Part shown: one piece after another, positions 1 through 32,893 of the stretch | Layout of the letters: each line of letters begins with the position of its first letter | How positions within the stretch are numbered: position 1 is the first letter of the stretch | Notes under the pieces: generated by a model | Seen by the model: the letters and a program-made list of their open reading frames with translations, nothing else | Databases searched by the model: none | What the model was told of the DNA's origin: nothing | Assembly: GCA_017546245.1 (NCBI GenBank) | Contig: JAFYXI010000069.1 | Coordinates: forward strand, 1 to 32,893 | Direction of reading: 5' to 3' | Origin: Clostridia bacterium | GTDB lineage: Bacteria > Bacillota > Clostridia > UBA1381 > UBA9506 | Length of the DNA stretch: 32,893 nucleotides | Program-made: the position numbers and the translations under genes

Positions 1-545
1 AAGTTTTCATGCATTATGCGTCCGTCCATAATAATCTCTGTGCATATTTCCGTCTTCTCGGGAGTTATATTCATATCCTCCGGAGTAAGCGGTCTTTTTT
101 CACTTTTGGGCAAAATTGTAATTCTGCCATTGTATTCAAATACTGCTGTTTGAATATCGTTTAAATTAAAATATCCTTCCTGCCTGCATAAAACCATAAA
201 TTCAGAAAGCTCAAGCTTTGCCTTTTTCATATTCTCCCGATACAGCTTTCCGTTGTCCATAACAATGGTTGGCGTTCCGTTGACATATTTACGGGTTTTA
301 GGAAATTTATGAGCAAGTATCGTTAACCCAAGTGCAACAAGACCATATATTATCATTGCGATAAGAGGTTTCCACGGCGCTTCCAATTCTGTTGCTAGCT
401 CTGCAGCTATTGAGCCAATGGTGATACCTGTAATATAATCAAAAAAATCAAGCTGTGCCATTTGCTTGTGTCCCATTATTTTTGCAATCACAAACAACGA
501 TACCACAGACAGCAAAGAAGTTAAAATGACTTTAATAAATTCCAA
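1..545 (-). CDS. DUF421 / YetF-like membrane protein (3' end cut by window)
   Basis: Reading the minus strand from a TTG at 545 gives an open frame of 181 codons that runs off the window, so the C-terminus is missing. It is absent from simple ATG-based ORF calling because it starts with TTG; a GGAAGTGA ribosome binding site lies at about 553-560. The N-terminus (LEFIKVILTSLLSVVSLFVI) is a membrane segment, followed by the conserved family region GHKQMAQLDFFDYITGITIG and a second hydrophobic segment (IAMIIYGLVALGLTILAH). The cytoplasmic part contains GTPTIVMDNGKLYRENMKKA and RQEGYFNLNDI, both typical of the YetF/DUF421 family known from Bacillus. The molecular function of the family is unsettled; several members are spore- or stress-associated. 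It is divergent from the hipBA operon. Confidence 0.88.
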   Translation of the reverse strand, partial: MEFIKVILTSLLSVVSLFVIAKIMGHKQMAQLDFFDYITGITIGSIAAELATELEAPWKPLIAMIIYGLVALGLTILAHKFPKTRKYVNGTPTIVMDNGKLYRENMKKAKLELSEFMVLCRQEGYFNLNDIQTAVFEYNGRITILPKSEKRPLTPEDMNITPEKTEICTEIIMDGRIMHEN

Positions 546-630
546 CTATAAATCACTTCCTTTTTTCTTAGTATGCGATAAAAAATGTATATTTATTACA
601 ACACTTAAAAATATTTAATGTTTATAAAAC

Positions 631-659
631 TTGACATTTTACACATAATAGTTTATAAT
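631..659 (+). promoter_or_regulatory. Sigma-A promoter for hipBA
   Basis: Perfect -35 TTGACA (631-636) and perfect -10 TATAAT (654-659) separated by 17 nt, 34 nt before the hipB start. This is the strongest promoter match seen in the window. HipB-type repressors normally bind palindromes at such promoters, but I see no clear operator palindrome here. Confidence 0.85.
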
Positions 660-692
660 AATAAATGTTAAAATGATTTTTGAGGTGAAATT

Positions 693-1007
693 ATGAGTAA
701 AAAATCGGTTGTGTTAATGCCTGATACTCAAAAAATATTAGATACTATGGGCGAACAAATAAAGCTTGCGAGACTGAGACGAAAACTATCTGTCGAGCTT
801 GTTGCAGAAAGAGCCGGAATAAGCCGTGCTACTTTATGGGCAGTTGAAAAAGGTTCATCTTCTGTAGCAATGGGCATTTATGCTGCCGTTCTACACGCTC
901 TTAACGGAATGGATGAAGATTTACTTCTTATTTCAAAAGATGATGAGCTTGGCAGAAAACTGCAGGATATGGATTTGAAAGTTCGTAAGCGTGCTCCGAG
1001 GAATTGA
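693..1007 (+). CDS. hipB: HipB-like XRE-family antitoxin/repressor
   Basis: 104-aa protein with one helix-turn-helix domain at about residues 18-70. The motif is visible as IKLARLRRKLSVELVAERAG followed by ISRATLWAVEKGSSSV, the XRE/Cro layout. The C-terminal tail is short and basic. It lies immediately before hipA, and its stop codon overlaps the hipA ribosome binding site, which implies translational coupling. By family knowledge it binds and neutralises the HipA kinase and represses the operon promoter at 631-659. ATG start at 693 with a GAGGTG site at 681-686. Confidence 0.85.
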   Translation: MSKKSVVLMPDTQKILDTMGEQIKLARLRRKLSVELVAERAGISRATLWAVEKGSSSVAMGIYAAVLHALNGMDEDLLLISKDDELGRKLQDMDLKVRKRAPRN

Positions 1008-1017
1008 GGTGCGATAT

Positions 1018-2280
1018 ATGGAAAAGATAATATATGTTTATTTTGATTGGGACAATTCTCCTACACTTTTAGGAAGGCTTTTTGTTGATGTAAACCGTGG
1101 AAAAGAAGCCTTTTCTTTTGAATACGATAAAAATTGGATTCAAATGTGTGAAATCGGTGATTTCCCTAATGTAAGTCTCGATCCCGACTTACCTCTATTT
1201 TCAGGAAGACAATATCTTCCTTCAGGTAAAAAGATTTTCGGTGTTTTCTCTGATTCATGCCCTGACCGTTGGGGACGACTTCTTATGCAACGCAGAGAAG
1301 CAATTATTGCGAAACAAGAAGAACGAAAACCGAAATCACTAACTGAGAGCGACTTTTTACTTGGAGTATATGATGAAACCCGTATGGGTGCGCTTAGATT
1401 TTCACTTGATGAAGATGGTACATTTTTATCCTCGGATAAAGAATTGGCCGCACCGCCTTGGACAACACTTCGTACCCTTGAATCCGCATCTTTAGCCTTT
1501 GAATCAAGCGGCAATAAAGACGAAGAGAAATGGCTTAAACAATTACTTGCTCCGGGTTCTTCATTAGGCGGAGCAAGACCTAAAGCATCCGTTTTAGCTC
1601 CTGACGTTTCTCTGTGGATTGCAAAGTTCCCATCCAAACATGACGAATGGAATACAGGCGCTTGGGAAATGGTAACACATGATTTGGCTGTTAAATGTGA
1701 TTTAAATGTTCCGGATGCCAAACTTGAAAACTTTTCATCTCAGGGAAGCACTTTTATCGTAAAAAGATTTGACCGTGATGGTAACAAGAGAATACACTTT
1801 TCCTCTGCAATGACACTTCTTGGTAAAACAGACGGTGAAGGTTCTGAGGGAACGAGTTATCTTGATATTGCATCATTTATAAAATCACACGGTGCGTCTC
1901 CCAAACGGGACCTAAATGAATTATGGAAAAGAATAGTCTTTAATATGGCAGTATCAAATACTGATGACCATTTGAGAAACCACGGCTTTATTCTAAATAA
2001 AAACGGATGGATATTATCTCCGCTTTATGATGTAAATCCCAATATTTACGGTGAAAATCTGTCTTTATGCGTAAGCGAAAACGATAGTTCCATCAGTTTT
2101 GAATTAGCATTAAATGTTGCTGAATATTTTGACATTACCAATTCCGAGGCAATTTCATATATAGACAAGGTAAAATCAATCGTTGAGACCGAATGGAGAG
2201 AAATTGCTGCTAAATATAAATTAGGCAGAAGTGCAATTTCATTTATGGAACCGGCATTTGATATGAATTTCAAGAAATAG
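1018..2280 (+). CDS. hipA: HipA-family serine/threonine kinase toxin
   Basis: A GTG at 991 would lengthen the frame, but GAGGTG at 1006-1011 sits 6 nt before ATG 1018, so I use 1018 (420 aa). Residues about 1-100 form the HipA N-terminal subdomain (YVYFDWDNSPTLLGRLFVDV). The kinase core shows the phosphate-binding loop region GSSLGGARPKASV (K189), an ATP-contacting lysine in FIVKRFDR (K249), the catalytic-loop motif NTDDHLRN (D316, N321) and the metal-binding aspartate in SPLYDVNPN (D338). Spacing between these aspartates and N321 matches E. coli D309, N314 and D332 within one residue. HipA phosphorylates glutamyl-tRNA synthetase in E. coli; other homologues use other targets, so the substrate here is open. 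All catalytic residues are present, so the toxin is probably active. Confidence 0.9.
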   Translation: MEKIIYVYFDWDNSPTLLGRLFVDVNRGKEAFSFEYDKNWIQMCEIGDFPNVSLDPDLPLFSGRQYLPSGKKIFGVFSDSCPDRWGRLLMQRREAIIAKQEERKPKSLTESDFLLGVYDETRMGALRFSLDEDGTFLSSDKELAAPPWTTLRTLESASLAFESSGNKDEEKWLKQLLAPGSSLGGARPKASVLAPDVSLWIAKFPSKHDEWNTGAWEMVTHDLAVKCDLNVPDAKLENFSSQGSTFIVKRFDRDGNKRIHFSSAMTLLGKTDGEGSEGTSYLDIASFIKSHGASPKRDLNELWKRIVFNMAVSNTDDHLRNHGFILNKNGWILSPLYDVNPNIYGENLSLCVSENDSSISFELALNVAEYFDITNSEAISYIDKVKSIVETEWREIAAKYKLGRSAISFMEPAFDMNFKK

Positions 2281-2281
2281 A

Positions 2282-2345
2282 AATCTTGATTTCGTGTAAA
2301 ATCGCAATTATGATAATCTTGATTTCGTGCAAATGAATATCTTGA
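2282..2345. repeat. Repeat array resembling an IS21-type terminus
   Basis: AATCTTGATTTCGTG occurs exactly at 2282-2296 and 2315-2329 (period 33), with a third partial copy ATCTTGAC near 2339-2346. Seen on the minus strand these are CACGAAATCAAGATT repeats ending in GGGGTCAAGAT. Multiple internal repeats next to a TGxxA-like end are typical of IS21-family element ends. No istA or istB gene is present here, so this would be a solo end. The repeats are observed; the IS21 assignment is an inference from memory. Confidence 0.45.
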
Positions 2346-2349
2346 CCCC

Positions 2350-2378
2350 TTTTCTTTGTTTAAGACGTATCAATTTTT
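2350..2378. repeat. Imperfect direct repeat, left copy, flanking the HEPN/nuclease module
   Basis: TTTTCTTTGTTTA at 2350-2362 and GTATCAATTTTT at 2367-2378 recur in the same order and almost the same spacing at 5304-5331. The 28-29 nt copies differ only in the central 3-4 bases (AGAC versus TGC). The right copy overlaps the U-tract of the terminator after the nuclease gene, so the left copy may be what is left of an earlier terminator region. Confidence 0.7.
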
Positions 2379-2403
2379 AATGTTATAACTTATGGAGGAT
2401 TCT

Positions 2404-3768
2404 ATGAAAGAAGCTATAGAAATAAATGCTGCAATATTTCCTAAAATTATGACAATGGTTTTGGGAAAACCGATTGACAAATCTAAGAATGAGGATATAG
2501 CACTAAAGGATTTAACAATAAGCGAGCCAGATTTAATTATTGATCTGCCACGAAGTGCACATGTTGTATATTTACAAAAAATTGCCACTGAGCATAATGA
2601 CTTAGAATTACGTTTGTTAAAACAATATGCTTACGGACAAACATTTACTGATGAAGATTATTCAAACTTGTTAGATCTTATACTAAAACCTATTAATCGT
2701 TCTTGGACACAGACTATTTCTACAAATGACGTACTGAGTCCATTTGGCTTATGTATAGTAAAGGACGAAGATAATAATCGTAAATTAGAAATAATTGAAG
2801 ATGCTATTCCTACTATTCAAGTTGAGGCATGGGAATGTATTATTATTGATATGTTGAAAAAATCAGCTCTTGAGGTTGTAAGTTGCTTTGACTTCAACAA
2901 ACATTTCACTCGAGAGCAAAGACTTGATTCTGAGGATGAAAAACTTAGATTTTCCTTAAATGCTTGGAAATTCAGTGCCGATGTCGCTGAACAGAAGTTG
3001 AGCAATGCATTGCGTTCGGCATTTATGTTTACTTTGGTAAGTTATAAGTATGGCGATTTAAAAGAGCAATACAATTCTTTTCAGGATTATTTCGAATTAG
3101 AATTTTATAAAAGAGTATCTTTAGTTTATGGTATATGGTCTGCAAGACAGAGCGAAAACGATATCGAATACATCCCTCTTTATGAAAGTTTTTATAATCT
3201 TGATAGGTTTCAAAAAGATGACCTAACAAGAATTATATGTGCCATTTTAGATAATAAGGATATTGCTATTGATGAAAGACAAATATTAAGAAACAGATTG
3301 ATCGAAGGTATTGGAGAATTCCATTCAAACAAATCACAAAGCGATGCATTAGAAGAGACACTTTTAAAGCCATCCATTGGATATGTACTTTTACGAGAAA
3401 AAGCAAAAGAAACTTTAAAATCAGCAAAATTACTATATGACAACGGTCAATATAACGATTGCGCCAACAGATGTTATTATGCCATGATGAATGCTTTAAA
3501 ATCTTTGTTAGAACACCAAGGAAAGCTTCCGGAATGGAAACCTGACGAGTTAAAAGGACGTGAAAGTCATGACTCTTTAGAAAAAGACTTAGATGAAATG
3601 GTATCCGAAGGTGTTTTGAATAATACAGACAAAGCAAATTTTCAATTTGTGAAAGATAAAAGATGGAAATGCGATTATTCTTTATTTGTTTTTCAAAATG
3701 CCGATGCTGATACCTGCGTAAAAAAGACAGAATCTTTTCTTACGCGAATTGAAAATATAACAAAATAA
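2404..3768 (+). CDS. HEPN-domain protein of a two-gene putative defence module
   Basis: The frame opens at ATG 2392, but GGAGG at 2394-2398 lies 5 nt before ATG 2404, so that start is used (454 aa). Residues 1-325 match no family I recognise; they are soluble and mostly helical in appearance. Residues about 330-450 look like a HEPN domain: AKETLKSAKLLYDNGQYNDC, then NRCYYAMMNALKSLL (R356, Y358, Y359) and a late RWKCDYS (R420, D424, Y425) that fits the R..xDY signature of the PF05168-like HEPN group. The canonical RNase motif RxxxxH is not evident, so RNase activity is uncertain. HEPN proteins are common toxins and antiphage effectors. The nuclease gene starts 12 nt downstream, so the two are probably co-translated. 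Confidence 0.65.
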   Translation: MKEAIEINAAIFPKIMTMVLGKPIDKSKNEDIALKDLTISEPDLIIDLPRSAHVVYLQKIATEHNDLELRLLKQYAYGQTFTDEDYSNLLDLILKPINRSWTQTISTNDVLSPFGLCIVKDEDNNRKLEIIEDAIPTIQVEAWECIIIDMLKKSALEVVSCFDFNKHFTREQRLDSEDEKLRFSLNAWKFSADVAEQKLSNALRSAFMFTLVSYKYGDLKEQYNSFQDYFELEFYKRVSLVYGIWSARQSENDIEYIPLYESFYNLDRFQKDDLTRIICAILDNKDIAIDERQILRNRLIEGIGEFHSNKSQSDALEETLLKPSIGYVLLREKAKETLKSAKLLYDNGQYNDCANRCYYAMMNALKSLLEHQGKLPEWKPDELKGRESHDSLEKDLDEMVSEGVLNNTDKANFQFVKDKRWKCDYSLFVFQNADADTCVKKTESFLTRIENITK

Positions 3769-3780
3769 ATACGAGGAAAA

Positions 3781-5241
3781 ATGAGTAATTTTATAACAAG
3801 AATTAAACGAATTAGATCAGACGAACTTATATATGCTTTATCTGACATTTCGATAAAAATGTATAAAGCTAATATGTCATGCACTGCGACTTTTCCATTA
3901 TGGGTAAGGCAATATGGAATTTATCGAAAAGTAGATATTTTATTACCTGCATGGGATATACCAAGTATTGAATATTATTCGATATTAAATAGTAATGACT
4001 ACAGGAATGAATATTGTATGGAGTTATTACCTGAGATTGTAAATCTATATAGAGGTTATGAAGATTCACTTTCATCAAATCAAATTAAAACAAGTGATGA
4101 TAATGACGTTTTCAGAATAGTTATGGGTATGACTTCCGAACAATTTCAATATCAAAATCTTTATTTAATGTTTGAAAAATTAAATCGTACATATCATATT
4201 CTTGTTGCAGCAAAGAATTATGAACATCGAAACGAAATAGATACCGATACAGTCTTTAAAAATATTTTCGGGTTTTCAGCAGAAGATTATCTTGTTGTAC
4301 TTCTTATGGTTTTTTGGCTTTGTACCCAACATCCAGATCCACTAAATGCACCAGAAAATCTATATAGAAAAAAAGACTCAACTGTATTCACAAAGGAAAA
4401 CATAACAAAATTTGTGAAGCATTATTCATGTACTTATGACGAATTAAGGAAATCATCTATACAAAGGCAATTATTATATTCCAAACCATTTATACAAACA
4501 AAACGAAATAATTCGCACTTGGCCTCAAGTGTATATATGGTGGGTTTTTTGTTGGGAAATGGACTCTATTGGTTGTGTAGAGATTATTATAAAAATGATG
4601 GTCAAAAGTTTCCTAATGCATTTGGAAATTTATTTGAGGATTATATAAAAGAGTTGGCTTCAGCTTATTGTAATAATGGTGAATGGCAGATTATACCTAA
4701 AAGCAAAAAGAAAGGCGCTGACTATATATTCACGTTTGACTCTTTACAAATTATTGTAGAATCCAAATCGTCCTTGCTTAATTTAGATGCCAGACAACAA
4801 ATTCCAAATTTAAAATCGACTAGCGGTTTTTTCGAAAGGACGATAAAGGAGTCGTATGAGCAGCTAAATAGTAGTTATGAGATTTACAAAGATAAGGTTA
4901 AAACTCCAACAATTAAGGTTATACTTCTTTATGATGAATTTTCGAATACCGCTATCATAGAACAAGGCAAGCCTGAAATATTTCAAAATGACACACTATG
5001 TTTTGTTATGACAATTAGGCAACTTGAGATACTTTTGTATCTACGCAAAAACGATATAGAAAAATTCAATTTGATTATCGACAAGATAATCGAGGCAACC
5101 TCTCCAGATAGTGAAGTCATGAATTTTGATGCGATATTTAGTAACTTAACTATTTACCAAAACCCTCACATTAATGATAAGTTAGACTATATCAATCCAA
5201 TACTTCAACATTTTGCAGTTAATCTTTATGAAGACAAATAA
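3781..5241 (+). CDS. PD-(D/E)XK-like nuclease of the HEPN module
   Basis: 486 aa, ATG at 3781 with GAGG at 3773-3776. The first 270 residues are not recognisable and contain one hydrophobic stretch (LVVLLMVFWLC, about residues 176-186), probably buried rather than membrane. Residues about 280-345 show the order expected for a restriction-like nuclease core: a helix with an acidic residue (NLFEDYIKE, E286), GAD with D314, a short strand, then the V-E-S-K motif (E327, K329). This D...ExK pattern is the catalytic signature of the PD-(D/E)XK superfamily. No methyltransferase or helicase is adjacent, so this is not a standard restriction-modification system. The superfamily is inferred from motifs only. 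Confidence 0.62.
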   Translation: MSNFITRIKRIRSDELIYALSDISIKMYKANMSCTATFPLWVRQYGIYRKVDILLPAWDIPSIEYYSILNSNDYRNEYCMELLPEIVNLYRGYEDSLSSNQIKTSDDNDVFRIVMGMTSEQFQYQNLYLMFEKLNRTYHILVAAKNYEHRNEIDTDTVFKNIFGFSAEDYLVVLLMVFWLCTQHPDPLNAPENLYRKKDSTVFTKENITKFVKHYSCTYDELRKSSIQRQLLYSKPFIQTKRNNSHLASSVYMVGFLLGNGLYWLCRDYYKNDGQKFPNAFGNLFEDYIKELASAYCNNGEWQIIPKSKKKGADYIFTFDSLQIIVESKSSLLNLDARQQIPNLKSTSGFFERTIKESYEQLNSSYEIYKDKVKTPTIKVILLYDEFSNTAIIEQGKPEIFQNDTLCFVMTIRQLEILLYLRKNDIEKFNLIIDKIIEATSPDSEVMNFDAIFSNLTIYQNPHINDKLDYINPILQHFAVNLYEDK

Positions 5242-5266
5242 CTATTTTAACCTTATGGCAAAGCAA

Positions 5267-5310
5267 GCGGAACCGAGATTCCTTTCGATTTCTCGATTCC
5301 GCTTTTTCTT
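5267..5310 (+). terminator. Rho-independent terminator after the nuclease gene
   Basis: Arms 5267-5278 (GCGGAACCGAGA) and 5291-5302 (TCTCGATTCCGC) pair over 12 positions with one mismatch and are followed by TTTTTCTT. It ends the HEPN/nuclease transcript. Confidence 0.8.
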
Positions 5311-5331
5311 TGTTTATGCGTATCAATTTTT
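5304..5331. repeat. Imperfect direct repeat, right copy, flanking the HEPN/nuclease module
   Basis: Counterpart of 2350-2378: TTTTCTTTGTTTA then GTATCAATTTTT with a 3-nt centre. The two copies bracket 2.9 kb containing only the HEPN and nuclease genes. Confidence 0.7.
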
Positions 5332-5721
5332 GACACGAATTTTATTATTTTATATTGTCTGTATATTCGGTTCAAAAACGCTCTGTATTGTGTGCAAGAA
5401 TGATTTTTGATTCATTCTGCCTTAATTCATTCTATCGTCTTACACGGGCAATTTCATTTGGTTCTATTGCAATTTCACGGAATGTATGTTATACTTAAAT
5501 AAAATCAAGTGTGCTGATTTTTTGGCAGTTGGGCATCAAATTTGATGAGATATTCGTATAGCATCAATAAAGCATCAAAAGGCATAAGGTTCAAAAGACC
5601 GAGTGCCACAAATGGCTCAACAGTGGGAACAATTTGGACAGTCCTTTTTATATGACATTGTCTCCAAAGCCGTGTCCCTATGTTCGTATGGTAACTTGAA
5701 AAAACTTAATATTTGCTTTTT
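5332..5721. other. 390-nt intergenic stretch before tRNA-Trp, no gene seen
   Basis: No convincing gene. It contains a perfect 14-bp palindrome CATCAAATTTGATG at about 5533-5546 and further GCATCAA copies near 5562 and 5573. A frame of about 40 codons ending with TGA near 5692 has no start signal or recognisable motif. Short frames here look random. A tRNA promoter must lie near the 3' end, but I see no consensus match I would defend. Confidence 0.5.
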
Positions 5722-5797
5722 AGGGGTATAGTTCAGCTGGTAGAGCGACAGTCTCCAAAACTGTAAGTCGTGGGTTCAAATCCTACTGCCCCTGCCA
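5722..5797 (+). tRNA. tRNA-Trp (anticodon CCA)
   Basis: 76 nt with encoded 3' CCA. Acceptor arm AGGGGTA (5722-5728) pairs with TGCCCCT, with one U-G pair; discriminator G at 5794. The anticodon stem ACAGT/ACTGT (5748-5752, 5760-5764) holds loop CTCCAAA with anticodon CCA at 5755-5757. The T arm contains GGGTTCAAATCC. This is a complete cloverleaf. Confidence 0.97.
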
Positions 5798-5801
5798 ACG
5801 T

Positions 5802-5831
5802 CGGAACAAGTTTCGCTTGTTCCGATTTTTT
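5802..5831 (+). terminator. Terminator of tRNA-Trp
   Basis: CGGAACAAG (5802-5810), loop TTTCG, CTTGTTCCG (5816-5824), then ATTTTTT. A perfect 9-bp stem 4 nt after the tRNA CCA end. Confidence 0.85.
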
Positions 5832-5872
5832 ATGCAAAAAATCAGTCACTCGCTGTACCGTTCCTCCTTTTT

Positions 5873-5936
5873 CCCACAAAATCGTTGATTTTGTGGGTGC
5901 CCTGTGTTGTCTTGGCTTAAACACTGAGTTTAAGCC
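5873..5936. repeat. Two further perfect hairpins downstream of the tRNA
   Basis: First: CCCACAAAATC (5873-5883), loop GTT, GATTTTGTGGG (5887-5897). Second: GGCTTAAAC (5914-5922), loop ACTGA, GTTTAAGCC (5928-5936), followed by GTTTCTTTATTTTTATT, which is terminator-like. With the tRNA terminator they make three stems in 135 nt. Function is unknown; they may be backup terminators or pieces of a dispersed intergenic repeat. Confidence 0.6.
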
Positions 5937-6158
5937 GTTTCTTTATTTTTATTATAATTATTAAATTTGTCTGTTTTATCCTTGTTTTTTTATCTCATTG
6001 GTATAGCCGAGAAGATTGGAATGCCTTTTGTCAGTACTTTAAAGAAGCAATGAAAAAAGAAGGCTGACATTTTTAATAAATTTACACATGTCCATAAAAT
6101 TTCAGGATAAAGCGGCAAAAAATTTATGTGTGCATCTTCTCTCGCTTGTTTTCTGAAT
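5937..6158. other. Intergenic stretch with a possible 3' gene remnant
   Basis: Plus-strand frame 5990-6067 reads LSHWYSREDWNAFCQYF and ends KEAMKKEG-stop; its Trp- and Phe-rich composition looks protein-like, but upstream sequence is AT-rich with no start or ribosome binding site. It could be the last 25 codons of a deleted gene or a chance frame. Nothing else is seen before the aspA terminator. Confidence 0.3.
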
Positions 6159-6194
6159 ATCAAAAAAGCCCGGAATTATCCGGGCTTTTTGATA
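6159..6194 (-). terminator. Terminator of aspA
   Basis: GCCCGG (6168-6173), loop AATTAT, CCGGGC (6180-6185), extended by A/T pairs on both sides. On the minus strand the stem is followed by a run of six T, 56 nt past the aspA stop codon. It could work in both directions. Confidence 0.85.
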
Positions 6195-6249
6195 GTATGA
6201 GGTGGATTTAAAAATTAAAAGTTATCTTTTTATTTGCAAATTTTCTATG

Positions 6250-7629
6250 TCATATCATATTGTTAGGGTCTAATATTTTATCTAACTCTTCTGCTGACAT
6301 AATATTTTCAGCAATTACAACTTCTTTAATACTTTTTTGCTCTTTAAGTGCCTTTTTAGCGAGCGATGATGACTTAGCATATCCTATATACGGACATAAT
6401 GCCGTAACAATACCTATGCTTTTGTCAAGATTTGTTTTGCATTGCGATGAATTAACAGTCAGGTCGCATATGCAGTCTTTTATAAATATCTTAATTCCGT
6501 TGCACAAAGTATCTAAAGATTCAAATAAGCTGCGGAATATAATCGGCTCAAATGCGTTAAGCTCAAGCTGTCCTGCTTCTGCTGCATATGTAATTGTTGT
6601 ATCGTTACCTATAACGTTAAAAGATATTTGATTCATAACCTCCGGAATTACCGGATTAACCTTGCCCGGCATTATGGATGACCCGTTTTGCTTTGGCGCA
6701 AGATTTATTTCAGAAAATCCGGTTCTCGGGCCTGATGACATTAATCTTAAATCGTTTGAAATTTTAGACATTGTAGCGGCACACGATTTTATAATTCCGG
6801 ATACATACACAAATGCATCAAGATTTTGTGTTGCATCAATCAAATCATCAGCTTGCACAAGATTTAGCTTTGTTATCCTTGCAAGATTAGGAACAATATT
6901 TTTTATATACTGTTCGTCAGCATTTATTCCCGTTCCTACCGCAGTTCCACCCATATTAAGCTTAGACATTTCTTCTTCTGCAAGTTTAAATCTTTTCATA
7001 TCTCTCATTATTGCAGACGCATAGGCATTAAAAACCTGCCCAAAGCTTATAGGCACGGCATCCTGCATTTCTGTCCGCCCCATTTTTATAATATCTTTAA
7101 ACTCTTCTGCTTTTTTTATAAGCGCACTATAAAGATTTTCAAGCTGCTCATAGGTCTTATTAATAAGTCTTACTGTCGCAATTCTGCCGCTGCTGGGATA
7201 AACATCATTGGTAGACTGACCGCAATTTACATGGTCATTAGGATGCACAACAGAATAATCTCCCTTATTGCCTCCCAAAATTTCAATCGCTCTGTTTGCA
7301 ACAACCTCGTTAGCATTCATATTAAGCGATGTGCCTGCTCCGCCCTGAATACAGTCAACTATAAAATTTTCTGCAAATTTTCCTTCCAGTATTTCATCAC
7401 AGGCTTTTATTATTGCCTCCGCAATATTTTTATCAATCAGACCTGCATCCTTATTAGTTTGGGCTGCTGCCTTTTTAATTTCTACTATGCTTTTTATGAT
7501 TTCAGGATGCACTCTGCTGCCTGTAATTTTAAAATTTTCTGCAGCTCTTAGCGACTGAACTCCATAATACGCATCAATCGGCACTTCTTTCATTCCTAAC
7601 GAATCAAATTCTTGTCTGAAGTTATTCAT
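6250..7629 (-). CDS. aspA: Aspartate ammonia-lyase
   Basis: 459 aa, the usual length for the family. Converts L-aspartate to fumarate and ammonia in the cytoplasm. The fumarase/aspartase superfamily signature GSSIMPGKVNP is at residues 316-326 and contains the catalytic loop serine. Other conserved blocks are HPNDHVNCGQSTND and KMGRTEMQDAVPISFGQ; the latter favours aspartase over class II fumarase. ATG start with a GAGAGG site on the minus strand about 9 nt upstream. It is divergent from a LysR-type gene with a 111-nt shared promoter region, so it is probably the regulated target. Fumarase cannot be fully excluded without alignment. Confidence 0.88.
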   Translation of the reverse strand: MNNFRQEFDSLGMKEVPIDAYYGVQSLRAAENFKITGSRVHPEIIKSIVEIKKAAAQTNKDAGLIDKNIAEAIIKACDEILEGKFAENFIVDCIQGGAGTSLNMNANEVVANRAIEILGGNKGDYSVVHPNDHVNCGQSTNDVYPSSGRIATVRLINKTYEQLENLYSALIKKAEEFKDIIKMGRTEMQDAVPISFGQVFNAYASAIMRDMKRFKLAEEEMSKLNMGGTAVGTGINADEQYIKNIVPNLARITKLNLVQADDLIDATQNLDAFVYVSGIIKSCAATMSKISNDLRLMSSGPRTGFSEINLAPKQNGSSIMPGKVNPVIPEVMNQISFNVIGNDTTITYAAEAGQLELNAFEPIIFRSLFESLDTLCNGIKIFIKDCICDLTVNSSQCKTNLDKSIGIVTALCPYIGYAKSSSLAKKALKEQKSIKEVVIAENIMSAEELDKILDPNNMI

Positions 7630-7660
7630 AATATTTTCCTCTCTTTTTTAATCCTCATTG

Positions 7661-7689
7661 ATTATACACAAAAGCTATGATATAATCAA
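7661..7689 (-). promoter_or_regulatory. Sigma-A promoter for aspA
   Basis: On the minus strand: -35 TTGATT (7689-7684), 17-nt spacer, -10 TATAAT (7666-7661). The start codon is about 32 nt downstream of the -10. Confidence 0.7.
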
Positions 7690-7712
7690 ATACATATTAT
7701 AATATGCTTATC

Positions 7713-7728
7713 ATAACTTTAAAGTTAT
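7713..7728. promoter_or_regulatory. 16-bp perfect palindrome at the LysR gene start
   Basis: ATAACTTTAAAGTTAT lies directly upstream of the AGGAGGA ribosome binding site (7729-7735) of the LysR gene. It could be an autoregulatory operator, since LysR regulators commonly repress themselves at the divergent promoter. A second AT-rich dyad (around TATTATAATA) lies just upstream. Assignment is inferred from position. Confidence 0.45.
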
Positions 7729-7740
7729 AGGAGGAAGCTT

Positions 7741-8685
7741 ATGTTTGCAAATAAACATTACGTTTTGGCAATTATGGAAGAAGGCAGCTTTTCAAAAGCA
7801 GCAGAAAAACTATATATTTCTCAGCCATCTTTAAGTGCATCAATAAAACGAATAGAAGAAAAAATATCTGTACCTTTGTTTAACCGTTCAACGTCTCCCG
7901 TAACATTAACAGAGGCAGGAGAGGAATATGTGCGGCACGCACTTGAAATCGAGGCAACAGAAAAGAATTTTGAAAGATATATTTACGACTATGCTAATTT
8001 ACTTACAGGTTCGGTAAGAATCGGCGGAAGCAGCTTATTCTCTTCTTTTATGCTTCCGTCTATGATTTATGAATTTAAAAAGATATACCCTAACATCAAA
8101 TTTGAAGTTTCAGAGGACAGCACAAAAAATCTTATACAAAAACTCGTTTTGGGAGGTATTGATATAATAATAGATAATGCGGTAATCGACGACCCGGCAA
8201 TCAACTCTACAATATACTCAAACGAAATGCTGCTTTTAGCCGTTCCTGCATCTTATGATATAAATGAAAAATTTAAGAATTTCCGTTTTACCGCTAACGA
8301 TATAAAAAACGGAACGCATATGACAAACAATTCTGCAGTCAGCCTTAAAGCTTTTTCCGGCTATCCGTTTATCCTTTTAAATCCCGAAAACGATACAGGA
8401 AGACGAGCAAATTTACTTTTTAAAAAGCATAAAATAGAGCCGGAAACTGTGTTTTTTCTTGACCAGCAGGTTACTGCATATAATGTATCGGTTACAGGTA
8501 TGGGTATTTCTTTTGTAAGCGATACATTGGTAAAGCATACCGAAGCTGAATCCAAGCTGTATTATTATAAACTAAATGACGAAGAAATTTTAAGAAATAT
8601 ATATTTTTGCAAAAAACAAAATCATTATCTTTCCCGCGCTTGTCAGGAATTCATTGATTTTAACACTAAACTAATCTGCAATTAA
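7741..8685 (+). CDS. LysR-family transcriptional regulator
   Basis: 314 aa, typical LysR length. N-terminal winged helix-turn-helix at residues about 1-60: YVLAIMEEGSFSKAAEKLYI, then SQPSLSASIKRIEEKISVPL and the wing FNRSTSPVTLTEAG. Residues about 90-300 form the co-inducer binding domain (GSVRIGGSSLFSSFMLPSMI opens it). ATG at 7741 with an optimal AGGAGGA site. It is divergently arranged with aspA, so it most likely controls aspA in response to an amino or dicarboxylic acid; the ligand is unknown. Confidence 0.92.
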   Translation: MFANKHYVLAIMEEGSFSKAAEKLYISQPSLSASIKRIEEKISVPLFNRSTSPVTLTEAGEEYVRHALEIEATEKNFERYIYDYANLLTGSVRIGGSSLFSSFMLPSMIYEFKKIYPNIKFEVSEDSTKNLIQKLVLGGIDIIIDNAVIDDPAINSTIYSNEMLLLAVPASYDINEKFKNFRFTANDIKNGTHMTNNSAVSLKAFSGYPFILLNPENDTGRRANLLFKKHKIEPETVFFLDQQVTAYNVSVTGMGISFVSDTLVKHTEAESKLYYYKLNDEEILRNIYFCKKQNHYLSRACQEFIDFNTKLICN

Positions 8686-8729
8686 AAATAAAGGCTTTCT
8701 ATCAAAGGCAGAAAGCCTTTATTTTTAAT
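8681..8729. terminator. Bidirectional terminator, 20-bp stem
   Basis: 8681-8700 and 8710-8729 are perfectly complementary over 20 bp with a 9-nt loop. The core AAAGGCTTTCT/AGAAAGCCTTT is flanked by A and T runs, so it can terminate the LysR gene on plus and transcripts arriving on minus. Confidence 0.88.
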
Positions 8730-8740
8730 TATTTACTACG

Positions 8741-8986
8741 TTATTTGCCATATCGGTCGTTATATTCGCTCCACACCTTTTCAAACCAGTTTTCGCAAAC
8801 GGGAATAGGTCTTACATCTTCAAACCAGCATGCTTTATCTTTGTGCCATTTAAGTGTTTTTTTGTCGTATTCTTCATTCGACTTTATCGAAATCGACCGG
8901 ATACCGGTAGCATCAGATAAATCAGGGCTTTCGTTACAAAATACCGAGCCGCCTCTGCTGCCTATATTTTCGCCTGCACATATCAT
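8741..8986 (-). pseudogene. C-terminal fragment of an unknown protein
   Basis: A minus-strand frame of 81 codons without ribosome binding site, ending in a TAA 12 nt from the terminator stem. The sequence (for example KTLKWHKDKACWFEDVRPIP and VCENWFEKVWSEYNDRYGK) looks like the end of a real globular protein rather than a shadow frame, because it has the rich Trp/Cys/Asp composition of a folded domain and ends at a terminator. I do not recognise the family. The 5' part is missing; sequence upstream switches to an AraC-type fragment in the opposite direction. Confidence 0.5.
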
Positions 8987-9551
8987 ACACTCGGCAAGTA
9001 ATGATTATGAACGATATTGCGTGACATTAAATCCCGTATTATTAGACCCGTATATTCACAATTCAGATTTGCTTGGTATGCTCAAAAATCACAACTCAGA
9101 TTTTATTCATTGCATAAACTGCGAAAGTATATCGGGTACTGTCTGCGAGCTTTTTGAACGTCTTGTAAAAAGCGACTCAAAAAAGCCATATGCAAACGAA
9201 CTTTTTGCGTGTTATATAACTGAGCTTTTGATTAACACATACCGCACCAAGCCCGATAATTTTTACATACCCGAATTTCCCTGCAAGGATACTATATTAA
9301 AAATTCAAAAATACTTAGACACACATTTTTATAAAGATATTAAAATAGCCGATATCGGAAAGCAATTTTTGATAAGTAACTGTTATTTGTCGCACAAATT
9401 TAAAGAACTGACTGGCTTTTCGCCCAAGCAATATCTTACATCAGTTCGGCTTAAAAACGCCGCATATATGCTATATCACACAAACGACACGGTAAATAAA
9501 ATAGCTGCAGCTTGTGGATTTTATTTTGCCACAGCCCATTTGTTTTATTAG
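8967..9551 (+). pseudogene. AraC-family regulator, truncated at both ends
   Basis: The frame is open from 8745, but the first 74 codons are the complement of the neighbouring fragment. From about 8967 it resembles the AraC ligand-binding domain (PAHIIHSASNDYERYCVTLN) and then the DNA-binding domain (KIADIGKQFLISNCYLSHKF, KELTGFSPKQYLTSVRLKNA). It stops inside the second helix-turn-helix (CGFYFATAHLFY-stop), where intact members continue with about 20 more residues ending in a G.sP..YR motif. It overlaps the end of the 1159-aa gene by 4 nt. Loss of both ends makes function unlikely. Confidence 0.7.
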
Positions 9552-12500
9552 TTTGTATCTAATGTAATAAACACCGATTCAAAAGGTTTAATATCAAATC
9601 TTATTTCTTTTACTATGCCGTTTTCTTTACAAACAAACAATTCTCTGTCGCATTTAACGTCTGTAAGATTATCCATATTAAAACGAATAACTGCTTCTTT
9701 TATGCCGTATGTTCTATTATCCTGCGGAACATAATTAATAGCCATAAGCTCGGTGTGTCCTGCCTCTGCCTCGAACAAAGTAATACCCACATTAACACCT
9801 TCGGCAAGCGGTGAAGAAAGATTTTTAACTACATCGCTTAATACCTTTTTAATAAGCTTTCCGACAATGCAGTAAGAATTAGGTCTGTTATCGCGCTGAT
9901 TTTTATTTTCGCATCCTAAGCTTAAAATGTGTGTGTTAATTAGTGCCGTTCGGTCGGCAGCAAGAATTGCAGGCATATCACCGTCGGTATATGCTAAAAT
10001 CTCTGCGCCATCGGGTACGTAATTAAAGGTTGCATATGTGCCGTAAATATTTTCGTTTTCGCCTTTATAGCTTAATGTATTTACTTCATGTTTTTGCATA
10101 AAGGGGCGAACGCCAAAGATATCCTCTAAGCCGGTAACATCTGATAAACCAATAAGATTTACACCCTCGTTGTACAGTCTGCGCAGTTCTTTTATAACAG
10201 ATGCATCTGCGTTTTTAAGCGTGGGAACAACAATCAAATCACATTCGTCGGCAGAAATGGAAGAAAGGACATCAAACTTAGTCGAAAAACCGTTTGGTAT
10301 TCCTGCTTCGCGGCTGCATTCGTGTATAAATCCGCTTGCAAGCTCGCTGGCGTTGCTGAAAGCATAAAGCTTAGTACCCTCGTCGTTTACCGCGATGTCA
10401 AACAAGGTATCCGACTCGTCATATTCGGCAATAAATGCCATAGAGCGCAAAGGCTTTTGGGGTTTGTTCTCTATAACATATCTCCAGTCTTTTGCAAGCT
10501 CTTCAAGCATAGCAGGACCGTGATCTCTTCTGTGAAAGCCATAGGTATCCCAGTAATGATAACCGTCAGATAAACGGTATGCGGTATTAAAAACATATTC
10601 AAAAGAGTGTGTTGAGTACTGGCGAGGCTCCATACTGTATACAGCCATAGGCGCATGAGCAAATTTAACTGCACCGTCTATATTGCCGCCTTTGTCTTCG
10701 CGGTATTGTTCAGGATACATCTTAATCCCCGGACAATGCAGAAGTATGCTTGTAAGTGTAAACGGGCCGCGATAGGTGGGATAAGCGCAGGCTATAGGAT
10801 AATCCTCGTATGTGGTAAAGCCTGTAAATACCTTTTGGGCAAGCCGCTCATCGTTAGGGAGTCCGTAATCAGGCAGCGAGCGGTATGATACCGTAGGTGT
10901 TATATACACACTGACAGGACCATACATAGAGCGCTTTGCATCAGGATTAAACCCTGCAAGCTCCTTATTTTGTTCGTCTAAAATTTCAAGTACACGGTTG
11001 TTGATATAATCAATCCATTCTACGCGATAATTTCCCATAAGTCTTTCATAATGGTCGGTAGAAAACGTTTCGTTTTCAAAGTCCATATTAACAACTTTTG
11101 CCGCCTCTGGATTTTTACTTAAAAACTCTTTTAAAAGTTCCTGATGAAAAGTGCTTGCAGTAGTGATAAAGGTCCAGTGGTCAGAACGCAACGGAAATTG
11201 TGTAATCTGACATCTTTTGCTGTATCCCTTTTTTGATTTGGTATAAAAAATATAATCAGCATGTTTAAGGGTTTCTTTATGCTTTTCATAATCATCATAA
11301 TCACGGCAGGTTCGAGGCGCAAGCCACACATACCATTTTCTTTTAAAGCTCTTGGTAAGCTCCCAGGTCTTTCTGGTTTCTGCTTCTGTCGGTGTATCTG
11401 TTACGCAGGTTATGTAGTGAACCGAATCGCAGGAGTGCTTGGGATTCCATAAATCAAATGCGTTTCGTTTGAGCCATTTTATCTCGTTTGCCATAGAAAA
11501 TACAAACGGCAGACCGCTTTTTAATGCGGGAATATCATCGGTATCTTTATTAAATACCTCGAAAACGTGTTTAATCTGCTTATAAAGCTTACCGCCGTAA
11601 AATACTTTAAAAACAATTTTATATACTCCCGTATCCAACGGATTGAATTTAGCGGATGCTTTAATTTTTGTATAATTCTTTTCTGTTGTCTCAGTACTTA
11701 AAGCTATCTCGCTTGTAGCAAGAGGTTCTGTTTCGTAAACGTTTTCAATTTCTGCTTTTATATCAACGAATTTGCTCTCTTTCATCGTTCGCATTTCTAA
11801 AGTAAAGTCAATATCTTCGCTGCACTCAAAATAATGATTGTATTTAATATGCTCTATAACCTCATCTTTTTTGTAGCAATCTTCGGGGATAAGGCTCATA
11901 GCATATTTATCAAAAGGCGAGAATACTTCAAATATATCCTGACCGTTTAAAGCATCGCCTGAATATGTCGCTGTGCCATCTGTGTTATAGCGGAACTGGC
12001 TTGCTCCCTGCTGATTGGCATAGCCCTTGCACAAAAGGTGCTCATAACCGAATATAAGCTCGCTATCAGCTGATAGCCTGCCGTCCTTTATTAGTTTTGG
12101 GTTTATTTTAAAGCATTTTATTATGGGCAGAGGGGTGTTTTTGAAAAAGTCTCTCTGAAAGTCCCGGTATACGTTAGAGTCAACAAAGCACAAGTCGCCG
12201 TTTGCAATATTAAAGCATTCTTCTGTGCCGTTACTGAAAAGCCCTACATACGGTGTGGTCATATGGTCTATCTCGACATTAAACTGCAAGGGTCGGTCGG
12301 CTTGGTTGTATTCACGTGTACTTGTTCCTCCATCTAAAACAATATTTAAAAAATATTCGTTTTCTATTTCGTCTATCTGCCATGTTACACGATAGGGTAT
12401 ATCGCCGCCGTTTGTTAAAGGTATTTCGGCAGTAACGGGTTTTAATATGCTGCGTGTTTTTAAATTATCGTCAGACTTAAAATAAATATCCTTAAAAATA

Positions 12501-13027
12501 AGCTCGCCGATAAAGTTCTTTCTTTCGATGGCTATTTGCCCCGGGGCGCAATCGCAATCAAAGCTTATATTTTTTGTGCCTATTGCACAAGAAATTTCGT
12601 TTTCGTCAATATCTATATTAAGAGGTAAAAATTTTGTTTCGTCTAAATTAAAATCGTTTAAAACCTTTTCAGAAAGCGCTGCAGAGCGGTGCTCTTCCTG
12701 CTTTATAAGAGCAACGGCAAGTGTGCCCGAAAGCGCAAAGGTAAAGCGCAGACCTAAGCCGCGTCTTGTTTTTTTGTCGTACTGAAAAAATACGGTAAAG
12801 CAAGGGTCGTATTCCTTTAAAAACGTAATAAGAAATTCTGTTCTAAAGCTACCTGTTTTAAATTTTGGGGTATTTAGAACATAGCGGTTTCCGACAGATT
12901 TCATATGAAAATGCTTGTCGTGAACGGCTGCATGGAGATTTTCTACATAAGTATGCTTTTCCAACTCAAAGCTGTAAGGCTGTAAGTTTTCATCGTGCCC
13001 TGTAAAATGGTCTTTTAATTCAAACAT
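9548..13027 (-). CDS. Large cytoplasmic glycoside hydrolase-like protein
   Basis: ATG at 13045 is possible, but GGAGAG on the minus strand (13039-13034) sits 6 nt before ATG 13027, giving 1159 aa starting MFELKDHFTG. There is no signal peptide or membrane segment, so it acts inside the cell. Residues about 1-500 look like beta-sandwich modules. About 520-850 is a probable TIM-barrel region with acidic strand ends such as VVNMDFENET (E651, E653) and WRYVIENKP. About 860-980 resembles the glutamine-amidotransferase-like trimerisation fold of GH42-type enzymes (DLIVVPTLKNADASVIKELR). The C-terminal 80 residues are a beta-domain. I cannot assign a CAZy family. The neighbouring AraC and sugar genes suggest a role in imported glycoside or glycoconjugate breakdown. 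Confidence 0.6.
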   Translation of the reverse strand: MFELKDHFTGHDENLQPYSFELEKHTYVENLHAAVHDKHFHMKSVGNRYVLNTPKFKTGSFRTEFLITFLKEYDPCFTVFFQYDKKTRRGLGLRFTFALSGTLAVALIKQEEHRSAALSEKVLNDFNLDETKFLPLNIDIDENEISCAIGTKNISFDCDCAPGQIAIERKNFIGELIFKDIYFKSDDNLKTRSILKPVTAEIPLTNGGDIPYRVTWQIDEIENEYFLNIVLDGGTSTREYNQADRPLQFNVEIDHMTTPYVGLFSNGTEECFNIANGDLCFVDSNVYRDFQRDFFKNTPLPIIKCFKINPKLIKDGRLSADSELIFGYEHLLCKGYANQQGASQFRYNTDGTATYSGDALNGQDIFEVFSPFDKYAMSLIPEDCYKKDEVIEHIKYNHYFECSEDIDFTLEMRTMKESKFVDIKAEIENVYETEPLATSEIALSTETTEKNYTKIKASAKFNPLDTGVYKIVFKVFYGGKLYKQIKHVFEVFNKDTDDIPALKSGLPFVFSMANEIKWLKRNAFDLWNPKHSCDSVHYITCVTDTPTEAETRKTWELTKSFKRKWYVWLAPRTCRDYDDYEKHKETLKHADYIFYTKSKKGYSKRCQITQFPLRSDHWTFITTASTFHQELLKEFLSKNPEAAKVVNMDFENETFSTDHYERLMGNYRVEWIDYINNRVLEILDEQNKELAGFNPDAKRSMYGPVSVYITPTVSYRSLPDYGLPNDERLAQKVFTGFTTYEDYPIACAYPTYRGPFTLTSILLHCPGIKMYPEQYREDKGGNIDGAVKFAHAPMAVYSMEPRQYSTHSFEYVFNTAYRLSDGYHYWDTYGFHRRDHGPAMLEELAKDWRYVIENKPQKPLRSMAFIAEYDESDTLFDIAVNDEGTKLYAFSNASELASGFIHECSREAGIPNGFSTKFDVLSSISADECDLIVVPTLKNADASVIKELRRLYNEGVNLIGLSDVTGLEDIFGVRPFMQKHEVNTLSYKGENENIYGTYATFNYVPDGAEILAYTDGDMPAILAADRTALINTHILSLGCENKNQRDNRPNSYCIVGKLIKKVLSDVVKNLSSPLAEGVNVGITLFEAEAGHTELMAINYVPQDNRTYGIKEAVIRFNMDNLTDVKCDRELFVCKENGIVKEIRFDIKPFESVFITLDTN

Positions 13028-13140
13028 TTTTATCTCTCCAATCATAATGGAAGTTTGGCGATTATAACATTATTATATATTATAAAAAAGAACATTTACA
13101 CTTAAAATACGATTTAAAAGGTTTAGTTTTCGAGCATATA

Positions 13141-13944
13141 TTAATTATTCTTTTTGGTTTCTGACGGCATTTGCCCCATTATGGCTTTGTATGTTTTCGT
13201 AAAATACGAAGCGTTTGAAAATCCGCATTTTAAGGCTGCTTCCAAAACATTGTCGTTAGTATTTTTCAATATTCTGTGTGCCTCTTTACATCTTATAATA
13301 TTTAACATATTGGTTGCGGTCATTCCTGTTATTTCTTTAAATGTGTGACAAAAATAGCATTTCGTAAAGCCTACGTCACGACATATGTCATCTAAATTTA
13401 TGTTTCTTTCAAAATTTTTCTTCATATATGTAATTGCCGATTTTACCAATTCTGTTTTGGCATCCTTTTGATTTAAGGCATCGGTATTTTTGGCACTTTC
13501 GTAGTTTTTCATAAGGATATTTGCAATTTTTAAGGCGCATGAGCAAACATCAGATTCATAATACGCATCTTTAGCTTTTACGATGGATGCAATTTGCGTA
13601 AAAAGCAATGCTATGCTATTGTCGCAAACAATACTGCTTACTGCGGTTTCTGTAAAATCAAGCCCGACCTGTTTTAAAAACTCGATTTCTATAATAAGGC
13701 AATAATATTCTAAATCGCCCGATACTGAGTATAGCTGATGTATGGTGTCGGTGTTTACAATAATTGTATCGCCTGCATCTGCAAAAACTTCCTGTGCGCC
13801 GATTATTGCTCTTGCTCTGCCTTTTGTTATGTGTAAAAGCTCGATGTTTTCGTGCCAGTGCGGAGAAAACTTAGACAGTTCGTTTATGATAAAGGGTTTA
13901 AACGTCATAGGAAATGTCGGATTGTGTTTATGAAGCTCGTACAT
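13141..13944 (-). CDS. AraC-family transcriptional regulator
   Basis: The frame opens at 13971, but GAGGTGA (minus strand, 13955-13949) points to ATG 13944; 267 aa. N-terminal cupin-type ligand domain (HWHENIELLHITKGRARAII, then DAGDTIIVNTDTIHQL). C-terminal pair of helix-turn-helix motifs: INLDDICRDVGFTKCYFCHT and VLEAALKCGFSNASYFTKTY, ending in the GQMPSE block. It is co-directional with and just upstream of the 1159-aa gene, and divergent from the epimerase/dehydrogenase genes, so it probably controls both sides in response to a sugar-like ligand. Confidence 0.9.
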   Translation of the reverse strand: MYELHKHNPTFPMTFKPFIINELSKFSPHWHENIELLHITKGRARAIIGAQEVFADAGDTIIVNTDTIHQLYSVSGDLEYYCLIIEIEFLKQVGLDFTETAVSSIVCDNSIALLFTQIASIVKAKDAYYESDVCSCALKIANILMKNYESAKNTDALNQKDAKTELVKSAITYMKKNFERNINLDDICRDVGFTKCYFCHTFKEITGMTATNMLNIIRCKEAHRILKNTNDNVLEAALKCGFSNASYFTKTYKAIMGQMPSETKKNN

Positions 13945-13961
13945 ATTATCACCTCGCGTAA

Positions 13962-13990
13962 AGTATATCATACAGAAAACAAAAAAGCAA
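13962..13990 (-). promoter_or_regulatory. Promoter for the AraC gene
   Basis: Minus strand: -35 TTGCTT (13990-13985), 17-nt spacer, -10 TATACT (13967-13962). The imperfect -35 fits a regulated promoter. Confidence 0.55.
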
Positions 13991-14020
13991 TATAGTGTTA
14001 GATTATAACAATATGTTTTA

Positions 14021-14049
14021 TTTACAACAGCATTTGCAATTGATATAAT
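14021..14049 (+). promoter_or_regulatory. Promoter for the epimerase/dehydrogenase operon
   Basis: -35 TTTACA (14021-14026), 17-nt spacer, -10 TATAAT (14044-14049), 35 nt before ATG 14085. It is back to back with the AraC promoter within 60 nt, the usual layout for an AraC-controlled divergon. Confidence 0.7.
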
Positions 14050-14084
14050 CTAGTTAAAGAATTTTAAAAAAGGACGTGTTAATT

Positions 14085-14933
14085 ATGTATAATTTTCCGA
14101 TAGGTGTAATGCTGCATAGCTTCAGATGCGAAACAAAAGATGCAATCGAAAAAGCTGCAAGCATAGGCGCAAAGGGCATACAGCTTCTTGCAACCTATGG
14201 CAAGCACAGCCCCGAAGAGTTAGTTGGCGACAAAAGAAAAGAGCTTATGGATATGATGAAATCAAACGGTCTTTGCTTTTCGGCTCTTTGCGGCGACTTT
14301 GGTGTAGGATTTTTTAATCCCGAAACAAACCCCGAAATGATTGAAAAATCAAAAAGAGTACTGGATTTGGCAAAAGAGTTGGAAACCAACATAGTAACAA
14401 CTCATATCGGTGTTATACCCGAAGATAAAAACACAGACCGTTATAAAATTATGCAGGAGGCTTGCTTTGAGCTTTCGCGCTATGCAGACAGCTTAGATGC
14501 ACATTTTGCAATCGAAACAGGTCCTGAAATTGCTGCTACTTTAAAAATGTTTTTGGACGACTTAGGCTCAAAAGGTGTAGCAGTAAACTATGACCCTGCA
14601 AACTTTGTAATGGTAACCGGTGATGACCCTGTTAAAGGTGTTTATACCTTAAAAGATTACATAGTTCATACCCACGCAAAAGACGGTGTAAGATTAAAAG
14701 ACTCATCGCCTGAAGAAATTTATAAATACATAGATGAAGAAAAGCACTCGGGCAGAGAGTATTTAGAACTGCCTTTAGGTCAGGGCAAGGTTGATTTTGA
14801 TAACTACTTAAAGGCATTGGAAGAGGTTGGTTATCGCGGCTATCTTACCATTGAGAGAGAAGTGGGAGCAAATCCTGCCGATGACATAAAATTAGCGGCA
14901 GACTTTTTAAGAAATAAAATTGCTACTCTTTAA
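14085..14933 (+). CDS. Sugar/cyclitol epimerase-isomerase (xylose isomerase-like TIM barrel)
   Basis: An upstream GTG at 14076 is only 1 nt from AAGGA (14070-14074), whereas ATG 14085 has a 10-nt spacing; 282 aa. Residues fit the AP-endonuclease family 2/sugar isomerase fold: GAKGIQLLA, NIVTTHIGVIP, HFAIETGPE (metal-ligand Glu), VNYDPANFVM (Asp), IVHTHAKDGV (His, Asp) and LTIEREVG (Glu). These are the metal and substrate ligands of D-tagatose 3-epimerase and inosose dehydratase/isomerase relatives. The Gfo/Idh gene follows after 9 nt. In Thermotoga a related protein (IolO) epimerises 5-keto-L-gluconate; that specific role is only inferred here. Confidence 0.8.
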   Translation: MYNFPIGVMLHSFRCETKDAIEKAASIGAKGIQLLATYGKHSPEELVGDKRKELMDMMKSNGLCFSALCGDFGVGFFNPETNPEMIEKSKRVLDLAKELETNIVTTHIGVIPEDKNTDRYKIMQEACFELSRYADSLDAHFAIETGPEIAATLKMFLDDLGSKGVAVNYDPANFVMVTGDDPVKGVYTLKDYIVHTHAKDGVRLKDSSPEEIYKYIDEEKHSGREYLELPLGQGKVDFDNYLKALEEVGYRGYLTIEREVGANPADDIKLAADFLRNKIATL

Positions 14934-14942
14934 GGAGGAAAA

Positions 14943-16004
14943 ATGATGAAAAAATTAAAAGTAGGTATAATCGGAGCAGGAAACATTTCAAAGTATCATA
15001 TTGATGCATACCGCAAAAATCCAAATGTTGAGCTTTATGCCCTTTGTGATATTAACGAAGACAGACTTAAAATGATGGGCGAAAAGTATGGCGTAACCAG
15101 ACTTTTTACCGACAAAGACGAAATGCTTAAGCTTGATGAGCTTGATGCGGTAAGCGTATGCACCTGGAACAGCGAGCACGCTCCGTGTTCTATTGCAGCA
15201 TTAAATGCAGGTAAGCACGTTTTGTGCGAAAAGCCTATGGCTACCAATGTTGAAGATGCTATCAAAATGAAAGAAGCTGCCGAAAAGAACGGAAAGCTTT
15301 TAATGATTGGCTTTGTAAGAAGATTTGGTAACGACTGCGACATAGTAAGAGATTTTAATTCCGTTGATTACTTAGGCGACATTTATTATGCTAAAGCAAC
15401 CTATTTAAGAAGAAACGGAAATCCCGGAGGTTGGTTTGGAGATATGTCCCGTTCGGGCGGCGGTCCTATGATTGACTTGGGTGTTCACGTTATCGATTTT
15501 ACCCGTTTTGTTATGGGTAATCCTAAGCCTGTATCAGTTTATGCGGCTACCTTTAAAAAGCTGTTTGACCGCAGTAATTTAAAGACTTCTAAAGAGTATC
15601 TTTCCGCAGGTAAGGGTGAAAAAGATATATGCGATGTAGAGGATTTAGCTACTGCAATGGTAAGATACGAAGACGGTTCTGTGCTTTCGATTGAGGCAAG
15701 CTTCAGCTTAAACATTAAAAACGACCAGGGAAGAATCGAGTTTTTCGGCACAAAGGGCGGAGCAAAACTTGAACCTGAGCTCGAACTTTATACTGAGGTT
15801 AACGGATATATGGCAGATGTTAATTTAGCTGCAAAAACTGCTTTAGAGTTTAACGGTCTTTTTGAAAATGAAATAAACCACTTTGCAGATTGTATATTAA
15901 ACGGCAAAGAATGTATCAGCCCTGCGCAGGATGGTATAGAAATAATGAAAATTTTAATGGCTATATATGAATCCGCTAAAACAGAACACGAGGTTATTTT
16001 ATAA
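14943..16004 (+). CDS. Gfo/Idh/MocA-family NAD(P)-dependent dehydrogenase
   Basis: 353 aa; ATG 14943 after AAGGAGG (14933-14939); a second ATG follows immediately. N-terminal Rossmann fold with VGIIGAGNISKYHIDAYR at residues about 7-24, then the family motif CEKPMATN at about 95-102, whose Lys is the usual catalytic residue. Further on is GGPMIDLGVHVIDFTRFVMG with the conserved D..xH. Such enzymes oxidise one hydroxyl of a sugar or cyclitol; inositol 2-dehydrogenase (IolG) is the best known. Pairing with a TIM-barrel epimerase is frequent in inositol and keto-sugar pathways. Substrate is not proven. Confidence 0.88.
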   Translation: MMKKLKVGIIGAGNISKYHIDAYRKNPNVELYALCDINEDRLKMMGEKYGVTRLFTDKDEMLKLDELDAVSVCTWNSEHAPCSIAALNAGKHVLCEKPMATNVEDAIKMKEAAEKNGKLLMIGFVRRFGNDCDIVRDFNSVDYLGDIYYAKATYLRRNGNPGGWFGDMSRSGGGPMIDLGVHVIDFTRFVMGNPKPVSVYAATFKKLFDRSNLKTSKEYLSAGKGEKDICDVEDLATAMVRYEDGSVLSIEASFSLNIKNDQGRIEFFGTKGGAKLEPELELYTEVNGYMADVNLAAKTALEFNGLFENEINHFADCILNGKECISPAQDGIEIMKILMAIYESAKTEHEVIL

Positions 16005-16025
16005 AACTTGCGCAAGATTAATTGC

Positions 16026-16054
16026 TTGACTAAAAGCTGTTGCTGTGTTATTAT
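16026..16054 (+). promoter_or_regulatory. Promoter for the NIF3-like gene
   Basis: -35 TTGACT (16026-16031), 17-nt spacer, -10 TATTAT (16049-16054), 36 nt before the start codon. The gene can thus be expressed separately from the upstream operon. Confidence 0.65.
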
Positions 16055-16089
16055 GTTCGTGTATTGTATGAACTAAAGAGGTGAACAGA

Positions 16090-16872
16090 ATGTTAATTCG
16101 GGACATAATTAATGGTTTAAACGATTGGAGTCCTATTAACAGAGCTAATGGGAACGATTTTATGATATACGGCGGCAGCGACCGCGATGTTAGTAAAATT
16201 GCGGTGTGTATGATTGCGACGCCAAATGTCTTGCGTAAGGCAAAAGAGCTTGGCGCAGAATTTATTATAACGCACGAGCCTACATTTCACGAATCGCTAA
16301 AAAGATATAACGGTGAAGATAATTATTTTAATGATAAGGTATACCTTGCAAAAAAGCAGCTTGTAAAAGAGATTGATATTCCTATATATCGTTTTCACGA
16401 CTATTCACATTTTACCGAAGTTGATAAAATAAATGCCGGCTTTGTAAAAAAACTCGCTCTAAGCGGTACCTTTGACGGACAAAGAACATTTACACTTGAT
16501 ACTCCTGTGACCGTTTATGAATTGGAAAGTGAAATTAAAAATAAATTGGGTCTTTTTCATATCAGATTTATAGGCAAGCGTAATAAAAGGGTTAAAAATA
16601 TTTCTTTGTGTGTTGGTGCGTGCGGTGATGCCTGTGTATACAATGAGTTAAACCGAGAGGGCATAGACCTTGTAATTTGCGGTGAGGTTACCGAATACAG
16701 CGTATGCGAATATGTAAGAGATTCGGCACAACTTGGGGTTGATATGGCTCTGTTTCTGCTTGGACATATGGGCTCTGAAAGAGCTGGCATGGAATATGTG
16801 TGTGATCATATTAATAGTACAATGAGTGGTATAAAAGCAATATACATAGAGAGCGATGAAGTATATGTTTAA
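16090..16872 (+). CDS. NIF3-like (DUF34) putative metal-dependent hydrolase
   Basis: GTG 16081 opens the frame, but it lies within GAGGTGA (16078-16084), 5 nt before ATG 16090, so the product is 260 aa. NIF3 features: FIITHEPTFH near residue 61 (family itHHP, metal-binding His), and near the C-terminus LLGHMGSERAGMEYV (His and Glu of the dinuclear metal site). The middle, FDGQRTFTLDTPVTVYELES, is the usual inter-domain region. The first motif has HEP instead of HHP, so one ligand differs from the classic family. Biochemical role of DUF34 proteins is unsettled (a GTP cyclohydrolase I annotation for relatives is doubtful). Its place between sugar genes suggests a pathway-specific paralogue. Confidence 0.75.
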   Translation: MLIRDIINGLNDWSPINRANGNDFMIYGGSDRDVSKIAVCMIATPNVLRKAKELGAEFIITHEPTFHESLKRYNGEDNYFNDKVYLAKKQLVKEIDIPIYRFHDYSHFTEVDKINAGFVKKLALSGTFDGQRTFTLDTPVTVYELESEIKNKLGLFHIRFIGKRNKRVKNISLCVGACGDACVYNELNREGIDLVICGEVTEYSVCEYVRDSAQLGVDMALFLLGHMGSERAGMEYVCDHINSTMSGIKAIYIESDEVYV

Positions 16873-16877
16873 AAGCG

Positions 16878-16907
16878 AAAACACGATGATTAATCATCGT
16901 GTTTTTT
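16878..16907 (+). terminator. Terminator after the NIF3-like gene
   Basis: ACACGATGATT/AATCATCGTGT is a perfect 22-nt palindrome extended by AAA/TTT, followed by TTTTTT. It separates the NIF3-like gene from the creatininase gene. Confidence 0.8.
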
Positions 16908-16920
16908 GCTGTAAAATTAA

Positions 16921-16949
16921 TTGACAAAATTTTACGCATATGTTAGAAT
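16921..16949 (+). promoter_or_regulatory. Promoter for the creatininase/NagB-like operon
   Basis: -35 TTGACA (16921-16926, perfect), 17-nt spacer, -10 TAGAAT (16944-16949). Confidence 0.75.
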
Positions 16950-16987
16950 ATAAAAAGCATTTTATATCAAAAAAGTGAGGTACTTTT

Positions 16988-17782
16988 ATGGCATTTTATA
17001 TGGAAGAAATGAGCGTTCGTGATATGGAACGTGCAATGGAAAAAACAAGTACGGTAATCATACCAGTAGGTGTTGTTGAGCAACACGGATATCATTTGCC
17101 GCTCAGTACAGATATGCACAATTCTGTTCAGGTAACGCGCCAGGCAGGGGACAGATTAAATGCAGTTGTTGCACCAATTTTACCTTATTGTTTTTCAGGT
17201 GGAACACTTTTAGGAACAGTAAATGTAAGTCCAAATACTTTTGGTTTGATGATTTCTGAAATATGTTCAGAGTTTGTGCGTATGGGCTTTAAGAATATCA
17301 TTGTTCTTTTAGGACACGCCGGTACAGATAACAAAGCTGCACTTAAAAATACACTTCAGATGCTTCTGCGCAGAGATGAAGAGCTTGCTAAGAAAATTAC
17401 ATTATCTTTAGTTGAGTGCTGGGATTTATCTCAGACCTGGCTCGATGGATTTGCAATGTTGCCTGAGCACGATTTTCATGCGGGTATGATAGAAACATCT
17501 TTAATGATGTACTGGAAACCTGAACTTGTGCAAGATGAAATTGTGATGGATGATGAATATACATCAAAAATGATGCGTACAGACCAGGATTGGTTCGAAA
17601 AGAGAGAAAAACCGATTGACCATCCGTTTATTGTAGAAAAGGTAGGTCAGCGTGATGAGATTAAAGTCGGCGTTATGGGATTCCCCGAACGCGCTACTCG
17701 TGAGCTGGGTGAAAAGGTTTGTAACGAGATGGTAGACGGCTTGGTTGAGTATGTAAATATGCTCGAAAGCAAGAGTAAATAA
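16988..17782 (+). CDS. Creatininase-family amidohydrolase/cyclitol hydrolase
   Basis: 264 aa; ATG after a GTGAGG site. Metal-binding motif EQHGYHLPLSTD at residues 31-42 (E31, H33, D42) is the creatininase signature; VLLGHAGTDN replaces the more common GNGGN loop but keeps the histidine; HAGMIETS supplies the conserved Glu. The family includes creatininase, mycofactocin peptidases and ring-opening hydrolases of inositol pathways such as IolN, which cleaves diketo-inositol. Creatine metabolism is unlikely here because no creatinase or sarcosine genes are nearby. With the upstream dehydrogenase and epimerase, an IolN-like ring-opening role is attractive but inferred. Confidence 0.8.
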   Translation: MAFYMEEMSVRDMERAMEKTSTVIIPVGVVEQHGYHLPLSTDMHNSVQVTRQAGDRLNAVVAPILPYCFSGGTLLGTVNVSPNTFGLMISEICSEFVRMGFKNIIVLLGHAGTDNKAALKNTLQMLLRRDEELAKKITLSLVECWDLSQTWLDGFAMLPEHDFHAGMIETSLMMYWKPELVQDEIVMDDEYTSKMMRTDQDWFEKREKPIDHPFIVEKVGQRDEIKVGVMGFPERATRELGEKVCNEMVDGLVEYVNMLESKSK

Positions 17783-17837
17783 ATTAACTCTGATGGCATT
17801 TGCAGATGCTTAAAATAATTATACAGGATGTGAAATT

Positions 17838-18596
17838 ATGGAGATTAAAGCAGGAAAATTAGCAGTTAAAATTTTTAAAACCAGAGCAGAAATGGGTGCT
17901 GCTGCCGGCGGCGATGCTGCGGCAAAAATTAAAGAGCTTATCGCAAAAAAAGGTGAAGTTAATATGATTTTTGCGGCTGCTCCGTCACAGAATGAAACTT
18001 TGGCAACTTTGGTTGCAGCTGAAGGAATTGACTGGAGCAAGGTTAATGCATTTCATATGGATGAATACATAGGCTTGTCACCTGATGCGCCGCAGGGCTT
18101 TGGTAATTTCTTAAAAGACAGAATTTTCAGCAAATTGCCGTTTAAGAGCGTTAACTATATTTATGCTGAAAATGAAACCGCAGAAGAAACTTGCGCAAGA
18201 TATACAAAGCTGATAAAAGAAAATCCGATTGATATCGTATGCTTAGGCATAGGCGAAAACGGTCATATCGCATTTAACGACCCGTGGGTAGCTGATTTTA
18301 ATGACAGCGAGGTTATCAAAAAGGTTGAGCTCGACGAGGTTTGCCGTCAGCAGCAGGTAAACGACGGATGCTTTGCAAAGCTTGATGATGTTCCTAAGTT
18401 TGCTCTTACCTTAACCGTTCCTACATTATATAATGCAGATTATTTGTTCTGCACAGTACCTGCGCCTACTAAGGCAGAGGCAGTTTACAAAACAGTAAAC
18501 AACGAAATAAACGAAGACTTGCCGGCTACAATTATGAGAAATCACGATAACGCAGTTATGTATTGTGATTCAGACAGCGGTGCAAAGCTTTTATAA
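17838..18596 (+). CDS. NagB-like sugar-phosphate deaminase/isomerase family protein
   Basis: 252 aa, 55 nt after the creatininase gene, start ATG 17838 with a GGATGTG site. NagB fold markers are HMDEYIGL (D75, equivalent to E. coli D72) and LGIGENGHIAFNDP (residues 136-149, with H143). The position of E. coli Asp141 is Asn141 and that of Glu148 is Asp148. The phosphate-binding loop reads AAAPSQNET instead of the usual GSTP type, which marks a separate subfamily. Classical NagB converts glucosamine-6-phosphate to fructose-6-phosphate and ammonia; given the altered loop the true substrate may be a different amino- or keto-sugar, perhaps unphosphorylated. Last gene of the cluster. Confidence 0.75.
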   Translation: MEIKAGKLAVKIFKTRAEMGAAAGGDAAAKIKELIAKKGEVNMIFAAAPSQNETLATLVAAEGIDWSKVNAFHMDEYIGLSPDAPQGFGNFLKDRIFSKLPFKSVNYIYAENETAEETCARYTKLIKENPIDIVCLGIGENGHIAFNDPWVADFNDSEVIKKVELDEVCRQQQVNDGCFAKLDDVPKFALTLTVPTLYNADYLFCTVPAPTKAEAVYKTVNNEINEDLPATIMRNHDNAVMYCDSDSGAKLL

Positions 18597-18640
18597 AAAA
18601 CTATTAATTATAAAATTTAAAAAGGGACTGTAGCAAAATG

Positions 18641-18680
18641 ATATGCACCCCAAAAGCTGGATGCTTTTGGAGGTGCATAT
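18641..18680. repeat. Hairpin preceded by GGGACTGT, IS- or MITE-like
   Basis: ATATGCACCCCAAAAGC (18641-18657), loop TGGAT, GCTTTTGGAGGTGCATAT (18663-18680): 17-18 bp with one bulge. The preceding AAAGGGACTGTAGCAAAATG resembles terminal sequences of some clostridial insertion elements. No U-tract follows, so it is not a terminator. Only one end is seen. Confidence 0.4.
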
Positions 18681-18692
18681 AAAAAAGAAATG

Positions 18693-18725
18693 AAAAATCC
18701 TGCGGCATATGCCGCAGGATTTTTA
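18693..18725. terminator. Bidirectional terminator between nagB-like gene and PFOR
   Basis: AAAAATCCTGCGGCAT/ATGCCGCAGGATTTTT is a perfect palindromic stem ending 7 nt from the PFOR stop codon, with A and T runs on both sides. It serves the convergent transcripts. Confidence 0.88.
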
Positions 18726-18731
18726 TTAATA

Positions 18732-21700
18732 TTAGTTATTTGCCATTCTCTTATAGTTTTCGTATCTTTCGAGCAGGTCTTTTTCAGCCTTGTCAAACAA
18801 CTGCTCTGCGATAGCCGGGAATGAACGTTTGAGCAAGAGATAACGGTTTTCACCTTCCATAAACTCACGAACGCTGCCGCTTGGCTCTTTCGAATCCAGC
18901 ATAAACGGATTCTTACCGTCAGCTTTGAGCTGAGGATCATATCTCCACAGATGCCAGTAGCCTGCTTCAACAGCTTTCTTTTCTTCGCCGATGGTATTGT
19001 TCATACCTGCCTTAATACCGTGGTTAATACATGGAGCATAAGCAATAACAAGTGACGGACCCGGATAAGCCTCTGCCTCTTTAATTGCTTTGATTGCCTG
19101 AGCCATATTAGCACCTAAAGCAATCTGAGCAACGTATACATAACCATAGGTTGTGGCAATCATACCAAGGTCTTTTTTCTTGGTTCTCTTACCCGATGCT
19201 GCGAATTTTGCAACAGCAGCAGTCGGTGTAGATTTAGAAGACTGACCGCCGGTATTTGAATAAACCTCGGTATCAACTACAAAGATATTAATATCTTCGC
19301 CGGATGCTAAAACGTGGTCTAAGCCGCCGTAACCAATATCGTATGCCCAACCGTCGCCGCCGAACGCCCACTGTGAACGTTTAACGAGGAAGTCTTTGCG
19401 GTCGTTTATTTCTTTTAATGCATCAGATGAAAGGTCAGCATCTTTTAACAGAGCAACAATTGCATCAGCTGCTGCTTTAGATGCAGCTGCATCATCCATG
19501 CCCTCAATCCAAGCCTTGAATGCATCTGCAAGTTTTGCATCAACGCCGGCAGCGATTGCTTCTTCCATACGTTCTTTCAAGGTCTTTCTAACCTTTTTAA
19601 CAGCTAAAACCATACCTAAGCCGAACTCGGCATTATCTTCAAAGAGCGAGTTAGCCCAAGCCGGACCCTTACCCTCTTTGTTCTTGCAGTACGGCATACT
19701 CGGTGCACTGCCGCCCCAGATTGAAGTACAGCCCGTTGCATTTGCAACCATCATACGGTCACCGAACAGCTGAGTAATAAGCTTAATATACGGAGTTTCG
19801 CCACAGCCTGCACATGCGCCCGAGAACTCTAAGAGCGGCTGAGCAAACTGTGAACCCTTAATACTTGTTTTATCCATCAGATTATCTCTGATTTCAAGGT
19901 CTGATGTGTAATCCCAGTTAGCAGATTCTTTTTCTACCATTTCGTCAACCGGCTTCATAACCAATGCCTTTTCTTTAGCCGGACATACCTGAGCACAAAC
20001 ACCGCAGCCTGCGCAATCACGCGGACTAACCTGAATGCGGAACTTAAGACCCTTAAGCTGAGGTCCGTTTGCATCTTTAACAATCATACCGTCAGGAGCG
20101 TTAGCTGCTTCTTCCTCAGTTAAAAGGAACGGACGAATTGTCGCGTGCGGACATACTAATGAACACTGATTACACTGGATACAGTTTTCAGGAATCCACT
20201 CAGGAACATTTACTGCAATTGTACGTTTTTCATAACGTGCAGTTCCCTGCTCGAAAGTACCGTCTTCAATACCTACGAATGTGCTTACAGGTAATTTGTT
20301 ACCCTGCTGAGCATTTACAGGATCAGCAATCTTTTTAACAAAATCAGGACGGATGCCGTCAGATGTAACATCTTCTACTTTAGCATCTTTCCAGCTTGCC
20401 GGAACATCAATCTTAACAAGAGCATCTAAAGCCTTGTCAACTGCCTGACAGTTCATATCAACGATGTTCTGACCTTTTTTGCCGTATGTGCGGTTGATGG
20501 CATCTTTTAAGAGCGGAACAGCCTCATCAATCGGAATAACATTAGCGAGCTTAAAGAATGCTGCCTGTGTTACCATGTTGATTCTGCCGCCTAAGCCGAT
20601 AGAAGAAGCAATTTCAACAGCATTTATGATATAAAAATCAATTTCGTTTTCAGCAATATATTTTTTAACATTACCCGGTAATTTTTCTTCAAGCTCATCA
20701 GGTGTCCATACACAGTTGAGCAGGAATGTACCGCCTTTTTTAAGACCTTCCAATACTTCATACTGATAGATGTAAGAAGGCTTGTGGCAGGCAATATAGT
20801 CAGCCTCATCCAAAAGATAGGTAGACTTAATCGGTTTTTTACCAAAACGCAGGTGAGACATAGTTACGCCGCCTGATTTTTTGGAGTCGTAATCAAAGTA
20901 TGCCTGTGCATAAAGGTCTGTGTTATCACCTATGATTTTGATTGCATCTTTGTTAGCACCAACAGTACCGTCAGAGCCGAAGCCCCAGAACTTACAACGG
21001 GTTGTTCCTTCAGGAGCAGCATTAATTTTTTCACCAAGCGGCAACGAAAGATTTGTAACATCGTCTACGATACCGATAGTAAATCCGTTTTTCGGAGTAT
21101 CTGCTTCGAGATTTTTGTAAACTGCAGCAATCTGAGTCGGGGTTGTGTCTTTTGAACCAAGACCGAAACGTCCGCCAACAATAACCGGAGCATCTGCTTT
21201 TCCGTAGAAAAGATTGCAGATGTCAAGATAAAGCGGTTCGCCCAGTGAACCCGGCTCTTTAGTTCTGTCAAGTACAGCAATCTTCTTAACAGTTTTCGGC
21301 AATACATCAAAGAAATATTTAGAAGAGAACGGACGATATAAGTGAACCTTAATAACACCAACCTTCTCGCCTTTTGCGTTGAGGTAATCGACAGTTTCTT
21401 CAATAGCTTCGCATACAGAACCGATAGCTATGATAACACGTTCTGCATCCGGCGCACCGTAGTAGTTGAACGGTTTGTATTCACGACCGGTAATCTTGCT
21501 GATTTCTTTCATATAATCTGCAACGATATCCGGAACTGCTTCGTAATATTTATTAGAAGCTTCTCTGCCCTGGAAGTAGATGTCAGGGTTCTGAGCCGTA
21601 CCGCGAAGAACAGGATGCTCAGGATTTAAAGCTCTGTCTTTAAACTCTTTGATTGCGTCATAATCAACTAATTTTGCAAGGTCATTATAATCCATAACCT

Positions 21701-22250
21701 CAACCTTCTGTACCTCGTGAGAAGTACGGAAACCATCGAAGAAATGAAGGAACGGAACACGGCCTTTAATCGCAGCTAAGTGCGCAATACCGCCTAAGTC
21801 CATAGTTTCCTGAACGCTGCCTGATGCAAGCATTGCAAAACCGGTCTGGCGGCAAGCCATAACGTCCTGATGGTCACCAAAAATAGAGAGTGCGTGCGCA
21901 GCAATTGCACGTGCACTTACGTGGAATACCGCAGGCAAAAGTTCACCTGCCATTTTGTACATATTAGGAATCATTAATAAAAGACCCTGCGATGCTGTAA
22001 ATGTAGTGGTGAGCGCACCAGCCTGTAAAGAGCCGTGAACTGCACCGGCTGCACCTGCCTCTGACTGCATTTCGCAAACATCAACAGTCTGACCAAAGAT
22101 ATTTTTCTGACCTTTTGCGCTCCATTCGTCTACGTATTCCGCCATTGTAGATGAAGGAGTAATGGGGTAAATTGACGCTACTTCGGTAAATGCGTAGGCA
22201 TTATGTGCAGCGGCAAAGTTACCGTCCATTGTTTTCATTTTTTTTGCCAT
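18732..22250 (-). CDS. nifJ: Pyruvate:ferredoxin (flavodoxin) oxidoreductase
   Basis: 1172 aa, full length for the single-chain enzyme. Oxidises pyruvate with CoA to acetyl-CoA and CO2, passing electrons to ferredoxin; the central reaction of clostridial energy metabolism. N-terminal domain I starts MDGNFAAAHNAYAFTEVASI with YPITPSSTMAE (pyruvate site). Two ferredoxin-type clusters: CIQCNQCSLVCPH (about 690-702) and CAGCGVCAQVCP (about 746-757). The third cluster cysteines include CAGCGE; thiamine diphosphate motif GGDGWAYDIGYGG near 968 to VYSNTGGQ near 995; last cluster Cys in YAPCINHG near 1073. Strong GGAGG site upstream. No truncation seen. Confidence 0.97.
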   Translation of the reverse strand: MAKKMKTMDGNFAAAHNAYAFTEVASIYPITPSSTMAEYVDEWSAKGQKNIFGQTVDVCEMQSEAGAAGAVHGSLQAGALTTTFTASQGLLLMIPNMYKMAGELLPAVFHVSARAIAAHALSIFGDHQDVMACRQTGFAMLASGSVQETMDLGGIAHLAAIKGRVPFLHFFDGFRTSHEVQKVEVMDYNDLAKLVDYDAIKEFKDRALNPEHPVLRGTAQNPDIYFQGREASNKYYEAVPDIVADYMKEISKITGREYKPFNYYGAPDAERVIIAIGSVCEAIEETVDYLNAKGEKVGVIKVHLYRPFSSKYFFDVLPKTVKKIAVLDRTKEPGSLGEPLYLDICNLFYGKADAPVIVGGRFGLGSKDTTPTQIAAVYKNLEADTPKNGFTIGIVDDVTNLSLPLGEKINAAPEGTTRCKFWGFGSDGTVGANKDAIKIIGDNTDLYAQAYFDYDSKKSGGVTMSHLRFGKKPIKSTYLLDEADYIACHKPSYIYQYEVLEGLKKGGTFLLNCVWTPDELEEKLPGNVKKYIAENEIDFYIINAVEIASSIGLGGRINMVTQAAFFKLANVIPIDEAVPLLKDAINRTYGKKGQNIVDMNCQAVDKALDALVKIDVPASWKDAKVEDVTSDGIRPDFVKKIADPVNAQQGNKLPVSTFVGIEDGTFEQGTARYEKRTIAVNVPEWIPENCIQCNQCSLVCPHATIRPFLLTEEEAANAPDGMIVKDANGPQLKGLKFRIQVSPRDCAGCGVCAQVCPAKEKALVMKPVDEMVEKESANWDYTSDLEIRDNLMDKTSIKGSQFAQPLLEFSGACAGCGETPYIKLITQLFGDRMMVANATGCTSIWGGSAPSMPYCKNKEGKGPAWANSLFEDNAEFGLGMVLAVKKVRKTLKERMEEAIAAGVDAKLADAFKAWIEGMDDAAASKAAADAIVALLKDADLSSDALKEINDRKDFLVKRSQWAFGGDGWAYDIGYGGLDHVLASGEDINIFVVDTEVYSNTGGQSSKSTPTAAVAKFAASGKRTKKKDLGMIATTYGYVYVAQIALGANMAQAIKAIKEAEAYPGPSLVIAYAPCINHGIKAGMNNTIGEEKKAVEAGYWHLWRYDPQLKADGKNPFMLDSKEPSGSVREFMEGENRYLLLKRSFPAIAEQLFDKAEKDLLERYENYKRMANN

Positions 22251-22551
22251 TATTTTTTCCTCCTTGCCGTATTTATTATTATTTTAATCATAATTTAGTA
22301 AGTATAGATAACCCATACTATATTATTGTAACATATTTTATCACAAATTACAAATAATATTTTTAAAAATTGCATTTTATTTACAGCAAAAGCAAAAACG
22401 GGTAAAAAACAATACCGACATTGCATTCGCAACGCCGGCACGGTTTATGGTACTATATGAAAGGGGGGGGTAGGTAAAATTGTGAGTATATCTACTCAAT
22501 GAACATTATAACACATAAAAAATGATTTGTAAATATTTTTTTTCATTTTTT
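22251..22551. other. PFOR upstream region, 301 nt, no gene
   Basis: AT-rich. It must hold the PFOR promoter (minus strand) and the end of the glycosylase transcript. Notable points: an AGTAT...ATACT dyad near 22296-22316, a TTGT...ACAA dyad at 22326-22346, and a run of eight G at 22463-22470 in AT-rich surroundings. Shortest frames such as MKGGGR after 22458 are too small to call. I see no consensus promoter I would defend. Confidence 0.5.
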
Positions 22552-23049
22552 TCAATTTAATTTTAAAACCGGCAAAATTACCTCTTTCCAGCTATCAGAA
22601 AGTCTTTCAAAACTAAACGCCGCGTTTGCAGGACTTGTAGAAGGAAGACAACACATATCTACATCATATTTTGTTTTAGAATATTTCTTATATATTTCTT
22701 CGGATTTTTTGCCGTTAAAGCACAAAAGCCTTATATTTGCCTCATCAAAGATGGGTGACAAATCATTTGCCACAGGATTTTTTATTGTAGAATCGGCAGA
22801 CCCAACTATATCACACGATGCAAGTGAATCCCAAAGTGCAATGCTATGCATTAAAAGCATGTTTTTCTTTTCATAAATTGTTTGCGGAGTATCACAGTTT
22901 AAAATATTTGCCATCACTTTCCAGAATCTGTTTTGCGGATGTCCGTAAAAGAAATTAGCCTCGCGCGATTTAACAGACGGAAAAGAGCCAAGTATTAAAA
23001 TTTTGCTGTTCGCATCATAAAGAGGTCCGAACGGATGAATAATTGGCAT
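22552..23049 (-). CDS. DNA-deoxyinosine (hypoxanthine) glycosylase, UDG superfamily
   Basis: The frame opens at 23073, but AAGGAG (minus strand) is placed 7 nt before ATG 23049; 165 aa, beginning MPIIHPFGPLYD. Uracil-DNA-glycosylase fold motifs: ILILGSFPSVKSREANFFYG followed by HPQNRFW (active-site loop), and LPSTSPANA (the leucine-loop region that inserts into DNA). This pattern matches the family that excises hypoxanthine from deaminated adenine. It lies 13 nt after the SNF2 gene and is probably co-transcribed with it. Confidence 0.85.
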   Translation of the reverse strand: MPIIHPFGPLYDANSKILILGSFPSVKSREANFFYGHPQNRFWKVMANILNCDTPQTIYEKKNMLLMHSIALWDSLASCDIVGSADSTIKNPVANDLSPIFDEANIRLLCFNGKKSEEIYKKYSKTKYDVDMCCLPSTSPANAAFSFERLSDSWKEVILPVLKLN

Positions 23050-23062
23050 AGCTATACTCCTT

Positions 23063-26000
23063 TTATAGTTCAAACAATCTTAAAATTTCTTCTTTATCCA
23101 TAGCAGAAAGCAGCTGGTCGCCCTCTTTTATTATACTGTCGGCAAGCTCTGCTTTTTTCTCCTGCAATTTTAATATTTTTTCTTCAATACTGTTTTTTAC
23201 AATAAGCTTAAACACCTGAACGTGATTTTTTTGTCCTATTCTGTGCGCACGGTCTGAAGCCTGATTCTGAACACTTAAATTCCACCAGGGATCATAATGA
23301 ATAACAACATCTGCACCGGTAAGATTAAGACCTGTTCCGCCCGCCTTTAACGAAACCAGAAAAACAGGCGTATTGTCGTTATTAAATCTGTCAACCTGAC
23401 GCACCCTTTCTTCGTGCTTTGTAGCACCCTCGATAAGGTAAAACGGAATTTTTCGGTCAGTCAGTTCTTGCTGCAGAATATCAAGCATTGACGTAAACTG
23501 TGAAAAGACCAGTATTTTGTGTCCCGATTCAATTGAGTTTTCTATTAATTCCATACAGGTTTCGCTCTTAACACTTTGTTCCTTATAATTTTCGTAAACC
23601 AAAGCCGGATGACAGCAAAGCTGACGAAGTCTTGTAAGCATAGCAAGTATGTGAAAACGGCTTTTTGAAAAATCAGAGTCTGCCAGGCTTTCTTCAAGCT
23701 CAGCGCGCATCTCGGCAAGATTTGCCGCATAAAGCTTTTCCTGCTCCGAACCGAATTGCGAATATATAACCGTTTCGGTCTTTTCGGGTAATTCTTTTAA
23801 GACTTCTTTTTTTAATCTTCTTAAAATAAACGGAGACACCATCTTGCGCAAGTCACTTAGAACATCCTCGTCTTTTTCTTTTATTATTGGGACTTCGTAG
23901 TTCTTTTTAAAATGTGCATACGTGAACAAAAAGTCAGGCATTAAAAAGTCAAAAATAGACCAAAGCTCTGCCAGACTGTTTTCAATAGGTGTTCCTGTAA
24001 GCGCCATTCGGTTTTTACTCGAAATCGCCTTTACCGCTTTTGCGTTTTGCGTACGAAAATTTTTAATATACTGCGCCTCGTCTATTATTTCAAAATCAAA
24101 AATATGCTTTCTGTAGCTTTCTAAATCCCTTTTAAGCAACTCATACGAGGTTATTACAATATCATAATTTTCAATTTGCCCAAGCTTTTGCTCCCGTTCT
24201 TCGGCGCTGCCAATTAAGGCAATAGCCGAAAGCTCAGGTGCAAACTTTTTAATTTCATTATCCCAGTTTAATACCAAAGATGACGGACACACAACCAAAG
24301 CAGATACTCTGCCCTTTTCCTCTTTTTCTGACAAAAGCAAGGATATTATTTCAAGGGTTTTACCAAGACCCATATCATCTGCCAAAATGCCGCAAAAACC
24401 ATAGTTAATTAACGTTTTAAGCCATCTGAATCCATGCTTCTGATAATTGCGCAAGATATGTTTAAGCGTTTGCGGAACTGCATAATGTGTATCCTGAGAA
24501 TCGCGTATACTCATTATCATTTCTTTAAATCCGCCGCCGCGTTCATAATGCAGGTGCGCACTTTCTTTAAGCACACGGTCTAAATACATCGCACGGAATT
24601 TAGGAACAGCAATAACTTCCTCAGAAAGCGAATTGACATTAAGATGCAAGCCCACCGTTAAAGATGCCAGCTCTGACAACGAACCTTGCTTTAAATCTAT
24701 AAACGAGCCGTCCTTTAATCTGTGATATTTTTTGCGTTGCTTATACGAAGCAAGAACATCTGCAAGCTCTTGTCTTTCAATTCCGTCAAGTAAAATATTT
24801 AAATTTAATAAGTCTGAATCAAGTCTAACCCCCACTCCAACAGATGGCGCAGGTTTTATTTTTATTCCCCTAAAGCTTTCAGTTGCAAAAACCTCTGCAT
24901 ACTTGCGCAAGACATCTAATCCATCCGTCAAAAGAGTAAATATTCGCTCGTCATCACGATAAATATATGCATATCCATTTTCTTCATCTACACCCTGCAT
25001 AAAACGTTCCAAAACCGTTTTAACAAGCAGCTCTGCACGAAGATTGCCCACAGTTTTAAACTCTCGTTTTTTATCGTATGCATCGTATTCTTCATCACCA
25101 TATATAAATTTAAGGCCGGCTATTATACGACCTGTGCGTTCGCGGTCAAAATAAATCTTTGCTTCTAAAGGTTTGGGCATAAACTCTTCTAAATCTTCTG
25201 TGGTGCGTATGTTTATAAACGGAAAAATACTTGTAATAACATTATTATAAAAAGCACGCATATCATCATAGCTTATGCATAACTGCTCTTTTTCACATAT
25301 CTCGGTCAAGAACTCTGAACATATGGATGAAAACTCTTTGTCACAAGCGTAAATACTTTCACCGCGAATTATATAAAGTCGGCTGTATCCTTTAATGAGT
25401 TTAAACTCGCTGTTTGATAATCGCATTACATACGAGTTTCCCGATTTTTTTATATAAAGACACATCTGCGGATTGTGCTTTTTTATATTTAGCTTTTGCT
25501 CTGTTGTAACTAAATAATTTTCGCCGCAAAGCTCTGTCAGCTCGTCAAGCATATACGGAGCAATGGTCATATGCTTTATTTCACCTGCGGCATATTGCGA
25601 TTTTAAAAAGCTGTCAAAGTGCGACATAAAAAAGTGCAAAAACGGAAGCGATTCTTTCGAAAAATTCGATTCATCGTGCAAAAACGAAAAATACTTTCCG
25701 TATTCTTTTACATTTCCGTTTTTCATATCGTTATAAAATGCCGACAAATCTTTTATTACATACATATGCTCGTTTCCCAGACGAAACGACAGCTTAATAT
25801 TATCAGGCTCGCCAAAATCAAAAACCGGTAAAAAGTTTACCAAAACAGAATCCTGCTCTGCCAAGGTTTTTCTGACAGTTTTTCTTGCGTAAGAATTGAT
25901 TAAAGCCTGAGCTGTATTTTTTTCTTTATTTTGCTTTATTTCTATATCCTTATCTGCTCTGCGGCCAATATTTTTATTAAAAAACCTGTTCTCTAAGGTA

Positions 26001-26284
26001 AGCAAAAGCCCCACTACGTGCTTGCACGCACCCTCTGCTTTTCCGCTGTCTGCACAATCACAATTAAAGCTGTTAATCTCTTGAACATTGTCATCAATTT
26101 CCGCCTGCGGATGATATACACGATTGCCGACACAAATTGTGCCCTTTATCTGATATATATCAACAAATTCCGAATTTAAAACCTCGGCATTTTTTACACT
26201 CATTCCTGTTAAATATCCAAGCCCCTGAGTATATGTGCTGTTACTTTGCGCAAGCTTTCTTATTGTGTTTCTCGGAATAGGCAT
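23063..26284 (-). CDS. SNF2/RapA-type ATP-dependent helicase with SWIM zinc finger
   Basis: 1073 aa. SWIM zinc finger at residues 75-89 (CDC...CKH; C75, C77, C87, H89). Residues about 130-580 correspond to the bacterial SNF2-associated region. Helicase core: Walker A DDMGLGKT near 637, DEAQ box near 733, SALVVCPSSLVLNW between them, then motif V LNLTGADVVIHYDPWW and motif VI QASDRAHRIGQ near 1010. Such proteins translocate on double-stranded DNA and are thought to clear or remodel protein-DNA complexes; the zinc finger likely binds nucleic acid. The partner glycosylase gene follows, suggesting DNA maintenance. The core motifs are intact. Confidence 0.93.
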   Translation of the reverse strand: MPIPRNTIRKLAQSNSTYTQGLGYLTGMSVKNAEVLNSEFVDIYQIKGTICVGNRVYHPQAEIDDNVQEINSFNCDCADSGKAEGACKHVVGLLLTLENRFFNKNIGRRADKDIEIKQNKEKNTAQALINSYARKTVRKTLAEQDSVLVNFLPVFDFGEPDNIKLSFRLGNEHMYVIKDLSAFYNDMKNGNVKEYGKYFSFLHDESNFSKESLPFLHFFMSHFDSFLKSQYAAGEIKHMTIAPYMLDELTELCGENYLVTTEQKLNIKKHNPQMCLYIKKSGNSYVMRLSNSEFKLIKGYSRLYIIRGESIYACDKEFSSICSEFLTEICEKEQLCISYDDMRAFYNNVITSIFPFINIRTTEDLEEFMPKPLEAKIYFDRERTGRIIAGLKFIYGDEEYDAYDKKREFKTVGNLRAELLVKTVLERFMQGVDEENGYAYIYRDDERIFTLLTDGLDVLRKYAEVFATESFRGIKIKPAPSVGVGVRLDSDLLNLNILLDGIERQELADVLASYKQRKKYHRLKDGSFIDLKQGSLSELASLTVGLHLNVNSLSEEVIAVPKFRAMYLDRVLKESAHLHYERGGGFKEMIMSIRDSQDTHYAVPQTLKHILRNYQKHGFRWLKTLINYGFCGILADDMGLGKTLEIISLLLSEKEEKGRVSALVVCPSSLVLNWDNEIKKFAPELSAIALIGSAEEREQKLGQIENYDIVITSYELLKRDLESYRKHIFDFEIIDEAQYIKNFRTQNAKAVKAISSKNRMALTGTPIENSLAELWSIFDFLMPDFLFTYAHFKKNYEVPIIKEKDEDVLSDLRKMVSPFILRRLKKEVLKELPEKTETVIYSQFGSEQEKLYAANLAEMRAELEESLADSDFSKSRFHILAMLTRLRQLCCHPALVYENYKEQSVKSETCMELIENSIESGHKILVFSQFTSMLDILQQELTDRKIPFYLIEGATKHEERVRQVDRFNNDNTPVFLVSLKAGGTGLNLTGADVVIHYDPWWNLSVQNQASDRAHRIGQKNHVQVFKLIVKNSIEEKILKLQEKKAELADSIIKEGDQLLSAMDKEEILRLFEL

Positions 26285-26317
26285 GTGCTCACCTCACCTA
26301 AATTTTTTGTGCCATAT

Positions 26318-26346
26318 ATTATACCACAAATCAGTTCAATTTTCAA
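26318..26346 (-). promoter_or_regulatory. Sigma-A promoter for the SNF2/glycosylase operon
   Basis: Minus strand: -35 TTGAAA (26346-26341), 17-nt spacer, -10 TATAAT (26323-26318), about 34 nt before the start codon, followed by a GGTGAGGTG ribosome binding region. Confidence 0.75.
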
Positions 26347-26368
26347 GATGTTACAATACTTTATTTTC

Positions 26369-26415
26369 AAGGGTTTGACTGAACTTTGAACTTTGTGAAA
26401 TCAGTCAAAAACCTT
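26369..26415. repeat. Inverted repeat at the left edge of the prophage remnant
   Basis: AAGGGTTTGACTGA (26369-26382) pairs with TCAGTCAAAAACCTT (26401-26415) over about 13 bp with one bulge. There is no U-tract on either side, so it does not look like a terminator. It may belong to the old attachment region or the distal phage transcript. Confidence 0.4.
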
Positions 26416-26419
26416 GTGG

Positions 26420-26449
26420 TTAGTAACAAATTAGTAACAGGTTAGTAAC
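26420..26449. repeat. Three TTAGTAAC copies with exact 11-nt period
   Basis: TTAGTAAC at 26420-26427, 26431-26438 and 26442-26449, directly downstream of the amidase stop. The period is one helical turn, as expected for adjacent protein-binding sites on one DNA face, such as recombinase arm sites. Function is inferred only from spacing and position. Confidence 0.55.
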
Positions 26450-27210
26450 TATCTTTTTTCGCAGAAATCAAGGGAAATCCATCCTGCACCGGACTTCAAT
26501 TTTCCCCATCCCTTCTTTGAACCCTGACCTGCTTTTTCAGCAACAATTGTGTAAACACCTTTGTTTCTGATAACACCTGCCACATTGTAGTTTGTACCTG
26601 CACCCCTTCTGATATTCAGTGCAGATGCAGTGACCTTGACAAGATAAGGTTTGAAAGGTTCAGGTGTAGAAGTAGTTGTTTTCACACCAAGTCTTTTGTT
26701 GACTTCTGCAACAATTTCATCATGTCTTTCATAAAGGTAATCACCGGGGCAAGACTTGTTTGCATAATCTCTGTGAACAGTCAGGTTGCATCCGTTTTTG
26801 TGATTCACTCTGTCAGACTTATTGGTTGACCAAACTAACTTCTTGATTTTGTTTCTTTTGCAGATGTCGGTCACAAGGTCAATCAATGCTGCAAATGCCT
26901 TGTCATTGACTGCATAAGGTGATGTCATATCACTTGCAACTTCAATTGTGACTGCTCTGTGGTCATTTGATGCGGAAGAAGTACACCAAGACCTGTTCTT
27001 TTCTTCAACATACATTCCAATTCTGCCATCATAACCAATGCCATAATTGCAAGATGCCTGTCTGCTTTCCGGTGCAAATATACTTCCAAGTGTTTCAACA
27101 GAACACTGACCAACTACACAATGAATTGTAATGGTATCAATTGCATGGTTTCTTTTGCCTGAATGGTTAGGACTTAACTTTGTATAACTTACCAAAGAAC
27201 TGTTTGCCAT
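26449..27210 (-). CDS. Phage endolysin: N-acetylmuramoyl-L-alanine amidase with SH3 domain
   Basis: 253 aa. Amidase_2/PGRP domain at residues about 15-175: zinc ligand His in DTITIHCVVGQC, then NLTVHRDYANKSCPGDYLY supplying the second His and the Cys ligand. Linker TTTSTPEPFKPY and a bacterial SH3 domain at about 190-250 (ASALNIRRGAGTNYNVAGVI, ending AGWISLDFC) for wall binding. It cuts the amide bond between muramic acid and the stem peptide at the end of phage infection. No signal peptide, so release needs the adjacent holin. Start ATG overlaps the previous stop (TAATG). Confidence 0.95.
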   Translation of the reverse strand: MANSSLVSYTKLSPNHSGKRNHAIDTITIHCVVGQCSVETLGSIFAPESRQASCNYGIGYDGRIGMYVEEKNRSWCTSSASNDHRAVTIEVASDMTSPYAVNDKAFAALIDLVTDICKRNKIKKLVWSTNKSDRVNHKNGCNLTVHRDYANKSCPGDYLYERHDEIVAEVNKRLGVKTTTSTPEPFKPYLVKVTASALNIRRGAGTNYNVAGVIRNKGVYTIVAEKAGQGSKKGWGKLKSGAGWISLDFCEKR

Positions 27211-27395
27211 TATTCATCTTCCCCCTTTCCATCACCTTCACACATTGCATTGATGGTGTCTAAATCCACAACATCCCCTTCTTCATCATAGATGTAACCG
27301 GTTTCTTCGTCATAGTTCAGACCGCCAACATAGGGAAGGTCATCATCAATTTCATGATTGTAATATCTTAAATTTAATTCAGGTTTCTTTGCCAT
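27210..27395 (-). CDS. Small acidic phage protein, unknown
   Basis: 61 aa, strongly acidic (for example YIYDEEGDVVDLDTINAM and GDGKGEDE). AGGGGAA ribosome binding site before ATG 27395; the stop overlaps the amidase start. Similar short acidic proteins occur between holin and endolysin in clostridial phages, but I know no function. Confidence 0.7.
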   Translation of the reverse strand: MAKKPELNLRYYNHEIDDDLPYVGGLNYDEETGYIYDEEGDVVDLDTINAMCEGDGKGEDE

Positions 27396-27397
27396 AA

Positions 27398-27658
27398 TTA
27401 TTCCCCTTTCGGTTTAGTATAGGTTAATGCCCTTGCACTGTCTGAAACACCCTTGGTTGTAGGGTCAACAACTACACCGAGAATGACCAAAACGGAAAAG
27501 ACCGCATTGACCACATCAAGAAGTTTGTTTCCCAATTCACCCAAATCAAGGGTGTAACCAAAAACGGATGCAATTACCTGAATCAGTAGAAGCACCGCAG
27601 GAATAATTGCAATCCAAAATGCCTTGTTTTTAATTCGTACAATCCAATTGATATTCAT
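27398..27658 (-). CDS. Phage holin, phiLC3 family
   Basis: An ATG at 27667 overlaps the preceding stop codon, but the AAAGGA site and the family pattern favour ATG 27658 (86 aa, MNINWIVRIKNKAFWIAIIP). Two hydrophobic segments: FWIAIIPAVLLLIQVIASVF and LLDVVNAVFSVLVILGVVV, separated by GYTLDLGELGNK, then DPTTKGVSDSARALTY, a hallmark of this family. It permeabilises the membrane for the amidase. Confidence 0.92.
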   Translation of the reverse strand: MNINWIVRIKNKAFWIAIIPAVLLLIQVIASVFGYTLDLGELGNKLLDVVNAVFSVLVILGVVVDPTTKGVSDSARALTYTKPKGE

Positions 27659-27663
27659 ATTTG

Positions 27664-27975
27664 TCATCCTTTCCTTTTCAAATGTAATTCTTCAATTTCA
27701 TCATGCATTTTTGTGACCATACCATTTCCACCCAATGCATGATATGCTTCATACATTTCCATAAAATTCTGATATGCGTATGAAGGAATTTCACCAAGTT
27801 TGGTGTATTTATCATGATATTCAATAAGCTGCACACGCAAAAGAAGCATTGTTCCCTTGCTGTTTGCATCCCTATCTTTTTTCTGCCTTTTCAGCAACCA
27901 CACAATATATCCCATTAAGGATGTCAAGACAATGGGTAGTGCTATTTTATAGGTTGCCATCAAAAATTCCGCCAC
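27664..27975 (-). CDS. Phage small membrane protein, lysis module
   Basis: 103 aa; GTG start at 27975 with AGGTGA 6 nt upstream. One N-terminal membrane segment (YKIALPIVLTSLMGYIVWLL) followed by a charged helix (KRQKKDRDANSK) and a helical C-terminal part (YHALGGNGMVTKMHDEIEEL). The 4-nt overlap with the downstream ORF start suggests coupling. It resembles proteins found just before holins in clostridial prophages, possibly a holin accessory or antiholin; function not proven. Confidence 0.75.
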   Translation of the reverse strand: MAEFLMATYKIALPIVLTSLMGYIVWLLKRQKKDRDANSKGTMLLLRVQLIEYHDKYTKLGEIPSYAYQNFMEMYEAYHALGGNGMVTKMHDEIEELHLKRKG

Positions 27976-28007
27976 ATCAAATCACCTGTTCCTTTCCTGA
28001 AATAAAG

Positions 28008-28047
28008 AACCGCCCTGAAAGGCTCAAATTTGCCCTTCAAAGCGGTT
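28008..28047. terminator. Hairpin between tail-associated and lysis genes
   Basis: AACCGC (28008-28013) pairs with GCGGTT (28042-28047), with an inner 8-bp stem TGAAGGGC/GCCTTTCA (minus strand, one G-U). T-rich tails follow on both sides (TTTTTGTTTTT on plus, CTTTATTTC on minus). On the minus strand it may attenuate rather than stop the phage transcript. Confidence 0.55.
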
Positions 28048-28101
28048 TTTGTTTTTAGGTATATAGTTCCATACCCTTTGTCCTTTTCGTTGCCCCTGTG
28101 G

Positions 28102-28230
28102 TTATTCTGTTACCAAATCACCACAATCAAGGTCAATCAGAACTTCTTTGACCTGATTCTTGATTCTTTCAGGAACATCAGCAAAGTTTTTCTTGCCTTT
28201 GATGATAAGTGTTGCATATACAACTGCCAT
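28102..28230 (-). CDS. XkdX/CD1375-like small phage protein, copy 2
   Basis: 42 aa, too short for simple ORF calling: MAVVYATLIIKGKKNFADVP, then ERIKNQVKEVLIDLD. An AGGATGTG site precedes ATG 28230. It parallels the neighbouring 35-aa protein at 28278-28385 (MA.VYA.LI.KG...DVPE pattern), so the two are paralogues. This short family sits after tail-fibre genes in Firmicutes phages; function unknown. The frame could extend to an ATG at 28278 (58 aa), but paralogy and the ribosome binding site favour the shorter form. Confidence 0.75.
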   Translation of the reverse strand: MAVVYATLIIKGKKNFADVPERIKNQVKEVLIDLDCGDLVTE

Positions 28231-28277
28231 GTCTTTCACATCCTTTCTGAATAGAATTTTCACGATAAACCAAAACA

Positions 28278-28385
28278 TCAAGCATCACCATCCAAGATTG
28301 CCTGAACTTCCGCTTTCAGATGTTCCGGAACATCATCAATGGTTTTGATACCCTTTTTGATTAAATCCGCATAAACTTTTGCCAT
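28278..28385 (-). CDS. XkdX/CD1375-like small phage protein, copy 1
   Basis: 35 aa: MAKVYADLIKKGIKTIDDVP, then EHLKAEVQAILDGDA. A GGAAGG/AGGTG region lies upstream. Conserved small protein of phage tail modules (XkdX-like). Too short for ORF calling but has a clear start, ribosome binding site and family pattern. Confidence 0.75.
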   Translation of the reverse strand: MAKVYADLIKKGIKTIDDVPEHLKAEVQAILDGDA

Positions 28386-28405
28386 AATCAATACACCTTC
28401 CTTTC

Positions 28406-28666
28406 TTAAATCATCAGTTCATAAACTTCACACAAAGCAATCTGTGTGTCGGTCAACTGTGTTTCGAGGTTTGCATTCTTGTCATCAATGATTTTTATGT
28501 ATTCATCTTTGGAATATCGCACCTGATTGAATTCATATTCAATATGGGTGTCATCTTCATGTGTGACTTCCACTTCCTGAATATCAGTGTTTATCCAAAC
28601 ACTGAAATCATCAATGACCTTTTCTTCCGGTTTGATTGTGCTTCTGATTCTGCCATAATCAATCAT
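28406..28666 (-). CDS. Small phage tail-module protein
   Basis: ATG 28666 with AAAGGGTGA upstream gives 86 aa beginning MIDYGRIRSTIKPEEKVIDD, the pattern of a short protein commonly found after tail-fibre genes in clostridial prophages. C-terminal half is a coiled-coil-like helix (YSKDEYIKIIDDKNANLETQ). Its start overlaps the reverse transcriptase stop by 8 nt (ATGATTGA), so it is coupled to the RT gene. Function unknown. Confidence 0.75.
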   Translation of the reverse strand: MIDYGRIRSTIKPEEKVIDDFSVWINTDIQEVEVTHEDDTHIEYEFNQVRYSKDEYIKIIDDKNANLETQLTDTQIALCEVYELMI

Positions 28667-29750
28667 GATTTTCACCCTTTCCTTTGACATGATATAAATA
28701 ATATGTTTCAGCATACTTTTCAAGCGGTTTCAAGTATTTCTGTTGCAGTCTGTAACTGTCGCACCATTTCAACCAACCTTTATATGAATTGATTGAACAC
28801 CATTCAGAATATGTCATTTCCTGACCTTGTAACCGCTTTTTGTTAATTCCAAGCATCTTTCTTTTGAACTGTTTGCAAGTGCTTTTCCTTAACAAAGTAT
28901 AATTCAGAAAAGACCGATAACCCACAAAATCAAGACCTCTTTTGAATGTAGGAAATACCTGCCAATTTTCCTTGATGGTTAGTTTCAAGTTTGCCCGGAA
29001 ATATTCATCAATTTCTTTCCGCAGCTTATGCAGATATTCTTTTGATTCATGCAGGATTGTAATATCATCCATGTATCTGAAATAATGTTTTATCCCTTTG
29101 ACTTCTTTCAGCCAATGGTCAAATGCGGAAAGATAAAAATTTCCACTGTATTGACTTAAATAATTACCAATTGGGATTCCTGAATCACCGGGTGTTGAAT
29201 CAATAATTTCATCAAGCAACCACAAAAGGTCATTATCTTTGAACAATCGTCTGTATTTTGTTTTCAGGATTTCATGATTGATGGAAGGGTAATATTGTTT
29301 TGCATCAATTTTCAAACAATACTGTGACCCTTTCACATCAGTGTGCATTGCCTTTTGAACATTTGACAGACAAAGGTGAATTCCCCTTCCGGGAATAGCA
29401 GAATAAGTGTCAGAAGTCAGATTCCGCAGAATGATTGGTTCAATAATTTGAAGAACCGCCCACTGACAAATTCTGTCCGGGAAATAGGGCAATTTGTAAA
29501 TCAATCGTTTCTTTTTACCATCATTTTTGATAAAAGTTTGATATTCAGAAGTGTGGTATGTCTTATTGATAAGCATTTCTTGAAGTTTCCCCAAATAATA
29601 TTCAGGGTCAGCATCAACCATTTTAACTTCTTTGTACCATCCTTTTCCTTTCTTCGCATTCTGATGTGCAAGTTTCAGATTATCCATAGAACATATTGCA
29701 TCCCACAATGTGCAACTATCATTGCCGATTGGGTGTATATGTCTTTTCAT
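28659..29750 (-). CDS. DGR reverse transcriptase
   Basis: TTG at 29780 opens the frame, but ATG 29750 with an AGAGGA site upstream is the better start (363 aa). RT motifs: motif A LKIDAKQYYPSI (D149), the DGR-type motif PIGNYLSQYSGNFYLS (I194-Q200, matching the IGxxxSQ signature that replaces the QG of group II introns) and the catalytic YMDD at 226-229. C-terminal LDFVGYRSF and RKSTCKQFKRKM fit the thumb region. No maturase, endonuclease or protease domain. The template repeat lies 141 nt upstream. It copies the template RNA with adenine-specific errors and the cDNA replaces the variable repeat. No Avd-type accessory protein is visible. Confidence 0.95.
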   Translation of the reverse strand: MKRHIHPIGNDSCTLWDAICSMDNLKLAHQNAKKGKGWYKEVKMVDADPEYYLGKLQEMLINKTYHTSEYQTFIKNDGKKKRLIYKLPYFPDRICQWAVLQIIEPIILRNLTSDTYSAIPGRGIHLCLSNVQKAMHTDVKGSQYCLKIDAKQYYPSINHEILKTKYRRLFKDNDLLWLLDEIIDSTPGDSGIPIGNYLSQYSGNFYLSAFDHWLKEVKGIKHYFRYMDDITILHESKEYLHKLRKEIDEYFRANLKLTIKENWQVFPTFKRGLDFVGYRSFLNYTLLRKSTCKQFKRKMLGINKKRLQGQEMTYSEWCSINSYKGWLKWCDSYRLQQKYLKPLEKYAETYYLYHVKGKGENHD

Positions 29751-29855
29751 CTTTGGATTCCTCTTTGTATGCACTTTCAAACTGAATCTTCAAACGGATG
29801 GAATATCCTACCAATACAGTTCAAAAATAGAATTTTTATATTTTGCCATGAGGCA

Positions 29856-30049
29856 GGGCAAGCAGTTTCACAACATTTATTTTTTAATTGCATTTACTAA
29901 GTGACCGCTGATATTCCGATTACGATTACCGACACTATTATTCACATTCCAATAGAAAGTACCTGCATTACTGCCATTATTCCAATTACTGCCTAATTGG
30001 GTGATAAATAATGAATTTTTGTATCTTTATATCAAACCTGTGCTTGCCC
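29856..30049. repeat. 9-bp inverted repeat enclosing the template repeat
   Basis: GGGCAAGCA (29856-29864) and TGCTTGCCC (30041-30049) are perfect complements 176 nt apart, in otherwise AT-rich sequence, one on each side of the TR. In RNA they could close a stem around the template. Inferred from sequence only; a 9-bp match can arise by chance. Confidence 0.4.
29891..30005 (-). repeat. DGR template repeat (TR)
   Basis: 115 nt aligned without gaps to the variable repeat 194 nt further on. On the coding strand it is rich in AAT codons, including W-N-N-G-S-N, F-Y-W-N-V-N-N and G-N-R-N-R-N when read in the target frame. It is non-coding, between the target gene and the RT gene, in the standard VR-TR-RT order. 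Confidence 0.97.
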
Positions 30050-30084
30050 GTTTATTTTAATTAAATTTTATGATGCCGTTGGTA

Positions 30085-30199
30085 CATACACCAAGCGACC
30101 GCCGATAAACCGATAACGAACACCGACACCATTATTCACAAGCCAAAAGAAAGCACCCGCACTACCGCCATGATTCCAAATACCGCCCAATAGGGCGAT
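30085..30199 (-). repeat. DGR variable repeat (VR)
   Basis: Ungapped 115-nt match to the TR with 24 differences, every one at an adenine of the coding-strand TR (24 of 38 adenines changed; 0 of 77 other positions). Changes include AAT to ATT, CAT, AGT, CTT, GTT, TAT and TTT. It encodes the end of the target protein, 5 codons before its stop. Confidence 0.97.
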
Positions 30200-30304
30200 T
30201 CTGTAACCATTTAGGTTTGCGGTAACATAAGCATAGTCACCAACAGGAAGTGAAGATGTTCCACCACAAATTTTAATGCTTGTAAACAAATTCGGGTAAA
30301 AGTA

Positions 30305-30333
30305 TTGAAAAATATAATGGCATATGCTATAAT
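30305..30333 (+). promoter_or_regulatory. Sigma-A promoter for a structured RNA
   Basis: -35 TTGAAA (30305-30310), 17-nt spacer, -10 TATAAT (30328-30333). The predicted start at about 30340 falls at the first base of a long helix, supporting a dedicated RNA gene. Confidence 0.75.
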
Positions 30334-30339
30334 AAGGTT

Positions 30340-30500
30340 GCGACATAAATCTGAATATTTGATATATACGTGTGTATTTTTATACCTTTCGGTAAAAATG
30401 CATGCTCTTTTTCGCATACGTGTATGTCAAAAGGATTTGTGTCGCAACAAAAGTCATGCATTTTTCGGTGCATCGGCTTTCGGTGCACCTTTTTTATTTT
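30340..30500 (+). ncRNA. Unassigned structured RNA or leader with terminator
   Basis: Closing helix: GTTGCGACATAAATC (30337-30351) with GATTTGTGTCGCAAC (30434-30448), 15 bp including one G-U. Second helix: GATATATACGTGTG (30361-30374) with CATACGTGTATGTC (30415-30428), 14 bp with three G-U pairs. Inner hairpin: ATTTTTA (30376-30382) with TAAAAAT (30393-30399), loop TACCTTTCGG. A terminator follows: GGTGCA (30467-30472) with TGCACC (30484-30489) then T6ATTTT. No open frame of note. I do not recognise an Rfam family; 6S-like RNA, a riboswitch leader or an antisense RNA are possibilities. The G-U-tolerant helices argue for selection on RNA structure. Confidence 0.6.
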
Positions 30501-30550
30501 TACATACAAATTGGTGCACAGCGCAAATCCGCTGTCGCGAAACTAAAAAA

Positions 30551-30578
30551 AGAAAACCTGCCATATGGCAGGTTTTCT
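30551..30578. terminator. Strong hairpin terminator upstream of pnuC
   Basis: AGAAAACCTGCC/GGCAGGTTTTCT with loop ATAT; perfect 12-bp stem with A and T runs inside the arms. It isolates the structured RNA from pnuC. Just before it, CAGCG/CGCTG (about 30519-30535) forms a small extra stem. Confidence 0.8.
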
Positions 30579-30618
30579 GTCTGTCTGACATTATATAATG
30601 AGAAAAATTATACAACAC

Positions 30619-30647
30619 TTGATTTTTGACTTTATATGTGCTAATAT
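30619..30647 (+). promoter_or_regulatory. Promoter for pnuC
   Basis: -35 TTGATT (30619-30624), 17-nt spacer, -10 TAATAT (30642-30647). The transcript would have a 5' leader of about 110 nt. Confidence 0.6.
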
Positions 30648-30673
30648 ATATTCAAATTTAAAATAGAAAACTG

Positions 30674-30744
30674 CCACCGGGTAGTTGAATGTTAAAAGCA
30701 TTCGTTTGCATATCGTTAGGTCTTAGAAGATATGTATTCGGGTG
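30674..30744 (+). promoter_or_regulatory. Structured pnuC leader, riboswitch candidate
   Basis: CACC (30675-30678) can pair with GGTG (30741-30744) around two hairpins: GAATG/CATTC (30687-30691, 30699-30703) and TGCATATC/GATATGTA (30707-30714, 30729-30736). It ends about 11 nt before the GGAGG site, a good position for translational control. NAD+-II riboswitches are known before pnuC genes in streptococci; I cannot show a consensus match. Confidence 0.4.
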
Positions 30745-30763
30745 TTTATTTTTTGGAGGTTAT

Positions 30764-31459
30764 ATGAAATTTAAAAATCCGTTTAAAGACCTGACCAAAT
30801 TTGAGTTTGGTCTGTGGCTTACATCTGTTATTGTAATAACATTTTCGTTTGTGCTTTCAAGGGGCGAAGATGTTTTAACGCTAATTTCATCGTTAATTGG
30901 TGTTACTGCCCTTATTTTTGTTGCTAAGGGATATGTTTTTGGTCAGCTTTTATCGGTAGCCTTTTCTGTATTTTACGGAATTATATCGTTTTATTTTAAA
31001 TACTACGGCGAAACGATAACATATCTGGGTATGACCGCCCCCGTCGCAATTTTAAGTTCAATATCGTGGTGGAAAAATCCGTATAAAGGTACAAAGGTTG
31101 TAGAGGTAAGCAAGCTGACTAAAAAGCAAATTACGTTAACCGGAACGCTTGCAGTTTTGGTTACAGCCGCATTTTATTTTATATTAAAAGCTTTGGGTAA
31201 CGAAAATCTTGTTGTGAGCACAGTATCAATAGCCACAAGCTTTGTTGCCTGTTTTTTAAGCTTTTTAAGATGCCCTTATTTTCTTATGGTTTATTGTTTA
31301 AACGATATTGTTTTAATCGTTTTATGGATTTTGGCAAGCATTGAAGATATTGGTTATCTGCCTATGATTATGTGCTTTGTAATGTTTTTTGCAAATGATT
31401 TATACGGCTCTTACAACTGGATAAAAATGAGCAAAACGCAAAACACAGACACAATATAA
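30764..31459 (+). CDS. pnuC: PnuC-family nicotinamide riboside (vitamin) transporter
   Basis: The frame is open from 30689, but GGAGG (30755-30759) selects ATG 30764 (231 aa). About seven membrane segments, e.g. FGLWLTSVIVITFSFVLS, LISSLIGVTALIFVA, GQLLSVAFSVFYGIISFYF, and LTGTLAVLVTAAFYFIL. The loop ISWWKNPYKGTKVVEV and the C-terminal FANDLYGSYNWIKM are typical of PnuC. Facilitated uptake of nicotinamide riboside, trapped by phosphorylation inside; relatives PnuT and PnuX carry thiamine and riboflavin, which I cannot exclude. It stands alone with its own promoter and structured leader. Confidence 0.85.
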   Translation: MKFKNPFKDLTKFEFGLWLTSVIVITFSFVLSRGEDVLTLISSLIGVTALIFVAKGYVFGQLLSVAFSVFYGIISFYFKYYGETITYLGMTAPVAILSSISWWKNPYKGTKVVEVSKLTKKQITLTGTLAVLVTAAFYFILKALGNENLVVSTVSIATSFVACFLSFLRCPYFLMVYCLNDIVLIVLWILASIEDIGYLPMIMCFVMFFANDLYGSYNWIKMSKTQNTDTI

Positions 31460-31490
31460 TAATTAAATAAGAAAAAAATAAATTTTTGTC

Positions 31491-31519
31491 TTGAAAAATT
31501 GGTATTGTTGTGTTAAAAT
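31491..31519 (+). promoter_or_regulatory. Promoter for the pheS T-box transcript
   Basis: -35 TTGAAA (31491-31496), 17-nt spacer, -10 TAAAAT (31514-31519). Confidence 0.75.
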
Positions 31520-31529
31520 GTTATATTTG

Positions 31530-31783
31530 TAAGGAATAATTAAAGACTATGATGAAGCAAAGTAGGCTCGCACTACCTAATAAAGAGAGGATTTCTCACC
31601 GGCTGAGAGGAAATCCGGTTAAGGCGATAACCGAAATTTCACTTCGGAGTTGCACGGCTGAACACAAGTAGGCTGTGACGATTAGCAGGCGTAAGCTGCG
31701 TTTGAGTGCTCTGCTTTGCAGAGAATCTGGGTGGTACCGCGGATGGCACAGCCGTTCGTCCCTTTTCGGGACGGACGGCTTTT
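31530..31783 (+). promoter_or_regulatory. T-box leader controlling pheS
   Basis: The T-box sequence TGGGTGGTACCGCGG is at 31728-31742. It is followed by a terminator, GCCGTTCGTCCC (31751-31762) with GGGACGGACGGC (31768-31779), then TTTT. Stem I region 31550-31690 contains the AGAGAGG and GGCTGAGAGG elements. A TTC at 31638-31640 is a plausible phenylalanine specifier codon. Uncharged tRNA-Phe would pair with the specifier and T-box to open the terminator. The specifier position is inferred from the downstream gene. Confidence 0.92.
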
Positions 31784-31857
31784 ATATTTTGCGTCTCGTA
31801 AAAAAGTATCTGGGTTAAAAACCCGTAAAAGAGCGGCTTTTTTGCCGCAGGAAAGGA

Positions 31858-32889
31858 ATGAATTTTATTATGAAAGAGCAGCTTTTAAAAATAGCTGAAG
31901 AAGCAAAAAATGTACTTTCTGCTGCTGCAACAGCGGCAGAGCTTGAGGATGCGCGTGTTCGCTTTCTCGGTAAAAAGGGTGAGCTTACTGCAGTTCTTCG
32001 CGGAATGGGGCAGCTTTCAGCCGAAGAACGTCCTGTAATCGGTCAGGTAGCAAACGAGGTGAGAGGACAGATTGAAGATTTAATCGAAAGCAAAAAAACT
32101 GCTGTTTTAGCAGCAGAACGTACTGCCAAGCTTGCGTCTGAAAAAATTGACGTTACAATGGCAGGCAAAAAACCTGCTCTCGGCAAACGTCATCCGTTAA
32201 CAACAGTATTGGACGAGGTTAAAGAAATCTTTATCGGTATGGGCTTTTCTATCGCAGAAGGACCTGAGGTAGAGCTTGACTATTATAACTTTGAAGCGTT
32301 AAATATCCCGAAAGACCATCCTGCACGTGATACACAGGATTCGTTCTACATTTCTGACAGCGTAGTGCTTCGTTCACAGACCTCGCCGGTTCAGGTGCGT
32401 GTTATGGAACAGCAAAAGCCGCCGCTTCGCATAATTTCTCCGGGCCGTGTGTACAGAAGTGACGCAGTTGACGCAACTCACTCACCTGTTTTCCATCAGA
32501 TTGAGGGTCTGGTTGTTGACAAGGGTATCACTATGGCAGACCTTAAAGGAACACTTGAAACCTTCTTAAAAACTCTGTACGGACCTGAGGCAAAGATTCG
32601 TTTAAGACCTCACCACTTTCCGTTTACCGAGCCGAGTGCCGAGGTTGACGTTTCGTGCTTCGTTTGCGGCGGTAAGGGTTGCCGTGTATGTAAGGGCGAA
32701 GGCTTCATCGAAATTTTAGGTGCCGGCATGGTTCATCCTAAGGTTTTAGAGCGTTGCGGAATCGACCCGAATGTATACAGCGGTTTTGCATTTGGTCTTG
32801 GTTTAGAACGTGTGGTTATGCGCCGTATGAATATTGATGACTTAAGATTGTTCTATGATAACGACTTAAGATTCTTAAAGCAGTTCTAA
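31858..32889 (+). CDS. pheS: Phenylalanyl-tRNA synthetase alpha subunit
   Basis: 343 aa, complete. N-terminal coiled coil (residues about 5-95) that binds tRNA-Phe, including [20 protein letters not shown]. Class II motif 2 region [13 protein letters not shown] and [24 protein letters not shown]; motif 3 [14 protein letters not shown] zinc-like CxxC pair, [16 protein letters not shown], is common in bacterial PheS. ATG 31858 has AGGA at 5 nt; ATG 31870 ([12 protein letters not shown]) is an alternative start. pheT should follow directly beyond the window. Controlled by the T-box leader. Confidence 0.97.
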
Positions 32890-32893
32890 GGGA

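Follow-up and report, generated by a model that had tools for sequence, protein, structure and literature searches.

The template of a diversity-generating retroelement (DGR) from a Clostridia bacterium appears to hold adenines of two classes: adenines preceding A or T, mostly in AAT codons, would be randomized, and adenines preceding G would almost always be read as G. The DGR itself is a remnant, not a working system, and the locus appears to be a 3.9-kb prophage remnant (26323-30271). We give the overall explanation, which combines a prophage remnant, homing from template repeat (TR) to variable repeat (VR) and two classes of template adenine, a probability of about 0.8.

Here, we describe the TR/VR pair and its reverse transcriptase (RT), the behavior of template adenines in the same and other RT clades, and the history of the prophage. 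The window is the whole stretch of DNA analyzed, 32,893 nucleotides long; it consists of the first bases of contig 45 in a genome of 2.03 Mb and 73 contigs that is 97% complete. The context rule for adenine draws on about 120 relatives over two RT clades, loci that share ancestry, and the evidence for it is comparative, not biochemical.

The TR/VR pair and the reverse transcriptase

Features of the locus are collected in Table 1. On recomputation over the minus strand, 24 of the 38 TR adenines are changed in the VR and none of the 77 other bases, with no gaps, exactly as an earlier note on this DNA had counted; the hypergeometric probability of this adenine-only pattern is 2.8e-15. The substitutions comprise 13 A>G, 9 A>T and 2 A>C, and the similarity of the two repeats ends outside the 115 nt. 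Also present are the IGxxxSQ and YMDD motifs that the note had reported in the RT, here as IGNYLSQ and YMDD. The identification as a DGR is borne out by the adenine-only divergence together with concerted change of the remaining bases in 59 distinct TR/VR pairs from the same RT clade. The remark that mostly AAT codons are altered was wrong, as the 21 altered codons include just 8 AAT, which hold 11 of the 24 changes; the others are ACC, CAA, TTA, AGT, GCA, ACT, TAT, AGC, CAC and GTA.

Table 1. Features of the remnant locus in the window
Feature	Coordinates	Strand	Evidence and remarks
Left end of remnant, 9-bp direct repeat ACCACAAAT	26323..26331		Within probable attachment core
Phage endolysin (N-acetylmuramoyl-L-alanine amidase)	26449..27210	(-)	Amidase_2, endolysin phrogs
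Phage holin, phi LC3 family	27398..27667	(-)	Phage_holin_1, TIGR01598
Small phage gene adjoining holin	27664..27975	(-)	phrog_4105, unknown function
Small ORF	28406..28723	(-)	phrog_18126, unknown function; overlaps RT 3' end; conserved in L011 and L014
DGR reverse transcriptase, intact	28659..29780	(-)	373 aa from TTG; phrog_1423 (E 4e-124), RVT_1
Template repeat (TR)	29891..30005	(-)	115 nt, pairs ungapped with VR; 115/115 identical in L011, L012 and L013
Phage-derived 3' end of target tail-protein gene	30068..30265	(-)	Last 65 codons and stop; phrog_5302 positions 484-545 of 548
Variable repeat (VR)	30085..30199	(-)	24/24 differences at TR adenines; VRs of relatives align
Right end of remnant, ACCACAAAT	30263..30271		Deletion junction of target gene (GTTCCACC) and host attachment site, 3-nt overlap ACC
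Host DNA read as N-terminal 27 residues of the 92-aa VR-bearing ORF	30266..30346	(-)	Non-phage

From 5' to 3' on the minus strand, the VR-bearing gene is followed by the TR, the RT, the conserved small ORF, a second small phage ORF, the holin and the endolysin. The RT, which also has an in-frame ATG (MKRH) at 29750, falls in the DGR clade on the RT tree. A defense-associated RT (DRT) was considered and rejected: PADLOC matches a generic RT model best and the DRT classes less well, the similarity is weak and generic only, and a TR/VR pair exists. No Avd family match was found among the window ORFs tested, and the phrog_18126 ORF comes after the RT. Between the RT and holin modules, two alike ORFs of about 40 aa stand in tandem (28137-28248 and 28302-28386). 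The constant TR/VR differences at sites 104, 108, 111 and 112 resemble IMH/IMH*; a GC-rich run is absent there. The genome contains no further VR for this TR, and nothing else in it resembles the TR.

Two classes of template adenine

The RT clade of the window (the W clade) provided the 59 pairs for comparison. Among these relatives, 12 of the 24 window changes are variable (sites 8, 20, 28, 38, 53, 58, 59, 79, 80, 85, 91 and 92) and the other 12 are near-constant (sites 4, 12, 16, 34, 42, 46, 70, 97, 104, 108, 111 and 112). Where the TR has A at a near-constant site, the VR carries the same base in 15/19 loci at site 34, 28/32 at site 70 and 94-100% at the others. Half of the window changes therefore appear to be constant features, uninformative as diversity, and the count of 24, although exact, overstates the diversity, 12 of the changes being the same in nearly every relative.

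This near-constancy comes mainly from a context rule, namely that a template A before G appears as G; seven of the 12 near-constant window sites are adenines before G. The base following the 38 TR adenines of the window is A in 11 cases, T in 14, G in 7 and C in 3, with three adenines terminal, and all seven AG adenines become G, compared with 2 of the 25 before A or T (p 1e-5). Across the W clade, an A before G is represented in the VR by G in 213 of 215 cases and by A in two, never by C or T. Before A, the VR has 41% A, 28% G, 22% T and 9% C, and before T it has 44% A, 30% G, 10% T and 15% C. When VRs from near-identical TRs are compared within the clade, they differ at 1/45 AG sites, 77/136 AA sites, 80/146 AT sites and 6/743 non-adenine sites. 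In their variability, AG adenines appear to behave as non-adenines.

The RT tree implies no fewer than 11 changes to or from A at column 42 of the TR, a synonymous site. The VR is G in all 25 loci with a TR A, and at non-A sites it follows the TR. Because the VR tracks the non-A bases and shows G for every A, this column must be copied, with A read as G.

Two further candidates for the cause of the rule were rejected. One was mutational lag, in which the TR has changed ahead of the VR: other TR/VR mismatches number only about 31 in the 59 loci, against 213 AG sites. The other was the motif-4 residue (IGNYLSQ) as the only cause, as W-clade members with IGNYISQ obey too, and Perkons (IGNYLSQ) gives 2/3. 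As a separate observation, 14 of the roughly 31 rare non-adenine mismatches in the W clade are T>G, mostly at T before A (before C or T in the BPP-1 clade), for example at L028 site 78, L034 site 66, L060 site 78 and L094 site 52; these RTs possibly make a second kind of error at low frequency.

Other RT clades and earlier work

A search for ungapped TR/VR pairs in another 210 loci yielded 171 pairs. The clade of the cr55_1 phage (the cr55 clade) follows the same rule, with 114 G, 3 A and neither C nor T at 117 AG sites, and its VRs from near-identical TRs differ at 1/21 AG, 64/89 AA, 57/89 AT and 10/654 non-A sites. With the two clades pooled, such VRs differ at 2/66 AG sites and at 278/460 adenines before A or T. 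Outside these clades, the G share at AG is 0-50%: the BPP-1 clade has 14 G and 14 A, the LBR48 clade 16 G, 18 A and 2 T, the C47 clade G at 1/4, and five loci of other clades G at 0/6. The AG rule is not a general law of DGRs, since relatives of BPP-1 and LBR48 are half A and half G and the five other-clade loci have no G at all. The W, cr55 and BPP-1 clades alike never show C or T at AG, and they differ in the fraction of these adenines read as G.

Earlier surveys described DGR substitutions as essentially random, with G the commonest (PMC3521204, PMC6642488). For BPP-1 in Escherichia coli, one study names the 3' neighbor as the main determinant of misincorporation at adenine; it stresses NAC, where G misincorporation reaches 26.8%, gives 0.08% G misincorporation at NAG, and proposes a slippage model in which A is read as whichever base follows it on the 3' side (PMC12875486). 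That model would fit AG>GG and fails in the W clade at A before C, which becomes C in 3% of cases, and at A before T, which becomes T in 10%. The 3'-neighbor effect is thus already known for BPP-1; we found no report of near-determinism at AG in the DGR literature surveyed, and an earlier mention elsewhere is possible.

As to mechanism, an A before G would be equivalent to a template G, a 'silent' adenine: the RT, having just paired C with the template G, would place C opposite the next A. Silent adenines might instead arise through adenosine deamination of the TR RNA, or through mismatch repair that turns the cDNA/VR heteroduplex back to G. Either process gives A>G only, and some deaminases favor a 3' G, which would fit. 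We nevertheless regard both as unlikely. The AG rule shows no 5'-neighbor preference (CAG, TAG and GAG are all 99-100% G) and follows the RT clade across many hosts. Repair should, moreover, depend on the former VR base, whereas column 42, at which all four bases occur in the TR across loci, gives G for every A. Control by the 3' neighbor has also already been shown for a DGR RT, in the BPP-1 study cited above. We infer that the AG rule resides in the RT, while sequence alone does not separate the fidelity of the enzyme from editing of the template or a repair bias at cDNA/VR mismatches.

It is very improbable that the A>G constancy at AG stems from selection acting on the target protein or on its codons: many of the sites are AGT>GGT changes (Ser>Gly) at plausible structural residues, but protein selection is excluded for AG sites by fourfold-degenerate third positions, of which 79/81 are G in the two clades (W clade 33/33 over 11 distinct 13-mers, cr55 clade 46/48 over 23), whereas W-clade fourfold adenines before T are mixed (23 A, 9 G, 5 C and 2 T; n=39), and TTA has become TTG in 43/44 cases among the W-clade pairs. 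At A before C, the bias is probably due to protein selection, which probably accounts for part of these sites, such as ACT>GCT; AAC retains 53% A in the W clade.

These comparisons make it probable, in our view, that two large RT clades use a two-class template code. A before A or U, and often before C, would be randomized, and A before G would be read as G in some 97-99% of cases, so that AG equals GG as letters. The RT, and not just codon placement, would pick the diversifying adenines, in a code that is clade-specific.

The prophage remnant and its target gene

At the left end of the remnant, phage homology starts at about 26318 and host homology stops at about 26343. In a congener (genome G002, locus L091) the host flanks lie 100 bp apart with the prophage absent, an empty site in which L091 position 5076 corresponds to window position 26343 and 5179 to 30263. 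Together with the comparison with near-identical phages, this empty site is what leads us to read the locus as a prophage remnant. The roughly 100 bp of palindrome-rich sequence at L091:5076-5179 is missing from the window and is perhaps a small mobile repeat. Beyond the remnant, 31541-31790 upstream of pheS looks by eye like a T-box leader, with a GGGTGGTACCGCGG motif and then a terminator-like hairpin.

The target gene, which encodes a tail protein (phrog_5302), retains all 709 codons in phages L011 and L014, and L011 also keeps an integrase directly beyond the endolysin. In the window, similarity of the target to all relatives stops at 30265/30266, and 30263-30334 matches intergenic DNA of the congener (L091:5179-5250). 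The target appears to have been beheaded, with 91% of its length gone and 65/709 residues kept, and no complete expressible target gene lies in cis. Missing too are the integrase and the structural genes that this type of phage carries. The 'complete diversification core' of the earlier note thus stands for the RT, TR and VR, which are complete, and falls for the target.

The intact target of the relatives is predicted to have a C-type-lectin fold, with the VR close to the 3' end of the gene. A predicted structure of the last 342 residues of the L011 target (pLDDT 84) matches the Thermus aquaticus protein TaqVP (5vf4) with Z 23.6 and rmsd 2.7 over 245 residues, and Mtd with Z of about 12; searching solved structures with the target sequence had given no useful match.

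We propose that a temperate phage of rumen or gut Clostridia, carrying a lectin-fold tail protein diversified by its DGR, integrated at ACCACAAAT beside an NMN-transporter gene. While the system functioned, TR RNA would have been reverse-transcribed and the cDNA would have replaced the VR. A later deletion would have removed everything from about target codon 645 through to the far attachment site, leaving the lysis genes, the RT, the TR and the last 65 target codons with the VR. The remnant would now be without function. Just upstream of the VR, 66 nt of the target are identical to L011 (66/66), although the RT differs by 7.0%. Since the RT is intact and these 66 nt are unchanged, the simplest history has a deletion that is recent on the scale of RT divergence, with an assembly error less likely.

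Such an error would mean that a full prophage exists in the cell and that the truncation is an artefact. The remnant is known from a single contig of a metagenome-assembled genome (MAG) in 73 contigs, so a chimeric contig is possible, and the 66 nt show no decay. The junction, though, shares just 3 nt, too few for a k-mer join, and the left junction agrees with the empty site of the congener. The 97%-complete genome has no match to the L011-type integrase or distal-tail protein and lacks the N-terminal part of the target; its only target-like sequences are the 3' end in the window and a distantly related target in a second prophage. We therefore consider an artefact improbable. A search of the phage and genome collections for this remnant gave only other members of the clade and no second copy of the junction.

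It is more doubtful still that the cell carries an intact, active DGR, with the 92-aa ORF as a minimal target or the cassette acting in trans. The RT is intact and under purifying selection on the window branch (22 synonymous and 7 nonsynonymous changes; 94% identity to L011), and the VR equals the TR at every non-A base. Yet the first 27 residues of the ORF are host intergenic DNA, only 65 of about 300 lectin-domain residues are retained, and the minus strand upstream of the ORF lacks a strong promoter-like site. A target in trans would lack a partner in the genome, in which nothing else resembles the window TR and the second DGR has an RT, TR and VR of its own.

That second DGR prophage lies on contig 47 (22000-40000, locus L092), with the TR at 7881-7997, the VR at 7707-7823 and the RT, 42% identical to the window RT, at 7923-9176. 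Its target (5533-7833) is complete, with 766 aa and a BppU_N start, and 16/30 TR adenines are changed and none of the other bases.

Does TR/VR agreement date the homing?

The earlier note took zero drift at non-adenine sites to mean very recent activity, a reading that does not hold. The window TR is identical to those of L011, L012 and L013 (Table 1), while the RT diverges from L011 by 7% and the VR-TR spacer by 13.9%; the 66 nt before the VR are unchanged as well. Given this TR identity, constraint or recent exchange would suffice, and no homing after the truncation is needed. TR/VR identity at non-adenines should therefore not be taken as a sign of recent activity.

Across the 59 W-clade loci the TR varies, and the VR varies alongside it at nearly all bases except adenine; each pair has 15-30 adenine differences and, in nearly all, 0-3 others (range 0-8). 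By this comparison, homing has clearly shaped the TR/VR pair within the phage lineage, and it cannot be timed from the window. The TR of L014 (L014:8242-8356) has two A>G changes, at sites 42 and 46, relative to the identical TRs of L011-L013. Its VR equals that of L011 despite this change, which may mean that the assembly is mixed or that a VR-like copy has replaced the TR.

Implications

Counts of mutated adenines serve as a mark and a measure of DGR activity. With half of the changed adenines in the window carrying no diversity, repertoire size and activity will be overestimated unless the following nucleotide is taken into account, and perfect TR/VR agreement, which can outlast the decay of a prophage, does not prove that a DGR was active recently. 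That A before G is read near-deterministically in some RT clades only offers a comparison for how RTs lose fidelity at adenine alone, and a way to shield chosen positions in DGR mutagenesis tools. A context code that exempts A before G from diversification in two RT clades would be a general result, and one worth testing.

Comparison with known systems

The closest relatives are W-clade phages from IMG/VR (L011-L014), whose RT is 94% identical to that of the window, followed by rumen MAGs (L094-L096) at 83-87%. They share the C-terminus of the target and, in L011-L013, the TR; unlike the window remnant, L011 and L014 have a full target gene and L011 an integrase. The cr55_1 phage and its relatives (L127, L197-L276) share the reading of AG as G (114/117) and an IGNYLSQ RT, but belong to a separate RT clade with other repeats and targets. 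TaqVP resembles the predicted fold of the intact L011 target; in the window, just the C-terminal 65 residues of this domain are left. The DGR of Bordetella phage BPP-1 (Mtd; NC_005357) differs in having Avd between VR and TR, none being seen in the window, in mostly AAC rather than AAT codons, and in a clade where AG is half A and half G (14/14) rather than 99% G as in the W clade. It has in common with the window the order VR-TR-RT on one strand, an IGxxxSQ RT, adenine-only divergence, a lectin-fold tail target and control of misincorporation by the 3' neighbor of adenine (PMC12875486).
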